Part shown: piece by piece, positions 1 through 64,000 of the stretch
Numbering within the stretch: position 1 is the stretch's first letter
How the letters are laid out: every line of letters begins with the position of its first letter
NCBI RefSeq assembly: GCF_013409645.1
Contig: NZ_JACCBG010000001.1
Span: 2,416,001-2,480,000, forward strand
Reading direction: 5' to 3'
Length of the DNA: 64,000 bases
DNA from: Nocardioides panaciterrulae
GTDB taxonomy: Bacteria > Actinomycetota > Actinomycetes > Propionibacteriales > Nocardioidaceae
Notes under the pieces: model-generated
Database searches by the model: none
Seen by the model: the letters and a program-made list of their open reading frames with translations, nothing else
Told to the model about the DNA's origin: nothing
Position numbers and translations under genes: made by a program

Positions 1-247
1 ACTCGTCCCAGATCGTGACGCCGCGCTCCTGGAGCCACTTCACGTTGGTGTCGCCGCGCAGGAACCACAGCAGCTCGGCGAACACCGAGCGGGTGTGGAT
101 CTTCTTGGTCGTGACCAGCGGGAAGCCCTCGGTGAGGTCGAAGCGCATCTGGTGACCGAAGACGCTGCGCGTGCCCGTCCCGGTGCGGTCGCTCTTCTTC
201 ACTCCCTCGTCGAGGACGCGGCGGAGGAGGTCGAGGTAGGCCTGCAC
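1..247 (-). CDS. thyA: Thymidylate synthase, N-terminal part (runs off left edge)
   Basis: Thymidylate synthase converts dUMP and methylene-tetrahydrofolate to dTMP in the cytoplasm. Only the first 82 or so residues are inside the window. They match the family start: a helix [12 protein letters not shown], then the [12 protein letters not shown] segment that binds dUMP phosphate, [29 protein letters not shown] and VTIWDE at the edge. The start is a GTG at 247, just before VQAYLDLL; no in-frame ATG lies nearby. The catalytic Cys lies beyond the left edge and cannot be checked. The family assignment is firm. Confidence 0.95.
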
Positions 248-451
248 GGTGCCGACCCTACCGCCGTGCGCGGACGTGCCGGGCTCTGACCGGCGGACCG
301 GTACGGCGCAAGGCCGCTCGCCAATCGGCCTCGATGCCGGGGCGGACCCCCTCGATGCCGCCGAAGTCGATGCCGACGGGCAGGTCGCTGGTGGTCATGG
401 GGTCCGACATCCGTCCGGGGCCCGGACCGAGGCAACTCGGTCGTTCGCGGG

Positions 452-760
452 GTGTCCGTTCAATTGCTCGGACTTCCGGGGTTACTGGCCAGTAGGCCGG
501 CCGATCTCCAAACAATTGAACGAAGGACCGGCCTCACCGAGACGGCCGGGTTCCCGTGGAATTGGCACCTCACCCCCGAGCAGTACGCCGGGAACCTGGC
601 GACCAGTTCCGCCGTGACCCGCTTGGACACGGCCGAGCGCCACCAGCCCCTCGACCGGGCGGCCGCGGTCGTGCGCCGCGCCTGCGAGGAGGCCGGCTCG
701 ACCACGGTGCCGGTGCACCACGAGGCCTTCTGCCTGCGCTGGCCCCCGGACGCCGGGTAG
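452..760 (+). pseudogene. C-terminal remnant of a class I SAM-dependent methyltransferase
   Basis: From about 540 the frame reads FPWNWHLTPEQYAGNLATSS, then a leucine-poor helix and a tail with VRRACEEAGSTTVPVHHEAF and CLRWPP. This is the usual last 70 residues of small class I methyltransferases, the part after the Rossmann fold that covers the active site. The SAM-binding N-terminal half is missing, and the sequence before 540 does not continue the family. The frame opens with a GTG at 452 inside the inverted repeat, which looks accidental. I call it a 5'-truncated pseudogene. Recognition rests on overall pattern, so the exact subfamily is unknown. Confidence 0.55.
457..522. repeat. 10-bp inverted repeat around a palindromic spacer
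   Basis: CGTTCAATTG at 457-466 is mirrored by CAATTGAACG at 513-522. The spacer contains the palindrome ACTGGCCAGT. These arms are AT-richer than their surroundings. The repeat sits at the upstream edge of a broken methyltransferase reading frame, so it may be a scar of a lost element or an operator; no gene context decides between them. Confidence 0.5.
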
Positions 761-766
761 CGACGC

Positions 767-1630
767 CTACAGGTCGACCTCGCCGGAGACCGTCGTACGC
801 GCGTCGCCGCCGACCCACACGACGCCGTCCTCGACCGACACGTGCACCCGGCCGCGGCGACCGAGGACGGTGCCCTGCGCCGCGACGTACGACGTGGGCA
901 GCCGGTCGCCGGCGAGCCACTGGGCGACGCCGGCGTTGAAGCTGCCGGTCACCGGGTCCTCACCGATCCCCATCGTCGGCACGAACGCACGCACCTCGAC
1001 ATCGGCGGCGGCCGACGCCTCGGACCTCCCCACCCCCCCGACCTTGCGGTACGGGGCCACCAACCCGATCTCGAGATCACCGAACGCGGCGTAGTCCGGC
1101 CGCACCGCCAGCACCGCGTCGGCGTCCTCGAGCAGCACCGCCACCCAGCCCGGCCCGTTGTCGACCCAGGCCGTGTCGACGATCTCGGCGTCGGTGAGGC
1201 GCAGCGCCCGGCAGATGGCTCGGCGGTGGTCGTCGGAGACCGGTCCGGAGCGCACGAGCGGCGGCGCCGCGAACGCCAGCCGACCGCCGGCCGCGGCCTC
1301 CCGCCGCAGCTGCACCAGCCCGGCCCCGCACTCCTGCACCACCGCGTCCTCGGAGGCCGGCACCCCGCCGGCCTCCAGCCAGGCATGGGCGCTCCCGATC
1401 GTCGGGTGACCCGCGAACGGCAGCTCGCCACCGGGGGTGAAGATCCGCAGCCGGTAGTCGGCGCCCGGCCGGGTCGGCGGCAGCAGGAACGTGGTCTCGG
1501 ACAGGTTGGTCCAGCGGGCGAAGCGCGCCATCTCCTCCGTGCTGAGGCCGTCGGCGCCGTGCACGACCGCGACCGGGTTGCCGAGCATCGGCTCGGCGGA
1601 GAACACGTCGACCTGGCTGAAGCGGCGCAT
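767..1630 (-). CDS. PhzF-family isomerase-like protein
   Basis: The protein of about 287 residues has the two-lobed diaminopimelate-epimerase-like PhzF fold. The opening RFSQVDVFSAEPMLGNPVAV with VFS and GNPVAV is diagnostic. Later come ETTFLLPP, the RIFTPGGELPFAGHPTIGS block that holds the conserved GHPT substrate-binding loop, and near the C-terminus GIGEDPVTGSFNAG, the second catalytic loop. I start at the Met before RRFSQVDVF; three residues upstream another Met is possible. PhzF proteins range from phenazine synthesis to unknown isomerases. No phenazine genes are nearby, so the substrate is unknown. Confidence 0.88.
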   Translation of the reverse strand: MRRFSQVDVFSAEPMLGNPVAVVHGADGLSTEEMARFARWTNLSETTFLLPPTRPGADYRLRIFTPGGELPFAGHPTIGSAHAWLEAGGVPASEDAVVQECGAGLVQLRREAAAGGRLAFAAPPLVRSGPVSDDHRRAICRALRLTDAEIVDTAWVDNGPGWVAVLLEDADAVLAVRPDYAAFGDLEIGLVAPYRKVGGVGRSEASAAADVEVRAFVPTMGIGEDPVTGSFNAGVAQWLAGDRLPTSYVAAQGTVLGRRGRVHVSVEDGVVWVGGDARTTVSGEVDL

Positions 1631-1663
1631 GCCGGGCAACGCTAGCGGGGCGCCCCGCTCCGG

Positions 1664-1695
1664 GGTCAGCCGGTCAGCCGGTCAGCGGGTCAGCG
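1664..1695. repeat. Four tandem 8-bp GGTCAGC(C/G) units
   Basis: GGTCAGCC occurs at 1664 and 1672 and GGTCAGCG at 1680 and 1688. The array lies between two minus-strand genes and overlaps the stop codon of the upstream one. It is likely a slippage product. Confidence 0.6.
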
Positions 1696-3339
1696 GGCCA
1701 GCACGGGCAGGGCGCCGGTGTGCGGGAACCGGGTGACGCGGAAGCAGGTGCGCTCGCCGATCCGGCAGACGCGCAGCTCGTAGGGCCCGGTGAACGACAT
1801 CCGCACGAACTCGCCGGCTTCCGGCTGGTCGGCCCGGTGGGCGGTGACGTAGGTGACCACGTCCTCCGGCCCGAGGCTCGCGTCGAGCACCTGGTCCCCG
1901 GGCCGCAGCCCGGTCCACAGCCGCTCGCCCGACCTGGCGTCGTAGATGCGCACCGGACCGAACGCGGGGCCGCCGGGCACCCGGGTCAGCACGTACTCCC
2001 CGCCCGGGGACAGCTGGGCCCCGGCGGCACCTTCCAGCTGGTGGTCGACGCTGAAGAACGGCTGCACGACGTCGAGGGTCCGCTGGTCGAGCTGCCGCAG
2101 CACCACGGCCGAGGACACGTCGACGAGTCCTCGGTGGTCGACCGGGTCGGCGGACTGGTAGGGCGGCCGCCAGCGCCAGTCGCCGAACTGGTCGGCGTAG
2201 TAGACGGTCTCGCCATCGATGGCGATCGGGTAGCTGCCCTCGTCCAGCTCGCCCCACCGGGGCCCGCGGTACTGCAGGTCCTTCTCCGCGCGCACCCGCT
2301 TCTGGTCGATGTCGTAGAGCACCAGCCGGGGCCGCTGGTCGCCCGGGTCCACCCAGGCCACCAGCCCGTGCTCGGCGGTCGCCGCGAGGGGCGCCCCGGG
2401 GATCTTGCGCCCGATCGTGGTCAGCTCGCCGGTGGCCGAGACCAGCACGACCGCGCCGTCCTCCTCGCCGATGACGGCGCCGCCGCCGAGGTCCACCAGC
2501 TCCTCGACCCGCGGCAGCAGCACCGAGACGCCGGCCAGGTGCAGCACGCCGTTGGCCCACCACGCGGCCGGCGCGGGGTTGTCCAGGTCGAGGACCCGTG
2601 GCGGCGTCGGCGTCGTCCCCGGGACGGGACGGGCGCCGACGTACGTCCCCAGGCCGGCCACGAGCAGCACCGCGGCCACCGCCGCGGCCGCCCGGCGGCG
2701 ACGCCGCCGGCGGTGCGCCCCGGCCCGCGCCTCGATGGCTGCGAGCGGAGGCACCGGCACCTCGATCGCGCTCCCCGCCACCGCGAACACCTCGTCGACG
2801 GCCTCCTGGGGCCCGGGGCGCCACGACAACACGGTCCTCGGCGCGCCCCGGACGCCCTCGACGTCGAGGGCCGTCACCGCGGAGTCGACGCGCTGCTCGA
2901 CCTCGAACGGGTCGACCTCGAGCAGCTCGGCCACCTGCACGGCGCCCAGTCCGGCCCCGTGCTGCAGCACCACGGCGACGCGGTCGGGCTCGGCCAACCG
3001 GTCCAGGGCCGCCAGCAGCGACTCCAGCACGAGTACGGCGTCCGCCGGTGCGGCGGCCGCGGCCTCGGGGGGACCGGAGGCGTCGGCCTCGTCGGCCCCG
3101 TCGATGTCGGCAGCCGGTCGGCGTCGCGCGGCCAGCAGCTCGGCGTACGCCTCGCCGTAGACCCGCACGTCGATGTCGTCGGCGGTGCGGATCGTGCGCC
3201 AGCGCAGCTGGCAGGAGGCCAGGGACCGCTCGGCGACTCGGCAGGCCCCGGCGGGCGTGCGACCCAGCAGCACCAGCGTGCGCACGAGGGTCGGCCAGCG
3301 TGCCTCCACGTAGTCCGTGAAGTCCGCGTCCTCCCGCAT
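1690..3339 (-). CDS. Sigma-70-like domain fused through a transmembrane helix to an extracytoplasmic domain
   Basis: The 549-residue protein has three parts. Residues 1-160 look like a SigE-family sigma factor: FTDYVEARWPTLVRTLVLL resembles region 2, and residues 106-158 (LLAALDRLAEPDRVAVVLQH then VAELLEVDPFEVEQRVDSAV) resemble region 4. Residues 208-216 are nearly all Arg, followed by one membrane helix at about 215-237. The remaining 310 residues are rich in beta strands with repeated VLYD, AIDGETVYYAD and LSPGGEYVLTR patterns, suggesting a beta-propeller outside the cell. By the positive-inside rule the sigma-like part stays in the cytoplasm. Whether it binds RNA polymerase is unknown. The stop overlaps the 8-bp repeat array. 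Confidence 0.75.
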   Translation of the reverse strand: MREDADFTDYVEARWPTLVRTLVLLGRTPAGACRVAERSLASCQLRWRTIRTADDIDVRVYGEAYAELLAARRRPAADIDGADEADASGPPEAAAAAPADAVLVLESLLAALDRLAEPDRVAVVLQHGAGLGAVQVAELLEVDPFEVEQRVDSAVTALDVEGVRGAPRTVLSWRPGPQEAVDEVFAVAGSAIEVPVPPLAAIEARAGAHRRRRRRRAAAAVAAVLLVAGLGTYVGARPVPGTTPTPPRVLDLDNPAPAAWWANGVLHLAGVSVLLPRVEELVDLGGGAVIGEEDGAVVLVSATGELTTIGRKIPGAPLAATAEHGLVAWVDPGDQRPRLVLYDIDQKRVRAEKDLQYRGPRWGELDEGSYPIAIDGETVYYADQFGDWRWRPPYQSADPVDHRGLVDVSSAVVLRQLDQRTLDVVQPFFSVDHQLEGAAGAQLSPGGEYVLTRVPGGPAFGPVRIYDARSGERLWTGLRPGDQVLDASLGPEDVVTYVTAHRADQPEAGEFVRMSFTGPYELRVCRIGERTCFRVTRFPHTGALPVLAR

Positions 3340-3507
3340 CCGTCCACCCTTCGCCGTCCGGGCGGGGGACGACCAGTGCTGATGGCCCCGCCGTTCCCGT
3401 CCCGTCGTGCCGGTCCCCTGGGGTCATTCGTAGCCGGGCCGGAACCGGATGCCCCCGGGACACGCGGGACCCGTCAGGCGTGGGGGCCCGTCAGGCGTCG
3501 AATCCGG

Positions 3508-3768
3508 TCAGGCGTGGAGGGACATGGGGCCGTAGACCTGGCGATCGTGCTCGAAGAGCGTCACCGCGTCGACGCCCTCGGCGGCGAGGTCGGACCAGTA
3601 CTCCCCCACCCACGACTCGGCGTCGGCCTGGTTGGCGAAGCGTTCGCCGGCGTACTCCTCGGGCACCTCCACCTCGGTGCCGGCGGCGTCCTCGAGGCGC
3701 CACCACCACGGACGGTCGGAGACCACCGGAGAGCGGAAGGTCGGGGGCTGGTCGGGCAGGTTCACCAC
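3508..3768 (-). CDS. Small conserved actinobacterial protein of unknown function
   Basis: This 86-residue protein starts with a GTG three bases after the gcvT stop and so is probably co-transcribed and translationally coupled to gcvT. It has a WWWRLEDAAGTEV segment and a FANQADAESWVGEYWSDLA helix, which is an acidic, tryptophan-rich pattern I have seen in short actinobacterial proteins. There is no signal peptide or metal motif. No function is assigned. The 170 bases upstream of it toward the sigma-like gene hold three copies of CGTCAGGCGT (3472, 3489, and a variant at 3506) and no gene. Confidence 0.7.
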   Translation of the reverse strand: MVNLPDQPPTFRSPVVSDRPWWWRLEDAAGTEVEVPEEYAGERFANQADAESWVGEYWSDLAAEGVDAVTLFEHDRQVYGPMSLHA

Positions 3769-3771
3769 AGG

Positions 3772-4905
3772 TCACGCCTCTCGAACGGACGGGTCCACGA
3801 AGGGTGGCTTGACGAGCCGGAAGATCTCGCGGCGGCCGCGGACGTCCACGCCCACCTCGGCCTCGGGGTTCACGAACGACGGCACCAGCGCCAGGCCGAT
3901 GCCCTTGCGCAGCGTCGGCGAGAAGGTGCCGGAGGTGACCTCGCAGAGCGGCACGTCGGGACTCAGCGACACGCTCATGCCGGGCCGCGGGATGCCGCGA
4001 CCGACGGCGAGGAGTCCGCGCAGCACCCGCTCGGGGCCGCGCTCCCTCTCCGCCTTGAGCACCTCGCGGCCCCAGAACGCCTCCTTGCCCCAGCCCACGG
4101 CCCAGCCGAGCCGGCCCTGGCTGGGCGTGACGTCGAGGGAGATGTCCTGGCCGTGCAGCGGGTAGCCCATCTCGGTGCGCAGCGTGTCGCGGGCGCCCAG
4201 GCCGCAGGGCAGCATCCCGAAGTCCTCGCCGGCGGCGAGCAGCGCGTCCCACAGGGGTACGGCGACCTCCGCCGGCGCGACCAGCTCGTAGCCGCGCTCG
4301 CCGGTGTAGCCGGTCCGGCACACCACGACCGTCGCGCCGCCGCCCCAGTCGGGCAGGGTCGCCTCCACGAACGACATGTACTCGTGCCCGCTCGGGAGCC
4401 CGACCGCGGCCAGCACCTCGTCGGACCGGGTGCCCTGCACCGCGAGGACCGCGTGGTCGCGGTGCTGGTCGGTGACGGTGACGCCCTCGGGCGCCTGGGC
4501 GGCGAGCCGGCGCACCACCTCGGCGGTGTTGGCGGCGTTGGGCACCAGCAGCACCCGCTCGTCGTCGTGCAGGTAGACGATCAGGTCGTCGACGATGCCG
4601 CCGGTCGCGTCGTCGCAGCACAGCGTGTACTGGGCCTTGCCCGGACCGATCCGGCCGAGGTCGTTGGTCAGCGTGGCGTTGACGTACGCCGCGGCGCCGG
4701 GCCCGCTGACCAGGGCCTTGCCGAGGTGGCTGACGTCGAAGATCCCGACCGACTCGCGGACCGCCGTGTGCTCCTTGACCACGCCCGTCGGGTACTCCAG
4801 GGGCATCGACCACCCCCCGAAGGGCGCCATCTTGGCGCCGAGCTCGAGGTGCCGCTCGTGCAGCGGCGAGGCGATCAGGTCGGTGGTGGCCGGCTGGTCG
4901 GACAT
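3772..4905 (-). CDS. gcvT: Aminomethyltransferase, glycine cleavage T protein
   Basis: GcvT takes the aminomethyl group from lipoylated H protein, releases ammonia and passes methylene to tetrahydrofolate. The protein has 377 residues, normal for the family. The start [20 protein letters not shown] with MPLEY is diagnostic. [19 protein letters not shown] follows, then [20 protein letters not shown], the [12 protein letters not shown] loop, and [20 protein letters not shown] near the folate site. The ATG at 4905 faces the pepA start with 56 bases between, a divergent arrangement. The H and P proteins are not in the window. A small unknown gene follows it closely. Confidence 0.96.
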
Positions 4906-4961
4906 GCACCGGAACCTACCGCAGCCGCCATCCGGTTCCCCGGCGTGGCTATCCTGCCCCG

Positions 4962-6458
4962 GTGACGTCGTACAGCCTCCGCAATGCCAGCCCCGCCAAG
5001 ACCCGCGCCGACGTCGTCGTCGTCGGTGTCCTCCAGGACCCGAAGGGCGCCACGCTGGCGCCGGGTGGGGAGGAGGTGGCCAAGGCCTACGGCCGCAAGC
5101 TCCGCCCGCTGCTGTCCACGCTGGGCGTGACCGGCAAGGCCGGCGAGGTCGTCAAGGTGCCCACCGGCGACACGCTCACCTCGCCGCTGCTGGTGCTGGT
5201 CGGCCTGGGCAAGGAGGCCAGCCACCCGGCGGTGCGCCGGGCGGCGGGCGCGGCCGCGCGGGCCGTCACCAACGCCGCCACCGCCGCGATCGCGCTCCCG
5301 GCCGAGGGCCCGGAGGCGGTGCGCGCCGTGACCGAGGGCTGGATCCTGGGCGGCTACCGCTACACGTCGTACAAGAACGACGCGAACGACGACGCGCCCG
5401 GCGAGGTGCTGCTGCTGACCGGCCAGGCGCGCAAGTCCGCGGTCGTCACCGCCTTCGAGCAGGCCCAGGTCGTGGCGAAGGCCGTCGCCGGCACCCGCGA
5501 CTGGGTCAACACCCCGCCCGGTGACCTCACCCCGCCGAAGTTCGCGGACGCCGTCGCCGCGGCCACCAAGGAGCTCACCAAGGGCCGCGGCGCCCCCAAG
5601 GTCGGCATCCGCGTGATCGAGGAGGCCGAGCTCGCCGAGCTCGGCTGCGGCGGCATCCTGGGCGTCGGCGCCGGCTCCGACGCGCCGCCGCGGCTGGTCG
5701 AGCTCACCTACGCGCCCAAGGGCGCGACCAAGCACCTCGCGCTCGTCGGCAAGGGCATCACCTTCGACTCCGGCGGCCTGACGATCAAGCCCGCGCAGAG
5801 CATGGACACGATGAAGTGCGACATGGCGGGCGCGGCGGCCGTGGTGCAGGCGACGTTCGCGATCGCCGAGCTCGGCCTGCCGGTCAAGGTCACCTGCTAC
5901 GCCCCCATGGCCGAGAACATGGTCTCGGGCTCCGCGACCCGGCCCGGTGACGTGCTCAAGATGTACGGCGGCAAGACCGTCGAGGTGCTCAACACCGACG
6001 CCGAGGGTCGCCTGGTCCTCGCCGACGCGATCGTCCGCGCCACCGAGCAGAAGCCCGACGTGATCATCGACGTCGCCACGCTGACCGGCGCCATGGTCGT
6101 CGCGCTCGGCGACCGGGTCGCCGGCGTGCTGGGCTCGCAGGAGGTCGTTGACGACGTGCTCGCCGCGGCCGAGACCGCCGGCGAGGAGATGTGGCCGATG
6201 CCGATCCCCGAGTCGATGCAGGAGCGGATCAAGAGCAGCAAGATCGCCGACGTCGCCCAGCACGACTGGGTCCGCTGGGGCGGCGGCCTGTTCGCCGCGG
6301 CGTTCCTGCGCGAGTTCACCGCCGGGCTGCCGTGGGCGCACCTCGACATCGCCGGACCGGCGTTCAACAGCGGCGGCGCCTGGGGCCACACCACCCCCGG
6401 CGGCACCGGCTCGGCGGTCGCCACCCTGGTCGACTACGCCCGCACACTGGCCGGCTGA
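4962..6458 (+). CDS. pepA: Leucyl aminopeptidase (M17)
   Basis: This 498-residue cytosolic enzyme removes N-terminal residues from peptides using two metal ions. The C-terminal catalytic domain is complete: [15 protein letters not shown] with the metal-binding Lys and Asp, [32 protein letters not shown] with the Asp-Glu pair and catalytic Arg, and [11 protein letters not shown]. The N-terminal macrodomain-like half is GC-rich and more variable. The start is a GTG at 4962. It reads divergently from gcvT. Two copies of a 29-bp intergenic repeat lie just after its stop. Confidence 0.97.
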
Positions 6459-6460
6459 CC

Positions 6461-6521
6461 CGCCGAGTCGGCGCAGGTTGACGCCCCGCCGACGCCGAGT
6501 CGGCGCAGGTTGACGCCCCGC
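6461..6521. repeat. Two copies of a 29-bp intergenic repeat (GAGTCGGCGCAGGTTGAC core)
   Basis: Identical 29-bp units at 6461-6489 and 6493-6521 share the core GAGTCGGCGCAGGTTGAC. The unit begins with the palindrome CGCCGAGTCGGCG. A related array is found at 10359-10542. Together they mark an interspersed repeat family in this genome. Confidence 0.85.
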
Positions 6522-6530
6522 GGACGATGT

Positions 6531-6896
6531 TCAGTCGAGCCCGAGCTTCTTGCGGCGGTTGTAGTCCCGCATCCGCTGCGGGATGCCCACCACCGCGGCG
6601 TCGTACGACGGCACCTGGTGGCTGTTGCAGAACCGGTGCGCCCAGTCCACCGAGGGGACCCGGCGGCGGGTCCACTCGCCGTCATGGGCGACGAGCAGCA
6701 GGGTCACGTCGCTGACCGCGGTGCGGGGTTCGACGAACCCTTCCACCCCACGTCGGGCGGTGACCCATTCGTGGAGGTGCTGCTCGTCGGCGCGGTCGGC
6801 GGCCCGCACCCGGGTGGAGCCGGTGCGGGCTGCTTCGCGGGCGGGTCGGCTCATCCGGGTACGGCTGCCAAGGCGGAAGCGGTCGAACAATCCCAT
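6531..6896 (-). CDS. Conserved hypothetical actinobacterial protein
   Basis: The 121-residue protein starts at MGLFDRFRLG (ATG at 6896). A basic N-terminal 40 residues lead into a compact domain with LHEWVTARRGVEGFVEP, VTLLLVAHDGEWTRRRV and an end rich in basic residues, RMRDYNRRKKLGLD. A longer frame with 18 more residues exists, but those residues do not look like protein. It sits between pepA and lpdA, a position this kind of gene often holds in Nocardioides-type chromosomes. It lies antisense to them, converging with pepA. I cannot assign a function. Confidence 0.72.
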   Translation of the reverse strand: MGLFDRFRLGSRTRMSRPAREAARTGSTRVRAADRADEQHLHEWVTARRGVEGFVEPRTAVSDVTLLLVAHDGEWTRRRVPSVDWAHRFCNSHQVPSYDAAVVGIPQRMRDYNRRKKLGLD

Positions 6897-7036
6897 GCCT
6901 CCGATTGTGCCTGCTGCTACTGCCCAGTCGGTCGAGGCCGGTGTCGACACGGTTGTCGTTAGTGCAAAGATGGCCCCGACCGAGCCGCCGCGACCCGGCG
7001 ACCGACCTCGAGACCAGACTCCTCGGAAGGACCAGC

Positions 7037-8428
7037 GTGGCCGACGCCGACTTCGACGTACTCATCCTCGGTGCGGGATCCGGCGGCTACGCCTGCGCGC
7101 TACGGGCGGCCCAGCTGGGCCTGACGGTCGGCCTGGTCGAGAAGGGCAACCTCGGCGGCACCTGCCTGCACGTCGGGTGCATCCCCACCAAGGCGCTGCT
7201 GCATGCGGCCGAGGTCGCGGACTCCGCCCGCGAGTCGGAGCAGTTCGGCGTGCGCGCCTCGCTCGAGGGCATCGACATGGAGGGGGTCAACGCCTACAAG
7301 GACGGCGTGGTCTCCCGGCTCTTCAAGGGACTCACCGGCCTCGTCAAGGGCCGCGGCATCACGGTGATCGAGGGCGAGGGGCGGCTGACCGGCCCGAGGC
7401 AGGTCACCGTCGGCGACACGACGTACACCGGGCAGCACGTGGTGCTGGCCTCCGGCTCCTACGCCAAGAGCCTGCCCGGCCTGGAGGTGGACGGCGAGCG
7501 GGTGATCACCTCCGAGCACGCGCTGCGCCTGGACCGCGTGCCCTCGTCGGTGATCGTGCTCGGCGGTGGCGTGATCGGCTGCGAGTTCGCCAGCGTCTGG
7601 AAGAGCTTCGGCGCCGAGGTGACGATCGTCGAGGCGCTCCCCCGCCTGGTCGCCGCCGAGGACGAGGCCTCCTCGAAGGCGCTCGAGCGTGCGTTCCGCA
7701 AGCGCAAGATCGACTTCCGCACCGGCACGCCGTTCCAGAGCGTGAAGGTCACCGACACCGGCGTCGCCGTCACCGTCGAAGACGCCCGCGGTGAGCAGAG
7801 CGTGCTCGAGGCCGACCTGCTGCTGGTGGCGGTCGGGCGCGGCCCGAGCACCGACGGTCTCGGCTACGACGAGCAGGGCGTCGCGATGGAGCGCGGGTTC
7901 GTCCTCACCGACGAGCGGTGCCGCACGAATCTCGAGGGCGTGTACGCCGTCGGCGACATCGTGCCGGGGCTGCAGCTCGCCCACCGCGGCTTCCAGCAGG
8001 GCATCTTCGTGGCCGAGGACATCGCCGGCCTCGACCCCCGGCCCATCGACGAGACGGGCATCCCGCGGGTCACCTACTCCTCCCCCGAGATCGCCTCGGT
8101 CGGGCTCGACGAGGCCGCCGCCGCCGAGAAGTACGGCGCCGACGGCATCGAGACCGTCACCTACGACCTCGGCGGCAACGGCAAGAGCCAGATCCTGAAG
8201 ACCCAGGGCTTCGTCAAGCTGGTCCGGGCCAAGGACGGGCCGGTCGTGGGCGTGCACCTGGTCGGCGACCGCGTCGGTGAGCTCATCGGCGAGGCGCAGC
8301 TGATCTACAACTGGGAGGGCCACGCCGAGGACGTGGCGCCGCTCGTCCACGCCCATCCGACCCAGAACGAAGCACTCGGCGAGGCCCACCTGGCCCTCGC
8401 CGGCAAGGCGCTGCACGCCCACTCCTGA
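7037..8428 (+). CDS. lpdA: Dihydrolipoyl dehydrogenase (E3)
   Basis: This 463-residue flavoprotein reoxidises dihydrolipoyl groups of 2-oxo acid dehydrogenase and glycine cleavage complexes using NAD. The FAD-binding LILGAGSGGYACALRA leads to GGTCLHVGCIPTKALL, whose Cys43 and Cys48 form the redox disulfide. The NAD site is VLGGGVIGCEFASVW, followed by GDIVPGLQLAHRG and, at the end, VHAHPTQNEALGEA with the catalytic His. I use the GTG at 7037 because GGAAGG lies just upstream and VADADFDVLI begins the conserved fold; the open frame upstream to 6905 is not conserved. sucB follows after 57 bases, so the two are probably an operon. Confidence 0.97.
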   Translation: MADADFDVLILGAGSGGYACALRAAQLGLTVGLVEKGNLGGTCLHVGCIPTKALLHAAEVADSARESEQFGVRASLEGIDMEGVNAYKDGVVSRLFKGLTGLVKGRGITVIEGEGRLTGPRQVTVGDTTYTGQHVVLASGSYAKSLPGLEVDGERVITSEHALRLDRVPSSVIVLGGGVIGCEFASVWKSFGAEVTIVEALPRLVAAEDEASSKALERAFRKRKIDFRTGTPFQSVKVTDTGVAVTVEDARGEQSVLEADLLLVAVGRGPSTDGLGYDEQGVAMERGFVLTDERCRTNLEGVYAVGDIVPGLQLAHRGFQQGIFVAEDIAGLDPRPIDETGIPRVTYSSPEIASVGLDEAAAAEKYGADGIETVTYDLGGNGKSQILKTQGFVKLVRAKDGPVVGVHLVGDRVGELIGEAQLIYNWEGHAEDVAPLVHAHPTQNEALGEAHLALAGKALHAHS

Positions 8429-8485
8429 TCGAACTGCACGAACTCTGCACGACTCCACACGAAAAGACGCGAGCGAAGGAAGCCC

Positions 8486-10279
8486 ATGGCCACCGAAGTC
8501 AACCTGCCGGCACTCGGAGAGTCCGTCACCGAAGGCACTGTCACCCGCTGGTTGAAGGAGGTCGGGGACACGGTCGCGGTGGACGAGCCGCTGCTGGAGG
8601 TGTCGACCGACAAGGTCGACACCGAGATCCCCTCGCCGATCGCCGGCACCCTCCTGGAGATCAAGGCCAAGGAGGACGACACCGTCGAGGTGGGCGCGGT
8701 CCTGGCCCTGGTCGGCGACGAGGGCGAGTCGGGCGGCTCCGGTGACCAGGACGGCTCCGCCGACGAGGCGCCGCAGGCCGAGCAGGAGGAGCCCGAGGAC
8801 GTCGCCGAGGCAGAGGAGCCCGCGGCCGCCGAGGCCCCGGCACCGGCCGCCGAGGAGGCCGAGAAGCCTTCCGCCGACACGAAGCCCTCGGGCGGCTCCG
8901 GCACCTCGGTCACCCTCCCGGCGCTGGGCGAGTCCGTCACCGAGGGCACCGTGACCCGCTGGCTGAAGTCGGTCGGCGACGAGGTCGCCGTCGACGAGCC
9001 GCTGCTGGAGGTCTCCACCGACAAGGTCGACACCGAGATCCCCTCGCCGGTCGCCGGCACCCTGCTGGAGATCAAGGCCGAGGAGGACGAGACCGTCGAG
9101 GTGGGCGCCGAGCTGGCGATCATCGGTGACGCCTCCGCCGCCCCGGCCCCGGCCGAGGAGAAGCAGCCCGAGCCCGAGCCGGAGCCCGAGCCCGAGCCCG
9201 AGCCGGAGCCCGCCCCGAAGGCGGCGGAGCCCGAGCAGGCAGCTCCGGCCGCCGAGCAGGCGCCCGAGCCGTCGCGCGAGACCCCCGCCCAGCAGGAGTC
9301 CCCCCAGCAGCCGGCCCAGCAGCCGGCCGCGCAGGAGACCGACCGGGGCGACGCGTCGACGTACGTCACGCCGCTGGTGCGCAAGCTCGCCTCGCAGCAC
9401 GACGTGGACCTGTCGTCGGTGACCGGCACCGGTGTCGGCGGCCGGATCCGCAAGCAGGACGTGCTCGACGCGGCCAAGGCCAACCAGGCCCCGGCACCCG
9501 CGGCCCCGGCTGCCGCACCGGCGGCCTCCGCCCCGGCCGCCTCCGCCCCGTCCTCGGCGCCCTCGCCGCTGCGCGGCAAGACCGAGAAGATGTCGCGGCT
9601 GCGCAAGATCATCGCGAGCCGGATGGTCGAGTCGCTGCAGACCTCGGCCCAGCTGACCCAGGTCATGGAGGTCGACGTCACCAACATCGCGCGGCTGCGT
9701 GATGCGGCGAAGGCGGAGTTCCTGGCTCGCGAGGGCGTGAAGCTGACCTACCTGCCGTTCTTCGCCAAGGCGGCGATCGACGCGCTCAAGGTGCACCCGG
9801 CGCTCAACGCGACCATCGACACCGAGGCCGGCGAGGTCACCTACTTCGACCGCGAGCACCTCGCGATCGCGGTGGACACCGAGAAGGGCCTGCTCACCCC
9901 GGTCATCAAGGACGCCGGTGACCTGTCCGTCGCCGGGCTCGCGAAGAAGATCGCGGACGTCGCCGGACGCACCCGCAGCAACAAGATCGGTCCCGACGAG
10001 CTGTCCGGCGCCACGTTCACGATCACCAACCTCGGCAGCTTCGGGGCCCTGTTCGACACCCCGATCATCAACAAGCCGCAGGTCGCGATCCTCGGCCCCG
10101 GTGCCGTGGTCAAGCGTCCGGTGGTCATCGACGACCCGAACCTCGGCGAGACGATCGCGGTGCGCTACATGGTCTACCTCTCGCTGTCCTACGACCACCA
10201 GCTGGTCGACGGAGCGGACGCGGGCCGCTTCCTCAAGGACGTCAAGCAGCGCCTGGAGTCCGGCCAGTTCGAGGTCTGA
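8486..10279 (+). CDS. sucB: 2-oxoglutarate dehydrogenase E2, dihydrolipoamide succinyltransferase with two lipoyl domains
   Basis: The 597-residue protein carries two lipoyl domains, at residues 1-80 and 140-215, each with [14 protein letters not shown]; the lipoylated lysines are Lys43 and Lys180. Acidic Ala/Pro/Glu linkers follow, including a run of EP dipeptides at about 228-243. A peripheral-subunit-binding domain lies at about 293-330 ([27 protein letters not shown]). The catalytic domain ends with [18 protein letters not shown], where His571 is the acyltransferase base. Actinobacteria use such an E2 with lpdA and, later in the chromosome, an E1. The start is an ATG behind GAAGGAAG. A strong hairpin ends the transcript. 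Confidence 0.96.
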
Positions 10280-10289
10280 GCACCAGCCG

Positions 10290-10325
10290 GTCGGCCCCCC
10301 ACGAGCTCGCTCGTGGGGGGCCGAC
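10290..10325 (+). terminator. Hairpin terminator after sucB
   Basis: GTCGGCCCCCCACGAG pairs with the mirrored CTCGTGGGGGGCCGAC around a short loop. The stem is GC-rich and starts 10 bases after the sucB stop. No T-run follows, as is usual for actinobacterial terminators. Confidence 0.8.
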
Positions 10326-10358
10326 TGCTGTCCGGCGCGAGAAGGCCCAAGAAAACAC

Positions 10359-10542
10359 GCCGAGTCGGCGCTCGTTGACACCCTGCGCGTCAACCAGCGC
10401 CGACTCGGCGTACCCCTGCGCGTCAACCAGCGCCGACTCGACGCACCCCTGCGCGTCAACGAGCGCCGACTCGGCGTACGCCTGCGTGTCAACCAGCGCC
10501 GACTCGACGCACCCCTGCGTGTCAACGAGCGCCGACTCGGCG
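10359..10542. repeat. Repeat array: one inverted copy plus five tandem 33-bp units
   Basis: A unit in one orientation (CGCCGAGTCGGCGCTCGTTGAC, split here as two halves around 10370) is followed by five direct units starting at 10384, 10417, 10450, 10483 and 10516. Each direct unit contains GTCAAC(C/G)AGCGCCGACTC, and GGCGTA alternates with GACGCA at its end. The 33-bp period is a multiple of three, so an 11-residue Arg-rich repeat reads through without a stop, but no gene signals go with it. The array fills most of the 297-base gap between sucB and the next gene. Confidence 0.9.
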
Positions 10543-10576
10543 GGGGCGGCGTTGAACGGGCTGGCAGGCTGGCGGC

Positions 10577-11488
10577 ATGCGGATCGTGATCGCCGGTGCC
10601 TCCGGCTTCCTGGGCAGCAACCTCACCGACGAGCTGCGCAACCGCGGCCACCAGGTCACCCGGCTGGTGCGGCGGGAGACGTCCGCCGAGGACGAGTCGA
10701 CGTGGGACCCGTACGCCGGCACCCTCGACCGCGACCTGGTGGCGGGCGCGGACGTGGTGGTCAACCTCGCCGGCTCCCCCACCGCCGGCAATCCGCACTC
10801 GCAGAAGTGGGCGCGTGAGCTGCGGGAGAGCCGCGTCCGCACCACCGAGCTGCTGGCCCGGACGATCGCCGAGACGGGGGGCGAGCCGGCGTTCCTGGCC
10901 GGCAACGGCATCAGCTGGTACGGCGACCACGGCGACCGGCCGCTGACCGAGGCCTCCGACAGCCGTGGCCACGGGCTGCTCACCGAGGTGACCCGCGAGT
11001 GGCAGGCCGCGACGACTCCCGCGGTCGAGGCGGGGGCCCGGGTCTGCGTACTGCGCACCTCCCCCGTGATGGACCGGCGCAGCGAGCCGCTGCGGTCGCT
11101 GCGGCTGCTGTTCCGGGCCGGCCTGGGCGCACGACTGGGTGACGGCGGCCAGTACATGCCGATGATCTCGCTGCGCGACTGGGTCGGCGCGGTCGCGCAC
11201 CTCGCCGAGCACGACCGGGCCGAGGGGCCGTTCAATCTGTGCTGCCCGGAGCCGCCGACCAACGCCGAGTTCTCCCGGGCGCTGGCCCGTGCGGTGCACC
11301 GGATCTCGTTGCCCGGCGTGCCGAAGGCGGCGCTGCGCCTGGGCGCCGGCCGGATGGCCCCGGAGCTGCTGAACTCGGTCAACGCCCGTCCGGCGGCCCT
11401 GCAGGAGAGCGGCTTCGCCTTCCAGGACCCCGACGTCGAGGCGATCCTGGCCACGGGGTTGGCCACCGGAATGTCCACCGCCCGATAG
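10577..11488 (+). CDS. TIGR01777-family NAD(P)-dependent epimerase-like protein
   Basis: The 303-residue protein has an extended SDR fold. RIVIAGASGFLGSNLTDEL is the nucleotide-binding glycine loop, VVNLAGSPTAGNPHSQKW follows, and LAGNGISWYGDHGDRPLTE holds the conserved GISWYG block with the active-site Tyr region. QYMPMISLRDWVGAVAHL is typical of this family, and the tail RPAALQESGFAFQDPDVEAI is the DUF1731 C-terminal domain. The ATG at 10577 lies 30 bases past the repeat array. Its place after lpdA-sucB and before lipB is common in actinobacteria. Its substrate is not known. Confidence 0.9.
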   Translation: MRIVIAGASGFLGSNLTDELRNRGHQVTRLVRRETSAEDESTWDPYAGTLDRDLVAGADVVVNLAGSPTAGNPHSQKWARELRESRVRTTELLARTIAETGGEPAFLAGNGISWYGDHGDRPLTEASDSRGHGLLTEVTREWQAATTPAVEAGARVCVLRTSPVMDRRSEPLRSLRLLFRAGLGARLGDGGQYMPMISLRDWVGAVAHLAEHDRAEGPFNLCCPEPPTNAEFSRALARAVHRISLPGVPKAALRLGAGRMAPELLNSVNARPAALQESGFAFQDPDVEAILATGLATGMSTAR

Positions 11489-11574
11489 TCCACCGCCGCG
11501 GCGGGCAGCGCCGGGCAGCGCCTGCGGTAAATCGCGCGACGAGTGTCGGTGGTCCGACATAGCGTGGGTCGGCC

Positions 11575-14500
11575 ATGACGATGACCCAGCTCGACACCCA
11601 GCGCCCCGTGCGGGACCTGCCCCCGGCCGCCCCGCTCGACGACACCGTCGACTGGAGGCGGTTGCGTCGTCCGGTCGCCTTCTGGGCGCTGGTGGCCTGC
11701 GCGGTCGCCGCCGTCGGCACCGCGCTGGGCTCCGTGGTCGCCGGTCGCCTCGCCGAGCACGCGACCGCCACGCTGGTCTGGCTGCTGGCGGCGGCGGTCG
11801 TCGGCGCCGCGGTGCTCGACACCGCGGCCCGCACGCTGTGGGCCGTCGTCGTCGACCGGGCCGAGGGCCGGCTCCGGGCCGACCTGCTCGACGCCGCCCT
11901 GCACCAGCCCCTCTCGACGCTGACCGACCAGGCCGTCGGCGAGGTGCTCGACCGGGTCGACGACGACACCCACGAGGTGGGCACCCTGCTGCGCCAGAGC
12001 GCCTGGCAGGCGATCCGCACGGTGCTGGGCTCGGGTCCGCTCTGGATCGTCGCCGGGCTGACCTGGTGGCCGGCCTTCGTGCTGTTCCCCCTCGCCGGCG
12101 TCGGCGCGCTCGCCGTCGTCCGACCGCTGCTGCCGCAGGTGTCGGCCCGCAAGGTCGAGGAGGAGATGGCCTGGACCGACCACGCCGCGGCCATGGAGGA
12201 GGGCGTCGCGGCGCGCGACGACCTGCGCGTCAGCCTCGGCCAGGCCCACGTGATCCGGCGCTGCACCGAGCTCGCCGCCACCGTGCACGAGCGTTTCGCG
12301 ATCGTGCTCGGCCTGGAGAGCCGGATCGGCCGCCGCACCGGCACCATGCTGCACGGCGTGCTGGCCGCCACCGCCCTGGTCGGCGTGGTGCTGGTGGTCG
12401 ACGGCCGTCTCGACACCTCCGCGCTGGTCACCCTGTTCCTGGTCACGACCATGTTCGTCGGCCGCGTCGACCAGCTCGCCCGCCAGCTGCCGGACTTGCA
12501 GGCCGGCCTGGGGGCCGTGATCCGGCTGCGCGCGCTGCTGGCCACCGAGCGCGAGCCGCTCGGCGGCGGCGAGCTGCCGACGGGCGCCCTCGACGTCTCG
12601 TTCCAGGACCTGCACTTCGCCTACGAGGAGGGCCGGTTCGCCCTGCAGCACGTCGACCTGCACGTGCCGGCCGGCACCACCTGCGCGCTGGTGGGCCGGA
12701 CCGGGTCGGGCAAGTCGACCCTGGCCTCGCTGGTCTCCCGCGCCGTGGAGCCGGAGCCCGGGACGGTGCTGCTCGGCGGTGTCGACGTCCTCGACCTCGA
12801 CCTGCAGCTGCTCCGTTCCGCCGTCGGCGTGGTGACCCAGCGCACCGAGATCCTCGCGGGCACGCTCGCCGAGAACATCACGCTGTTCCGCCCGGTGCCC
12901 CGCGCCCAGGTCGAGGACGCCGTCGCCGAGCTCGGCCTGCAGGGCTGGGTCGCCGGTCTGCCCCAGGGCCTCGACACGCTCCTCGGCCCCGGGGGCACCA
13001 GCCTGTCCTCCGGCGAGGAGCAGCTGGTCGCGTTCGCCCGGCTGCTCGTGCGGGACGTGCGGGTCGTGGTCCTCGACGAGGCGACCGCGCGGATGGACCC
13101 GGTGACCGAGGCGAACGTCGTCCGCGCGGCGGAGCGCCTGCTCGCCGGACGCACCGGCCTGCTGGTCGCCCACCGGTTGTCGACCACCCAGCGTGCCGAG
13201 CAGGTCGCGGTCCTCGAGGGCGGCCGGGTCGTCCAGCACGGCCCGCGCTCCCGCCTCGCCCGGCAGCCCGGTCCGTTCCGCGAGCTGCTGACGGCCGCCG
13301 CCGAGGACCAGGCGCTGCCCGCAGCGGCGGCGAGCCCGCCGCCGGCCCCGACGCCGGTGGCCGCCCCGGCCGCGACGCCCGCCGGCTCTGCGGCGGAGGC
13401 GCCGCCCGCCGGCAGCCACCTCGGCACCGTGCGTCGCACCGGCCGGCCGCCGGCGGCGGCACCGCTGCGGCCGCTGCCCGGCCTCGCCCGCGCCACCACC
13501 TCGGCCCTGCTCGTCGAGCCGCGCTGGGGCCTGGTCAGCATCGGGCTGTTCCTCGCCGCGGCGCTCTCGGGCGCGTTCGGGGCCGTGACCGGCTGGATCT
13601 GGGGCCACCTGGTCACCGAGCTGCAGGCGGGCCGCACCCCGGTCGAGCTGACCGCCGCCCTGGTGGTCTCGCTGATGGTCTCGCCGCTGCTGGTGGCCGA
13701 GGCGTTCCGTCGCTACCCGCGCTGGTGGATCTCGGTCATGCTCCGGGTCCGCACCAGCGTGCTCGCCGGCCAGACCGCACAGCACCGGCTCGACCGCACG
13801 CCACCCGGCGAGGTGGTCGCCCGCACGATGGACGCCGACCGACTGGCGAGGTACGCCGACCGCTGGGTCGACTTCCTCAACGGCCTGGCCATCGTGGCGG
13901 TGACCGCGCTGGTCGCCCACAGCCTGCTCGCCGGCGGCGTGCTGCTGGCCGTCATGGTGACCTCCTCGCTGGCCTCGTCCCTCGGCCGCCGGGTCGCCGG
14001 CCGCTCCGCGGCGGCGTCCGCGGCCGCGCGGGCGCGGTTCGGCCGCTCCCTGGTCTCCGCGCTGGACTCGGTGCGCACGGTCAAGCTGGCGGCCTCGACG
14101 CCGAGCGTCCACGCGCACCTGCGCGCGGTGGACGGCGGACGGGTCGACGCCGCCGTGCGCGAGCACCGCGTGCAGGCGCTGCTCGACGGCGTGCCGATCG
14201 TGATGGTGCAGTGCGGGGTGGTCGCGGCCTGGGCGGTGCTGCTCACCGGCGGCTGGGGCCTGGCCACGGCCCTGCTGGTGGCCGGCGCGGTCAACGGCTT
14301 CGACTGGTTCGGCCGGGTCGCCGGCTCGGTCATCACCGAGGCCCCCGGCACCCGGCACTGGATGCAGGCGACCAGCCGGCTGGCCGGCGGTGGGGACCTG
14401 ATGCACCTGCCCGCCGACGTCGACCTGGTGCACGGCACGGCGCCCCTCCCGAGCCCGGCCGAGCGCGACCCGCTGCACAGCCTGGAGCTGGTCGGTCTCT

Positions 14501-15156
14501 CCGCCGTCCACGACGACGGGACCGTGGGGGTCAGCGACGTCGACCTGACCATCGGGGCGCGGGAGCTGGTGCTGCTGCTCGGGCAGGTGGGCTCGGGCAA
14601 GTCCAGCCTGCTCTCGGCGCTGGCGGGCCTGGTCGCGTCCACCGGCGAGATCCGTTGGAACGACCGGCCGGTGCAGGACCCGCAGGCCGAGCTGCGTCCG
14701 GGACGGGTGGCCCACGTCGCCCAGGTGCCGCGGGTGCTGTCGGGGACGTTCGCCGACAACGTGCTGCTCGACCACGGCGACCGGCCGATCGGCCCGGCCC
14801 TGGAGACCGCCCGGATGTCGCCCGACGTGGAGTCGGCCGGCGGCCACGACGCGCTGGTGGGGCACCGCGGCGTGCGCCTGTCCGGAGGCCAGGTGCAGCG
14901 CCTCGCCCTGGCCCGGGGCCTGGCCTGCCAGGCCGAGCTGCTGCTCGCCGACGACGTGTCCTCCGCGCTGGACGCGGCCACCGAGATCGAGCTCTGGTCG
15001 GCGCTCCGCGCGCAGGGGGTCACCGTGGTCGGGGCGACCTCCAAGCGCGCCGCGCTGGCCCAGGCCGACCGGGTGGTGGTGCTGGTGGAGGGCCGGGTCG
15101 CCGCCTCGGGCCATTGGTCCGACCTCGTCGGCCGCTGGGGTCACCTGGCCGGCTGA
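11575..15156 (+). CDS. Single-chain double ABC exporter (two membrane and two ATPase domains)
   Basis: The 1,193-residue protein is a tandem fusion of two half exporters, each with a membrane domain followed by an ATPase. In the first ATPase, Walker A is GRTGSGKST (about residues 377-385), the signature is SLSSGEEQ instead of LSGGQ, and Walker B VVVLDEAT keeps the catalytic Glu. A linker rich in Ala and Pro follows at about 580-630. In the second ATPase, Walker A is GQVGSGKSS (about 1003), the signature LSGGQVQ is canonical, and Walker B is LLLADDVSS, with Asp where the catalytic Glu belongs. So one site keeps a good signature and the other a good base, as in asymmetric heterodimeric exporters. 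Substrate unknown; inserted between core genes. Confidence 0.9.
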   Translation: MTMTQLDTQRPVRDLPPAAPLDDTVDWRRLRRPVAFWALVACAVAAVGTALGSVVAGRLAEHATATLVWLLAAAVVGAAVLDTAARTLWAVVVDRAEGRLRADLLDAALHQPLSTLTDQAVGEVLDRVDDDTHEVGTLLRQSAWQAIRTVLGSGPLWIVAGLTWWPAFVLFPLAGVGALAVVRPLLPQVSARKVEEEMAWTDHAAAMEEGVAARDDLRVSLGQAHVIRRCTELAATVHERFAIVLGLESRIGRRTGTMLHGVLAATALVGVVLVVDGRLDTSALVTLFLVTTMFVGRVDQLARQLPDLQAGLGAVIRLRALLATEREPLGGGELPTGALDVSFQDLHFAYEEGRFALQHVDLHVPAGTTCALVGRTGSGKSTLASLVSRAVEPEPGTVLLGGVDVLDLDLQLLRSAVGVVTQRTEILAGTLAENITLFRPVPRAQVEDAVAELGLQGWVAGLPQGLDTLLGPGGTSLSSGEEQLVAFARLLVRDVRVVVLDEATARMDPVTEANVVRAAERLLAGRTGLLVAHRLSTTQRAEQVAVLEGGRVVQHGPRSRLARQPGPFRELLTAAAEDQALPAAAASPPPAPTPVAAPAATPAGSAAEAPPAGSHLGTVRRTGRPPAAAPLRPLPGLARATTSALLVEPRWGLVSIGLFLAAALSGAFGAVTGWIWGHLVTELQAGRTPVELTAALVVSLMVSPLLVAEAFRRYPRWWISVMLRVRTSVLAGQTAQHRLDRTPPGEVVARTMDADRLARYADRWVDFLNGLAIVAVTALVAHSLLAGGVLLAVMVTSSLASSLGRRVAGRSAAASAAARARFGRSLVSALDSVRTVKLAASTPSVHAHLRAVDGGRVDAAVREHRVQALLDGVPIVMVQCGVVAAWAVLLTGGWGLATALLVAGAVNGFDWFGRVAGSVITEAPGTRHWMQATSRLAGGGDLMHLPADVDLVHGTAPLPSPAERDPLHSLELVGLSAVHDDGTVGVSDVDLTIGARELVLLLGQVGSGKSSLLSALAGLVASTGEIRWNDRPVQDPQAELRPGRVAHVAQVPRVLSGTFADNVLLDHGDRPIGPALETARMSPDVESAGGHDALVGHRGVRLSGGQVQRLALARGLACQAELLLADDVSSALDAATEIELWSALRAQGVTVVGATSKRAALAQADRVVVLVEGRVAASGHWSDLVGRWGHLAG

Positions 15157-15800
15157 CCCCACGGCCGCACCGACGCCACCCGCCACGCCCCCGCCTGCCG
15201 CACCAGCACCACCCTCCGGGTCGAGGGTGCGTCGACGGGCAGGGGCATCGGCGCCGGTGGGGGCCCGGGCCCTCCGCGTGACGGCGAGGCCCCGCCCCGG
15301 CCGCCCCCGACGGCGACCGCGCCGGTCAGCCGGTCGGTCACCATGAGCGCCAGCCGGTCGGCGGCGTGCCCCCGCACGCGCACCCGCAGCAGCTGGGTCT
15401 CCATCCCGCGCACCCGCAGCCCCCGGCGTACCCACGCCCGCAGCATCGCCGCGTCGTGCGCCCCCGCCCGCGACCCCGCGACGTAGAGCGCGCGCAGCCC
15501 GGCGACGTCCCCCCGCGCCCAGGCCCGGGCCCGCCGCCGGTCCCACGCGTGCAGCGCCGCCGTGGCCGGCACCGCCTCGCCGCCGGCCACGGGGCCCGCC
15601 GCCGGGCCCACCGCCGGGCCCACCGCCGCGTCCCGGAGCGAGCCGGCGGGCCGGGGCGCCGCCCTGCCCCCGACGGTCCCGGCCACCGGCCGCGAGCCGC
15701 CGGCGCGGACCAGGCCCACCGTGAGCACGACGCTCGTCACCAGGACGCTGGCCGCGAGCAGCGCGACCAGCAGCCGGGGCGGGCGCACGGTGGACTCCAT
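15141..15800 (-). CDS. Membrane-anchored hypothetical protein with NTF2-like domain
   Basis: This 219-residue protein has an N-terminal membrane helix [20 protein letters not shown], a Gly/Pro/Ala-rich stalk with [12 protein letters not shown] repeats, and a C-terminal domain of about 120 residues. That domain starts [20 protein letters not shown], continues with [18 protein letters not shown], and ends [18 protein letters not shown], which is the pattern of an NTF2-like cone. It is probably outside the membrane. A Pro/Gly loop interrupts the domain near residue 175. Its last 16 bases overlap the end of the convergent ABC exporter gene. No function assigned. Confidence 0.65.
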
Positions 15801-15871
15801 GGTCCCTGCCTACCCCGATCCGCGCTCCGCCGCCGTCGGTCCTCCACAGGCGCGGGAGTAGGGTCGACGCC

Positions 15872-16603
15872 GTGAGCGACCTGACCTTCCGCACCGTGGG
15901 CCTCGGCGACGAGGCGGTCGACTACCTCGCCGCGTGGGACCTGCAGCGCGACGTGCACGCCGCGGTCGCCGACGGTCAGCACCCCGACACCGTGCTGCTG
16001 CTCGAGCACCCGCCCGTCTTCACCGCCGGCAAGCGCACCGACCCCCACGAGCGACCCGCCGACCCCGGCGGCGCCCAGGTCATCGACGTCGACCGCGGCG
16101 GGAAGATCACCTTCCACGGTCCCGGCCAGCTGGTCGGCTACCCGATCGTCGTCCTCCCCGACCACGTCAAGGTCGTCGACTACGTACGCCGGGTCGAGGA
16201 GGCCCTGATCGCCGTGTGCCGCGACCTCGGCGTCACCACCGCGCGGGTCCCCGGTCGCAGCGGCGTCTGGTTGCAGGCCGACGAGCGCGGCCCGGAACGC
16301 AAGATCGCCGCGCTCGGCATCCGGGTCAGCCGGGGGGTCACCATGCACGGCTTCGCGCTCAACTGCGACGTCGACCTGGGCTGGTACGACCGGTTCGTGC
16401 CGTGCGGCATCTCCGATGCCGGCGTGACCTCGCTGACCCGCGAGCTCGACCGCGACGTCACCGTCGCGGAGGTGCTGCCGAGCGTGGAGCGGCACCTCGA
16501 CACCTACCTCGCCTGGGGTCCCTACACCGCGACGCCGGACTACGAGCCGCGCCCCGAGCCCGGGCGCGCGCCGCGCATCGAGCTGCTCAAGCCCAACCTC
16601 TGA
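15872..16603 (+). CDS. lipB: Octanoyltransferase LipB
   Basis: LipB moves octanoyl from acyl-carrier protein to the lysine of lipoyl domains, the first step of lipoate synthesis. The 243-residue protein has [14 protein letters not shown], the [19 protein letters not shown] block, [20 protein letters not shown] with the catalytic Lys144, [15 protein letters not shown] and [13 protein letters not shown] with nucleophile Cys178. The start is a GTG at 15872; the family start matches there. lipA lies 2.6 kb downstream, with an ABC pair and a lipoprotein gene between them. The targets sucB and the glycine cleavage system are encoded nearby. Confidence 0.96.
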
Positions 16604-16722
16604 CCCCAGCACCCGACCCGCCGCCCGACGGCGCGTCCCGCCTCCGGCCCGGCCCCGGACCTGTCAGGATCGGCGGTCCGGGGCGGCCGCCGAGGCCGCC
16701 CCGCGACGGGGAGGGCGCGCCG

Positions 16723-17676
16723 ATGAGCGAGCTGGTCATCGAGACCGAGGGGCTCCGCAAGGAGTTCCGCACCAGGCGAGGCGCGCGGCGGGTCGCCGTG
16801 GCCGACCTGGACCTGGCGGTGCCCCGGGGCGGTGTGCACGGGTTCCTGGGCCCCAACGGGTCGGGCAAGACCACCACGATCCGGATGCTGCTCGGCCTGG
16901 CCCGGCCGACCCGCGGTTCGATGCGGCTGTTCGGCGAACCCGTCCCCCGGCGGCTGCCGGTGGTGATCGGCCGGGTCGGGGCGGTCGTCGAGAGCCCGAA
17001 GTTCTCCCCCAACCTCACCGCCCGCCGGAACCTGCTGCTGCTCGCCCGCACGATCGGCGCCGGCGACGACCAGGTCGACGCCGCGGTCGAGACCGTCGGC
17101 CTGACCGGTCGGGAGCGGGACCGGTACAAGTCCTTCTCCCTGGGCATGAAGCAGCGGCTGGCGATCGCGGCGACGCTCCTCAAGGACCCCGACCTGCTGA
17201 TCCTGGACGAACCCACCAACGGGCTGGACCCCGCCGGGATCCGCGAGATCCGCGACACCATCCGCACGCTCGGCGAGCGCGGGGTCACGGTGCTACTCAG
17301 CTCCCACATCCTCGCCGAGGTGCAACAGGTGTGCACCTCGGCCACGATCATCGGCAACGGACGGCTGCTGGCCTCGGGCACGGTGGCCGACCTGCTCGCC
17401 GGCGACGCCGCGTTCCGGGTCCGGGTGCCCGACGACCCGGCCCGGGCCGCCGGGGTGCTCGCGGCCGCGGGGCTCTCGACCACGGCCGAGGGCGACGGCC
17501 AGCTCCGGGTGGAGACCGATCGCCCCGAGTCGATCACACGGGCGCTGGCCGAGGCCGGCATCTGGCTCTCCGAGCTGAGCCCGGTCCGGGCCGACCTCGA
17601 GGCGTTCTTCCTCGACCTGACCGCGCAGGACCGGCTCGGCACGGCCGCGGCCCCGGCGGAGGTGGGGACCCGATGA
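16723..17676 (+). CDS. ABC-2-type transporter, ATP-binding protein
   Basis: The 317-residue ATPase has Walker A GPNGSGKTT, a Q-loop region with GAVVESPKFSPNLTARRNL, the signature SLGMKQRLAIAATLL, Walker B LLILDEPTNGLDP and the switch histidine in LLSSHILAEV. The C-terminal 90 residues are the regulatory extension typical of ABC-2 importers/exporters of drugs or lipids. The start is an ATG at 16723; the preceding bases GGGGAGGG serve as ribosome site. The next gene overlaps by ATGA, so the ATPase and permease are made together. The substrate cannot be read from sequence. Confidence 0.93.
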   Translation: MSELVIETEGLRKEFRTRRGARRVAVADLDLAVPRGGVHGFLGPNGSGKTTTIRMLLGLARPTRGSMRLFGEPVPRRLPVVIGRVGAVVESPKFSPNLTARRNLLLLARTIGAGDDQVDAAVETVGLTGRERDRYKSFSLGMKQRLAIAATLLKDPDLLILDEPTNGLDPAGIREIRDTIRTLGERGVTVLLSSHILAEVQQVCTSATIIGNGRLLASGTVADLLAGDAAFRVRVPDDPARAAGVLAAAGLSTTAEGDGQLRVETDRPESITRALAEAGIWLSELSPVRADLEAFFLDLTAQDRLGTAAAPAEVGTR

Positions 17677-18644
17677 CGCGCCTGCTGCGGGTCGAGCTGA
17701 CCCGGCTCCGCTGGCGCCGGGCCGCGGTGCTCCTGCTGCTGCTGGCCGTCGCCGTCCCGGCCGTCATCTTCGCCGCCCGGGCGTGGACGACCCGGCCGCT
17801 GTCCCAGGCCGACATCGCCCAGATCCGCACCGACGCCGCCGGCCAGATCGCCGAGTGCCGGGCGCACCCCCGCCGGTACGGCGTGCCGCGCCAGCACTCC
17901 GCGCGCGCCTGTGAGCGCACCATCGTCGGCTGGCAGCTGCACCGCGACAAGCTGACGCTGGCCGGGGACCGCACCAACGGGACCGGGGTCGGCGTGGTCG
18001 CGGTCCTCACCGCGCTCCTGCTGCTGATGGGCACCACGTTCGCCGGCCACGACTGGAACACCGGCTCGATGAGCAACCAGCTGCTCTTCGAGCCACGTCG
18101 CGGCCGGGTGTGGGCGGCCAAGGCGGTCGCGGTCACGGCGGTGGCCCTGGTGACGGCGGCCGTCGTGAGCACGGCGTACTGGCTGGGCGTGTGGGGCGTG
18201 ATGGCCGGGCGCGGGCTGCCCGTGCAGGACGGCGCGCTGGTCGACTCCCTCGCCTTCGGGCTGCGCGGCGCGGGCTTCGCGGCCGCCGCCGCGCTGGGCG
18301 GGTTCGCGCTGACCACGCTCTTCCGCAGCACGGTGGCGACGATCGGCGTGTTGTTCGCGGTCTCGGTGGCCGGCGGCCTGTTCGTGGCGATGCTGGGCAT
18401 CAGCGAGCACTGGCAGCCGCAGAAGAACGTCGCCGCGATCGTCAAGAACGGGACGACCTACTACCGGCCCGTGCCCGACTCCTGCTTCACGGGCGTCCAG
18501 GAGGACCGCGCGACGGTCGAGGGCTCGCGCTGCGACCCGGAGGTGGCGCTGCCGGCCCGGGCCGGGGTCGGCTACTACGGGGTCGCGCTGCTGCTCGCGG
18601 TGGGCGCCTCGACGATCTCGTTCCGCCGCCGGGACGTCGGCTGA
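17673..18644 (+). CDS. ABC-2-type transporter, permease
   Basis: The 323-residue protein has an N-terminal membrane helix (VLLLLLAVAVPAVIFAARAW), a large loop of about 75 residues, then four or five helices including VVAVLTALLLLMGTTFAGHD, VAVTAVALVTAAVVSTAYWL, and a final YYGVALLLAVGASTISF. FAGHDWNTGSMSNQLLFEPR between helices is the conserved ABC-2 motif. A late extracytoplasmic loop has two cysteines (DSCFTG and GSRCDP) that could form a disulfide. The start codon overlaps the ATPase stop by four bases. It pairs with that ATPase. Confidence 0.88.
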   Translation: MTRLLRVELTRLRWRRAAVLLLLLAVAVPAVIFAARAWTTRPLSQADIAQIRTDAAGQIAECRAHPRRYGVPRQHSARACERTIVGWQLHRDKLTLAGDRTNGTGVGVVAVLTALLLLMGTTFAGHDWNTGSMSNQLLFEPRRGRVWAAKAVAVTAVALVTAAVVSTAYWLGVWGVMAGRGLPVQDGALVDSLAFGLRGAGFAAAAALGGFALTTLFRSTVATIGVLFAVSVAGGLFVAMLGISEHWQPQKNVAAIVKNGTTYYRPVPDSCFTGVQEDRATVEGSRCDPEVALPARAGVGYYGVALLLAVGASTISFRRRDVG

Positions 18645-18681
18645 GCCGGCGACCCGGGTTCGACCGGGGTGGGTGGCCCGG

Positions 18682-19119
18682 TCAGTGCACCGTCATGGCG
18701 ACGACCTCGGGGTTGCCGCCACCGACGCTCTTGAGCTGCACGTCGAACGGCGTGCTGCGCACCTGGATGCGCACCTTGGCGCTCTCCCCGGGCGAGAGGT
18801 GGAGGTCGGGGTTCTTCACGGTCGCGGCGTCGGCGGGGGCGATCAGCACCTGGTAGAAGTCCGGGAGCCGGCCGGTGTTGGTCAGCGTCTCGGTGAGCGT
18901 CTGGCCGGGCTTGCCGTGCTCGGGACCGGTGAACGTCGCCGAGAACGGGTTCGCGGCGCCGGAGGGCACCGCCATGCTCGTGGGGTTGCCGGTGGCGTCG
19001 CCGGAGCCGGCCGCGTCGTTGGAGTCCGAGGAGGAGCCGTCGTCGCAGCCGGCGAGGAGGACGCCGACGAGGAGCAGCGAGGAGGCGGCGAGCAGCCGCG
19101 GCGCACGAGTCGTCTTCAT
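18682..19119 (-). CDS. Lipoprotein with an Ig-like beta domain
   Basis: The 145-residue protein begins with a lipoprotein signal: MKTTRAPR, a hydrophobic stretch [17 protein letters not shown], and the lipobox LAGC at about residue 25. A Ser/Asp/Gly-rich linker follows, then about 95 residues with [28 protein letters not shown] and [17 protein letters not shown], the pattern of an Ig-like or CARDB-like domain with regularly spaced strands. It would sit on the outer face of the membrane. It converges with the ABC permease and diverges from lipA. Partner unknown. Confidence 0.8.
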
Positions 19120-19193
19120 GGTGGGTGAAAGGTATCTCGCGGTCGTCCGGACCGAATTGGGCGGCCCCCGGCCCCGGCGTACAGTTGGGCGAC

Positions 19194-20138
19194 GTGACGA
19201 CCGCCCCTGCCGCCCCAGAAGGACGCAAGCTCCTCCGCCTCGAGGTCCGCAACAGCGAGACCCCGATCGAGCGCAAGCCCGAGTGGATCAAGACCCGGGC
19301 GAAGATGGGGCCGGAGTACAAGCACCTGCAGAACCTGGTGAAGTCCGAGGGGCTGCACACGGTGTGCCAGGAGGCCGGCTGTCCCAACATCTTCGAGTGT
19401 TGGGAGGACCGGGAGGCGACGTTCCTCATCGGCGGCGACCAGTGCACGCGGCGCTGCGACTTCTGCCAGATCGACACCGGCAAGCCGCAGCCGCTGGACC
19501 GCGACGAGCCGCGCCGGGTGGCCGAGTCGGTCCGGTCGATGGAGCTGCGCTACGCCACCATCACCGGGGTGGCCCGCGACGACCTCGAGGACGGCGGCGC
19601 CTGGCTGTACGCCGAGACCGTGCGCGCGATCCACGAGCTGAACCCCGACACCGGGGTCGAGAACCTGATCCCGGACTTCAACGGCAAGCCCGACCTGCTG
19701 CGCGAGGTGTTCGAGTCGCGCCCCGAGGTGCTGGCCCACAACGTCGAGACCGTGCCGCGGATCTTCAAGCGGATCCGTCCGGGCTTCCGCTACGAGCGCT
19801 CGCTGGACGTGATCACCCAGGCCCGCGACTTCGGCCTGGTCACCAAGTCCAACCTGATCCTCGGCATGGGCGAGACCCGCGAGGAGGTCAGCCAGGCGCT
19901 GCGCGACCTGCACGAGGCCGGCTGTGAGCTGATCACGATCACCCAGTACCTCCGCCCCTCGCTGCGGCACCACCCGGTGGAGCGCTGGGTCAAGCCCGAG
20001 GAGTTCGTCGAGCTCAGCGCGGAGGCCGAGCAGATCGGCTTCTCCGGCGTGATGTCGGGTCCGCTGGTGCGTTCGTCCTACCGGGCCGGCCGGTTGTACC
20101 GTCAGGCCATGGAGGCGCGGGAGACCACCCCCGCCTGA
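19194..20138 (+). CDS. lipA: Lipoyl synthase (radical SAM)
   Basis: LipA inserts two sulfurs into octanoyl groups using two iron-sulfur clusters. In the 314-residue protein, the auxiliary cluster ligands are Cys58, Cys63 and Cys69 ([13 protein letters not shown]), and the radical-SAM cluster ligands are Cys84, Cys88 and Cys91 (CTRRCDFC). The C-terminal RSSYRAG provides the serine ligand to the auxiliary cluster. [16 protein letters not shown] and [10 protein letters not shown] are family blocks. I use the GTG at 19194; the frame continues upstream but without conserved sequence. It works with lipB on sucB and H protein. Confidence 0.97.
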
Positions 20139-20200
20139 CCGCACGCAACACCGCGTTCCGACACCGACCCGCGACAGACCCCAGAAGGCAGCAGACCGCC

Positions 20201-20917
20201 ATGGCCAAGGCCCCCCAGATCCCGGACCCCGCGAAGACGAGCCGGCGCAAGCAGTTCGTCGAGACCTACCGGATGGCCAAGCGCAGCGACCCCGCGCTCG
20301 GCGCCTGGGTCGGCGGCTCGTTCCTGCTCGGCGCGGTCATCGGCTTCGTGCTGTTCTGGCTGCTGCCCGGCCGGGGCGTGCTGGGCGTGGTCGCCGCGAT
20401 CGTCGGCGCGCTGCTGTTCGGTGCGCTGGCCGCCATGATCGTGTTCGGCCGCCGTGCCCAGAAGGCGGCGTACGGCCAGATGGAGGGCCAGCCGGGGGCC
20501 GCCGCCGCGGCGCTGCGCATGCTGCGCCGGGGCTGGCAGACCGACCCGGTGGTGGCGTTCACCAGGCAGCAGGACGTGGTGCACCGGGTGGTCGGCCCGC
20601 CCGGCATCGTGCTGGTCGGCGAGGGCAACCAGGGTCGGGTCCGCCAGCTGCTGGCGAACGAGCGCCGCAAGCACGAGCGCGTGGTCTCCGACGTCCCCGT
20701 GCACGAGGTCATCTGCGGCAACGGCGACGGCGAGGTCCCGCTCCCCCGCCTGGTCAAGCACGTCAGCAAGCTCAAGCGCCAGGTCAAGCCCGGCGAGATG
20801 ACCGACATCCTCGGCCGGCTGCGGGCGCTGGACGCCAACCGTCCGAACGTGCCGCTGCCCAAGGGCCCGGTCCCGACCAGCATGAAGGGCATGCGCCAGA
20901 ACATGCGGGGCCGCTGA
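20201..20917 (+). CDS. DUF4191 membrane protein
   Basis: The 238-residue protein matches DUF4191, found in actinobacteria next to lipA. A basic N-terminus (SRRKQFVETYRMAKRSDPAL) leads to two membrane helices at about 33-75, LLGAVIGFVLFWLLPG and LGVVAAIVGALLFGALAAMI. A cytoplasmic region follows with YGQMEGQPGAAAAALRMLRR, GPPGIVLVGEGNQGRVRQLL and KRQVKPGEMTDILGRL. The start is an ATG behind AGAAGGCAG. The position after lipA suggests a link to lipoate-dependent metabolism, but the function is not known. Confidence 0.9.
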   Translation: MAKAPQIPDPAKTSRRKQFVETYRMAKRSDPALGAWVGGSFLLGAVIGFVLFWLLPGRGVLGVVAAIVGALLFGALAAMIVFGRRAQKAAYGQMEGQPGAAAAALRMLRRGWQTDPVVAFTRQQDVVHRVVGPPGIVLVGEGNQGRVRQLLANERRKHERVVSDVPVHEVICGNGDGEVPLPRLVKHVSKLKRQVKPGEMTDILGRLRALDANRPNVPLPKGPVPTSMKGMRQNMRGR

Positions 20918-20984
20918 GCGGCCGATCCCCCGCGCTGGACCGAGACGGCGCGGGACCGAGACACCGCCGGGTCGGGTCCGCTGC

Positions 20985-21398
20985 TCAGGGACGGGCCGGG
21001 ACGCCCTTGGCCGTCTCGAGGGTGACCGTCTCCGTGCCGGCCATCATGTCGTGCAGGCCGCGGCCGTCCGGACGGAAGACCAGCGGCGGGATCACCACCG
21101 CGACCAGGATCTGGCGCGCGAGTGCCGGCAGGAGGCCCACGGGACGGCCGCTGCCGTCGTGGCGGACCACGCGCAGCCGGGTGGCGAGCTGGCCGAACGA
21201 GCCACCGGACAGCGCCGTCAGCAGGGCGCTCTCGACGACGAACAGCAGCACCACCCACCACTGGCCGGCCTGGTTCTGCACGCCGTACACCGGGGTGAAC
21301 AGCGAGACCGTCAGCGTGCAGGCGATCCAGTCCACGAAGAGGGCCAGGATGCGGCGCCCCCAGGACGCGGTCTCCCGGGGGCGGGCGGGCTCACTCAC
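20985..21398 (-). CDS. RDD-family membrane protein
   Basis: The 137-residue protein has the RDD pattern: WGRRILALFVDWIACTLTVS holds the conserved Arg and Asp, followed by further hydrophobic helices (WWVVLLFVVESALLTALSG, LLPALARQILVAVVIPPLV) and RPDGRGLHDMMAGT, the RDD family end motif. The block GGSFGQLATRLRVVRHDG is also typical. It is divergent from glnA, and such an RDD gene beside glnA is usual in actinobacteria. Transport and physiological roles are unproven. Confidence 0.88.
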   Translation of the reverse strand: MSEPARPRETASWGRRILALFVDWIACTLTVSLFTPVYGVQNQAGQWWVVLLFVVESALLTALSGGSFGQLATRLRVVRHDGSGRPVGLLPALARQILVAVVIPPLVFRPDGRGLHDMMAGTETVTLETAKGVPARP

Positions 21399-21447
21399 CC
21401 CGCCAGCGTAGACAGCCGCCGGCGACCGCCCACGGGGCGGGCCACCT

Positions 21448-21485
21448 GTTACACCGCTGAAACAAACCGGATACGGTCAAGAAAC
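21448..21485 (+). promoter_or_regulatory. Complete GlnR box upstream of glnA
   Basis: The sequence is GTTAC-n6-GAAAC-n6-GATAC-n6-GAAAC, with half-sites at 21448, 21459, 21470 and 21481. All three gaps are exactly six bases. This fits the published Streptomyces consensus (gTnAc-n6-GaAAc repeated twice), with one deviation, GATAC for GTnAC. It lies 104 bases before the glnA start, so GlnR probably controls glnA under nitrogen limitation. Confidence 0.85.
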
Positions 21486-21589
21486 TGGCCTTGCCTACGT
21501 TGGCGGGCAGGTCCGAGGCAGCGTCGCCCCGGTCCCCTCGTTTCGCACGACTTTGCCGGTTGCCTCCCCGAGGCAGCCAAGGAGGACGA

Positions 21590-23014
21590 ATGTTCCAGAA
21601 CAGCGACGAGCTGCTCGCATACATCAAGGACGAGGGCGTCGAGATGGTCGACGTCCGTTTCTGCGACCTGCCGGGTGTCATGCAGCACTTCACCGTCCCG
21701 GTCTCGTCGTTCGACCAGTCCGTCTTCGACGACGGCCTCGGCTTCGACGGGTCGTCGATCCGCGGCTTCCAGGCCATCCACGAGTCCGACATGTCGCTGT
21801 TCCCGGACCCGACCACGGCCTACCTCGACCCGTTCCGGTCGAAGAAGACCCTGGTCGTGAACTTCTTCATCCACGACCCGCTCACCGGCGAGGCGTACTC
21901 CCGCGACCCGCGCAACATCGCCCGCAAGGCGATGGCCTACCTGGCCAGCACCGGGGTCGGCGACAAGGCGTTCTTCGCCCCGGAGGCGGAGTTCTACGTC
22001 TTCGACAACGTGCGCTTCGAGACCAAGGCCAACGCCGGCTACTACGAGATCGACTCCGAGGCGGGCGCCTGGAACACCGGCGCGAGCTTCGAGTCCAACA
22101 ACCGCGGCTACAAGGTGAAGTACAAGGGCGGCTACTTCCCCGTCGCCCCCACCGACCACTTCGGCGAGCTGCGCGACGAGATGGTCGTGGAGCTCGAGCG
22201 CTCCGGCCTGCAGGTCGAGCGCGCCCACCACGAGGTCGGCACGGCCGGCCAGGCAGAGATCAACTACCGCTTCGACGAGCTGCTCAAGGCCGCCGACGAC
22301 GTGATGAAGTTCAAGTACATCATCAAGAACGTCGCCTGGCGCAACGGCAAGACCGCGACGTTCATGCCCAAGCCGATCTTCGGCGACAACGGCTCCGGCA
22401 TGCACTGCCACCAGTCGATCTGGAACGGCGGTGAGCCGCTGTTCTACGACGAGACCGGGTACGGCGGGCTCTCCGACATCGCCCGCTACTACATCGGCGG
22501 CCTGCTCAAGCACGCCCCGTCGCTGCTGGCCTTCACCAACCCGACGGTGAACTCCTACCACCGCCTGGTGCCCGGCTTCGAGGCCCCGATCTCGCTGGTC
22601 TACTCCCAGCGCAACCGCTCGGCGTGCGTCCGGATCCCGATCACCGGCTCGAACCCCAAGGCCAAGCGCATCGAGTTCCGCTGCCCGGACCCGTCGGCGA
22701 ACCCCTACCTGGCCTTCTCGGCGCTGCTGCTGGCCGGCCTGGACGGCATCAAGAACAAGATCGAGCCGGCCGCCCCGGTCGACAAGGACATCTACGAGCT
22801 GCCGCCGGACGAGATGGCCGACATCGACCAGGTCCCGACGTCGCTGAACGCCGTGCTCGACAACCTCGAGCGCGACCACGACTTCCTCACCCAGGGCAAC
22901 GTGTTCACCCCCGACCTGATCGAGACCTGGATCGACTACAAGCGCACCAACGAGATCCTGCCCGTGCAGCTGCGTCCGCACCCGCACGAGTTCGAGCTGT
23001 ACTACGACATCTGA
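21590..23014 (+). CDS. glnA: Glutamine synthetase type I (beta)
   Basis: Glutamine synthetase makes glutamine from glutamate, ammonia and ATP as a dodecamer. The 474-residue protein has the family blocks [60 protein letters not shown] with metal ligands, and [10 protein letters not shown]. Tyr402 in DIYELPPDE is the site that GlnE adenylylates, and glnE lies 37 kb away in this window. The ATG at 21590 is preceded by AGGAGGACG. A complete GlnR box lies upstream. The last codons (TAC TAC GAC ATC TGA) form the left attachment site of an integrated element; the protein end is intact. Confidence 0.98.
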
Positions 23015-23016
23015 TC
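22996..23016. repeat. Left attachment site (attL) in the 3' end of glnA
   Basis: TACTACGACATCTGATC at 23000-23016 is repeated exactly at 31204-31220. The match extends three more bases leftward after one mismatch. The site covers the last four glnA codons and the stop. Confidence 0.85.
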
Positions 23017-23037
23017 AGCGCGGTTCGCTGACCAGCG

Positions 23038-23077
23038 ACGGCGTTTCCGTAGGCCATCTGACCTGCGGAAACGCCGT
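23038..23077 (+). terminator. Hairpin now terminating glnA, element-borne
   Basis: ACGGCGTTTCCG at 23038-23049 pairs with CGGAAACGCCGT at 23066-23077; AGG and CCT extend the stem after a one-base bulge. TCGTTGTTTT follows. It lies inside the element, so the element supplies a new terminator to glnA. Confidence 0.82.
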
Positions 23078-23117
23078 TCGTTGTTTTCCATCATTGTCCA
23101 CTCTCGGTCACCGCCTC

Positions 23118-23135
23118 GTGCGCCCACGGTGCGCC
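23118..23135. repeat. 18-bp direct repeat near the left end (possible integrase arm site)
   Basis: GTGCGCCCACGGTGCGCC is repeated exactly at 31124-31141, near the right end. It lies inside the 3' end of the integrase gene. The paired positions inside both ends suggest integrase or excisionase binding. Confidence 0.65.
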
Positions 23136-23900
23136 AGCGTCGACCCCGGCGCGCGTCGGGGCTCCGCCCCTTCCGAGCGCCGTGTCCATCGCTTTGCGCG
23201 CCTTGTCGCCCGAGCTCGGCATCACGTGCGTGTAGACCCTGAGGGTGAACCCCGGATCGGCGTGCCCGAGGTACTCAGACACAGCTTCATGCTGACCCCG
23301 TGCTCGAGCCAGAGCGGTGCGCAGGTGTGGCGGAGCGCGTGCATCCCGTTGTCGCGTTCGTTCGGAATCCCGACCGCACGGAGGGCCAGCCGCCAGACCG
23401 CCTGGTTGAAGTAGTTCCGGTTCAGCGGCTTGCGCTCCCGGCTGTAGAAGATCAGCCCACCAGCAGCCGGAGCCTCGAGCCGCTCGCCACTCAGCGGCGC
23501 CATCCGTTCGAGGTGCTGCGCGAGCTCGAACCCGACCCATTCCGGCATCGGCACCGACCGGACCCGGCCGTACTTCGGAAGAGCCGGCACAGGCCGTCCG
23601 CCCTCGAGCCGGATCTGTTGTCGCACGTGCAGCTCATGACGCAGGAAGTCAACGTCCTGGACTCGGACGCCGAAGGCTTCGCCCTGGCGCAAGCCACATC
23701 CGGCAGCAACGACGACCAGCGCTCTGGATGCCTCGGGCATCTCGTCCACGACCGCGAAGACTCGCTCCGCGGACCACGGTCGCACCTTTCGGGACCGGTT
23801 GAGCGGGCGCGCGTACGCTGGCTGACCGCGCCGGGTTTTGGGTCAGCAAGCCCTCTTCGACGGCAGCGTTCAGGATGGCTCCAAAGTTCCCCAGCAACAG

Positions 23901-25341
23901 TGGAGTCCAGCAGAGTGGTGTACGACGGACCTGAGTGAGCGCGTGCCTGCGACGTAGGCGCGGCCACCGGGTGGATCCTTCGAGTGATCTGCGAAAACCG
24001 ACTCGAAGAAGGACACCACGATGACCGCTGGACCCAGTATCGACCCTGCTCTGACCACGACGTTGGACCCGGGTGAGTTCTTGCACGAGCAGCTCGCGCA
24101 GGCCTCCCCGGACCTGATGCGCGAGCTGTTGTCCACCTTCGTCAACGCGCTGCTCGGCGCCGAGGCCGACGCGGTGTGCGGGGCGGCCTACAACAGCCGG
24201 TCGACCGAGCGGGTCAACTCCCGCAACGGGTACCGGCACCGCGACCTGGACACTCGGATGGGCACCGTGGACGTGGCGATCCCCAAGCTGCGTTCGGGGA
24301 CCTACTTTCCCGAGTGGCTGCTCGAGCGACGCCGCCGCGCGGAGTCCGCGCTGACCTCGGTGGTGGCGACCTGCTACCTGCTGGGGGTCTCGACGCGGCG
24401 GATGGACAAGCTGGTGCAGTCCCTGGGCATCACGGGCCTGTCCAAGTCCCAGGTCAGCGTGATGGCCCGCGATCTCGATGCCCACGTCGCCGACTTCCGC
24501 AGCCGGCCACTAGACGCCGGTCCGTACACGTTCGTGGCCACCGACGCGCTGACCATGAAGGTCCGCGAGGGCGGCCGGGTGCTCAATGTGTCGGTCATGG
24601 TCGCCACCGGCGTCAACGCCGACGGACATCGCGAGGTCCTCGGGATCCAGGTGGCCACCGGGGAGACCCACGCCGGCTGGCTGACCTTCTTCCGCGACCT
24701 GGTCGCCCGGGGGCTGGCCGGGGTCGCGCTGGTCACCAGCGATGCCCACGCCGGCCTCGTCGAGGCGATCGCCGCAGCCCTGCCCGGCGCGTCGTGGCAG
24801 CGCTGCCGCACCCACTACGCGGCCAACCTGATGGCCGCCTGCCCGAAGTCGGCCTGGCCGGGTGTGAAGGCGATGCTGCACAGCGTCTACGACCAGCCCG
24901 ACGCCGAAGCCGTCCATGCCCAGTTCGACAAGCTCCTCGACACCGTCGCCCAGACACTGCCGAAGGTTCATGACCACCTCGACGGCGCCCGCGCCGACAT
25001 CCTCGCCTTCACCGCGTTCCCCCGGGAGGTGTGGCGCCAGATCTGGTCCAACAACCCCAACGAGCGGCTCAACCGCGAGATCCGCCGCCGCACCGACGTC
25101 GTCGGCATCTTCCCCAACCGCGACGCGATCATCCGCCTGGTCGGCGCGGTCCTGGCCGAGCAGCACGACGAATGGGCCGAGGGTCGGCGCTACCTCGGCC
25201 TCGACGTCCTGGCCCGCTCCCGCATGACTCTGGTGACCGGCGAAGCCACCACCGACAACACCACCGACAAGGAGGCACTCACCGCCTGACCGACACGCCC
25301 GAACGAAGGATCAACTTCGTACACCACGCCACGGGACTTGA
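23901..25341 (+). mobile_element. IS256-family insertion sequence inside int
   Basis: The insertion is about 1.44 kb. CCCCAGCAACAG occurs at both junctions (23889-23900 and 25342-25353); the true target duplication is probably 8-9 bases of it, and the rest is chance identity, so the ends are uncertain by a few bases. Imperfect terminal inverted repeats share AGTCC and GTGGTGTACGA. It carries one transposase gene. Removing it with one copy of the duplication rejoins the integrase frame exactly. Confidence 0.9.
24021..25289 (+). CDS. IS256-family transposase
   Basis: The 422-residue mutator-type DDE transposase has an N-terminal part with LLSTFVNALLGAEADAVCGA and NSRNGYRHRDLDTRMGTVDV, then IPKLRSGTYFPEWLLERRRR. 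The first acidic residue is Asp175 (VATDALTMKV), the second Asp241 (LVTSDAHAGL), and the Glu lies in the NPNERLNREIRRRTDVVG block near residue 350. CRTHYAANLM is the conserved cysteine-histidine segment between them. The ATG at 24021 is behind GAAGGACACC. It looks intact, so the IS may be active. It reads against the integrase it interrupts. Confidence 0.96.
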   Translation: MTAGPSIDPALTTTLDPGEFLHEQLAQASPDLMRELLSTFVNALLGAEADAVCGAAYNSRSTERVNSRNGYRHRDLDTRMGTVDVAIPKLRSGTYFPEWLLERRRRAESALTSVVATCYLLGVSTRRMDKLVQSLGITGLSKSQVSVMARDLDAHVADFRSRPLDAGPYTFVATDALTMKVREGGRVLNVSVMVATGVNADGHREVLGIQVATGETHAGWLTFFRDLVARGLAGVALVTSDAHAGLVEAIAAALPGASWQRCRTHYAANLMAACPKSAWPGVKAMLHSVYDQPDAEAVHAQFDKLLDTVAQTLPKVHDHLDGARADILAFTAFPREVWRQIWSNNPNERLNREIRRRTDVVGIFPNRDAIIRLVGAVLAEQHDEWAEGRRYLGLDVLARSRMTLVTGEATTDNTTDKEALTA

Positions 25342-25353
25342 CCCCAGCAACAG
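25342..25353. repeat. Right copy of the 12-bp junction repeat of the IS
   Basis: CCCCAGCAACAG here repeats 23889-23900. IS256-family elements make 8-9 bp target duplications; the other bases may be shared by chance between host and IS ends. Confidence 0.75.
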
Positions 25354-25794
25354 CCGCACGTAGCCGGCGGACAAGTCGACCGACACTGCCCGCAGCCAGC
25401 GCTGAACCGCCGCAGAGGTGATCCGCACCAGAGGCCACGTTCCCCACTCCGGGAGTATGTGAACCCGCAACCGGGTCTCGAGAGCAGTGCGGCTCGTCGG
25501 CTGCATGACTTGGCGGTCGAGCCACTCGCCTGCGAAGTCAGCGAACGAGACGCGGCCCGCGCGCTCGTCCACATACGACCCGCGGTTCAGTCTGTGCTGA
25601 AGATCGGCAAGAAATCGCACGGCGTCGACCTCCGGATCGAACGAGCGGTTCCGTGATTGGCCGTCGGGATCGCGGTAGCGAACCTGCCAGCGCTTGCCGC
25701 TGCCATACAGAGACGAGCGCACCCGCCGTCCCGATCCGCGTTCTGTGGTGTGCCATCGATCGGCAATCGACGCCATGCGCTCCTCCTTCGGAAG

Positions 25795-25965
25795 TCAGCC
25801 GGGCTGACAGTGCGGTCCCTGCAACCAAGCAAAAACGTCTCGCGGGTCGTAGCGACAGCGACGACCGACTCGGAAGAACCGCGGGCCGGTCCGCTTGTGA
25901 TTCAGCTTGTAGCGGGTCGAGACCGGGATCGCTAGGAAGTCAGCGGTCTCTCTTCGAGCGTCCAC
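25795..25965 (-). CDS. xis: Excisionase-like small winged HTH protein
   Basis: This 56-residue frame begins with a GTG at 25965 preceded by CCGGAG and ends 18 bases before the integrase start. The product reads TADFLAIPVSTRYKLNHKRT, then GPRFFRVGRRCRYDPRDVFA and WLQG. That is the HTH_17/MerR-like fold of actinobacterial excisionases: a helix-turn-helix start (VADLL.VPVSTLY in relatives), the GP...RVGR..RY wing and a DVFAWL helix. Such genes sit directly before int in pSAM2-type elements. The integrase is broken, so excision from this locus would need an integrase supplied from elsewhere. Confidence 0.82.
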   Translation of the reverse strand: MDARRETADFLAIPVSTRYKLNHKRTGPRFFRVGRRCRYDPRDVFAWLQGPHCQPG

Positions 25966-25999
25966 AGTCGCTCCGGCATCGTCGGCGATCTCCGCGGAC

Positions 26000-27062
26000 T
26001 CATGCGCTCACCGCCATCCGACGCTCGGCGAGAAGACCGGCAAACGACCGACCAGTTTCGAGCTCATCGAGCGCAAGGTGCCGACCGACGCGATGCAGCG
26101 TCTCCTCGAGAGTCTCAGCGTCCAGCAGCGCCCCGGCGCGGGCGAGGCAGCCCCGCAGTGCCGGCATGATCCGCCGCAGCTCGCCACTCGACGCTCCGGC
26201 GGCGATCCTCGTCAATCCCGCTGCGTTCCCTCTGAGAGACGCCGACTGGATCTGACGCCACTCCGGAGCCACCGGCCAGGGAGAGCGCGTCTGGTCGTCC
26301 GACTCCTGACGAAGTGACAGCCAACGGTCCGTGAGGTAGCCCCAGAGTTCAGGCAATCGCTCGAGAGCATCTGCCGGCGAGTCGATCCGCGACTGCCGCA
26401 GCACAGGTCGGCCCACCTGAAACTCGACACGGATCACCCCGTTCACCGGGCGTGTAGGCGTCGCCCCAGACGGAAGGCCACCAGTCCGTGCCCTTCTTCC
26501 GCGACTTCTCCGACTCGTCGTAGATGCGGGCCATCACGCCCGCCCTCCGCGTGCCGAACACCAGGGTGCGAAGGGTGTCCTCGTCCTCATAGGTCACCCG
26601 CTGTTTGGCACGACAGACGAAGTTCCCGCGGTCCGCCGAGTCGATCCCCCAGCCATGCGAGTCCATAAAGACATCGATGCTGGATGCCTTCCAGGAAGCG
26701 CGACCGAGCAGGAGCTCCGCGACGTCCATGAACCACTGGAGCGCCTGAACGATCCCCACGGCGTGGATGAACGCGGCCGAGGGCTGCACGTGCACCGTCG
26801 TCAACGACGCACTGGTTGTCAGCCCGATCAAACCGTGGGCGTGCTCGAGGCGGTAGGGATACCGGTTGAGCGCTCCCCCGGCGACCCAGAATCGATCACC
26901 GCCTACATCGAACTGCGACCGCGTCCGGGTCTCACGCGCCGAGGTCCGTGCTTCGTCCAGATCCTCCAGCAGCGCTTCCGACATCGACCCGCGCCCGGAG
27001 AGATAGAACGAGTCCACGCCAGACGCGAGCTCAACGAGCTCACCAGCGTCAACCAGTCCCAC
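26000..27062 (-). pseudogene. Rep_trans-like replication initiator, frameshifted
   Basis: The first part reads GLVDAGELVELASGVDSFYL, later TVHVQPSAAFIHAVG and DVFMDSHGWGIDSADRGNF, then TLVFGTRRAGVMARIYDE. The GTR...R.YD pattern and a following RVEFQ match replication initiators of the Rep_trans type (as in Tn916 Orf20 and NicK). The frame breaks at the CCCC run near 26437-26440: after GDAYTPGER the continuation VIRVEFQVGRPVLRQSRIDS and LPELWGYLTDRWLSLR lies in the next frame, to a stop at 26000. One extra G in that run explains it. I start at the GTG at 27062, inside the first operator; an upstream ATG would read through both operators. The family call is fairly secure, the exact role an inference. 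Confidence 0.7.
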
Positions 27063-27072
27063 ATTTGGGACT
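27055..27072. promoter_or_regulatory. Palindromic operator 1 (before rep)
   Basis: AGTCCCACATTTGGGACT is a perfect 7-4-7 palindrome at the rep start codon. Two related sites follow at 27093 and 27490. Confidence 0.75.
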
Positions 27073-27092
27073 GTAGATAAAAAAGCCGCTCT

Positions 27093-27110
27093 AGTCCAAC
27101 ATTTGCGACT
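27093..27110. promoter_or_regulatory. Palindromic operator 2
   Basis: AGTCCAACATTTGCGACT matches site 1 at 16 of 18 positions; its centre lies 38 bases away. It overlaps the stop codon of the small regulator gene and lies upstream of rep, with an AT-rich stretch (TAGATAAAAAA) between the two sites. Confidence 0.72.
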
Positions 27111-27489
27111 AGCTGCCGTGCGTGTCGCGCTGCGCGCCACTCCCCCCGAGGTACGCGTCGACGTCGATGGAGATGCCAGGGAAGCTGTACTCGTCGGGGT
27201 GCGAACCGAACAGCTTCCGGAACGTCGCCACCTTCCGGTAGATCGACGACCTGCTCATGCCAAGCGCCTCAAGACCCTCGAAGCCGCCGTACAGATGCCA
27301 CAGCAGCCAGAACCCAACCAGGTCCGACACCTTGTTCGCCGAGATGCTGGTGATCGCGTCACCCAATGGCGTCTTCTCGATGGCGGGATTCACGTACTTC
27401 TTGGTTGCGCCGACGTAGGCATCCCAAGCCGCGCGAGCCAGCCCGCGCCCCTCGGGCGAGGGCATCGGGTCCGATCGGAAGTCGCTCAC
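27109..27489 (-). CDS. Small element-encoded protein, probable DNA-binding regulator
   Basis: The 126-residue protein starts with a GTG at 27489 directly beside operator 3. It has SPEGRGLARAAWDAYVGATK, then VSDLVGFWLLWHLYGGFEGL, and a segment EALGMSRSSIYRKVATFRKL that reads as a helix-turn-helix, followed by HPDEYSFPGISIDVDAYLGG. I have seen this combination in short proteins near replication genes of actinobacterial elements. Its start and stop are both flanked by matching palindromes, consistent with autoregulation and control of rep. This regulatory role is inferred; no binding is shown. Confidence 0.65.
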   Translation of the reverse strand: MSDFRSDPMPSPEGRGLARAAWDAYVGATKKYVNPAIEKTPLGDAITSISANKVSDLVGFWLLWHLYGGFEGLEALGMSRSSIYRKVATFRKLFGSHPDEYSFPGISIDVDAYLGGSGAQRDTHGS

Positions 27490-27507
27490 AGTCCCACGCT
27501 AGCGACT
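27490..27507. promoter_or_regulatory. Palindromic operator 3 (before the small regulator)
   Basis: AGTCCCACGCTAGCGACT keeps the AGTCC(C/A)AC and GCGACT arms of sites 1 and 2. It touches the start codon of the 126-residue protein and lies upstream of the plus-strand structured RNA region. Confidence 0.7.
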
Positions 27508-27562
27508 GTCACCGACAGCGCTCGTCGACAACGCCGCAGCAGCGGGGTGGTATCTTGAGGTC

Positions 27563-27680
27563 ACGAAGCACAGGCGTACGGCCTGCCAGTTCGCAACTGG
27601 GGTGCTTCACAGAACTGGGAGACTCAGGTTCGATTCCTGACGGCCGTGCCGTAGCTCAATGGAAGAGCATCCCACTTTTC
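27563..27680 (+). ncRNA. Structured tRNA-like RNA candidate with tRNA halves in swapped order
   Basis: A TATCTT -10-like box lies at 27551. GAAGCAC (27565) pairs with GTGCTTC (27602), enclosing AGGC/GCCT and CCAGTT/AACTGG hairpins. Then come TGGGA (27616-27620), GAC, a perfect T arm TCAGG-TTCGATT-CCTGA (27624-27640), CGGC (27641), CGT, GCCG (27648), TA, a perfect D arm GCTC-AATGGAA-GAGC (27654-27668), A, TCCCA (27670-27674) and CTTTT. TCCCA pairs with TGGGA as an anticodon stem and GCCG with CGGC as part of an acceptor. The 3' half thus precedes the 5' half. It may be a permuted tRNA, two tRNA remnants or a mimic; the acceptor top does not pair and no CCA is present. It ends at the last HEPN gene's stop. 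Confidence 0.5.
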
Positions 27681-28568
27681 TTATCTCAGGCGTTCGATGG
27701 CGGCACTTAGTTCATCTGCCGTCAGTGCGAGTGCCGAGTACGTCCCCCTCGTGTAGCCCACAAGCGACCGCAGCGCCGAGTTGTGGCTCGGGCTCTTGGC
27801 GCCCAGCGCGAAGTACTCCTTGGCCGCCATGTTCGCCCACTCGTCGCGCGGGATAGCGGACTGCAGCGCGAGGTTGACGTCGTAGGAGAGCCGTTTTCCG
27901 ATCGCAAGCGTCGCGATGAGCTCGCCGACGCCCACTTCCACAGGAGTGCCCTCAACCAGCACTTGGAACGGCCTCTTGGTCAATTCCTCCCAGCCCGCAA
28001 TCTGCGTTGGGGTCATCCCAGTCGTATAGCGTTCCAGCTCCTTGCTACCTAGCCCGCCCGCGTGAATATGGCAGTTACGCATCAGTCTGGTTAGGTGGAA
28101 GAGCGCCAGCGCGTCTACATCCATAGCGACGCCGGAGGCAGCTTCGATCTTCTCGTGAACGTTGAACGTCTTCGCATCCCGAAGCTGCGAGCGCGTAACC
28201 AATCCCAGGGGAAGAAGCCATCCCAAGCACGTCTTGACGAAGTCCTCGTGCAGCGCGATCGCGTAGGACATCCCCATCGTGCACAGATCGGCCTCAGCAT
28301 CTCCGAGCAGCGACCGGGCGATGTCGGACCGCAGATTGAAGCGCTCAATGTGCTCGACGGTTGGGAACATCTCGGCCAGGGTCCGAGTGGATCCCTCGGT
28401 GAGGTTCAACGTGTTCGAGGCGATCTTCGAACCCGCCAAGATGGCCCAGATCGCGTTCCCGGCGTCGATCCGTCTCTGTTCGAGCGTCCGGAAGGCTTCG
28501 AAGTGCACCTGCGGACGCGTGCGGTACCGAGCTGTCACTCGGCAACCGTAGAGCCTTCCTTCGCTCAA
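27681..28568 (-). CDS. HEPN-like protein, third gene of the cargo operon
   Basis: I do not recognise a named family for this 295-residue, mostly alpha-helical protein. Residues 94-120 (DLCTMGMSYAIALHEDFVKT, CLGWLLP) and 150-172 (LFHLTRLMRNCHIHAGG) form two helices, the second with RNCHIH at 164-169, an R-x4-H motif as in HEPN ribonucleases. No membrane segment or zinc site is seen. The gene starts 59 bases after the HEPN/zinc-ribbon gene and reads in the same direction, so it is probably part of that operon. Its stop abuts the tRNA-like sequence. Its codon use is less GC-rich than that of core genes. HEPN membership is an inference from motif and helix pattern. Confidence 0.6.
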   Translation of the reverse strand: MSEGRLYGCRVTARYRTRPQVHFEAFRTLEQRRIDAGNAIWAILAGSKIASNTLNLTEGSTRTLAEMFPTVEHIERFNLRSDIARSLLGDAEADLCTMGMSYAIALHEDFVKTCLGWLLPLGLVTRSQLRDAKTFNVHEKIEAASGVAMDVDALALFHLTRLMRNCHIHAGGLGSKELERYTTGMTPTQIAGWEELTKRPFQVLVEGTPVEVGVGELIATLAIGKRLSYDVNLALQSAIPRDEWANMAAKEYFALGAKSPSHNSALRSLVGYTRGTYSALALTADELSAAIERLR

Positions 28569-28627
28569 TGGCGTTTGCGACAGCGCTCTTTGCAGTTTGA
28601 GGGTGCTGTGTTACAGATCGCGCACCC

Positions 28628-29446
28628 TCAGACGAGCCGCCGAGCCCAGGTCGTCGACGAAGCCTTGGTGTGACCGCACTCGGCGCAACGCTCGGTCACG
28701 CCGCAACTCGGGCAGGTCCCAAGCTTGGCCCGAACCTCGATCGTCTTCTCTTCTCCGCAATGCGTGCACGCGAAGGTGCCAGCCGGGGCCTTCTGGCCGG
28801 CCTGAAACGACGCCTCAGGCTGAAGGATCGCATCGGCGCCCAATTCGGACGTCTCAGCTAGTGCTGTCGCGATGACAGAAACCTGAGTAAGCATCAGCAA
28901 CACCTCCCACGACCCAGTTCGCAAGCTCTTCAGGTAATCCGCTGGGCGCGTGACCTGGTAACCCTTGTCCTTCGCGAGATCCGACAGGAACGTGGCTGCG
29001 TGAGCACTCGGATGGGCGACCGCGTTCCGAACGACCGTGAGCTCCTTCAGGGCGGCCACTTCAACCGGCCGATTTCGAAGCCAGGAGTACGGCTCCCCTC
29101 GCACGAGGTATGCGTCGGCCCGGTCAAGGCTGGCGTCGTACGGCAGCCACGTCAGGAAGCTCTCTCGACGTCTGCCATCCGAGTAGATGAGGAGCTCAAC
29201 CTCGGCGCGGGAGGAAACGGGCAGCACCGGAGCAATGCACGCGGCGCCGTGCTGCAGCAACATGCAGAGATAGAAGAGTTCTTCGAGGTACGTCTCGAGC
29301 AGGGAAAAGGCACGAAGTGCGACCAGCTCGACAACTCCGTCAAGCGTCTCGGCTTCGATCTTGGCGCGCTGAGCGTCAAGTACCACATTCTTGAGCGCGT
29401 CGATCCCGTCCGTTAGACGCTTCTTCGCGTCGTCCAGATACGACAT
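28628..29446 (-). CDS. HEPN protein with C-terminal zinc ribbon
   Basis: The 272-residue protein has an alpha-helical N-terminal domain: LDGVVELVALRAFSLLETYL is the first long helix, and LKELTVVRNAVAHPSAHA carries RNAVAH at 140-145, the R-x4-H core of HEPN ribonucleases (RN then H, as in the RiboL-PSP and MAE_28990/MAE_18760 groups). The last 50 residues hold Cys227, Cys230, Cys245, Cys248, Cys254 and Cys257, a zinc ribbon plus an extra CxxC knuckle. It starts two bases after the DUF262 stop, so the two are translated together. HEPN genes of this type are known to sit beside DUF262 genes. RNA cleavage is an inference. Confidence 0.8.
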   Translation of the reverse strand: MSYLDDAKKRLTDGIDALKNVVLDAQRAKIEAETLDGVVELVALRAFSLLETYLEELFYLCMLLQHGAACIAPVLPVSSRAEVELLIYSDGRRRESFLTWLPYDASLDRADAYLVRGEPYSWLRNRPVEVAALKELTVVRNAVAHPSAHAATFLSDLAKDKGYQVTRPADYLKSLRTGSWEVLLMLTQVSVIATALAETSELGADAILQPEASFQAGQKAPAGTFACTHCGEEKTIEVRAKLGTCPSCGVTERCAECGHTKASSTTWARRLV

Positions 29447-29448
29447 CG

Positions 29449-30495
29449 TTAGAAGCTCAGGAGGTATTCCAGCCGAATCTCACGACTTCGTCGATCCGCC
29501 GTTGCTCCCCGAAGCACCTTCGCCACATCCTCATCGAGGTCTTGCGGCTTTCGAAGTTCAAGCTCCGCCCCCTCGAGTCGTTCAACGAGGGCGGCGGGCG
29601 TTGCGTCGACCTGTCCTCTCACAGCGCCAGCAGCGACGGCAAAAATCGTGTAGAACCACGCAGACGACCTGAAGCGCTTGAGCCCAGAACGGCTCGCGCT
29701 CGGGGAGTAGATCGCATCGAGGTAGTCGAAGGCGGCCCGAAATTCATCCTCGACCCGAGGTCGCTCAGGGAAGGCTTCGTCGTTCGACTTGTAGAGCCCG
29801 TCCAACGACGCCTTGGTACGTGCCTGGATCCCGCGCATCAGGAAGCCCATCAAGTCGGACGTCAGTTCGACCTCGCGCATCTGAGCAATCTCCTGAACGC
29901 CGAATACCTGCCACTTCAGCCACCGCTGATACTGCTCGTACGCCAGCTGATAGGCGGTGTCCTTAAACTCGCCGAAGTAGGTCGCGTTCCGAATCTCCTG
30001 GTCGTTCAGCTTGTAGCCAGTTGAATTCATGCGCTGGAAGATCGTTAGGACCGTGACATCGTCAACGTCTGCTGGAAGAACGTTGACCGACAGCGGGGTC
30101 TGCAGGATGTGTCGCTGCGTCTCGTCCGGGAGCTGCGTGAAGGCGAGACCCGCGAACTCCCGGTTATGCGAGCGGAGGACCGTGAAGTCGTCCCATTCAT
30201 CCCTCTCAGCCAAGCAGTCGATATCTACGTAGCTAAGGATGGTGCGCAGCCTTTGCTGACCGTCGACGACATGACGCATGGTCTTCGACGTCACTACATC
30301 CAGCCGGCTGTGCAGGAAGATCAGCGGCAGTGGAAATCCTCGCAGCAGCGAGTCGATCAGAAGACTCTTTACCCGAGGGTTCCAGACAGCTCGACGCTGG
30401 TAGTAGGGCTGCAGCTCCAACGACCCTTGGCGCTGCCACTCGAGGAAGTCGATGACGGTGTAGGTCGTCCGAGTGACGGATAGAGGCTCAAGCAC
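29449..30495 (-). CDS. DUF262 (ParB/Srx-fold) protein, first gene of the cargo operon
   Basis: The 348-residue protein has the DUF262 blocks: VIDFLEWQRQGSLELQPYYQ then RRAVWN (residues 15-39), SLLIDSLLRGFPLPLIFL, and HVVDGQQRLRTILSYVD with the DGQQR signature at 78-82. NSTGYKLNDQEIRNATYFGE is the second conserved block. No DUF1524 HNH nuclease domain follows, unlike GmrS/GmrD type IV restriction enzymes, so any nuclease must come from the ParB fold or the partner. The downstream HEPN gene is coupled by a two-base gap. DUF262 proteins often work in defence. The role in this operon is inferred. Confidence 0.88.
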   Translation of the reverse strand: MLEPLSVTRTTYTVIDFLEWQRQGSLELQPYYQRRAVWNPRVKSLLIDSLLRGFPLPLIFLHSRLDVVTSKTMRHVVDGQQRLRTILSYVDIDCLAERDEWDDFTVLRSHNREFAGLAFTQLPDETQRHILQTPLSVNVLPADVDDVTVLTIFQRMNSTGYKLNDQEIRNATYFGEFKDTAYQLAYEQYQRWLKWQVFGVQEIAQMREVELTSDLMGFLMRGIQARTKASLDGLYKSNDEAFPERPRVEDEFRAAFDYLDAIYSPSASRSGLKRFRSSAWFYTIFAVAAGAVRGQVDATPAALVERLEGAELELRKPQDLDEDVAKVLRGATADRRSREIRLEYLLSF

Positions 30496-30557
30496 TGCCG
30501 CAGGCTACCGAACTCGAGGGCCGCCGGCATCGGTTCATCCACAGCGCCGCACTGTGG

Positions 30558-30585
30558 GGCGGGTGGTTACGCCCCTCCACCCGCC
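30558..30585. terminator. Hairpin between the zinc-ribbon gene and the DUF262 operon
   Basis: GGCGGGTGG pairs with CCACCCGCC around a 10-base loop. It would end minus-strand transcription from the zinc-ribbon gene before the DUF262 operon, which then needs its own promoter in the 60 bases that follow. Confidence 0.65.
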
Positions 30586-30638
30586 GCTTCGCGCTGCGCG
30601 GAGCCTCTGCGCACCCGAGAACCCCACCCGCCCCTCGG

Positions 30639-31037
30639 TTACGGCAGCAAGTACGCGACGCCCGCGGCACCGCAGTCACACTCCCATGGGGTTCCGCCGC
30701 GGGCCTGGGCATCTTTAATGTGGGGTCCGGCGCTCCACCGGACCTCTCGCCTGCAGTGCGGGCACGTGCCGTCGAGGGACTCAACGAGTCCACGCCCATC
30801 CGCGTGCGGCGCAATCACGGTGCCATCGACCCACCGCAGCCAGTCACGTGCATGACGTGGGCGCAGTTCATCAACCGGGTCGCCGAACCACGCCACTTCC
30901 CCGGCCGCCTCGAGCTCCTCGCGGAAAGCTGGCGCGACATCCTCGCGGTGCGCGGCGCAGAAGCCACGGACAACGGCTCTCACCTGAACCCCGCCGTCGT
31001 CGAGCTTGACGCCGGCTGCCATTCCAAGCAGCCGCAC
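30639..31037 (-). CDS. Small zinc-ribbon protein, unclear start
   Basis: The 132-residue frame ends with TCPHCRREVRWS and WECDCGAAGVAY, a Cys-pair zinc ribbon. Earlier it has GVKLDDGGVQVRAVVRGFCA and ARDWLRWVDGTVIAPHADGR. The same frame runs upstream of the GTG at 31037 and reads WSCEICGQTAVRLLGMAAG, another CxxC knuckle, up to a stop near 31090, but no ATG, GTG or TTG exists there. So either the real start was lost at the element's right end or the gene starts at the GTG without that knuckle. Function unknown. Confidence 0.5.
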   Translation of the reverse strand: MRLLGMAAGVKLDDGGVQVRAVVRGFCAAHREDVAPAFREELEAAGEVAWFGDPVDELRPRHARDWLRWVDGTVIAPHADGRGLVESLDGTCPHCRREVRWSAGPHIKDAQARGGTPWECDCGAAGVAYLLP

Positions 31038-31123
31038 TGCGGTCTGCCCGCAGATCTCGCACGACCAGACACCTGATTCGAACCCATCTCACAGCCCTCT
31101 CAGCCACGCAGAGAGCGGCTCGT

Positions 31124-31141
31124 GTGCGCCCACGGTGCGCC
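31124..31141. repeat. 18-bp direct repeat near the right end
   Basis: GTGCGCCCACGGTGCGCC is identical to 23118-23135 and lies 62 bases inside attR. See the left copy. Confidence 0.65.
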
Positions 31142-31199
31142 GACATTGGTAGCGCCGAAGCGTTACCGCAGGTCAACAGCGTAGACAACCCGGGCCACC

Positions 31200-31220
31200 G
31201 CTCTACTACGACATCTGATC
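31200..31220. repeat. Right attachment site (attR)
   Basis: TACTACGACATCTGATC at 31204-31220 repeats the glnA end. The host glnA terminator follows two bases later, so this copy is the scar of the original glnA 3' end. Confidence 0.85.
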
Positions 31221-31221
31221 C

Positions 31222-31243
31222 TCAGGCCCCCTTGCGGGCCTGA
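31222..31243 (+). terminator. Original glnA terminator, displaced
   Basis: TCAGGCCC pairs with GGGCCTGA around CCTTGC. It lies immediately beyond attR, 8.2 kb from the glnA it once ended. Confidence 0.75.
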
Positions 31244-31256
31244 CCTGCACGAACGC

Positions 31257-31302
31257 GCGGCCCCCACGGAGGAATCCCCCGGATTTCCCCGACGGGGGCC
31301 GC
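31257..31302. other. Nested hairpin of unknown role
   Basis: GCGGCCCCC (31257) pairs with GGGGGCCGC (31294), enclosing a smaller AATCC/GGATT hairpin. It may be a second terminator between glnA and the decayed region that follows. Confidence 0.45.
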
Positions 31303-31319
31303 CGTGCGGAACCCACGCC

Positions 31320-31755
31320 ACCCGGTGCTCGACTGCGCGCCGATCACACGGCCCTGCGCGAGGGCCGCGACGACACCGACATCGCGGGACTCGGCGACAT
31401 CGCCATGGTGACCAGCGTGCGCGGGGCGCGCGACCGCGGCGTCCTCAAGGCCCACCCCATGTTCACCCTCCACACCCACGACGGGATCGCCTGGGCCGAC
31501 GGCACGCACCAGCCCGCTTACGCCGTGATCTGGTGCACCGGCTTCCGCCCCGCCCTGCACCACCTCGCGCCGCTCCACCTCCACGAGCACCAAGGACGGG
31601 TCGCAGTCGGCGGACCCTCCGGCACCCGCTCCGCCCGCGACCCGCGGGTCTACATGGTGGGGTACGGCGACTGGGTCGGCCCCGCGTCCGTCACCCTGGC
31701 CGGCGTCGCCGAGTCGGCTCGCGCCACCGCCGGCGACATCGTCGACCGGCTCTGA
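31320..31755 (+). pseudogene. C-terminal fragment of an ArsO-like flavin monooxygenase
   Basis: The open part reads LRADHTALREGRDDTDIAGL, later DGIAWADGTHQPAYAVIWCT followed by GFRP, then GGPSGTRSARDPRVYMVGYG and DWVGPASVTLAGVAESAR. The IWCTGFRP and GYGDWVGPAS blocks are the NADPH/FAD C-terminal signature of thioredoxin-reductase-like monooxygenases encoded in arsenic-resistance operons (ArsO). The FAD-binding GxGxxG start and about half the protein are absent; upstream is intergenic sequence. An ArsA fragment lies 1 kb downstream, supporting an ars origin. I call it a 5'-truncated remnant. An internal Met at 31405 is unlikely to give a working protein. Confidence 0.75.
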
Positions 31756-31904
31756 CCCCGGTCGTTCATCGCGCGAGCTGCCAGCCAGGCGATGGCCGCG
31801 AGCCGGGGCCGTTGGCCCCTGTCGCGCGTCCGTACCCACCGACCACCGTCAAGGAAAGGCAGTCGCGGGCCGAGCCTCCCGCGGCCCGAGCCGCGGAGGT
31901 CGTC

Positions 31905-32675
31905 ATGAAGGTCCTGACCGTGTACGCACACCCGGACCCGCACTCGTTCTGCCACAGCGTCCTCGAGCGGTTCACCGCCGGGCTGCAGGACGCCGGCCAC
32001 ACCAGCCAGGTGGTCGACCTGTACGGCATCGACTTCGATCCGGTGCTGCGCCAACGCGACCAGCCGAGCTGGATCAACGACACCATGCCCGAGGACATCG
32101 CCGAGCTCCACGACATCCGGGGCAACGTGCTGCGCTCGACCCGCAACCCGCTGCAGCGGTGGCTGATCCGTCGGGCGATCCGTGGGAAGTCACACTCCGA
32201 GGTCGCCGGGATGCTGCGGTCCCGCATGCCCAAGGACGTGCTGGCCATGCACGAGAAGATCCGATGGGCCGACGGACTGGCCTTCATCGCGCCCATCTAC
32301 TTCTGCAGCTTCCCCGCCATCCTCAAGGGCTGGATCGACCGGGTCTGGTGCTACGACTTCGCGTTCGGCCTCACCCCAGAAGGCTGGCACGGCGACGTCA
32401 ACGGCCGCGTGCCGCTCCTACACCATCAGCGTGCGCTTCTCATGACCTCGACGATCTTCGACCAGGCCGCCTACGACGACGGCCTCCGCTCCGCCATCAG
32501 TAAGGTCGTCGACGAGTGGGGGTTCCGCTACCCCGGCATCCCCGACGTCGAGCACGTGTACTTCTACGCGGCGACCTCGGGAACGCCGGAGCGCATCGCC
32601 GCGTACCTCGCCCACGCCCACCAGCTCGGCCGTGACTTCGACCGCGGGCCGGCTCCTGCCCAACCACCGCGCTGA
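31905..32675 (+). CDS. NAD(P)H-quinone-type oxidoreductase, flavodoxin fold
   Basis: The 256-residue protein starts [20 protein letters not shown], the FMN-phosphate loop of the MdaB/KefF/NQO family. [20 protein letters not shown] and [20 protein letters not shown] then LKGWIDRVW form the FMN site and dimer interface. [20 protein letters not shown] follows. The C-terminal half after residue 200 is typical of the family's helical end. The ATG at 31905 is behind GCGGAGGTCGTC. It stands between two ars remnants, and its stop is 13 bases before the ArsA fragment, so it may have been part of an ars operon. Substrate unknown. Confidence 0.85.
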
Positions 32676-32688
32676 GCCAGGTCTGCTC

Positions 32689-33084
32689 ATGGAGCCAACC
32701 ACGTCGCTCCCCTCGCTGAACTGGGACGACTGGGACACCCCCTACCTGTTCTTCACCGGCAAGGGCGGCGTCGGCAAGACCACGATCGCCGCGGCGGTCG
32801 CCGTTCACCTCGCCGACACCGGGCACCGCGTCCTCCTGGTCAGCACCGACCCGGCCTCCAACCTCCGCGACGTCCTCGGGGCCGCCACCGGCGAACAGCG
32901 GCCGGTGCCTGTGGTCGCGGTGCCACGGCTCGACGTGCTCGACCTCGACCCTCAGGTGGCAGCCGACGCCTATCGCGAGCGCGTCCTTGCTCCCTATCGC
33001 GGCACGCTCACCAGGTGGGCGGCTGCCCAACGGCGAGCTCCCAGGGACTGCTGGAGGTCATGGCCCGGACCACGTCGAGGGTGA
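32689..33084 (+). pseudogene. Truncated ArsA-type arsenite-pump ATPase
   Basis: The first 107 residues match Ars[17 protein letters not shown] with the deviant Walker A at residues 24-32, [20 protein letters not shown] then LRDVLG, and [20 protein letters not shown]. After about 33009 the frame becomes [20 protein letters not shown], which is unlike ArsA, and stops at 33084. The remaining 200 or more residues, including the signal-transduction DTAPTGHTLR motif, are missing. The break point coincides with the end of a minus-strand open frame, suggesting a recombination junction. It cannot act as a full ATPase. Confidence 0.85.
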
Positions 33085-33175
33085 CGAAGCCGCTGTCGGC
33101 CCTGAGTCGGTCGGCGAGCGCCAGCAGACACCGCTCGGTCGCGGCAGCCTGCTCGGCGAGGTCCCGCACCGCCAC
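33008..33175 (-). other. Small open frame in line with the histidine kinase stop
   Basis: A GTG at 33175 opens 55 residues reading [40 protein letters not shown] and [15 protein letters not shown], then a stop at 33008. It is in the same frame as the upstream kinase, separated only by that gene's TAG and three codons. The residues look like real protein helices. It may be a small gene, or the C-terminus of a longer protein cut by a nonsense change. I recognise no family. Confidence 0.35.
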
Positions 33176-33181
33176 CGACGG

Positions 33182-34378
33182 CTACTGGTCCTGGTCGACG
33201 TCGCCTTCGCTGACGGGCCGCAGTGGAACGCCGAAGGTGAACGTGCTTCCCTCCCCGAGCGTGGAGACGGTCTGGAGCTGCCCGCCCATCAGATCGACCA
33301 GGTCACGACAGATTGCCAGACCGAGGCCGACACCGTCATAGCCCCGGGTGGCGGTGGGGTCAACCTGGGTGAACGGCTCGAACAGGGCCTGCAGCTGGTC
33401 TTCTGCGATACCGATGCCGGTGTCGGTGACCGCGAACTCGACCCAGATGTCGGGCCCCTGGGTGCCCTCGTCTTGGTTCGGTGCAGCGGTGCGCGCGCTG
33501 ACTCGCACGTTGACGCCGCCACGCTCGGTGAACTTGATCGCGTTCTGCACCAGGTTGGTCACCACCTGAGCGACCCGCAGACCGTCTCCAACGACCGAAC
33601 TCGGGACTGACCTGTCGACGACGAAGGAGATTGTCAGGTTGCGACCCTCCGCCAAGGGGACCGCCCAATCTGCGATGCCTTCAAGAACGGTGGAGACACC
33701 GAACGGCCGGGGGCGCAACAACACCTGGCGGGCTTCGAGGCGGGAGAAGTCCAAGATGTCGTCCAACAAGCGCTGCAACCGTTGGCCGTTGCGGTGCACG
33801 ATGTTCACGAAATGGCGCTGCTCGGGTGCAAGCTGGCCGTCCATCAACATTTCGGTCGCGCCGATGACCGAGGCCAGAGGTGTCCGGACCTCGTGGCTGA
33901 CGTTGGCCAGGAACAGGCTCTTGGCGGCGTTGGCCTCCGCTAGCTGACGGAGCACCTGCTTGGGTTCGGTGATGTCCTCGGAGACCCCGTGTACGCCCAC
34001 GACCTCTTCGTCAATGACCACCGGAATCATGGTGCATCGAATCTCGACGATCTGTCCGTCGGTACGCAACACCCGGGCTTCAACCAACTGGGGGTCGCCC
34101 GCCAGGGCGCGCTCGAAACAGTTCTGGATGATGTGCAGGTCGTCGGGGTGCACGACTTCCGAGAAGTGGATCTCCCTCATCTGTTCCAGGCTCAACCCGG
34201 TCATCGCCAGCGATATGGGGTTCGCGTCCGTGTAGTAGCCGTCCCGATCCACTGAGTACGTCGCGTGCGGGTGGTGCATGAAAAAGGAGGCGTAGCGTTC
34301 GCTGCTCTCGGAAAGCGCGGCTTCACACAGTGACATGCTCACCGGTCGGGCGACATCCAGCCGTTCAGAGTCCATCAC
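33182..34378 (-). CDS. PAS-domain histidine kinase, soluble
   Basis: The 398-residue protein has a PAS domain at about 25-140 (YASFFMHHPHATYSVDRDGY to GVHGVSEDITEPKQ), a HisKA helix with phospho-acceptor His in FLANVSHEVRTPLASVIGAT, and an HATPase domain with the N box NLVQNAIKFTERGG, DTGIGIAEDQ, and GVGLGLAICRDLVDLMGG. There are no membrane segments, so it senses something inside the cell. No response regulator gene is adjacent, making it an orphan kinase. Its GC content is lower than that of the core, in keeping with an acquired region. The start is an ATG at 34378. Confidence 0.9.
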   Translation of the reverse strand: MMDSERLDVARPVSMSLCEAALSESSERYASFFMHHPHATYSVDRDGYYTDANPISLAMTGLSLEQMREIHFSEVVHPDDLHIIQNCFERALAGDPQLVEARVLRTDGQIVEIRCTMIPVVIDEEVVGVHGVSEDITEPKQVLRQLAEANAAKSLFLANVSHEVRTPLASVIGATEMLMDGQLAPEQRHFVNIVHRNGQRLQRLLDDILDFSRLEARQVLLRPRPFGVSTVLEGIADWAVPLAEGRNLTISFVVDRSVPSSVVGDGLRVAQVVTNLVQNAIKFTERGGVNVRVSARTAAPNQDEGTQGPDIWVEFAVTDTGIGIAEDQLQALFEPFTQVDPTATRGYDGVGLGLAICRDLVDLMGGQLQTVSTLGEGSTFTFGVPLRPVSEGDVDQDQ

Positions 34379-34654
34379 AACCTCCGAGAGTGGTCACAAC
34401 CATGCACCGTAGATACGCGTTGTCGAGCCGGCCCCCGCCCGCCGCAAACTACCCCACAAGTGACAAGAACGTCCGGATCTAGCCGCGGTGCGGGCGTTCT
34501 TGAAGTTGCGTCTGTTCGCCGCCGAGGACGTCTACTCGGCCCAGGGAACGGGACCCGCACGCCGGCCGCGCTCCTCGACGGCGACGGCGCGTACGCCGCC
34601 CCGGCGGCTGCGTTACGGACGCTGAACGTCCGCAATCAGGGGTACGTTGCCGGC

Positions 34655-35188
34655 ATGTCCGAGTTCACGATCAAGGCGCTCACGCCGGAGACGTTCGACG
34701 ACTTCGCAGCGCTCGTTGAGCGGAACAAGGGCATGTTCGCCAGTTGCTGGTGCACGAAGTTCCATCCCGACTGTGCGGAGAAGGGCCAGAGCGCCGAGGG
34801 GAACCGGTCGCTCAAGCAACGTCTGGTGGCCGACGGGCCTCGCGCACGCGGCGCTGGTCTACGACGGGGACCGGGCCGTCGCCTGGGCCGAGTACGGATC
34901 CCCGAGGAGCTGCCCAGCATCCAGCACCGCAAGGAGTACGTCGCCACTGCCGAGCGACTGCCCGACTACCGGGTCACCTGCATCCTGGTCGAGCGCGGCC
35001 TTCGCGGTCACGGTCTAGCGGCGATCGCCCTCCGCGGAGCCGTGGAACTGATCGCCCAGGCCGGCGGCGGCCTCGTCGAAGGCTATCCGCACGACACCGG
35101 CGGGATCCGGAAGAAGAACTCGTCGTTCCTCTACAACGGCACCCGCGCGATGTACGAGCGCGAGGGCTTCACCTACGACCGCCCCTAG
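34655..35188 (+). CDS. GNAT acetyltransferase with two compensating frameshifts
   Basis: The 177-residue frame begins SEFTIKALTPETFDDFAALV and has GMFASCWCTKFHP, matching a GNAT group with an early CWC. Its second half EELPSIQHRKEYVATAERLP, CILVERGLRGHGLAAIALRG (the acetyl-CoA loop, with GLRGHG) and FLYNGTRAMYEREGF is also good. Between about 34836 and 34903 the conserved sequence GLAHAALVYDGDRAVAWAEY lies in another frame: an extra G in GGG near 34836 and a missing G near 34903 cancel. About 23 residues in between are scrambled. Either the gene is damaged or the read has two errors. The regions before 34655 contain a short frame FLKLRLFAAEDVYSAQGTG of unknown origin and otherwise nothing. 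Confidence 0.7.
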   Translation: MSEFTIKALTPETFDDFAALVERNKGMFASCWCTKFHPDCAEKGQSAEGNRSLKQRLVADGPRARGAGLRRGPGRRLGRVRIPEELPSIQHRKEYVATAERLPDYRVTCILVERGLRGHGLAAIALRGAVELIAQAGGGLVEGYPHDTGGIRKKNSSFLYNGTRAMYEREGFTYDRP

Positions 35189-35295
35189 GGATTGGGCAAC
35201 TGCGTCATGGTGCGCGAGGTGGCCCCGAGCGCGCGCGGCTGATGCGGTCCAGCGCTCCATCGAATCGGCAAGGCAACAACCGGAGGATGGATTCC

Positions 35296-35736
35296 GTGGC
35301 ACACGTACGACGTTTCGACCACATCGGCATCACCGTCGCTGACCTCGACTCGGTGACGGCGTTCTTCGTCCGCCTCGGTCTCGAGGTCGAGGGGACCGGA
35401 TCCGTCGAGGGCGAGTTCGTGGAGACCGTCTGCGGCATCCCCGGCGCGCACTGTGAGATCGCGATGCTGCGGCCACCCGACGGAGGGTCCCGACTCGAGC
35501 TCTCCAGCTTCGTCACGCCCGAGCACGTGCCGGGATCACCGACGGCGATGGCCAACGAGCTCGGCCTGCGCAACGTGTCCTTCGAGGTCGGCGACCTCCA
35601 GGCGGCCCTCGCTGCGGTGGCCGCGGACGGGTACGGGCTCGTCGGCGGCATCGGAGAGTACGAGAACAGCGTGCGGATGGCCTACGTGCGCGGGCCCGAA
35701 GGGATCATCGTGTCCCTGTTCGAGCAGATCGGCTGA
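35296..35736 (+). CDS. VOC/glyoxalase-family protein
   Basis: The 146-residue protein has two beta-alpha-beta-beta-beta modules. VRRFDHIGITVADLDSVTAF holds the first metal-ligand His, FFVRLGLEVEGTGSVEGEFV follows, RLELSSFV has the Glu of the first half, and RNVSFEVGDLQAALAAVAAD opens the second, which ends VRGPEGIIVSLFEQIG with the last Glu. I choose the GTG at 35296 because GGAGG at 35282-35286 stands nine bases before it; the ATG at 35287 touches that ribosome site. The enzyme could be a dioxygenase, lyase or resistance protein; the substrate is unknown. Confidence 0.85.
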   Translation: MAHVRRFDHIGITVADLDSVTAFFVRLGLEVEGTGSVEGEFVETVCGIPGAHCEIAMLRPPDGGSRLELSSFVTPEHVPGSPTAMANELGLRNVSFEVGDLQAALAAVAADGYGLVGGIGEYENSVRMAYVRGPEGIIVSLFEQIG

Positions 35737-35844
35737 CACCCGGGCGCGTTGCCCACGGACGTCACGACGCCACCGTCAGGCCGGCGAGTTTCGCCTAGCC
35801 GATGAGCGGACGGGTCGGTGCCCTCTCGTGGCGCGGGGCCGGAG

Positions 35845-36273
35845 TCATCCCCCGCCGGTGCTCCACTGGCAGTCGTCGTAGCCCGCTTCGTAGTCATCCC
35901 GAGTCACAGGAACGACGAGGTCGAAGGTGTGACTGCGGGAGCCCTCGTCGAACGTGAGCACGGTCGAGACATAGCCCGGCAGGATGTCGTCGAGACTCTC
36001 ACGCTGCACGTAGAAGGAGAGCTCGAGCACGCCGGTCGCCTTCGACCCGACCGTCAGATCGTCGTACACCAAGCCGCCGCGGTCCTGGTCGAACACACAG
36101 CCGTCACCTTCGAAATGGATCGAGAAGTCTGTGACGGTCGGTAGGTCAGCGACCGTCGCGGCAGCCGGGTCGAGCCCCTCGTCACCACCCCCCGCCGACA
36201 GGGCCAGCACGGCCCCGACGAGTGCGAGCGCCCCCGCCGCCGTGCCGGCGAGCTTCACGGTCCGATGAGCCAT
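35845..36273 (-). CDS. Secreted or membrane-anchored hypothetical protein
   Basis: I start at MAHRTVKLAGTAAGALALVG (ATG at 36273), because it gives a good signal anchor: basic residues then a hydrophobic stretch to about residue 28. The rest, about 115 residues, has FSIHFEGDGCVFDQDRGGLV, VLELSFYVQRESLDDILPGY and YDDCQWSTGGG. Two cysteines, in GDGCVF and DDCQW, could form a disulfide outside the cell. No family is recognised. It lies between the VOC gene and the LuxR-type gene, converging with the VOC gene. Confidence 0.65.
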   Translation of the reverse strand: MAHRTVKLAGTAAGALALVGAVLALSAGGGDEGLDPAAATVADLPTVTDFSIHFEGDGCVFDQDRGGLVYDDLTVGSKATGVLELSFYVQRESLDDILPGYVSTVLTFDEGSRSHTFDLVVPVTRDDYEAGYDDCQWSTGGG

Positions 36274-36454
36274 GTCCCGAACGCTACGGCGCTGGCGGCC
36301 GCACCACCGCAACTTGGCCGCAGGGCGCGCGACGAACGTAGGCACGGCGAGGGAACTCGCAGTTACAGGGGCGGGAGCGCCTCGTCAGCCGCCAGTAGCA
36401 ACGAATGAACAAGCTCCCAGCAATAGCGCTCGTGGCCAGGGCCGAGGCGGCCGC

Positions 36455-38071
36455 TCAGAGGAGTCCGGCACCCAACGCGTGCGAGACCGCGCCGGTCCGG
36501 GTGGGCTGGTCGAGCTTCGTCAAGATGTTGGCCACGTGGCGGTGCACGGTGTGGCTGCTGAGGGTGAGGGCCGTGGCGATCTCGTCGTTGCTCAGGCCGC
36601 GGGCGACCAGCCCGAGCACCTCCACCTCGCGCGGGGTGAGCGGGTGGGCCGAGCGTGGGTGCAGTGAGCCCGCGATCCGTCGGGCCTCGGCCAGTCCGAC
36701 CTCGTCCGCGAGCTCGGCCAGACAGGCGGTGGCCGTGTCGAGCTGCTCCTGAGCGCCGGCCTCGTCCCCGGTCGCGTGGAGCGACGCGGCGAGCGCCAGC
36801 CGGGCCGCGGCCTCGTCGTGCCGCAGTCCGGCCCGGTGATAGCGGCGCACCGCCTCGTGGAGCAGCACCGGCGCCTCCTCGGGGCCGGCCAGCACCGCGT
36901 CCGCGGTCGCGGACATCGCCACCAGGGCGTCGGTCCGCACCGCCGCGGCCGTCTGCCGGAGCTCGTCGGCCGCGACGCGCGCCGCCTCCCCCTCGCCGAG
37001 CGCGTGGGCGACCCGGACCGCGGGGAGCAGGACGTCGGCCCGGGCGAGGCGGTTCTCGGGCGGCAGGGCCCGGAGCAGCCGCTGCAGACTCGACCAGGCC
37101 CCGGCGGCGTCCCCGGTCGCGAACTTGACCAGGGCCCGGCCGACCACCGCCACCGGGTGGAACTCCGCCTGCGCGAACAAGGCCTCGGCCTCCGCGAGGC
37201 GGCCCTGGCGTCGGCGCAGCTCACCGAGCTGGACGACGGCCTCCACGCGGGACGCCCGGGACGAGGCGCCGAGACTGCTCACCGTCCGGGTGAGCTCCCT
37301 CTCGGCCTCGACCCAGGTCCCGCCGGCCACCTGCACCGAGGCGTAGGTGATCCGGCACACGTGCAGCAGGGGGACCAGGTCGCGGTCCCGGCAGATGGCC
37401 TCGACCCGGCGGCACCACTCCCCCGCCCGCGTGACGTCCTGGGCCTCGTGGCAGGCGGCGATCAGCCAGCACAGCACCTTGCCCATCCACATCAGGTCGG
37501 CGACGTCGCCGGCGGTGACCGCCGCCGCGGCGGAGTCGAGACGGGACATCCCCGCCTCGACCTCACCCCGGCGCGTAAGCGCCAGTCCCTGCAGCGCGAG
37601 CCCCACGACCGTGAGGTCGTCGTCGCCGGTGTGCCGGCCCACCCCGGTCGCCCGGACCGCGCACTCCAGGGCGCGAGCGGGGTCCTTGCGCACCGAGAGC
37701 GCGAGCTCGGCCTCGCGGACCCAGCACCAGCCGTGCTCGGGCCGCTCCTCGACCCCCTCGAGCAGGTCCCGGGCGCGGCCGAGCCAGCCCAGCGCCACCG
37801 ACTCCCCGAGGCCGAACAGCAGGCAGTCCCAGGCCAGCGCGGTGGCCACCCGGCCCGCGCCGACCGGGTCCCCGAGCTCGCGATACCGGCGATAGGCGCT
37901 CTCCCGTGCCCCCAGGCATGTCGGGGCGTCGTCGAGCCACCAGCCGGCCTGGGCGAGGCCCTCGTAGGCCCGGGGGTCGGCGTCCTCCTCGATGGCCGCC
38001 CGGAAGGCGCTGTCCGCGCGGCTCCACGAGCCGGCGGCCAGCGCCTCCTGAGCGGTCTCCAGCGATGACAT
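36455..38071 (-). CDS. LuxR-family regulator with TPR-like helical body
   Basis: The protein of about 538 residues begins SSLETAQEALAAGSWSRADS, a helical-repeat pattern that continues for 450 residues (ARALECAVRATGVGRHTG, RLAEAEALFAQAEFHPVAVV and others), as in the helical scaffolds of large LuxR regulators. No ATPase loop is present. The C-terminal domain is a LuxR HTH: HPLTPREVEVLGLVARGLSN, then DEIATALTLSSHTVHRHVAN and ILTKLDQPTRTGAV. An ATG three codons upstream at 38080 is also possible. No cognate gene is obvious; the tautomerase gene upstream reads in the same direction. Confidence 0.87.
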   Translation of the reverse strand: MSSLETAQEALAAGSWSRADSAFRAAIEEDADPRAYEGLAQAGWWLDDAPTCLGARESAYRRYRELGDPVGAGRVATALAWDCLLFGLGESVALGWLGRARDLLEGVEERPEHGWCWVREAELALSVRKDPARALECAVRATGVGRHTGDDDLTVVGLALQGLALTRRGEVEAGMSRLDSAAAAVTAGDVADLMWMGKVLCWLIAACHEAQDVTRAGEWCRRVEAICRDRDLVPLLHVCRITYASVQVAGGTWVEAERELTRTVSSLGASSRASRVEAVVQLGELRRRQGRLAEAEALFAQAEFHPVAVVGRALVKFATGDAAGAWSSLQRLLRALPPENRLARADVLLPAVRVAHALGEGEAARVAADELRQTAAAVRTDALVAMSATADAVLAGPEEAPVLLHEAVRRYHRAGLRHDEAAARLALAASLHATGDEAGAQEQLDTATACLAELADEVGLAEARRIAGSLHPRSAHPLTPREVEVLGLVARGLSNDEIATALTLSSHTVHRHVANILTKLDQPTRTGAVSHALGAGLL

Positions 38072-38175
38072 CGTCCTCATTGTCGCGCCGGCGGGGCCTG
38101 CTGGTAAGCCACCAGCCGTCCGGTCCGTTCGCGGACCGGGCGGGACTGGGCGGGGCGGGCGGGACCGGGCGGCGA

Positions 38176-38400
38176 TCAGGCGCTGACGCCCGCCGCCAGC
38201 GCCTTGACGTCCGCGGTCGTCAGCGGGTTCCCGGCGATGCCCCAGTCGCCGCTGTGCACCTCCTCGACCACGCACCACGTCACCGGGCGCATGCTCTCGC
38301 CCTCGATCCCGACCATGGCGTCGGTTAGCCGGCGCACGATCTCCTGCTTCTGCTCGCCGGTGAAGACGTTCTCGATGACCTTGACCTGGATGAGCGGCAT
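38176..38400 (-). CDS. 4-oxalocrotonate tautomerase-family protein
   Basis: The 74-residue protein starts MPLIQVKVIENVFTGEQKQE; Pro1 after Met removal is the catalytic base. IVRRLTDAMVGIEGESMRPV then TWCVVEEVHSGDWGIAGNPL match the 4-OT fold of single small subunits, which form dimers or hexamers. The catalytic Arg of 4-OT is likely the one in GESMRPVTW. Pathway genes for catechol breakdown are absent nearby, so the substrate is unknown. It lies upstream of the LuxR-type gene on the same strand. Confidence 0.9.
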   Translation of the reverse strand: MPLIQVKVIENVFTGEQKQEIVRRLTDAMVGIEGESMRPVTWCVVEEVHSGDWGIAGNPLTTADVKALAAGVSA

Positions 38401-38619
38401 GATGGTTCCCTTCGATCGGAGCGCTCCGGGTGAGCGCGTGCCGACCACGATGCCGCCGCCGCAGGCGCCCGCGCGTCGCCCGCACCGGCCATCTTCGGCG
38501 GCGGCCGCGTGTGGCCCGAACGGGCCAGACCGGTGCGGCAGGCGACCCCACGCCGGCGGCCCCCCGCCGGCGGCCCGGCGGCACTCCGGTGGTCGGCGCG
38601 CCCCACTATCGTGTGCGGC

Positions 38620-41600
38620 GTGCGCTCCCTGGACCTCCCCCGCAGCGCGCTCAGCCAGGTCTTCGGCCTCCCGACCCTGCGCCGGGCGGTGCCCATCGCG
38701 GCCTCCGGCGCAGTGCTTGCCAGCAAGGTCCAATCCCGAGCCGGGGACACCTGGGTGACGGGCACGGTCGCCGGGACCGCGCCCACGCCGTACTCCGTCG
38801 ACGTCGCCGTGCACAGCACGGGACGAGGGTGGCTGATCGACTCCGAGTGCAGCTGTCCCGTGGGCTTCGACTGCAAGCACGCCGCAGCCCTGCTGCTCAG
38901 CCTCGCGGAGCCGTCGGGCCCCGCGAGGCCGGCCTGGGAGGACCACCTCGACCAGGTGCTGACGGGTCTGGAGGAGCTGCGCGCCCCCGGCGCGGACCAC
39001 GTCCCGCTCGGGCTGCTGGTCGAGCACGCCCAGGTCACGACGGGGTGGGCGGACGCGACGACCCGGACCCTCGCGCTGCGGCCGGTGCGCGGCGGCACCC
39101 GGGAGAAGTGGATCAAGAACGGCGTGTCCTGGTACGACGTGCAGCACCACCTCCACTACCGCCACGACCACGACCACGACCCGGCCCAGGTCGCCGTGCT
39201 GGTCGAGATGGCGCAGGCGTTCTCGCAGCTGTACACGAACCAGAACCCCAACCTGCTCGCACTCGGCCCCCTGCTGTGGCCGCTGCTGCGCGAGGCCGAG
39301 GAGGCGGGCATCCCGCTCGTGGCCGGCAACGGACTGACCTCGATCGAGGTGATCGACCCGGTGACCGTCGAGGTCGACCTCGCCGCGGAGGCGGCCGACG
39401 GCGTACGCCTGCGGGCGGGCGTGCGCCACGACGGGGCCTGGTGGCCCTCCGCGGACCATGCGCTGGCGCTCATGGGCCGACCCGCGCACGGTGCCGCGCT
39501 GCTGCGCGCGGTGCCGCCGCCGGGCAAGCGCCGCTCCCCCCACTTCAGCGTGCGGCTCGCGCCGCTGGACCGTCCGGTGGCGGCGACCACCCACCGGCTG
39601 CTCGACTCCCCCGTCGTGGTGCCCGCGAGCCAGCGCCAGCGGTTCGAGGAGGCCTACCTCCCGCGGCTGCGGCGGCAGCTGGTCGTCGGCTCCCGCGACG
39701 GCAGCGTGACGGTGCCCGAGGTGGAACCCCCGCGGCTGGAGCTGCTGATCACCTGGGGCGAGACCCACCGGGTGGAGACCGGGTGGTCGTGGCGCTACGG
39801 CGCCGAGCAGTTCGGGCTAGGTTCGACCGACGGGCTGGCCCGGGTGCGGGAGCCGGCGAGCGAGCAGGCCGTGCTGGCCGGGCTGGCGCTCACGGAGCCC
39901 GGGCTGCGGGACGAGGCCGGGACGCTCCACCCGCACCGGACCTGGACCGGGATCGACCTGGTGTCCTTCGTCGAGGACGTCCTGCCGGGCCTGCGGGCCG
40001 CGGCGCAGGCAGGCGACCTCACGCTGCGCGAGACCGGACGGCAACGGGACTACCGGCCGGCCACCACCGCCCCCGAGATCAGCTTCGAGCTCGCCGACGC
40101 GGCCAGCACCGACTGGCTCGACCTCACGGTCTCCCTCACCGTGGAGGACGAGGCGGTCCCGCTGTCCGAGGCGCTCGCGGCGCTGACCCGCGGCGACGAC
40201 CTGATCTTCACCGCCTCCGGGCGCCACGTGCCGACCAGCCACGAGGCCTTCACCCAGCTGGCCCAGTTGGTCGCCGCCGCCGCCGAGCTGACCGACCAGC
40301 CCGACCAGGGCGTACGGGTCGGGCGCACCGACCTGGCGCTGTGGGCCGACCTCGAGGCGCTCGGGATCGTCGACGCCCAGGCCGAGGAGTGGCTACGGGC
40401 GGCTCGGGCGCTCGCCGACTTCGAGGAGCTGCCCGACGTCCACCCCGGCGGCCTCGTGCCCACGCTTCGCCCCTACCAGCAGAGCGGGCTCAACTGGCTG
40501 GCCTTCCTCTGGGAGGCCGGCCTGGGCGGCGTCCTCGCCGACGACATGGGGCTGGGCAAGACCCTCCAGGCGCTGGCCCTGATCACGCACGCCCGGGAGA
40601 AGGGCGCCGCACCCTTCCTGGTCGTCGCGCCGACCAGCGTCGTCACGGCCTGGGTCGGGCAGGCGGCCACGCACACGAGCGGCCTCGTCGTACGAGCCGT
40701 CGGCGCGTCCGCAGCGCGCCGCGAGGCCACCCTGGAGGAGCTCCACGACGGCGCCGACATCGTCGTGACGACCTACACGCTCTATCGGCTCGAGGCCGAG
40801 CAGTACGCCGGGCTGGCCTGGGGCGGGCTGGTCCTCGACGAGGCGCAGCACGTCAAGAACCACCAGGGCAAGACCTACCACGCCATCCGGCGGCTGCCGG
40901 TGCCGTTCCGGCTCGCGCTGACCGGCACGCCGTTCGAGAACCGGCTGATGGAGCTGTGGTCGCTGCTCTCGATCGTCGCCCCCGGGCTCTACGCCTCGCC
41001 GACCCGCTTCCGGGAGCGCGTGGCGAAACCGGTGGAGCAGCAGGCCGACGAGGAGGCCCTCGCGCGGTTCCGGCGCCGGATCCGGCCGTTCCTGCTGCGC
41101 CGCACCAAGGAGCGGGTGGCCGACGACCTGCCGCCGAAGCAGGAGCTCGTGCTGGACGTCGAGCTCAGCGCCCGGCACCGCAGGATCTACGACACCCACC
41201 TGCAGCGCGAGCGCCAGACCGTGCTGGGCCTGGTCGACGACTTCGCCCGCAACCGCATCGCGATCTTCCGGGCGCTCACCAAGCTGCGCCAGCTCAGCCT
41301 CGATCCGGCGCTGGTCGACCCCGCGCACGATCGGGTCGGCTCCGCGAAGATCGACCTGCTGGCCGAGCAGCTCGCCGAGGTGGTCGCCGAGGGTCACCAG
41401 GCGCTGGTCTTCAGCCAGTTCACCAGCTTCCTGTCCCGGGTGCGCGACCGGCTCGAGCACGACGGGCTCAGCCTCGCCTACCTCGACGGGCGCACCCGCA
41501 AGCGTGCCGAGGCGATCTCCCGCTTCACCTCCGGGGAGGCGTCGGTGTTCCTCATCAGCATCAAGGCCGGCGGCGTCGGGCTCACCCTGACCGAGGCCGA

Positions 41601-41844
41601 CTACGTCTACGTGCTCGACCCGTGGTGGAACCCGGCCGTCGAGGCGCAGGCGGTCGACCGCACCCACCGCATCGGCCAGGACAAGCACGTCATGGTCTAC
41701 CGGATGGTCGCCACCGACACCATCGAGGAGAAGGTGCTGGCGCTGCAGCAGCGCAAGGCCGAGCTCTTCGCCCGGGTCCTGGACGGCGACGGGGCGATGG
41801 CGGCCGACCTGAGCGCCGAGGACGTCCGGGCGCTCTTCGACTGA
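38620..41844 (+). CDS. SNF2-family helicase with N-terminal SWIM zinc finger
   Basis: The protein of about 1,074 residues starts RSLDLPRSALSQVFGLPTLR. A SWIM zinc finger lies at about 72-90: SECSCPVGFDCKHAAALLL gives CxC...CxH. A long middle region follows. The SNF2 motor begins near residue 610: LRPYQQSGLNWLAFLWEAGL, ADDMGLGKTLQALALI (Walker A), VVAPTSVVTAWVGQA, VLDEAQHVKNHQ (DEAQ box), ALTGTPFENRLMELWSLL and the C-terminal lobe VFSQFTSFLSRVRDRL, IKAGGVGLTLTEADYVYVLD then WWNPAVEAQAVDRTHRIGQ. Start is GTG at 38620; a GTG nine bases earlier is possible. It acts on DNA-bound complexes, probably in transcription or repair. It stands alone. Confidence 0.94.
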   Translation: MRSLDLPRSALSQVFGLPTLRRAVPIAASGAVLASKVQSRAGDTWVTGTVAGTAPTPYSVDVAVHSTGRGWLIDSECSCPVGFDCKHAAALLLSLAEPSGPARPAWEDHLDQVLTGLEELRAPGADHVPLGLLVEHAQVTTGWADATTRTLALRPVRGGTREKWIKNGVSWYDVQHHLHYRHDHDHDPAQVAVLVEMAQAFSQLYTNQNPNLLALGPLLWPLLREAEEAGIPLVAGNGLTSIEVIDPVTVEVDLAAEAADGVRLRAGVRHDGAWWPSADHALALMGRPAHGAALLRAVPPPGKRRSPHFSVRLAPLDRPVAATTHRLLDSPVVVPASQRQRFEEAYLPRLRRQLVVGSRDGSVTVPEVEPPRLELLITWGETHRVETGWSWRYGAEQFGLGSTDGLARVREPASEQAVLAGLALTEPGLRDEAGTLHPHRTWTGIDLVSFVEDVLPGLRAAAQAGDLTLRETGRQRDYRPATTAPEISFELADAASTDWLDLTVSLTVEDEAVPLSEALAALTRGDDLIFTASGRHVPTSHEAFTQLAQLVAAAAELTDQPDQGVRVGRTDLALWADLEALGIVDAQAEEWLRAARALADFEELPDVHPGGLVPTLRPYQQSGLNWLAFLWEAGLGGVLADDMGLGKTLQALALITHAREKGAAPFLVVAPTSVVTAWVGQAATHTSGLVVRAVGASAARREATLEELHDGADIVVTTYTLYRLEAEQYAGLAWGGLVLDEAQHVKNHQGKTYHAIRRLPVPFRLALTGTPFENRLMELWSLLSIVAPGLYASPTRFRERVAKPVEQQADEEALARFRRRIRPFLLRRTKERVADDLPPKQELVLDVELSARHRRIYDTHLQRERQTVLGLVDDFARNRIAIFRALTKLRQLSLDPALVDPAHDRVGSAKIDLLAEQLAEVVAEGHQALVFSQFTSFLSRVRDRLEHDGLSLAYLDGRTRKRAEAISRFTSGEASVFLISIKAGGVGLTLTEADYVYVLDPWWNPAVEAQAVDRTHRIGQDKHVMVYRMVATDTIEEKVLALQQRKAELFARVLDGDGAMAADLSAEDVRALFD

Positions 41845-41864
41845 GCCGCATGGGGGGCTGCGCC

Positions 41865-42206
41865 TCAGGACCGGTTGCGGGCGACCGCCTCACGGACCAG
41901 GGCGACGAACGCGTCCTCGTCGGGCAGGTCGTGCTCGTGCACGTCGATGGCCCGCCGCGTGCCGGCCCCGAGGCTGGCGTTGAACAGCCCGGACGGATCC
42001 GCCAGGGAGGCGCCCCGGGCGAAGGTGGCCTTCACCTTGTCCTGGTAGGTCTCCAGGGTGCAGACCAGCCCGGCGCAGGAGAACGTCGGCACCCCGTCGG
42101 GGTTGGACGCCTTGCGCCACTTGACCTCCTCCACCATCTCGGGCTCGGCGGCGAGGATCAGGGCGCGCAGCCTCTCCACGGTCCCGGCCCGCCAGTCGTC
42201 GCTCAC
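41865..42206 (-). CDS. DUF1801 protein
   Basis: The 113-residue protein has the YdhG/DUF1801 pattern: RAGTVERLRALILAAEPEMV with EEVKWRKASNPDGVPTFSCA, LVCTLETYQDKVKATFARGA then DPSGLFNASLGAGTRRAIDV. The family has an E-x-x-KW motif and a fold related to frataxin-like CyaY-type sandwich proteins; the function is unknown. It converges with the helicase gene. The start at 42206 is an ATG. No link to neighbours is evident. Confidence 0.88.
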   Translation of the reverse strand: MSDDWRAGTVERLRALILAAEPEMVEEVKWRKASNPDGVPTFSCAGLVCTLETYQDKVKATFARGASLADPSGLFNASLGAGTRRAIDVHEHDLPDEDAFVALVREAVARNRS

Positions 42207-42264
42207 GGGAGGACCCTACCCGCGGGCGAGCCGCCCCGGGCGCAGCGGCGAGCGCTCGCCACGG

Positions 42265-43590
42265 TCACCCCAGCGGTCGGCTCACCCGGAGCGGCTCCGC
42301 CCCGTGGACGCTCCCGCGGTCGCGCCCGTGACGACCGTGCCAGTCCAGGCACAGCACGGTCGCGTCGTCGCTGAGCGCGTGCGCGGTGGCCTCCAGCACG
42401 CGGTCGGCCAGGCTCCGCACGGCCTCCCTCGGGTGCAGGGACCGGGTGGCCAGGATCTCGGTCGGGAGGTCGACGTCGTCGGCATTGCGCTCGAGCATGC
42501 CGTCGGTCACGAACACGATCCGGTCCCCCGGCAGCAGGGTGGCCCGACTGGCGCGATAGGTGGTGTCGGCGAACAGGCCGATGGGGAGGTCCACGGGCAG
42601 GCTGAGCGTGCTGACATCGTCGCCGCGAGCCAGGTACGGCGCCACGTGGGCGGCGTTGACGAGATCCATCGAGCCGGTGCGCAGGTCGATACGCCCGATC
42701 AGGCCGGTGACGAAGTCCTCGAGCCCGTAGTCGGCGGCGTGCTCGAACAACGCCCGGTTCGTCGAGCCGACCTGCTCGAGCAGGGAGGCACCCTCGCTGC
42801 GCGCGTTGCGCAGGCTGCCCACGCACAAGGTGGCGGCCAGGGCGGCGCCCACCCCGTGGCCCATGGCGTCGGTCAGCGACAGGTGGAGGGTGTCGCGCGC
42901 GACGCTGAAGTCGAACGTGTCCCCCGCGATCCCGGCGGCCGGCTCCAGCCATCCCGCGAGCGTGAAGGCGCCGGCCTCGCAGGTCTGCGGCCCGGGGAGC
43001 AGCCGGTGCTGGATCTCCGCCGACAGGTTCAGCGGTCGGGTGCGCTGCCCCCACTCGTAGAGGTCGGTGTGCCGCCGGTTGGCGATGATCACGAAGGCCA
43101 GGAAGTGGGCGAGCCGGGCGATCTCCTCCACCGTGTCGTGGTCCGGCTCCTCGGGAAGGAGGAACTCGAGCAGGCCGATGGCCTCGCCGCGCTGGGTCAC
43201 CGGGGCCAGCAGCCGCCACTGCCCGGCGCCGTCGGACCGCCCGTGCCGGGCGTCGGGAGGGAGCACCTTCACCTGCTGCGAACGGATCGCCTGCTCGGCG
43301 GGCCCCCCGTCGAACGGAAGCACGGTCGCCGACTCCTCGACGGCGCGCCGCTCTGCCGGTCCCAGCGGCGGCCCGGTCGTTCCGTCGGCGGTGTCCAGCC
43401 GGACGTGGGCCAGCCGGACCAGCGCCCGGCCGGAGAGGTCCGCGACGAGGAAGGACACGCGGGTCGCGTCCAAGGCCAGGCCGATCTCGCGGGTGACCGC
43501 CTCGACGGCCTCGACCGGCGAGACAGCCTCCGCGGCCTCCATCGCCCGGGCGATGGCCGAGAGGGCTCGGTGGCCTCGACCCACATCCAC
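42265..43590 (-). CDS. GAF-PP2C (SpoIIE-type) serine phosphatase
   Basis: The 441-residue protein has a GAF-like sensor domain at about 20-190 (SPVEAVEAVTREIGLALDAT, APVTQRGEAIGLLEFLLPEE) and a PP2C domain from about 200. The latter has IQHRLLPGP, AGIAGDTFDFSVARDTLHLS with the metal Asp, LTDAMGHGVGAALAATLCVG (the DAMGHG metal loop), and LLPGDRIVFVTDGMLERNAD with the second Asp. SpoIIE-type phosphatases reset anti-sigma factor antagonists. No antagonist or sigma gene is adjacent; an RsbW-like kinase is encoded 15 kb away at 59059. The start at 43590 is a GTG. Confidence 0.92.
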   Translation of the reverse strand: MDVGRGHRALSAIARAMEAAEAVSPVEAVEAVTREIGLALDATRVSFLVADLSGRALVRLAHVRLDTADGTTGPPLGPAERRAVEESATVLPFDGGPAEQAIRSQQVKVLPPDARHGRSDGAGQWRLLAPVTQRGEAIGLLEFLLPEEPDHDTVEEIARLAHFLAFVIIANRRHTDLYEWGQRTRPLNLSAEIQHRLLPGPQTCEAGAFTLAGWLEPAAGIAGDTFDFSVARDTLHLSLTDAMGHGVGAALAATLCVGSLRNARSEGASLLEQVGSTNRALFEHAADYGLEDFVTGLIGRIDLRTGSMDLVNAAHVAPYLARGDDVSTLSLPVDLPIGLFADTTYRASRATLLPGDRIVFVTDGMLERNADDVDLPTEILATRSLHPREAVRSLADRVLEATAHALSDDATVLCLDWHGRHGRDRGSVHGAEPLRVSRPLG

Positions 43591-43667
43591 ACCGGGAGCA
43601 TAGGCCCGGCGTGCCGCGGTCCGTCGGACACAGGGGCACCCCGGGCTCGTCGGCGTGGTCTCCTAGG

Positions 43668-44399
43668 GTGCAGGGCGTGCTCGCCGCGCTGCTCGCTCCC
43701 GTGACCCGCCGCCTGATCTACCCCGCGAAGGGGACGCGGGTCCCCGTCGCGTCCACGTCGTACGCCCTCGCGGCCGACGGCGCGCAGCTGCGCGGCTGGG
43801 TGGTCAACCCGGGCCGGGAGCGGTCGTTGGTCTACTTCGGCGGGAACGGCGAGCCGCTGGACCACCTGCGACCCGAGCTGGAACGGCGGTTCCCCGGGCA
43901 CACGAGCTACCTGATCGCCTATCGGGGGTACGGCGCGAGCGGCGGCCGGCCCAGCCAGCGCGCCCTGACCGACGATGCGCTCGCGCTGGTGGACCACGTC
44001 GGGCGCCGGCACCGCGACGCGCCGGTCGACGTCATCGGCCGCAGCCTCGGCAGCGGGGTCGCCGTGCAGGTCGCCGTCCGGCGGCCCGTCGGACGCGTGG
44101 TCCTGGTGACGCCGTTCGACAGCCTGGCCGCGACCGCGGCGGACCTGTTCCCGCGGCTGCCCGTCCACCGACTCATCCGGGACCGGTGGGATTCGGCCGC
44201 GGTGGCCGGCCGGCTGCGGTCGGACCTCCTCGTGGTCCGCGCGGGGCGCGACCAGCTCGTGCGCCCGGCCCGGACCGAGCGGCTGCTCCGCGCCCTTCCC
44301 GGCGATCCGCGGGTCGTCGTGCTGCCCGGGGCGGGCCACGCCGACCTGGCGGAGGACCCCGCCTACTGGCGGGCGATCGAGGACTTCCTCGGCAGCTGA
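43668..44399 (+). CDS. Alpha/beta hydrolase
   Basis: The 243-residue protein has the alpha/beta hydrolase core: SLVYFGGNGEPLDHL is the oxyanion strand, YRGYGASGGRPSQRALTDDA follows, and VIGRSLGSGVAVQVAV has the GxSxG nucleophile Ser. The acid is in VVRAGRDQLV and the base in LPGAGHADL. The N-terminus VQGVLAALLAPVTRRLIYPA could be a weak membrane anchor. Starts at 43668 and 43677 (both GTG) are possible; I chose the longer because it follows TCCTAGGG. The substrate is unknown. Confidence 0.85.
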   Translation: MQGVLAALLAPVTRRLIYPAKGTRVPVASTSYALAADGAQLRGWVVNPGRERSLVYFGGNGEPLDHLRPELERRFPGHTSYLIAYRGYGASGGRPSQRALTDDALALVDHVGRRHRDAPVDVIGRSLGSGVAVQVAVRRPVGRVVLVTPFDSLAATAADLFPRLPVHRLIRDRWDSAAVAGRLRSDLLVVRAGRDQLVRPARTERLLRALPGDPRVVVLPGAGHADLAEDPAYWRAIEDFLGS

Positions 44400-44484
44400 G
44401 CCGGCGTACAGGCGGGGGCTTCCCGTCCGCGCCGGCGCCGCGCCCACGCGCGACGGGTGCAGGGTCCCGCCGTGGGCCCGGGGG

Positions 44485-45519
44485 TCAGTCGGTGGCCTCG
44501 GCCATCGCGAGGTCCTGCCCGTCGCGCGTGTGCGGGTCCTCGTCGATCGCCTCGACCGCCGGGGTGGGCTCCAGCTCGACGCCGCGGCGCCGGTCGAGGT
44601 GGACGCCGGCGATCATGCACCGCACCGATCCGCCGGCCAGCTCGATGGTGGGGATGTCCACGGAGATGATCTCGCAGGACTCCTCGATCGCCGCGACCTG
44701 CTCGGGCCGCAGGCTGCGCCGCGCCCGGGCGGACATCGCCATCAGGTAGCGACGCCGACCCTCGGGCGTGCGGCCACAGAGCTCCACGGCGTTGCCGGCG
44801 AACTCGCGGACCTGCTGCTCGGTGAGCTCCACGACCGTGCGGCCGTTGACCGTGAGCCGCTCGCGGACCTGCTCGCGCCGTACCTCGTCCGGGATCATCT
44901 CGAGCGCGATCAGCGCGACATCGGTGCCGACGCAGGCCAGGACGTTGGTGTGGTAGACCGGCACGCCCGCGGAGTCCACGGCTTCGAAGGCCATCGGCTC
45001 GTAGTTGAAGTCGGCGCAGAACCGCTCCAGGACGTGGGTGTCCGCGCGGTGGCTGACCGCGGTGTAGGCGACCCGCGACACGTGGTCGAGCACCATCGCG
45101 CCGGTGCCCTCGAGGAAGATGCCGTCGGGCTCGAGCCCGGAGTAGTCGACGATCGTCTGCACGCGGTACTGCGACTTCAGCATCTCCAACACGTCCGAGC
45201 GGCGCTCGTGGCGCCGGTTGGAGGCGTACATCGGGTAGACGGCCACCATGCCGCCGGCATGGGTGGAGATCCAGTTGTTCGGGAACACGCTGTCGGGCCG
45301 GGTGTGGTCCTCGTCGTCGAAGACGTGGACCCGGACGCCGGCGTCCCGCAGCGCCTGCGCGACGGCGTCCATCTCGGCCACCGCATTGGCCGAGGTCGCC
45401 TCCTCCGACTGACCGGTCGGGACGTCCCGCTGGAAGGCGTTGTCGGCGGCCGTGGCGGGGTTGGGGATGAATCGTTCCGCCCGGATCAGGATGACGGCGG
45501 AAGGGGCCTGCGCACTCAC
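44485..45519 (-). CDS. CtlX-type arginine/citrulline hydrolase (amidinotransferase fold)
   Basis: The 344-residue protein has the deiminase/amidinotransferase five-blade fold. AFQRDVPTGQSEEATSANAV begins the first module, TRPDSVFPNNWISTHAGGMV holds the Asp and FPNNW block, and DYSGLEPDGIFLEGTGAMVL carries the Glu-Gly-Thr-Gly block. ERFCADFNYEPMAFEAVDSA follows, then YHTNVLACVGTDVALIALEM with the His region. IELAGGSVRCMIAGVHLDRR has the catalytic Cys in GGSVRCM. CtlX enzymes hydrolyse citrulline-type substrates in amino acid catabolism. The start is a GTG at 45519. Nothing else of such a pathway is nearby, so substrate is inferred. Confidence 0.85.
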   Translation of the reverse strand: MSAQAPSAVILIRAERFIPNPATAADNAFQRDVPTGQSEEATSANAVAEMDAVAQALRDAGVRVHVFDDEDHTRPDSVFPNNWISTHAGGMVAVYPMYASNRRHERRSDVLEMLKSQYRVQTIVDYSGLEPDGIFLEGTGAMVLDHVSRVAYTAVSHRADTHVLERFCADFNYEPMAFEAVDSAGVPVYHTNVLACVGTDVALIALEMIPDEVRREQVRERLTVNGRTVVELTEQQVREFAGNAVELCGRTPEGRRRYLMAMSARARRSLRPEQVAAIEESCEIISVDIPTIELAGGSVRCMIAGVHLDRRRGVELEPTPAVEAIDEDPHTRDGQDLAMAEATD

Positions 45520-45754
45520 GAGGGGAATGTAGAGCACGCGGTCGGCGGCCGGGGGCGCGGGCACCCGGAGCAGGTCGGATCCGCCCGGGCCGCGCTCGGC
45601 CGGCCGTCGGCCGCTCATCCCCCGAAGGTCTCGGCAAGAGGGGACCTTCGCCGGTCTGCTCCGGCGTTTCCCGGCCGTCGGAGGCGGGTAGGCGCCCGGT
45701 GCCATAACCACGCGACAGCCTCGAGGGCAGCTCGCCACGCCTGCCCCGCCACCT

Positions 45755-46393
45755 GTGGACGAGCACACGCGCATGCCCACCGCGTCCTACGTCTACTGGG
45801 CCCGCGAGGACCGGTGGGACTGGTCTGACGCCATGTTCCGGCTGCACGGCTTCGAGCCCGGCGAGATCATGCCCACCACCGACCTGCTCCTGCGCCACAA
45901 GCACCCCGACGACGTGGCCTCGGTGCGGACCGTCTTCGGCGCCGCGCTCCGCGAGGGCCGGGCCTTCGTCTGCCGCCACCGCATCATCGACGCCCAGCAG
46001 CACCAGCGCACCGTGGTCGCGTTCGGCTTCCCCCAGCACGACCCCTCTGGCGAGGTGCGCTCGGTCCGCGGCACGGTGGCCGACGTGACCCGGCAGCTGG
46101 CGCACGACACCCGGCAGGCCACCGCCGCGGCCGTCGAAGGGGCGACGGCGACCCGCGGCGTCATCGACCAGGCCAAGGGCTGCCTGATGGCGCGCTACGG
46201 TCTCGATCCCGAGGAGGCCTTCACGGTGCTGCGGGCGATCTCCAACCACACCAACCGCAGGGTCCACGACCTGGCCGGCTCGCTGATCGAGCTGTTGACC
46301 TCCGGTCCGACCGGGCCGGACCGGCCCGCGCGGACCGTGGCGGAGGTCGAGTCCCTGCTCGCGGCCGCGGACCGGCGGCCCGGCCCGTCCTGA
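45755..46393 (+). CDS. PAS-ANTAR RNA-binding regulator
   Basis: The 212-residue protein has a PAS domain at about 8-115 (YVYWAREDRWDWSDAMFRLH, LLLRHKHPDDVASVRTVFGA and RSVRGTVADVTRQLAHD) and an ANTAR domain from about 125 (GATATRGVIDQAKGCLMARY, then GLDPEEAFTVLRAISNHTNR and VHDLAGSLIELL). ANTAR domains bind paired hexanucleotide hairpins in nascent RNA and block termination. The PAS part presumably senses a ligand or redox state. The start at 45755 is a GTG. No target operon is obvious nearby. A divergent CtlX-type gene lies 235 bases upstream; that gap has no recognisable gene. Confidence 0.9.
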   Translation: MDEHTRMPTASYVYWAREDRWDWSDAMFRLHGFEPGEIMPTTDLLLRHKHPDDVASVRTVFGAALREGRAFVCRHRIIDAQQHQRTVVAFGFPQHDPSGEVRSVRGTVADVTRQLAHDTRQATAAAVEGATATRGVIDQAKGCLMARYGLDPEEAFTVLRAISNHTNRRVHDLAGSLIELLTSGPTGPDRPARTVAEVESLLAAADRRPGPS

Positions 46394-46467
46394 CCGTCCT
46401 GAGGCACTGACCCCCGACCACGGCTCGGGCCGCCACCACGGGTCGTGGCGCTCTCGGAGCCCGCGGG

Positions 46468-47649
46468 TCAGGGGGCTCGCGGGGCGCGCCGTGGGAGGGG
46501 CGCCCCGGGCACGGCCGGCTCCGGCTGGTCCTCGGCGAACCGGACGTCGTCGGAGCCGGTGAAGGTCGCCTCCTGGACGTCCTCGTCGTCCTCGAGCCCG
46601 GCGCCGAAGACCGAGCCCACCAGCGACACGATCGCGGTCACGACGCCGATCCTGGTCATCGTCGCCCACCCCGCATGGTGGCCGATCGCCCCCGAGACGA
46701 GCGACCCGGGCAGCACCACCAGCGTGATCGCGAGGCTGGCCAGCACCAGCACCGCGAACAGCGTCAGCACCCCGAGCCCGACACCCAGCCAGACCGCCGC
46801 GTTGTGCTGCCGCACGCTGCGCCGGGATCGCCCGGGGCCGGGGCGCTCGCGGAGATCGCCACCGACCACCAGCACCGCCACGCCGACCACCAGGACCAGC
46901 GCCGGGATCAGGACCAGCCTGGTGGCGCTCAACCGGTCCGCCAGCATCCAGAAGTCCGGGGTCACGATCGCCAGGAACGCGGCCGCGGACGCCCCCACCA
47001 GGCTCCGCGAGAGGTGCAGCGTCATCAGCCATGGCCGGCTCGCGGCGACCTGGCCGAGCAGCTGCCGGGTCTCGCTCAGGAGGTTGGGCCCACGACGGCC
47101 GCCCTCCCCGCGCCCGTTGCCGTCGTCGGCGGCGCCGGCCTGCTGGGGTACGTCGTCCTCGGCCAGCGACTCCAGCACCGGCCGGTCCCCCTCGTCACCG
47201 TCCAGGTCGAGCAGCTCGCCGACCAGCGAGACCAGCTCGCGCGCGGGTCCCGCGCCCGGACCCGGCGCCGACGGCCGGGGCGGCGCCACCGAGAGGACCG
47301 CGCACCGCTGGACCGGGCTGGTGTGTGCGCGCACCTCCCGCCCGTGCAGGGTCAGCGGACGATCGGTGACCAGCAGGACGACGTCCGCGTCCGCGCGCAA
47401 CAGCGCTCGCCGGGCCCCCGCCATCGCCTCCGAGGCACGCTGGGACCGCGGCTCCCGGTCCTGCTGCCCGGCGGCGACGTGCCCGACGTGCACCGCCCAC
47501 CGGCCGGCGGGGAACCGGTCGTCGAGCAGGCCGGCCAGGGTCGCCGGCTGCACCGGCGGCTCGGAGCCGTCCTCCGCCAGCACGTCGAGCAGGACGAGCA
47601 CGTCGACGACCGGCCGGACGCCCCCTCGGGGCGGACTGATGCGCTCCAC
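46468..47649 (-). CDS. Actinobacterial membrane protein of unknown function
   Basis: The 393-residue protein has a soluble N-terminal domain of about 200 residues (VVDVLVLLDVLAEDGSEPPV, WAVHVGHVAAGQQ, AMAGARRALLRADADVVLLV with TDRPLTL), followed by a GD-rich linker and four membrane helices, including LVLIPALVLVVGVAVLVVGG and VLTLFAVLVLASLAITLVVL. The pattern of VVLLVTDRPLTLHGREVRA is one I have met in hypothetical actinobacterial proteins. The acidic C-terminal tail DDEDVQEATFTGSDD is predicted in the cytoplasm. No function is assigned. Confidence 0.7.
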   Translation of the reverse strand: MERISPPRGGVRPVVDVLVLLDVLAEDGSEPPVQPATLAGLLDDRFPAGRWAVHVGHVAAGQQDREPRSQRASEAMAGARRALLRADADVVLLVTDRPLTLHGREVRAHTSPVQRCAVLSVAPPRPSAPGPGAGPARELVSLVGELLDLDGDEGDRPVLESLAEDDVPQQAGAADDGNGRGEGGRRGPNLLSETRQLLGQVAASRPWLMTLHLSRSLVGASAAAFLAIVTPDFWMLADRLSATRLVLIPALVLVVGVAVLVVGGDLRERPGPGRSRRSVRQHNAAVWLGVGLGVLTLFAVLVLASLAITLVVLPGSLVSGAIGHHAGWATMTRIGVVTAIVSLVGSVFGAGLEDDEDVQEATFTGSDDVRFAEDQPEPAVPGAPLPRRAPRAP

Positions 47650-47798
47650 GACCTGAGTCGTTCCCGCTCCGGCGCCGCTCGATGCCTCGGCGGACGGACC
47701 GTGACCGGCGCCTCAGCCTTGCCGTTTCGCGGCGCACCCAGCCGGCGCCGAGGCAGAGTCCGAGCCGAGGCAGGGTGCGGGCGCAGGGAGGTCCGCGC

Positions 47799-48155
47799 TC
47801 AGGCGACGACGCGCGGCATCTCGATCGTGTCGCCGGCGCGGACCACGTCCAGCGGCGGCTCCCACGGGGGCAGCACCACCATCGCGGGGAGCGCGGCGGG
47901 CGCCTCCTGCTCCCGGTGGGACCACGCCGCCAGCAGCAGCCCGACCGGGATCGTCACCAGGCCGGGCGCGGCGACCAGGAAGTCCCCGTCCACCAGGCCG
48001 TAGGCGAACCACACCGCCGAACAGACCGCTCCCAGCGACCAGGCGAAGGGGGAGCCCGACGGCTTCCTCATCCGCACCGCAAGGAGGAGATGGGGGACGA
48101 TCGCGACGGTGGACAGCAGCGTTCCGAGGCTCCCGAGGAGCACGAGCGGGGACAC
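47799..48155 (-). CDS. SemiSWEET/PQ-loop-like small membrane protein
   Basis: The 118-residue protein starts VSPLVLLGSLGTLLSTVAIV (GTG at 48155) and has three hydrophobic helices: LVLLGSLGTLLSTVAIVPHL, FAWSLGAVCSAVWFAYGLVD and LVAAPGLVTIPVGLLLAAWS. RKPSGSPFAW between helices 1 and 2 resembles the loop of the SemiSWEET family, a three-helix half transporter that dimerises to move sugars. A soluble tail of 35 residues, VVLPPWEPPLDVVRAGDTIE, is extra. Substrate and family are not certain; other small PQ-loop proteins are possible. Between here and 48392 I see no gene. Confidence 0.6.
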   Translation of the reverse strand: MSPLVLLGSLGTLLSTVAIVPHLLLAVRMRKPSGSPFAWSLGAVCSAVWFAYGLVDGDFLVAAPGLVTIPVGLLLAAWSHREQEAPAALPAMVVLPPWEPPLDVVRAGDTIEMPRVVA

Positions 48156-48391
48156 GGGCGTGGGTCTTTCTACGCAGGAGGGGCCGAGTGCCGGGCGTGT
48201 CCTCGTCGTCGACACCAGGTGGTGCTGGGCGCCGACTCGTACGTGCTCGGGCGATGACCCGATTATCCGGCTCACGGGCAGGTGCCGGTGACGCTTCCGC
48301 CCGACGCGCCCCTGTGACCTCGGGCACTCGCTCCCCGCCGAGCGCTCCCGGGCTGCGAATGCGTCCCCCGGAGCGGCGGCCGGACGCCGGC

Positions 48392-49714
48392 TCAGACCCC
48401 GACGGTGGCCTCGCCCGCCGGCCCGCACCCGACCGGCTCCGGGGCGACCTCGACCGCCCGGCGCGACCCGACCCGCCGCCGGGACAGCGCCGGCAGGACC
48501 GCGACCGCCAGCGGGTAGAGCGCCGCCGCACCGCAGCCCAGCAGCACCAGGGACAGCACCACCGCGGCCGCCGTGGCGAGCAGCCGTCCCCCGCCGGTGA
48601 GCAGCCGTGCGCCGGCCCAGAGCCCGGCCGCGGTCACCGTGATGAACATGGCCGACGGCAGCGCCATCAGCTCGCGCAGCGGCATACCGAGCCCGGACAC
48701 CGCGGTCAGCACCACGACGCAGGCGACCCCGATCACGGCCGCGGCCCGACGAGGCGTGCCGCCACGCTCGTGGCCCCGGCTCAGGCCCGCGGGCAGCCAG
48801 CCGTCCCGGGCCAGCGCGGCGGCCATCCGCGACGCACCGGTCAGGTACGACGTCATCGCGCCGTAGGTCAGCGCGGCCGCCAGGGCCGCCGTGACCGCCG
48901 ACGAGCCCGCGCCGAACCGCAGGGCCAGCAACTGCTGCACCGGGGTCGTGCTCCCGGCCAGGCCCGGCCCGAGCACCAGCACGCTGGTGACCGCGACCAG
49001 CAGGTACAGCACCGTCACGATCGCCAGCGTCGCGATCGTGACGAGCCGGACGTCCCGTCGCGGGTCGCCGAACTCCTGGGTCAGCGGCGCCACCGCCTCC
49101 CACCCGGCGAAGGAGAAGAAGAGGACCCCGACCGCCGCAGCGATCCCGCCGACGCCGTGCACGGAGAACGGCGTCAGGTTGGCCGGGTGCGCCTGGGGCA
49201 GGGCACCGACCGAGGCGATGACCAGGACCAGCGCGAGGGCCGCCACCAGGGCGAGCTGCACGCCCCCGGCCACCCGCACCCCGGCCAGCGCCGACCCGAT
49301 CGCCGCGAGCAGCAGCACCGCCGCGGCGGCGTACCGGCCACCGGGGCCGAGCCCGAGCGCCTCGGCGACGTAGCCACCGCCCACCACGGCGGTCGCCGGC
49401 GCCCCGAGCGGGAGCGCGAGCACGAACCAGAACCCGACGGTGGCCGCACCGCGATCGCCGAACGCGTCACCGACGTAGGTGGCCACCCCTCCCGAGTCGG
49501 CCCGCCGGGCGCCGAGCTCGGCGAAGGTGAACGCCACCAGCGGGGAGAGCGCGAGCAGCAGCACCCATGCCAGCAGCGACGCGGGGCCGGCGGCGCGGTA
49601 GGTCAGCGCGGGCATCACGAGCAGCCCGGCACCGAGCAGTGAGGCGAGATAGAGGGCGACGCCGCGGGCCCGGCCGAGCGAGGGGGTCGTGGATGGCTGA
49701 ATCACGACGCTCAT
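48392..49714 (-). CDS. Amino acid/polyamine permease (APC family)
   Basis: The 440-residue protein has about twelve membrane helices. The first block ARGVALYLASLLGAGLLVMP contains the substrate-binding GAGLLV motif of APC transporters, LVAFTFAELGARRADSGGVA is the conserved helix 2-3 loop, and GVLFFSFAGWEAVAPLTQEF is helix 6 with the FAGWE motif. MTSYLTGASRMAAALARDGW is also family-typical. The start is an ATG at 49714, followed by a short tail of VVIQPST. The exported or imported amine is unknown. The gene is divergent from the 5'-3' exonuclease with 122 bases between. Confidence 0.88.
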   Translation of the reverse strand: MSVVIQPSTTPSLGRARGVALYLASLLGAGLLVMPALTYRAAGPASLLAWVLLLALSPLVAFTFAELGARRADSGGVATYVGDAFGDRGAATVGFWFVLALPLGAPATAVVGGGYVAEALGLGPGGRYAAAAVLLLAAIGSALAGVRVAGGVQLALVAALALVLVIASVGALPQAHPANLTPFSVHGVGGIAAAVGVLFFSFAGWEAVAPLTQEFGDPRRDVRLVTIATLAIVTVLYLLVAVTSVLVLGPGLAGSTTPVQQLLALRFGAGSSAVTAALAAALTYGAMTSYLTGASRMAAALARDGWLPAGLSRGHERGGTPRRAAAVIGVACVVVLTAVSGLGMPLRELMALPSAMFITVTAAGLWAGARLLTGGGRLLATAAAVVLSLVLLGCGAAALYPLAVAVLPALSRRRVGSRRAVEVAPEPVGCGPAGEATVGV

Positions 49715-49836
49715 CGTATTTCTGCCACGACGGGCCCGGGAGTCGGATCTGCGCCAACCATCGTCGATATCCGGACGAAGGGGCCCCGGCGGTCCGAGGC
49801 GGCCCCGGGCGACGGCCACTAGGGTGGGGCTCCGCC

Positions 49837-50901
49837 ATGTCGAACACCGCCGCGCAACCCACCGCGCACCCCACCGTTCGTCCCGCCGCTCGCCCGGCTG
49901 CCCAGCCCACCGCCGAGGCTGCCGAGCGCCGGCTGCTGCTGGCGGTGGACGCGCCCTCACTGCTGCACCGCAACCACCACGCGCGGGCCGCGACCGACCT
50001 GCGCGACCGGCACGGCCGGCCGGCCTGGGCGCTGCACGGGATGCTGCGCCAGATCCTCGAGGCCGTCGACCGGTTCGCCCCCGACGCCCTGGTCTTCGGG
50101 CTGGACGACCGCGTGGCCTCGGTGCGGGAGCGGGACTACCCCGCCTACAAGGCGGGGCGCGCCCCCAAGGACCCCACGCTGGTCGACCAGCTGGAGCGTG
50201 CCGCCACCCTGCTCGAGGCGTTGGGCTTCCGCACCGTGACCCCGGACGGGCTCGAAGCCGACGACGTCAACGCCTCGGCCGCGGCCTGGGCGGTCCGGTC
50301 CGGATGGGACTGCGTGATCGTGACCTCCGACCGCGACTCGTTCGCCCACATCAGCGACCACACCCGGGTGCTCCGCGTCATCGACGGCGGCATCGGCGGC
50401 TCCCCCGTGCTCGACCCCGGCCGGCTCCAGACGCTCTACGGGGTCGCTGCGGAGAACTACCTGGAGTTCGCGGCGCTGCGCGGGGACCCCAGCGACAACC
50501 TCCCCGGCGTCAGCGGGATCGGCGAGAAGACCGCGGCGGTCCTGCTCGCGCAGATGGGCTCGATGCAGGCCGTCTGGGCCGACATCGAGCACTGCGACGG
50601 CGCCACGCTCGTGGCGGCGCTCGACTCGTGGTGCGAGGAGACCGGCGTACGCCGCCTGGGCGCCCGGGTGCGCCGGAGCCTGGTCGCGCCGGGCGCCCGC
50701 GAGCGCTACCTGTTCAACCACGCGCTGATGTCGGGCCGGACCGACCTCGACCTGGGCCTGACGCCGGACGTCCCGGGCTCGCCGGGACTGCTCCCTCTCG
50801 ACCGTGACCGGGTCACCCGGGTCGTGGACTTCCTCGGGGTCGGCCCCACCACCGACCTGGCGCTGCGGGTGCTCACCGAGCCGCCGGCCTCGACGGACTG
50901 A
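49837..50901 (+). CDS. 5'-3' exonuclease (FEN/PIN type)
   Basis: The 354-residue protein is a stand-alone flap-endonuclease-like enzyme related to the N-terminal domain of DNA polymerase I. LLLAVDAPSLLHRNHHAR has the first acidic residue, VFGLDDRVASVRERDYPAYK carries the arginine block, DGLEADDVNASAAAWAVRSG and CVIVTSDRDSFAHISDHTRV hold the metal-binding acids, and ALRGDPSDNLPGVSGIGEKT with TAAVLL is the H3TH DNA-binding motif. The first 25 residues are low-complexity TAHPTVRPAARPAAQPTA. It trims 5' ends during repair or Okazaki fragment removal. The start is an ATG at 49837. Confidence 0.92.
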   Translation: MSNTAAQPTAHPTVRPAARPAAQPTAEAAERRLLLAVDAPSLLHRNHHARAATDLRDRHGRPAWALHGMLRQILEAVDRFAPDALVFGLDDRVASVRERDYPAYKAGRAPKDPTLVDQLERAATLLEALGFRTVTPDGLEADDVNASAAAWAVRSGWDCVIVTSDRDSFAHISDHTRVLRVIDGGIGGSPVLDPGRLQTLYGVAAENYLEFAALRGDPSDNLPGVSGIGEKTAAVLLAQMGSMQAVWADIEHCDGATLVAALDSWCEETGVRRLGARVRRSLVAPGARERYLFNHALMSGRTDLDLGLTPDVPGSPGLLPLDRDRVTRVVDFLGVGPTTDLALRVLTEPPASTD

Positions 50902-50960
50902 CTCCGGACCGGGTGGTCGTTCCGGTCACAGCGGTTCCCGAAGTCATCAGGCCCTCGAGG

Positions 50961-51941
50961 TCACCGAGGTCGCCGCAGCCCCGACGACTGGAGGATCTCG
51001 CGCACCTCCGGACCCGCCGCGTAGGCGCCGGCGCCGAGGAAGGACTCCCGGACGATCTCCGCGACCCGGTCGCGGGCCATGAAGTCGTTGCCCATCGCCG
51101 CGAGCTCGGCCCGCCCGGGCCGGAACACCACGACCTGACTGCCCGCCTCGCGCAACGCCCGCACCTCGCGGCGAGCCACCCGGGCGGCGTGGCCGCGGGA
51201 CACGCCGTACAGGTCGGTGAGGACCCCCGCGGGCCCGGACATCGGCGAGACCACGATCACCAGGTCGAGCTGGCGTTCCCGCAGGATCGCGGCGTTGGTC
51301 GGCGAGTGCGCACCGCCGTCGACATAGGTGTGCTCGCGGATGCGCACCGGCGCGAAGTAGCCGGGCACCGCGCAGGACGCGGCGATGGCCAGGTGCAGGG
51401 GCACCTTCGGGCTGCCCACCCGGCCGAAGACCACGCGGCGGCCGTCGCGGCGGCGCACCGCACAGATCCACAGGTCCTCCTCGGGCCACTCGTGCCCCTC
51501 CACCTCGCGGAGCATCGAGAGCCGCTCGGCGATGTCGAGCCGGCCCGGCGCCAGCAGCGCCATCGCCGCCGTCAACGGGCGGAAGCTCCAGGGCCGGATC
51601 AGCGCGCGCTGCACCATCGCGCGGCCGGGCGGATCGGGCAGGCGGCGCAGCAGCGGCAGCAGCCGGAACGGCTCGAACACGGGGATCTCGGTGCCGAGCA
51701 TCTGCTCGAGCACGGTCCCCTCCGTGGACAGCGGCGCCTGCACGATCCAGGCAGCCAGCTCGGAGGCGGGGACCCCGACCCGGAGCAGGGTGCCGGTGAT
51801 CGACCCGGCCGAGGTGCCCACCACGACGTCCGCGGTGCGGGGGTCCCAGCCGGTGTCGTGCTCGAGCGCGGCGAGCACGCCGGCGTGGTAGGCCTGTCCG
51901 ACGACGCCGCCGGCCCCCAGCACGAGACCCACCGAGCCCAT
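50961..51941 (-). CDS. Patatin-like phospholipase
   Basis: The 326-residue protein opens VGLVLGAGGVVGQAYHAGVL, the oxyanion-hole glycine loop, and has the nucleophile in VVVGTSAGSITGTLLRVG (GTSAG) and the catalytic Asp in REHTYVDGGAHSPTNAAIL (DGG). Together they make the patatin Ser-Asp dyad. The region between has LAIAASCAVPGYFAPVRI, also conserved. No signal peptide is seen, so it is likely cytoplasmic or peripheral. Bacterial relatives range from secreted toxins to housekeeping esterases; its substrate is not known. It converges with the exonuclease gene. Confidence 0.9.
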   Translation of the reverse strand: MGSVGLVLGAGGVVGQAYHAGVLAALEHDTGWDPRTADVVVGTSAGSITGTLLRVGVPASELAAWIVQAPLSTEGTVLEQMLGTEIPVFEPFRLLPLLRRLPDPPGRAMVQRALIRPWSFRPLTAAMALLAPGRLDIAERLSMLREVEGHEWPEEDLWICAVRRRDGRRVVFGRVGSPKVPLHLAIAASCAVPGYFAPVRIREHTYVDGGAHSPTNAAILRERQLDLVIVVSPMSGPAGVLTDLYGVSRGHAARVARREVRALREAGSQVVVFRPGRAELAAMGNDFMARDRVAEIVRESFLGAGAYAAGPEVREILQSSGLRRPR

Positions 51942-52086
51942 GCCTCCAGGATGTCGCATCCGGTCACGGACGCGACAGCGGGCCGCGGTGGCGCCGGCCG
52001 GCAGCGGTCCAGCCCGCCCCGGATCGCGCGCGCCGCGGTTGGTCAACCGCCGGGCAAGTGCCCGTTCCTCTGGCATCATTCGGCAC

Positions 52087-52812
52087 ATGCGGGTGGGCTC
52101 GGGGAACGACAGGATGGCGCTCGTCGTCGAGGACGACGAGGACATGCGTTCCCTGATCGAGTTCACCCTGAGCACCCAGGGGTTCGACGTGATCAGCGTC
52201 GGCACCGGCATCGCCGGCGTCGACGCGGTCCGCGAGCACGATCCCGACCTGGTCACCCTCGACCTCGGGCTGCCCGGCATCGACGGGATCGAGGCCTGCC
52301 GCCGGATCCGCGAGATCAGCGACGCCTACGTCGTGATGATCACCGCCCGTGACGACGAGGTGGAGAAGCTGATCGGGCTGGAGACCGGCGCCGACGACTA
52401 CCTCGCCAAGCCGTTCAGCCCGCGGGAGCTCAACGCCCGCGTCAACGCGATGTTCCGCCGGCCCCGGCGCCCGTCCCCGGCGCAGGGGGCGGCCGACAAC
52501 GGCCACGAGGTGCTCGAGCACGGCCGGATCCGGGTCGACGTGGACGGGCGGCGCGCCTTCCTCGACGACGCGGAGCTCTCGCTGACCCGCACGGAGTTCG
52601 ACCTGCTCACCGAGCTGATGCGCACGCCCGCCCGGGTGTGGACCCGCGAGGCCCTGCTCCGCTCGGTGTGGGACACCGAGTGGACCACCGACACCCACCT
52701 GGTCGAGGTCCACGTCGGCAACCTGCGCCGCAAGCTGGGCGAGGGCCCGGGCACGCCCCGGCTGATCCGGACCGTGCGCGGCGTCGGCTACCGGATGGAG
52801 ACCGCCGACTGA
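52087..52812 (+). CDS. OmpR-family response regulator
   Basis: The 241-residue protein has a receiver domain: MALVVEDDEDMRSLIEFTLS with the acidic pair, VTLDLGLPGIDGIEACRRIR with the phospho-Asp, VVMITARDDEVEKLIGLETG with the Thr, and DDYLAKPFSPRELNARV with the Lys. A winged-helix OmpR domain follows (FDLLTELMRTPARVWTREAL, LVEVHVGNLRRKLGEGPG, TVRGVGYRME). The start is an ATG at 52087; an internal Met at 52114 (MALVVEDDE) is also possible. No kinase is adjacent. The convergent gene is an Hpt-like protein without its phospho-His. Confidence 0.93.
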   Translation: MRVGSGNDRMALVVEDDEDMRSLIEFTLSTQGFDVISVGTGIAGVDAVREHDPDLVTLDLGLPGIDGIEACRRIREISDAYVVMITARDDEVEKLIGLETGADDYLAKPFSPRELNARVNAMFRRPRRPSPAQGAADNGHEVLEHGRIRVDVDGRRAFLDDAELSLTRTEFDLLTELMRTPARVWTREALLRSVWDTEWTTDTHLVEVHVGNLRRKLGEGPGTPRLIRTVRGVGYRMETAD

Positions 52813-52825
52813 TCCGGGCGCCCGG

Positions 52826-53179
52826 TCAACCGGCCAGGTAGGTCTCCAGCGCGCGGTCCGCACGCTGCGCCGCCGGCCACAGCCGGCCGGCGCGGAGCCG
52901 GGCCGCGGCGAGGTCGCTGCGGCGTACGTCGTCCTCCAGCCCGGCCGCCAGCGCGGCGAGCTCACCGGCGCCGACGGTTGCCGAGGTCACCTTCAGGCTC
53001 AGCACCGCGTCCAGCGCGGCGTCCTCGTCCTGCCGCTGCAGCGCGGCGGTGATCCGAGACACCCGGCCGATGAGCAGCTGGCGGTAGCGGCGGGCGAACA
53101 GCCACACGAAGTGGCGGTCGTCGACCTCGTCGGAGATGCGTCGGAGGGCAGCCTCATCGAAGGTCACCACCGCGGTCAT
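52826..53179 (-). CDS. Hpt-like helical protein lacking the phospho-histidine
   Basis: The 117-residue protein is a four-helix bundle by its pattern. DAVLSLKVTSATVGAGELAA and LAAGLEDDVRRSD at residues 57-86 match the central Hpt motif, which normally reads HxLKG-SSA.xGA..LA. Here residues 59-63 are VLSLK, so Leu60 stands where the phosphorylated His should be. The protein converges with the OmpR-type regulator with 13 bases between the stops. It cannot relay phosphate in the normal way, so it might bind a receiver without phosphotransfer. It could also be a false resemblance to Hpt. Confidence 0.65.
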   Translation of the reverse strand: MTAVVTFDEAALRRISDEVDDRHFVWLFARRYRQLLIGRVSRITAALQRQDEDAALDAVLSLKVTSATVGAGELAALAAGLEDDVRRSDLAAARLRAGRLWPAAQRADRALETYLAG

Positions 53180-53251
53180 GGGGTCATGATGGGCCCCGCA
53201 CCTCAGGTCCGCCGCGGCGTCGGCTCAAGGATTGCGCAAGCCTTCGGCCGC

Positions 53252-54457
53252 CTACACCCCGGCGAGCTCGGCGTACCAGCGCGCCACCACCTTCGGGTCG
53301 TGCTCCAGCGCCGCGTCGTACGCCGCGAACTCGCAGGTGGACACCCCGGGCACCGCGGCGTCGACCCAGGACCCGCACGGCTGGATCCGCTCACGCTCCA
53401 TGAACGCCGCCAACCGCTCCTCGACCGCGGTGCGGGGGGCCTCGGCGAAGACCTGGAAGGTGTTCGTGTGCGGCGGCTCGGGGTTGACCCGGAGCCCGGC
53501 GGCCACCAGCTCGGCCGCGAACGCGCGCGCCCACGCGACGTACTCCCCCATCCGCGGCAGCCGGTCCCGCAGGCCGAGCAACGCCGGCACGGCGTACGGC
53601 GTCATCTTGTGCAGCCGACCGCCCATCCGCTGCCGCCAGGCGCGCAGCTCGTCCATCGCGTCCTGCTCGCCCACGACCGCGGCGCCGGCGGGGCCACCGA
53701 GCCCCTTGTAGAACGAGACGTACATGCTGTCGCAGACCGCAGCGATCTCGGCCAGCGGGCGGCCGTAGAACGGCTGGGACTCCCAGACCCGGGCGCCGTC
53801 GACGTGCAGCGGGACGCCGAGCTCCCGGGCCGCCTGCCCCAGCTCGGTGAGCTCCTCCCAGGCCGGGAGCAGGCAGCCGGCATCGCGCAGCGGCAGCTCC
53901 ACCAGCGCCGACCCGAGCCCGGCGGGCAACGCCCGCAGGTCGGCCGCGGTGGCGGTGCGGCGGCCCTCGGTGAGCCACTCGAAGCGCAGGTCGTGCAGCA
54001 GCCGGGGGCCGTCCGCCTCGTGGTGCAGCAGGTGGGAGAGGTCCGGGAGCGCGACCCGGTGCGACCCCCGCCGCTCGCACCAGACCCGCAGCATCGCCTG
54101 CTGGGCCATGGTGCCGCTGACGAAGAACACGGCCGCGGGCTTGCCGAGCAGCTCCGCGACCTGCTCCTCGAGCCGGGTGACGGCACCGCCGTCGGCGTAC
54201 ATGTCCCACTCGTCGAGGCCGAGCTCCTCGGCGCCGGCGGCCCACGAGGCGAGCATCTCCGCGGGCGTGGTCCGGCGGTGCCACGGCACCATCACCGTGC
54301 AGGCGCGCGACGCGGCACGCAGCCGCTCCGTGAGGTCGGGGGCGGGCTCGGGGTCGGTGGCGGGCTCGGTGGCGGGGTTGGTGGCGGGGGTGGCGGCGGG
54401 AACGGGGTCCGGGGCGGCCGCATCGCCGGCCCGACCGTTCTGGTCTTCGTGGGTCAC
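53252..54457 (-). CDS. Threonine-aldolase-like PLP enzyme
   Basis: The protein of about 401 residues is a type I PLP enzyme of the beta-eliminating lyase/threonine aldolase group. LEEQVAELLGKPAAVFFVSG and TMAQQAMLRVWCERRGSHRV open the fold, VPLHVDGARVWES has the PLP-pyridine Asp, and DSMYVSFYKGLGGPAGAAVV carries the PLP lysine. The end is family-typical. The first 45 residues are an odd Pro/Ala/Thr-rich run (VPAATPATNPATEPATDPEP). I use the GTG at 54457; the real start could be later. Reaction: probably retro-aldol cleavage of a beta-hydroxy amino acid such as threonine. Confidence 0.85.
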   Translation of the reverse strand: MTHEDQNGRAGDAAAPDPVPAATPATNPATEPATDPEPAPDLTERLRAASRACTVMVPWHRRTTPAEMLASWAAGAEELGLDEWDMYADGGAVTRLEEQVAELLGKPAAVFFVSGTMAQQAMLRVWCERRGSHRVALPDLSHLLHHEADGPRLLHDLRFEWLTEGRRTATAADLRALPAGLGSALVELPLRDAGCLLPAWEELTELGQAARELGVPLHVDGARVWESQPFYGRPLAEIAAVCDSMYVSFYKGLGGPAGAAVVGEQDAMDELRAWRQRMGGRLHKMTPYAVPALLGLRDRLPRMGEYVAWARAFAAELVAAGLRVNPEPPHTNTFQVFAEAPRTAVEERLAAFMERERIQPCGSWVDAAVPGVSTCEFAAYDAALEHDPKVVARWYAELAGV

Positions 54458-54587
54458 CGGGACACCCTCGCGGTGCAGGTGTGGTGCACGCAACGCGATA
54501 TGCCCCCGTGGGACGGGAGCGCGGTCAGGTTGCTTGCAGGTTGCGCCGGGAACGATGGTCGCACTGCCCCCTTTGGAGGAGATCCCT

Positions 54588-55121
54588 GTGTTCGACCTGA
54601 TCAACGGTCTGCCCGTCCACACGCTCGTGGTCCACGCGGTCGTGGTGCTCGTGCCGCTCACCGCGCTCGGCACCATCGCCCTCGCCGTACGACCTCGGTG
54701 GCGTCACCACTACGGCCCGGTCGTGGTCGGGCTCGGCGTGCTGTCGGTGATCTTCATCCCGATTGCCACCAGCAGCGGAGAGGCCCTCGAGAAGCGGGTG
54801 GGCAATCCCGGCGAGCACGCCGAGCTCGGCGACCAGCTGATCTGGTTCGTGATCCCGCTGGTCGTGCTGGCGGCCGCCCTGGTCTGGATGGACCGCCGCG
54901 CCGCCATCGCCACCGCCACCGGCACCGCCACCGGCACCTCGGTCGCCGGCAGCTCGGCCGCCGGCAGCTCCGCCACCGCGCTGAAGGTCGTCGCGGTGCT
55001 CGCCGTGGTGGCGGCGCTGGCGACCAGCGTGCAGGTCTACCGTGTGGGTGACAGCGGCGCGCGCGCCGCCTGGGGCAGCCAGGTCCAGGCCTCGAGCAGC
55101 GGGTCCGGCGACAGCGACTGA
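54588..55121 (+). CDS. DUF2231 membrane protein
   Basis: The 177-residue protein has four membrane helices. FDLINGLPVHTLVVHAVVVL with the conserved HTLVVH, YGPVVVGLGVLSVIFIPIAT, SGEALEKRVG, and LIWFVIPLVVLAAALVWMDR are the DUF2231 pattern. An Ala/Thr/Ser-rich linker (ATATGTATGTSVAGSSAAGS) stands before the last helix. The GTG at 54588 follows GGAGGA by seven bases, supporting this start. DUF2231 proteins are sometimes linked to haem or copper metabolism; nothing here confirms it. A two-component pair starts 39 bases after it and may be co-transcribed. Confidence 0.88.
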   Translation: MFDLINGLPVHTLVVHAVVVLVPLTALGTIALAVRPRWRHHYGPVVVGLGVLSVIFIPIATSSGEALEKRVGNPGEHAELGDQLIWFVIPLVVLAAALVWMDRRAAIATATGTATGTSVAGSSAAGSSATALKVVAVLAVVAALATSVQVYRVGDSGARAAWGSQVQASSSGSGDSD

Positions 55122-55160
55122 CCGGCTCCGCGCCCCGGCGCGGTCACGACGAGGAGAGCA

Positions 55161-55823
55161 GTGGCGACCGTAGGGCTCTGCGAGGACGACCCGGCGATCC
55201 GGCGCGTCGTCACGCAGGCCCTCGAGCTGACCGGCCACTCGGTGGTCACCGCCCACACCGGCGCCGAGGCGCTGCGCCGGTTCGGGAACGACGCTGTCCT
55301 CGACGCCATCGTGCTGGACATCGGCCTCCCCGACGCGGACGGCCGTGACGTCTGCCAGGCGCTGCGGTCGGCCGGCCAGTCGGCGCCGGTGCTGTTCCTG
55401 ACCGCGCTCGGCGCCGTCCACGACCGGCTCTCCGGCTTCAGCGCCGGCGCCGACGACTACCTGCCCAAGCCGTTCGACGTCAAGGAGCTGCTCGCCCGGG
55501 TCGAGGCGCTCGCCCGCCGCGGGCGGCCCGCGCCGGCTCCGGTCGCCGGGCTGACGCTCGACCCTGGCCGGCACTCGCTGCGGCACGCGGACGCCGAGGT
55601 GCTGCTCAGCCCCACGGAGTTCCGGATGCTCGCCGCCATCACCTCCCGCCCCGGTGAGGTGGTGCGCCGCCAGGCCGTGGTCTCCGCCGCCTGGCCGGAC
55701 GGCGCCCGGGTCAGCGAGAACACCGTCGACTCCTACATCCGCCGGATCCGGGTCAAGCTGCGCGAGATCGACGCGCCCGTGACGCTGCGCACCGTCCGCG
55801 GTGTCGGGTTCCAGCTGCGGTGA
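55161..55823 (+). CDS. OmpR-family response regulator
   Basis: The 220-residue protein has a receiver domain with VGLCEDDPAIRRVVTQALEL, AIVLDIGLPDADGRDVCQAL (phospho-Asp), VLFLTALGAVHDRLSGFSAG (Thr) and DDYLPKPFDVKELLARVEAL (Lys), and an OmpR winged helix ending RRIRVKLREIDAPVTLRTVR then GVGFQL. The GTG at 55161 is behind GACGAGGAGAGCA. Its last four bases overlap the start of the next gene, a histidine kinase, so the two are coupled. Its target genes are unknown. Confidence 0.94.
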   Translation: MATVGLCEDDPAIRRVVTQALELTGHSVVTAHTGAEALRRFGNDAVLDAIVLDIGLPDADGRDVCQALRSAGQSAPVLFLTALGAVHDRLSGFSAGADDYLPKPFDVKELLARVEALARRGRPAPAPVAGLTLDPGRHSLRHADAEVLLSPTEFRMLAAITSRPGEVVRRQAVVSAAWPDGARVSENTVDSYIRRIRVKLREIDAPVTLRTVRGVGFQLR

Positions 55824-57202
55824 GGACGCCCCGCTGGCTGGCCACCAGCTTCCGGTCCCAGATGGTGCTGACCACCATGGTGCTGACCGCCCTGGGCATG
55901 CTGGTGGTGACCCTGGGCCTGCAGCTGATCATGCACCGGGTGATCCAGGGCAACCTCGACCGGGTGCTGCACGAGCGCGCGGACGCGGTCATCGCCGGCG
56001 CCGACGCCGCCTCCGGGTCCCAGCTCGTGGTGCCCGAGGAGGTCCTCGACCCCGGCTCGCGGGTGTACGACGCGGACGGCCGGCCGGTCGCGGGGGCGGA
56101 GTGGCGGCGGGTCGCGGCCGAGATGGCCGAGCTGTCGCACGCCACCTCGCCGCGCAGCCTGGACATCGGGGAGCAGTACCGCCTCTACGCCCGCCCCTTC
56201 ACCACCTCGTCCGGCCGGCACGGGGTCGTGGTGGTCAGCGAGTCCCGGCACCCCTACGAGGAGACCGAGCTCTACATCCTGCTGACCAGCCTGGTGGTCG
56301 GCGCCCTGGTGGTCGTGACGGTCGGCGTGATCGCCCGCTGGGCCACCGCCCGGGCGCTGGCGCCGGTCGCGCAGATGGCCGAGCGGGCCACCGACTGGAG
56401 CGAGCACGACCTCGGCCGGCGCTTCGGCCTCGGCCCGCCCATCAACGAGATCTCCTCGCTCGGGGCCACGCTCGACCGGCTGCTGGAGCGGGTGGCGATG
56501 ACGATCCGCGCCGAGCAGCGGCTCACCGCCGAGCTGGCCCACGAGCTGCGCACCCCCCTGGCCGCGATCCAGGGGTCGGCGGACCTCGCGCTGCTGCGCG
56601 GAGGGCTGAGCGAGGAGGTCCGCGCCGACCTCGAGCAGGTCGCCGCCTCCTCGCGCGTCATGGCCGAGACCATCTCGACGCTGCTCGACCTGGCCCGGCG
56701 CGCCGGCGACGAGCCCACCGCCACCTGCCGGCTCGGCGACGTCGTGGAGGCCGTGCGCCCGCTGGTGCCCGCCGGCCCCGAGGGCGCCGGGGGCGCCGGG
56801 GGCGGGGTCGTTGGGGGCACCGGGGACGGGGGCGTTGGGGGCACCGGGTGGTCCGAGGCAGTCCCGGACCCGGCGGTCCGGCTGGCCGCTCCGCGTGACC
56901 TCGTGGTCCGGGCCCTCTCCCCCGTCATCGAGAACGCCGTCCGGCACGCGCGGTCGGCGATCTCGCTGCGCGCGGTCGCGTCCGCCTCCGCAGTGGAGCT
57001 GCACGTGCACGACGACGGCCCCGGCGTGGACGACTCGGTTCGCGAGCAATTGTTCGCCCCCGGCACGGTCGGGCCCGGCGGCGGCACCGGCCTCGGGCTC
57101 GGGATCGCCCGGCGGGTGGCGCGCAGCATCGGCGGGGACGTCGAGCTGGCCGAGGACGACGGTCCGGGCGCGACCTTCGTCGTACGCGTGCCCCGGCTGT
57201 GA
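55820..57202 (+). CDS. Membrane histidine kinase, partner of the preceding regulator
   Basis: The 460-residue kinase has a first helix VLTTMVLTALGMLVVTLGLQ, an extracytoplasmic sensor of about 120 residues, a second helix LLTSLVVGALVVVTVGVIAR, a HAMP segment, the H box LTAELAHELRTPLAAIQGSA, N box VIENAVRHARSAIS, DDGPGVDDS and GGTGLGLGIARRVARSIGGD. Between H box and ATPase a glycine-rich insertion, about 315-340 (GAGGAGGGVVGGTGDGGVGG), comes from repeated GGGGGC-type DNA. It starts GTGA on the regulator stop. The pair probably senses an envelope signal. Confidence 0.93.
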   Translation: MRTPRWLATSFRSQMVLTTMVLTALGMLVVTLGLQLIMHRVIQGNLDRVLHERADAVIAGADAASGSQLVVPEEVLDPGSRVYDADGRPVAGAEWRRVAAEMAELSHATSPRSLDIGEQYRLYARPFTTSSGRHGVVVVSESRHPYEETELYILLTSLVVGALVVVTVGVIARWATARALAPVAQMAERATDWSEHDLGRRFGLGPPINEISSLGATLDRLLERVAMTIRAEQRLTAELAHELRTPLAAIQGSADLALLRGGLSEEVRADLEQVAASSRVMAETISTLLDLARRAGDEPTATCRLGDVVEAVRPLVPAGPEGAGGAGGGVVGGTGDGGVGGTGWSEAVPDPAVRLAAPRDLVVRALSPVIENAVRHARSAISLRAVASASAVELHVHDDGPGVDDSVREQLFAPGTVGPGGGTGLGLGIARRVARSIGGDVELAEDDGPGATFVVRVPRL

Positions 57203-57221
57203 GGCCGCGCCTCCCCCGACG

Positions 57222-58028
57222 TCAGTTGAGGATGCGCATCGTCTCCGGCACGCCCCCACCCCGGTGCACGTCCTCGACCAGGTGCTGCAGGGCGGTGAGC
57301 GCGACGTTCTGGCTCATCGGGCCGTAGGACACCCGCGCCACCCCGAGCTCCTCCAGCCTGGCCAGGGGCGGCACGCCGGGGATGGCGATCATCGTCAACC
57401 GCTGCGGGCCGAACGCGTCGACCAGCGCCCCGACCTGCTCCTCGTCCAGCCGCGCGGGGACGAAGACGACCGGGGCACCGGCGTCGAGGTAGGCGCGGCC
57501 GCGCTCGACGGCGTCCGCGAGGTTCACCGCCGGCTCGCGGTTCCGCCCGAGGGAGAAGGCGTCGGTGCGGGCGTTGAGCACGAAGTCGACCCCCTCCTGC
57601 TCGGCCATCCGCATGATCCGCTCGACGTTGGCGGCGGCCTCGGCCACCGGCCGGAGCTGGTCCTCGATGTTGGCACCGACCACGCCCAGGCCGATGGCGC
57701 GCCGCACGGTCTCGGCCGGGTCGCCGTACCCGCCCTCGAGGTCGGCGGTGACCGGCAGCTCGGTGGCCCGCACGATGCGGCCCACCATGTCGAGCATCAG
57801 GTCCACCGGGATGTGCTCGCCGTCCTCGTAGCCGAGCGTGGCGGCGATCGAGTGGCTCGCGGTCGCCAGCGCGCGGGTGCCCTCCACCGCCGCGACCGTG
57901 GTGGCGCTGACGACGTCCCAGACGTTGACGACCCTCAGCAGCGCCGGATCACGGTGCAGGCGCAGCAGCTCGGCGCCCCTCCGGGCGGTCGGGGTGAGGG
58001 TCACGGATCGGGACGCGGGGTCGGCCAT
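57222..58028 (-). CDS. Isocitrate lyase/PEP mutase superfamily protein
   Basis: The 268-residue protein is a TIM-barrel enzyme of the ICL/PEPM group. VVNVWDVVSATTVAAVEGTR opens the barrel, LATASHSIAATLGYEDGEH follows, and TADLEGGYGDPAETVRRAIG has the metal-binding DLEGGYG block. VVGANIEDQLRPVAEAAANV holds the second acidic patch, and VDFVLNARTDAFSLGRNREP contains RTD. The final VSYGPMSQNVAL region is typical for 2-methylisocitrate-lyase-like subfamily members. The catalytic cysteine motif KKCGH of isocitrate lyases is absent, so it is probably a different lyase or a mutase. Substrate unknown. Confidence 0.87.
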   Translation of the reverse strand: MADPASRSVTLTPTARRGAELLRLHRDPALLRVVNVWDVVSATTVAAVEGTRALATASHSIAATLGYEDGEHIPVDLMLDMVGRIVRATELPVTADLEGGYGDPAETVRRAIGLGVVGANIEDQLRPVAEAAANVERIMRMAEQEGVDFVLNARTDAFSLGRNREPAVNLADAVERGRAYLDAGAPVVFVPARLDEEQVGALVDAFGPQRLTMIAIPGVPPLARLEELGVARVSYGPMSQNVALTALQHLVEDVHRGGGVPETMRILN

Positions 58029-58066
58029 GCAGCGAATCTAGCGTCGGCGGTGGCACAGTACCGCTC

Positions 58067-59017
58067 GTGGACATCGACCTCGCCAGCTATCTCGACGACA
58101 CCGGCCGCCCCGACCGCCTCTCCGGCGGGGTCCGGATGGTGCCGGTCGACACGCCCGCGGGCGAGTTCCGGGTGTGGACCAGGCGGTTCGGCAACAACCC
58201 GCGCCTGAAGGTGCTGCTGCTGCACGGCGGGCCCGGGGCCACCTCGGAGTACCTCGAGCCGTTCGACTCCTGGCTGCCGGGCGCCGGTGTCGAGTACTAC
58301 CACTACGACCAGCTCGGGTCGCTGCGCAGCGACCACCCCGAGGACCCCTCGCTGTGGGAGATCGACCGGTTCGTCGACGAGGTCGAGCAGGTCCGGGTCG
58401 CCCTGGGCCTCTCCAGTGACAACTTCGTCCTCTACGGCCAGTCCTGGGGCGGCCTGCTCGCGCTGGAGTACGCCTTGGCCCACCAGGAGCACCTCAAGGG
58501 CCTGGTGGTGTCCAACATGATGGCCAGCATCCCCGCCTACAACGAGTACGCCGAGCGGGTGCTGATGCCGCGGATGGACCCCGCGGCGCTGGCCGAGATC
58601 ATGCGGCTCGAGGCGACCGGCGCGACCGGCGACCCGTCGTACGAGGCGCTGCTGCTCGAGCACCACTACGTGCACCACGTCTGCCGGATGCCCGCCGAGG
58701 AGTGGCCCGAGCCGGTGGTGCGCGGGTTCGCGCACATCAACCAGGACATCTACGTGCCGCTGCAGGGGCCCAGTGAGCTCGGCGCCAGCGGCAAGCTCGT
58801 CGATTGGGACCGCACCGGCGACCTGCACCGGATCACGGTGCCGGCGCTGGTGATGGGCGCCGAGCACGACACCATGGACCCGGCGCACATGCGGTGGATG
58901 GCCGAGCAGCTGCCGGCCGGCCGCTACCACCACAGCCCCGAGGGCAGCCACCTCGCGCTCGTGGACGACCAGGAGACCTACATGCGCGGCCTGCTGGAGT
59001 TCCTGGGCGGGCTCTGA
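58067..59017 (+). CDS. Proline iminopeptidase-type hydrolase
   Basis: The 316-residue alpha/beta hydrolase matches tricorn-interacting-factor-F1/proline iminopeptidases. LKVLLLHGGPGATSEYLEPF has the HGGPG oxyanion loop, YYHYDQLGSLRSDHPEDPSL follows with DQLGSG-like sequence, and FVLYGQSWGGLLALEYALAH carries the nucleophile Ser in GQSWGG. The acid Asp is in MGAEHDTMDPAHM and the base His in SPEGSHLALVDDQ. The start at 58067 is a GTG. It removes N-terminal residues, mostly proline, from small peptides. It is divergent from the ICL-like gene by 38 bases. Confidence 0.92.
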   Translation: MDIDLASYLDDTGRPDRLSGGVRMVPVDTPAGEFRVWTRRFGNNPRLKVLLLHGGPGATSEYLEPFDSWLPGAGVEYYHYDQLGSLRSDHPEDPSLWEIDRFVDEVEQVRVALGLSSDNFVLYGQSWGGLLALEYALAHQEHLKGLVVSNMMASIPAYNEYAERVLMPRMDPAALAEIMRLEATGATGDPSYEALLLEHHYVHHVCRMPAEEWPEPVVRGFAHINQDIYVPLQGPSELGASGKLVDWDRTGDLHRITVPALVMGAEHDTMDPAHMRWMAEQLPAGRYHHSPEGSHLALVDDQETYMRGLLEFLGGL

Positions 59018-59058
59018 CCGACCTCTGACCGGCCGGCCCCGCCCAGCGTCCCTGCTCG

Positions 59059-59580
59059 CTAGGAGTCCGCGCGCAGCCGCTGCCAGAGCGGGTGGTCGTC
59101 GTCGTAGTCCAGGTTCTTGACCATGTGCACCACGGTCCCCTCCTGGGGCTCGTGACGGAACGCCAGCCGGTCGACCAGGGCCCGCATCAGCTGCAGTCCC
59201 CGCCCGGTCTCGTCGTCCTCGCCGCGCTCGACCGCCGCGCCGTCGTAGCCCCCGCCGTGGTCGAGCACCGTGATCGCACACCGGTCGGCCGCCAGCGCGA
59301 CCTGCACCTCGTAGGTGTCGGTGTCGGTCGCGTGGTGGATCACGTTGGCGCAGGCCTCGGTGATCGCCAGCTCCACGTCGCTGATCTGGTCGTCGAGCAC
59401 CCCGAAGGCCCGCAGGGCCTGGGCGGCGAGCCGCCGCACCACGGGCACGCTCACGCTCTCGCGGGGCAGGTTCACCGACAGGTCCAGCCGCGGGGCGTTG
59501 TCGGGGGGAGAGCCCCCGGCCGTCACCTGCGCGGGTGCCGGCTCCGAAGGCGTGGAGTCCGGGTCGTTCAGGGATGCCAT
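59059..59580 (-). CDS. RsbW-like ATP-binding anti-sigma-factor-type protein
   Basis: The protein of 173 residues has an N-terminal low-complexity stretch (PDSTPSEPAPAQVTAGGSPP) and an HATPase_c_2 domain from about residue 35: [40 protein letters not shown] (the N box) and CAITVLDHGGGYDGAAVERG then ETGRGLQLMRALVDRLAFRH. The pattern is that of anti-sigma serine kinases such as RsbW and SpoIIAB, although GxGxxG is only partly visible in DETGRGLQLM. I use the ATG at 59580. The likely partner phosphatase is the SpoIIE-type protein at 42265; no sigma or antagonist gene is beside it. Confidence 0.85.
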   Translation of the reverse strand: MASLNDPDSTPSEPAPAQVTAGGSPPDNAPRLDLSVNLPRESVSVPVVRRLAAQALRAFGVLDDQISDVELAITEACANVIHHATDTDTYEVQVALAADRCAITVLDHGGGYDGAAVERGEDDETGRGLQLMRALVDRLAFRHEPQEGTVVHMVKNLDYDDDHPLWQRLRADS

Positions 59581-59776
59581 GGTCCGCCCTCTGGTCTGGG
59601 GTTCGTGTCCCACACTGCTTGCCCGTTGCGAGCACCGGCGAAACGGTGACGCACACCGCTGTCCCCGTTGGTTTCAGCGGCCCCTCGCGGGGCGCGGGCC
59701 CGCGGCCGATCGTGCGGGCCCAGAAGGTGGCCCGGCACCCTCGCGCGCCGCCCGGACCGCCACCGGCCTCAGCCCG

Positions 59777-59815
59777 GAGGAGAGGTTGAGCCACCCAGCG
59801 GCTCAAAGTCTCCTC
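59777..59815. other. Strong hairpin in a gene-free 370-base region
   Basis: GAGGAGA (59777) pairs with TCTCCTC (59809) and TTGAGCC (59786) with GGCTCAA (59800), with a two-base internal loop each side and a seven-base apical loop. The total is 14 paired positions. No T-run follows. The rest of 59581-59951 has no gene. It could be a terminator, a leader RNA for the GNAT gene, or a protein site. Confidence 0.55.
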
Positions 59816-59951
59816 TGGGATCTCGGGCACGACAGCAGGACCTCTCGGCCGAGGAGCGGGCGAGGGTTCTGACCGGGCCCAGGGAGACCGCGCCCCGGCA
59901 CCGAGCAGGAGGTCCCGGGCGCCCGGCATGGCCAGGCTAGGGTCCTGCGCC

Positions 59952-60398
59952 GTGACCGACGACCGCCAAGAGACTCCCCTCGTCCTCCGCACCGGTGGCG
60001 CCGACCCCGAGCTCGACCGGCAGCTGTCCGCCGGCTTGGACGCCCACAACTTCGCCGCCACCGGACGCGACGACCTGCGCGAGCTGACCGTGAAGGTCGA
60101 GGACTCCGACGGCCAGCTGGTCGCCGGGCTCAGCGGCTGGACCTGGGCGACGTGCGCCGGCATCGGCATGGTCTGGGTGCGCGAGGACAGCCGCCGCGAC
60201 GGTTGGGGCGGGCGGCTGCTGGCCACCGCCGAGGAGGAGGCCCGCGCCCGCGGCTGCACGCAGGTCGTGGTGTCCTCGTTCACCTTCCAGGCGCCGGGGT
60301 TCTACGAGCGGCACGGGTACGCCGAGTTCGCGCGCACCGAGGGCGTCCCGGTCGCGGGCCAGGCCGACGTACACCTCCGCAAGGACCTCGCCGGCTGA
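59952..60398 (+). CDS. GNAT acetyltransferase
   Basis: The 148-residue protein has the GNAT fold. VKVEDSDGQLVAGLSGWTWA gives strands 2-3, GIGMVWVREDSRRDGWGGRL holds motif A with the acetyl-CoA loop RRDGWGGRLL, followed by ATAEEEARARGCTQVVVSSF and QAPGFYERHGYAEFARTEGV with the tyrosine of the active site. The GTG at 59952 follows a long gene-free region containing a hairpin. Its acceptor substrate cannot be inferred. It stands just before the 22-bp tandem repeats and converges with glnE. Confidence 0.87.
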   Translation: MTDDRQETPLVLRTGGADPELDRQLSAGLDAHNFAATGRDDLRELTVKVEDSDGQLVAGLSGWTWATCAGIGMVWVREDSRRDGWGGRLLATAEEEARARGCTQVVVSSFTFQAPGFYERHGYAEFARTEGVPVAGQADVHLRKDLAG

Positions 60399-60412
60399 AG
60401 GTCGACGACCCG

Positions 60413-60485
60413 ACTCAACCCGGCAGCGGGCCCAACTCAACTCGGGAGCGGGCCCAACTCAACCCGGCAGGGGGCCCAACTCAAC
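60413..60485. repeat. Tandem 22-bp repeat between the GNAT gene and glnE
   Basis: Three units begin at 60413, 60435 and 60457 with the core ACTCAAC and GGGCCCA ends; a fourth partial unit starts at 60479. GGGCCC is itself palindromic. The array is located where two genes converge. Confidence 0.85.
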
Positions 60486-60497
60486 ATGGGGGGCGGG

Positions 60498-63476
60498 TCA
60501 GCCCCAGAACACCTTGTCGACCACGGCGCGGGCCCGCCGGGTGACGCGCAGGTAGTCGTTGACCATGCTGTCCGAGGCCCCGAGCGGGTAGCCGAGGACG
60601 CTGGCGACGGCGGCCTTCTCGCGCGGGTCGCGGGGCAGGTGGTCCCCCGGCTTGCCGCGCACCAGGGTGACCGCGTTGCGCACCCGGCTGACCGTGCGCC
60701 AGGCGTGCACGAGCTCGTCGGCGTCCTCGGCCTCGAGCAGGCCGACCTCGCGGGCGGCGGTGAGCGCCTCCAGGGTCCGCGAGGTGCGCAGCCCGGGCAC
60801 CTGGCCGGCGTACCTCATCTGCAGCAGCTGGATCGTCCACTCGATGTCGGCCAGGCCGCCGCGACCGAGCTTGAGGTGGGTCTGCGGGTCCGCGCCGCGC
60901 GGGAGCCGCTCCTGGTCGACCCGGGCCTTGATCCGGCGGATCTCCAGCACGTCGTCCTCGGAGATCCCCTCCGCCGGGAACCGCAACGGGTCGACCAGCT
61001 CGACGAACCGCCGCCGCAGCTCGGGATCGCCGACGACCGCGTCGGCGCGCAGCAGGGCCTGGGCCTCCCACACCTTCGACCACTTGCCGTAGTAGGCGGC
61101 GTAGGAGTCCAGGGTCCGCACCAGCGGCCCCTGCTTGCCCTCGGGCCGCAGGTCGGCGTCGACCTCCAGCGCGGGGTCGGGGCCGGGCAGCGAGAGCAGC
61201 CGGCGCAGCTCGTTCGCCACCCCCTGGGCGTACGACGAGGCCTGCTGCGGGTCGGCGCCCGGCTCCGGGTCGTGCACGAACAGCACGTCCGCGTCCGAGC
61301 CGTAGGAGAGCTCGAACCCGCCGTACCTGCCCATAGCGACCACCGCCATCCGGGTGGGCGCATCGTCGATGCCGCGCTGCTCGCGGACCGCCCGGCCGGC
61401 GATCTCCAGCGTGGCCTCGAGCGTGGCGTCGGTGAGCCGGGACAGCCCGGCGCCGACCTCGGCGACGTCGACGAGCCCCAGCAGGTCGCCGGCGGCGATC
61501 CGGAGCAGCTCGCGACGGCGGATCGCCCGGACCGCCCGGGTCGCCTTCTCGTGGTCCACCTGCCGGCGCCCGGAGGCGAGCATCTCCTCGGTGAGCGCCT
61601 CGGCCGAGAGCGGCTGGAGGTCCTCCCCCAGCATCCGCACCCCCTGCGGCTCGCGCTCGAGCAGGCCGGAAGCGTAGCGGGAGGTGGCGAGCATCCGCGC
61701 GAGCCGCTCGGCCACCTGGCCCTCGTCGCGCAGCGTCTTGAGGTACCACGGCGAGTCGCCCAGCGACTCGCTGATCCGGCGGAAGCCGAACAGCCCCGCG
61801 TCCGGATCGGGCGCGTCGGCGAACCACTCGAGCATCGCGGGCAGCAGCGTGCGCTGGATGTTCGCGCTGCGGGTGACCCCGCTGGTGAGCGCCTCGAGGT
61901 GGCGCAGCGCGGCCTTCGGGTCGAGGTAGCCCAGCGCCGCCAGCCGCTCGCCGGCGGCCTCCAGCGAGAGCCGCGCCTCGGTGCCGGGGATCCTGGCGAC
62001 CGCCGCCAGCAGCGGTCGGTAGAAGAGCTTCTCGTGGAGCCGGCGGACCTCGCGCCGGTGGTGCTGCCAGGTCTTCTCCAGCGAGGCGGCCGGCTCCCGG
62101 GCCATCCCCATGCTCCGGCCCAGCCGCCGCAGGGAGTCCTCGTCCTCGGGCACCACGTGGGTGCGGCGCAGGCCGTAGAGCTGCAGGCGGTGCTCGAGGG
62201 TGCGCAGGAAGACGTAGGCCTCGTGCAGGGCCTCCCCGTCCTCGCGGCCGACGTACCCTCCGTGGGTCAGCTCGGCCAGCGCGCTGAGCGTGGTGGGCGG
62301 CCGGATCCGCTCGTCGGCGCGACCGTGCACGAGCTGCAGCAGCTGGACGGCGAACTCCACGTCGCGCAGCCCGCCGGCGCCGAGCTTGAGCTGCCGGTCG
62401 GCCTCCCGAGGCGGGATGTTCTCGATGACCCGGCGCCGCATCGCCTGGGTGTCGGCCACGAACCCCTCCCGCTCGGCGGCGGTCCACACCAGCGGCGTGA
62501 CGATCTCGAGGTAGTCGCTCCCGAGCGCCGGGTCGCCGGCCACCGGCCGGGCCTTGAGCAGCGCCTGGAACTCCCAGGTCTTCGCCCAGCGCTCGTAGTA
62601 GCCGCGGTGGCTGGCCAGCGTCCGGACCAGGGGCCCGGCCTTGCCCTCCGGGCGCAGCGCCGCATCGACCGGCCAGATGGTGCCCTCGCCGGTGTGCTCG
62701 GAGCAGATCCGCATCAGGTGGCCGGCCAGCTGGCTCGCGACCCGAGCCGCGGCGTTCTCGTCACAGCCCTCCGCGGGCTCGAAGACGAAGATGACGTCGA
62801 CGTCGGAGACGTAGTTCAGCTCGTGCCCGCCGCACTTGCCCATCGCGACCACCGCGAGCCGGGCCAGGCCGGCGTCCTCGCCCACCCGGGCCCGGGCGAT
62901 CGCCAGCGCCGCCTCCAGGGTCCCGGCGGCGAGGTCGGAGAGCTCGGCGGCGGTGTCGTCGACCCCGAGGTCGTGGGCCAGGTCGCGGGCGGCCAGCCGG
63001 AGCAGCGCGCGACGGTACTCCACGCGCAGCGTGTCCACGGCCTCGGTGTCCGGCAGCGTCGCGACCGGCCTCGGGTCCCCGGGGTCCGCGCCGACGGCGC
63101 GCAGCAGGTCGGCGCGCAGGGCGTACGCCGGGGGCCGGGTGGCCCCTAGCAGCGGGTCGGTGAGCTCCCGCCACTGCTCGGGGTGCCGGACCAGGTGGTC
63201 GCCGAGCGCCTCGCTGGCGCCGAGCACCGACAGCAGCCGCATCGCGGTGCCCTCGTCGTCGGCGACCTCGGCCAGCATCGCCTCCGCGTCGTCGAGCCGC
63301 TCGGACAGCCGGCGCAGCGTCGCCACCGCCAGGTCGGGGTCCGCGCTGCGGGCCAGCAGCGCCAGCAGCGGCTCCGCGGCCGACCCCAGCCCTCCCAGGG
63401 CCGCCAGCGACGCCTCGGGATCGCGGAACCCCAGCCGCAGCAGGGACCCCTTGGTGGTGGTGGTCGGCCGGCTCAC
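60498..63476 (-). CDS. glnE: Glutamine synthetase adenylyltransferase/adenylyl-removing enzyme
   Basis: The 992-residue enzyme attaches and removes AMP on glutamine synthetase. It has two nucleotidyltransferase domains, each with G-DxD. The adenylyl-removing half near the N-terminus has VVAMGKCGGHELNYVSDVDV, then IFVFEPAEG and GEGTIWPVDAALRPEGKAGP. The adenylylating half near the C-terminus has VVAMGRYGGFELSYGSDADV and LFVHDPEPG with LEVDADLRPEGKQGPLV. The start is a GTG at 63476 before SRPTTTTKGSLLRLGFRDPE; no conserved sequence precedes it. The target Tyr402 of glnA is in this window. It follows an amidotransferase gene by 7 bases, likely an operon. Confidence 0.97.
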   Translation of the reverse strand: MSRPTTTTKGSLLRLGFRDPEASLAALGGLGSAAEPLLALLARSADPDLAVATLRRLSERLDDAEAMLAEVADDEGTAMRLLSVLGASEALGDHLVRHPEQWRELTDPLLGATRPPAYALRADLLRAVGADPGDPRPVATLPDTEAVDTLRVEYRRALLRLAARDLAHDLGVDDTAAELSDLAAGTLEAALAIARARVGEDAGLARLAVVAMGKCGGHELNYVSDVDVIFVFEPAEGCDENAAARVASQLAGHLMRICSEHTGEGTIWPVDAALRPEGKAGPLVRTLASHRGYYERWAKTWEFQALLKARPVAGDPALGSDYLEIVTPLVWTAAEREGFVADTQAMRRRVIENIPPREADRQLKLGAGGLRDVEFAVQLLQLVHGRADERIRPPTTLSALAELTHGGYVGREDGEALHEAYVFLRTLEHRLQLYGLRRTHVVPEDEDSLRRLGRSMGMAREPAASLEKTWQHHRREVRRLHEKLFYRPLLAAVARIPGTEARLSLEAAGERLAALGYLDPKAALRHLEALTSGVTRSANIQRTLLPAMLEWFADAPDPDAGLFGFRRISESLGDSPWYLKTLRDEGQVAERLARMLATSRYASGLLEREPQGVRMLGEDLQPLSAEALTEEMLASGRRQVDHEKATRAVRAIRRRELLRIAAGDLLGLVDVAEVGAGLSRLTDATLEATLEIAGRAVREQRGIDDAPTRMAVVAMGRYGGFELSYGSDADVLFVHDPEPGADPQQASSYAQGVANELRRLLSLPGPDPALEVDADLRPEGKQGPLVRTLDSYAAYYGKWSKVWEAQALLRADAVVGDPELRRRFVELVDPLRFPAEGISEDDVLEIRRIKARVDQERLPRGADPQTHLKLGRGGLADIEWTIQLLQMRYAGQVPGLRTSRTLEALTAAREVGLLEAEDADELVHAWRTVSRVRNAVTLVRGKPGDHLPRDPREKAAVASVLGYPLGASDSMVNDYLRVTRRARAVVDKVFWG

Positions 63477-63483
63477 CGCGGGC

Positions 63484-64000
63484 TCAGCGGTCCGTGGCCG
63501 GCACCGAGGCCCGGGCCCGGGCCCGGGCGAGCGCGGCGAACGAGGCCGCCAACGGCCGCCACGCCTCGTCGAGCTCGGTGCGCGCGACGTCGATGTCGCG
63601 CAGCAGCGCCTCCTGGTCGATGCCCCGGGCCCGGTGCGAGCCCTCGTCGGAGGCCGCCCAGGGCCGCACCACCTCCAGGTCGGCCTCGGGGTGCAGCTGC
63701 ACGCCCCAGACGGTCGCCGCGTGCCGGGCGACCTGCACGTCACCCCCGGAGCGGGCCAGCACCACCGCGCCCGGCGGGGGCGTGAGGACCACGTCGTTGT
63801 TCCAGTGCACGCCGCGGCGCGGGGTGGCCACCGGGGCGAAGAGCGGGTCATCGGCCGCGCGCTCGTGCCAGCCGACGTCGAGCAGGCCGAGCTGCTGGCC
63901 GCGGGGGTTGACCCCGACGGTGCCGCCCAGCGCCACGGCCGCGAGCTGGTGGCCCAGGCAGACGCCCAGGGTCGGCACCTCGGCGGTGGCGGCGGCCCGG
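63484..64000 (-). CDS. Class I glutamine amidotransferase (runs off right edge)
   Basis: The visible 171 residues carry VPTLGVCLGHQLAAVALGGT with the nucleophile Cys, WGVQLHPEADLEV with the catalytic His-x-Glu, and a family block GVHWNNDVVL. This is the glutamine amidotransferase fold, similar to GMP-synthase-like stand-alone GATases. Its N-terminal part lies beyond the window edge. It ends 7 bases before glnE on the same strand, so they may form a nitrogen-linked operon. Its acceptor is unknown. Confidence 0.85.
   Translation of the reverse strand, partial: RAAATAEVPTLGVCLGHQLAAVALGGTVGVNPRGQQLGLLDVGWHERAADDPLFAPVATPRRGVHWNNDVVLTPPPGAVVLARSGGDVQVARHAATVWGVQLHPEADLEVVRPWAASDEGSHRARGIDQEALLRDIDVARTELDEAWRPLAASFAALARARARASVPATDR

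Follow-up and report, generated by a model that had tools for sequence, protein, structure and literature searches.

The locus at glnA

The window analysed here, a stretch of 64,000 nucleotides from Nocardioides panaciterrulae, contains three minus-strand reading frames that encode, in order, a DUF262 protein and two HEPN proteins, together with a convergent structured RNA (Table 1). The three frames, their order and their motifs are as an earlier reading of the letters without database searches (hereafter the sequence-only reading) had described them, and its placement of the genes on a "glnA element" is borne out by two copies of a 21-base repeat covering the 3' end of a reading frame that we take to be glnA. 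An element bounded by these repeats would, judging from their positions, span about 8.2 kb. The gaps given between the genes held in part: the 2 bases between genes 1 and 2 stand, but the 59 bases between genes 2 and 3 apply only with a TTG start of gene 3. The start of a homologue 77% identical to gene 3 (L137, MTSRYRTRP) aligns with VTARYRTRP at a GTG at 28538, so gene 3 probably begins at this GTG rather than the TTG and the gap is probably 89 bases.

Table 1. Features of the locus, in window positions.
Feature	Positions	Strand	Remarks
Gene 1, DUF262/GmrSD_N protein	29449..30495	minus	348 aa; DGQQR motif, without HNH
Gene 2, HEPN protein with C-terminal zinc ribbon	28628..29446	minus	HEPN, residues 1-207; RNAVAH 140-145
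Gene 3, separate HEPN family	27681..28568	minus	RNCHIH 164-169; start probably GTG at 28538
Structured RNA, ~120 nt	27565..27684	plus	convergent with gene 3, whose stop codon it overlaps
RNA domain 1 (P1-P3)	27565..27608	plus	P1 encloses hairpins P2 and P3
P1, 7 bp	27565-27571 with 27602-27608	plus	double changes in all 7 pairs
P2, 4 pairs	within domain 1	plus	double changes in all 4
P3	within domain 1	plus	7-base loop, T-loop-like
RNA domain 2 (P4-P7)	27616..27674	plus	permuted tRNA-like module
P4	27616-27620 with 27670-27674	plus	anticodon-stem-like
P5	within domain 2	plus	T-arm
P6	within domain 2	plus	closed hairpin at acceptor-stem position
P7	within domain 2	plus	D-arm
glnA 3' end repeat, left	22996..23016		candidate attachment site; repeat family D3
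glnA 3' end repeat, right	31200..31220		95% identical to left copy

Genes 1 and 2 as a two-gene unit

The sole Pfam domain of the gene 1 protein is GmrSD_N/DUF262 (E 1.9e-23); the protein carries VVDGQQRL, and Pfam detected no HNH/DUF1524 in it, in agreement with the earlier description of a DGQQR signature without HNH. In an alignment of 31 DUF262 proteins, 18 columns were invariant, VVDGQQRL among them. Two PADLOC profiles matched gene 1, NsnA (6.1e-42) better than PD-T4-2_A (2.4e-26); each of the 31 aligned DUF262 proteins matched the two as well. We could not trace the name NsnA in papers. Relatives of the DUF262 gene occurred at 27 loci in viral contigs, and the viral contigs scanned for relatives of gene 2 and of gene 3 contained none. 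A DUF262 gene associated with plasmid cost, PFLU4242, was set aside because it has DUF1524 (PMC8544851).

The C-terminus of gene 2 contains three C-x2-C pairs and matches the Pfam DUF1451 zinc ribbon (1.7e-7), which confirms the six-cysteine ribbon noted previously. The sequence-only reading had pointed to HEPN genes of the MAE_28990 type; no Pfam HEPN model matched gene 2 or gene 3 at E up to 1, and no PADLOC model matched gene 2 at that limit. In VIA searches with the AlphaFold model of gene 2 (pLDDT 81), the ten best matches were HEPN toxins or proteins of the same fold (Z 10.1-8.7), followed by a designed protein at 8.5; for the model of gene 3 (pLDDT 88, pTM 0.82) the top four were all HEPN (7ae9, 7ae6 and HepS 9oij/9oik; Z 8.5-7.5), with the next, unrelated match at 6.4. 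Foldseek alone gave no match with E below 0.001 for either model. The Z values of gene 3 are modest for a helical protein. MNT-HEPN toxins are among the best VIA fold matches of both proteins and HepS of Salmonella Gifsy-1 among those of gene 3, from which HepS and MNT-HEPN nevertheless differ widely in sequence (7-10% identity). The sequence-only reading had called both proteins HEPN and asked for structure models; these match HEPN folds best, and the assignment stands.

Among 31 DUF262-linked HEPN partners, a set mostly chosen for having the R-x4-H motif, R140 and H145 were the sole invariant columns. The less biased set found with a profile built on four sequences had the motif in 26 of 26 partners, each encoded directly downstream of the DUF262 gene (26 of the 80 DUF262 loci searched). 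Pfam at 0.01 recognised one of the 31 partners as HEPN_Apea (0.0016) and one as HEPN_RiboL-PSP (0.0025). The C-terminal zinc ribbon was found in none of the 26 profile-found partners; a shorter ribbon is retained in two Rhodococcus partners. A search for gene 2 in 394 genomes returned two weak matches beyond the window, one of which is a real DUF262+HEPN pair. As judged by these sequence comparisons, genes 1 and 2 are a real, widely kept two-gene unit, consisting of a DUF262 protein without a nuclease domain and a HEPN protein.

This domain content resembles that of PD-T4-2, a system reportedly due to Vassallo et al. 2022. PMC10952713 gives DUF262 and HEPN for PD-T4-2, the same combination as in genes 1 and 2 when matched by domain content; gene 2 differs in having a zinc ribbon and no PADLOC match. 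The sequence-only reading could not match the arrangement to a named system; by domain content, the DUF262+HEPN pair can be matched to one. The type IV restriction enzymes GmrSD, BrxU and SspE share with gene 1 a DUF262 domain with the nucleotide-pocket motif (I/V)DGQQR, as described in the same source (PMC10952713), but gene 1 is without their DUF1524/HNH and has an RNase-type partner instead.

Separate inheritance of gene 3

Neither DUF262 nor its HEPN partner was found near gene 3 in any of 17 other gene-3 loci, within neighbourhoods of mostly 8-9.5 kb to either side (at L141 6.5 kb in one direction, on the plasmids 4-6 kb); as a control, the same profiles recovered the DUF262+HEPN pair in three loci. 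A gene-3 profile likewise had 0 matches among 2758 ORFs from the 80 DUF262 loci, and two Rhodococcus plasmids and one further genome (G055) carry the pair but no gene 3. Genes 1 and 2 and gene 3 are thus inherited separately. The sequence-only reading had itself named a lack of joint conservation as evidence that would overturn it, and for gene 3 this is what the comparison showed.

In the gene 3 family alignment of 17 proteins, which leaves out a broken copy (L147), H169 is present in 17/17 and R164 in 16/17, the exception being L141 with L at that position. Pfam gave gene 3 no Abi_2 match, even at E up to 1. Three plasmids also carry gene 3; toxin-antitoxin genes are often plasmid-borne. At four loci from one genus (L138, L139, L140 and L142) the gene lies in one common chromosomal neighbourhood, and the 12 neighbour clusters among those listed all come from this region of the four.

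A structured RNA convergent with gene 3

In 17 of the 18 gene-3 loci the RNA has this same position, and the sequence-only reading had missed this usual neighbour of gene 3; the remaining locus (L136/G078) has an intact gene-3 homologue and no RNA beside it. A covariance model seeded on five loci of one genus (R1) recovered the RNA at 12 of the 13 loci outside its seed (E 1.6e-15 to 8e-5); elsewhere in the 350 kb searched, where the window RNA scored E 1.6e-10, it gave no match at E up to 1. Across the 4.27-Mb host genome the single R1 match was the window RNA (E 2.0e-9). No sigma-70-like promoter or terminator was found for it.

With a further model, R2, the window RNA scored 87.8 bits, the window belonging to the R2 seed, and among 372 genomes from the order each of the 11 matches of at least 80 bits adjoins gene 3, at loci that are in that seed. 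R2 was unspecific at low scores: at E up to 0.01, under stricter filters, it matched in 246/372 genomes of the order and 246/346 of the phylum, 19 of 37 match loci checked with ARAGORN overlapped two or more tRNA genes, and 13 of 13 searched with Rfam matched YrlA below threshold. We therefore used only matches of about 60 bits or more. One match at 60.5 bits (G922, L163) has no adjoining gene 3 and overlaps tRNA-Met; the ORFs around it read as phage structural genes, by eye and without a family search.

The RNA model comprises seven helices in two domains (Table 1) with short linkers between them, and P6 varies among loci in sequence and length. In an alignment fitted to this structure, from which covariation was counted, 27 of 35 pairs had double-sided changes, 95.2% of cells were paired, and covariation was 0.526, versus 0.152 when shuffled and at most 0.102 when slid. 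Double-sided changes occur in six of the seven helices, and P1 is one of these six. The window RNA alone was not more stable than shuffles (z -0.41), unconstrained folding produced part or more of all seven helices in 1 of 17 rows, that of the window itself, and RNAalifold on sequence alignments recovered the structure in part only.

Relationship to YrlA

The window RNA matched Rfam YrlA (RF02553) at 33.9 bits, below the gathering score of 69, and 11 of 14 other gene-3 loci matched at 23.8-33.3 bits; YrlA-like RNAs near Ro60 genes (L183-L185) were also below 69, at 31.5-56.2 bits. The gene-3 RNA shares with YrlA a permuted tRNA-like module with a closed acceptor hairpin, a T-arm and a D-arm, and the YrlA-like RNAs near Ro60 genes fit its P4, P5, P7 and mostly P6. 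In contrast, P1-P3 pairs break in 6 of 6 alignments listed for other RNAs, and the gene-3 RNA adjoins a HEPN gene and not Ro60. We found YrlA-like RNAs near Ro60/TROVE genes in three genomes checked (G225, G134, G113) and in G844. The host genome and 12 of the 14 other gene-3 genomes gave no TROVE/Ro60 match.

According to PMC7790460, YrlA-type Y RNAs are known from Ro60 operons and have a tRNA-like domain whose purpose is described as not settled; this domain was suggested to be a competitive inhibitor of an anticodon nuclease, and in Salmonella an anticodon nuclease was not seen to cut tRNA-like YrlA. The lack of observed cutting is compatible with an inhibitor role but does not prove it.

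Interpretation and alternatives

We favour, with a probability of about 0.55, the reading that the 8.2-kb glnA element carries two independent modules, A and B, next to each other, and that B is a HEPN RNase restrained by a tRNA-mimic RNA. Module A (genes 1 and 2) would consist of a ParB-fold sensor, probably nucleotide-hydrolysing, that controls a HEPN ribonuclease, which here has gained a zinc ribbon. Module B would consist of the gene 3 HEPN ribonuclease and the convergent RNA of about 120 nt, domain 2 of which appears to copy a tRNA whose anticodon loop is cut open and whose acceptor end is closed. On this reading the RNA would be expressed and, bound to the HEPN protein, would hold it in check, acting as an RNA antitoxin or as a competitive tRNA decoy in an AbiF-like logic. 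The nuclease would be freed when the RNA is lost or when a phage or stress signal arrives; it would then cut RNA, most likely tRNA anticodon loops, and growth would stop. More tentatively, and with rather less than even confidence, module B may be a ribonucleoprotein unit of a new class, serving as a toxin-antitoxin pair or in defence, in which a Y-RNA-like, circularly permuted tRNA mimic imitates anticodon-cleaved tRNA and keeps the HEPN RNase product-inhibited until real damage to tRNA, or a phage signal, displaces it.

Several observations count against the favoured reading: L136/G078 has gene 3 without the RNA, L141 keeps the RNA with the catalytic R of gene 3 lost, the window RNA is no stabler than its shuffles, unconstrained folding and RNAalifold seldom or only partly recover the structure, the covariation was counted on an alignment already fitted to that structure, and the search for a promoter or terminator came up empty. 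The single chromosomal place that gene 3 shares in four loci of one genus is also unlike a typical mobile toxin-antitoxin pair.

The sequence-only reading had proposed one defence system in which a DUF262 sensor gates two HEPN RNases, with abortive infection as the supposed outcome. Tight co-orientation of the three genes in the window speaks for it, but the neighbourhoods of both gene 3 loci and DUF262 loci led us to reject it: in all 17 other loci gene 3 stands apart from the DUF262/HEPN pair within the neighbourhoods covered, and it has an RNA neighbour of its own, so we consider a single sensor for both nucleases very improbable. An alternative that keeps gene 3 and the RNA together, and that we think unlikely although it deserves weight, makes the RNA a cofactor, either structural or for targeting, by which the nuclease is activated or guided, a logic closer to that of Y RNAs or guides than to that of antitoxins. 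Its YrlA-type architecture would suit such a role, as would the YrlA-like RNAs near Ro60/TROVE and the Deinococcus case, where Ro60 is tethered to PNPase by Y RNA (PMC7790460); against this, the RNA has no obvious variable targeting region, and its inter-helix linkers are short.

A processing role, with gene 3 acting on the RNA as the substrate from which a stand-alone regulatory RNA is made, would account for the stable association of the two and for their common chromosomal place in part of one genus, yet the RNA is convergent with gene 3 rather than co-transcribed and module B is found on plasmids too, and we regard this role as quite improbable. It is scarcely credible that the RNA is not functional and marks an attachment site or tRNA remnant, whether a permuted tRNA gene or two halves left by integration. 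ARAGORN does call a long tRNA-Ala (27557-27650) over domain 1 and roughly half of domain 2, and tandem tRNA genes reach about 50 bits with R2, but double changes in 6 of 7 helices, including P1, are not expected of two plain tRNAs, a closed P6 of variable length replaces the acceptor stem, and the repeats of the element itself are at glnA, 4.5 kb off. On the double changes and P6, a permuted or ordinary tRNA gene was rejected.

Taking module B as a HEPN RNase restrained by its RNA, a close parallel is AbiF/RCd22, in which a HEPN-related protein is likewise tied to one structured non-coding RNA. The AbiF toxin is neutralised by RNA and linked to the ancestry of Cas13, according to PMC12373285; gene 3 differs in having no Abi_2 match in Pfam, and its RNA is convergent downstream and tRNA-shaped. 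Gene 3 would then be a second HEPN family with an RNA of its own, beside AbiF. In the open-access literature searched we saw no account of a HEPN gene coupled to a Y-RNA-like RNA. The YrlA-like RNA here is genetically tied to the gene of a probable HEPN ribonuclease, and not to Ro60, so the suggestion of an anticodon-nuclease inhibitor can be put to a direct test in a system of two parts and about 1 kb.

Genes 1 and 2 form a pair distinct from gene 3

The sequence-only reading had proposed a three-gene system on the glnA element in which a DUF262 sensor gates two HEPN RNases. The window sequence bears out the three ORFs, the gaps between them and their motifs, and Pfam identified GmrSD_N (DUF262) in gene 1 and, in gene 2, a zinc ribbon of the DUF1451 type; gene 3 had no significant match. 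In PADLOC, gene 1 matched NsnA (6.1e-42) and PD-T4-2_A (2.4e-26), and genes 2 and 3 had no match at E up to 1. The proposal that the three genes are kept together did not hold: neither DUF262 nor a gene-2-type HEPN gene was found near gene 3 at any of the 17 other loci (mostly 8-9.5 kb on each side; less for locus L141 and the plasmids), and the same profiles recovered the pair in three control loci. The gene-3 profile likewise had no match in the DUF262 loci described below. Gene 3 is a family separate from genes 1 and 2. Counting the window's own genome, its relatives occur in 4 of 96 genomes of the relatives set, 13 of 372 of the order and 2 of 396 of the phylum, as well as in 3 of 72,556 plasmid records and in none of the viral contigs, giving 14 other genomes and three plasmids besides the window. 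On a Mycolicibacterium arabiense plasmid (locus L007, 3818-6828), the gene-3 homologue comes after a Pycsar effector family gene and two genes with cyclase domains; given these neighbours, at least one gene-3 copy lies among likely defence genes.

Genes 2 and 3 had both been read as HEPN proteins, and the best VIA matches of their predicted structures are indeed HEPN folds. The gene 3 model (alignment A9, 14 rows; pLDDT 88, pTM 0.82) has HEPN proteins as its top four matches, namely the MNT-linked toxin at Z 8.5 and 8.2 and HepS of Salmonella at 7.5; the first unrelated row follows at Z 6.4. For gene 2 (A10, 27 rows; pLDDT 81), the top ten rows all belong to HEPN toxins or share their fold (Z between 10.1 and 8.7), with a designed protein close behind at 8.5. 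Because these values are modest for helical bundles and Foldseek alone gave no match below E 0.001 for either protein, the conserved R-x4-H carries weight in this predicted assignment: H169 is kept in 17/17 and R164 in 16/17 of the gene 3 family alignment (broken copy L147 excluded), and the motif is present in all 26 profile-found gene 2 partners.

These partners come from a scan of the DUF262 alignment against species genomes, in which the best 80 of 136 relatives, from many phyla, were kept; a gene 2 relative lies directly downstream in 26 of these 80 loci (profile from four sequences), and additional loci with R-x4-H in the downstream gene were counted as weaker evidence. None of the 26 has a C-terminal ribbon like that of gene 2, and one (L021) has C-x2-C at the N-terminal end. 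Two examined Rhodococcus plasmids carry the pair with genes overlapping by four bases, and a third record also matches; in both examined plasmids the cysteine-bearing tail is shorter than the window's three C-x2-C pairs, which suggests that the ribbon is in flux. A genome of the window's own genus (G055) has the pair and lacks the ribbon. PD-T4-2, listed with DUF262 and HEPN in PMC10952713, shares this domain content with genes 1 and 2, and deleting it from its native strain is described as increasing T4 plaquing (PMC9519451); a 2013 survey already records operons that combine HEPN families with ParB-fold genes (PMC3710099). Together with the widespread pairs, these precedents indicate that genes 1 and 2 are a DUF262 + HEPN pair of known type, in a version with a zinc ribbon.

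A conserved predicted RNA adjoins gene 3

The closest gene-3 homologue (L137, 77% identical, from another family of the order) also resembles the window in the sequence immediately following the stop codon. There, the window has an Rfam YrlA (Y RNA-like) match of 33.9 bits against a threshold of 69, as do 11 of 14 other gene-3 loci searched; the three plasmid loci had none at E up to 1. By pattern and by eye, a candidate RNA lies immediately downstream of gene 3 on the opposite strand in 17 of 18 loci, including the three on plasmids. A covariance model (R1) seeded on five loci of one genus recovered 12 of 13 non-seed loci (E 1.6e-15 to 8e-5) and, at E up to 1, matched nothing else within the 350 kb searched; in the 4.27 Mb host genome its single match (E 2.0e-9) adjoins gene 3.

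In domain 1, a 7-bp stem (P1) encloses hairpins P2 and P3, the latter with a seven-base, T-loop-like loop, and most rows then have an ACAGAA/ACUGAA-like linker. Domain 2 has P4 at the tRNA anticodon-stem position, P5 as T-arm, P7 (GCTC/GAGC, invariant in 17/17) as D-arm helix, and P6 as a closed hairpin at the acceptor-stem position. Read as a tRNA, its anticodon loop is open and its acceptor end sealed, and it would thus resemble an anticodon-cleaved tRNA. In the 17-row alignment, which is biased toward structure, 95.2% of 564 cells are paired, 27 of 35 pairs show both-sided changes, and the covariation score is 0.526 compared to 0.152 when shuffled and at most 0.102 with partners slid. In the raw sequences, P1 strands that are complementary yet different in sequence are visible in most loci, and the 17 rows hold 14 distinct P1 strand pairs. 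Locus L147 has gene 3 broken into two ORFs and an RNA without any P2 or P3 pairing, which looks like joint decay of gene and RNA.

Relation to Y RNAs

We ran a second model (R2), built from all 17 RNAs, on the 372 genomes of the order. All 11 matches of at least 80 bits adjoin gene 3; these are R2's own seed, so that the informative point is the gap below them, where a decayed pair with gene 3 in two ORFs (G060) scored 61.8 bits, a locus without gene 3 (G922) 60.5, and every remaining match in this set at most 49.6. The RNA adjoins the gene in 12 of the 13 gene-3 genomes of the order; in G078, the best match (31.1 bits) lies ~94 kb from gene 3. Of the low matches, some are YrlA-like RNAs and some are tandem tRNA genes, the latter at 19 of the 37 loci that were checked. 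The G922 RNA (L163, 1501-1654) is a permuted tRNA-like RNA that overlaps a tRNA-Met gene, and its neighbouring ORFs look phage-like to us.

Three genomes (G225, G134 and G113) have YrlA-like R2 matches of 50.6-54 bits ~1 kb from Ro60/TROVE matches. In the six alignments listed for the Ro60-linked RNAs of L183-L185 and the G922 RNA, P4, P5 and P7 fit and P6 mostly does, whereas P1-P3 pairs are broken in each. No TROVE match turned up in the host, and of the 14 other gene-3 genomes 12 had none; G078 is one of the only two that do have a match. From these comparisons, we conclude that the gene-3 RNA is a Y RNA relative or look-alike whose neighbour is a HEPN gene in place of Ro60. One genome, G844 (C2 and C4), has both a gene-3 RNA (132) and a separate 42.7-bit match just upstream of a TROVE gene, which makes partner specificity naturally testable there.

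Possible role of the RNA

AbiF is described as a HEPN-type toxin that can be held by RNA (PMC12373285), and the tRNA-like domain of Y RNA has been proposed as a possible competitive inhibitor of anticodon nuclease (PMC7790460). By analogy with these two cases, we favour gene 3 as a HEPN ribonuclease that would be restrained by the RNA, with tRNA as its likely target. The main rival is an RNP with the RNA serving as activator or guide of the HEPN protein. Several observations count against the favoured reading: locus L136 (in G078) has an intact gene-3 homologue with no RNA beside it by pattern, by eye or by R1, and at L141 the R-x4-H motif is missing its catalytic R while the RNA is still well paired. 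The window RNA alone gives no stability signal (z -0.41), unconstrained folding yields each of the seven helices, in whole or in part, in only 1 of 17 sequences (the window's own), and a search for a sigma-70-like promoter or terminator found none. In part of one genus, moreover, the gene 3 copies share a chromosomal neighbourhood, a further point against that reading.

The surrounding element

The 21-36 kb stretch of the window is low in GC (0.61-0.72 per kb, compared to 0.70-0.81 elsewhere in the window) and contains a duplicated glnA 3' end. Between these repeats lies an integrase in two pieces separated by a Mutator-family transposase, so the element may have lost the ability to move by itself. 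Two minus-strand ORFs between the integrase and the RNA are possibly replication or element genes.

Features of the element in the window
Feature	Position	Strand	Remark
glnA 3' end, copy	22996-23016
Integrase piece	23222-23785	-	Phage_integrase (Pfam)
Mutator-family transposase	24021-25289	+	between integrase pieces
Integrase piece	25279-25776	-	weak SAM-like N-terminal match (Pfam)
Two ORFs	26000-27140	-
ORF	26349-27140	-	one of the two ORFs above; no match in Pfam (E up to 0.01)
RNA	27565-27684	+	convergent with gene 3
Gene 3	27681-28568	-	HEPN, R164/H169
Gene 2	28628-29446	-	HEPN + zinc ribbon, R140/H145
Gene 1	29449-30495	-	DUF262/GmrSD_N
glnA 3' end, copy	31200-31220
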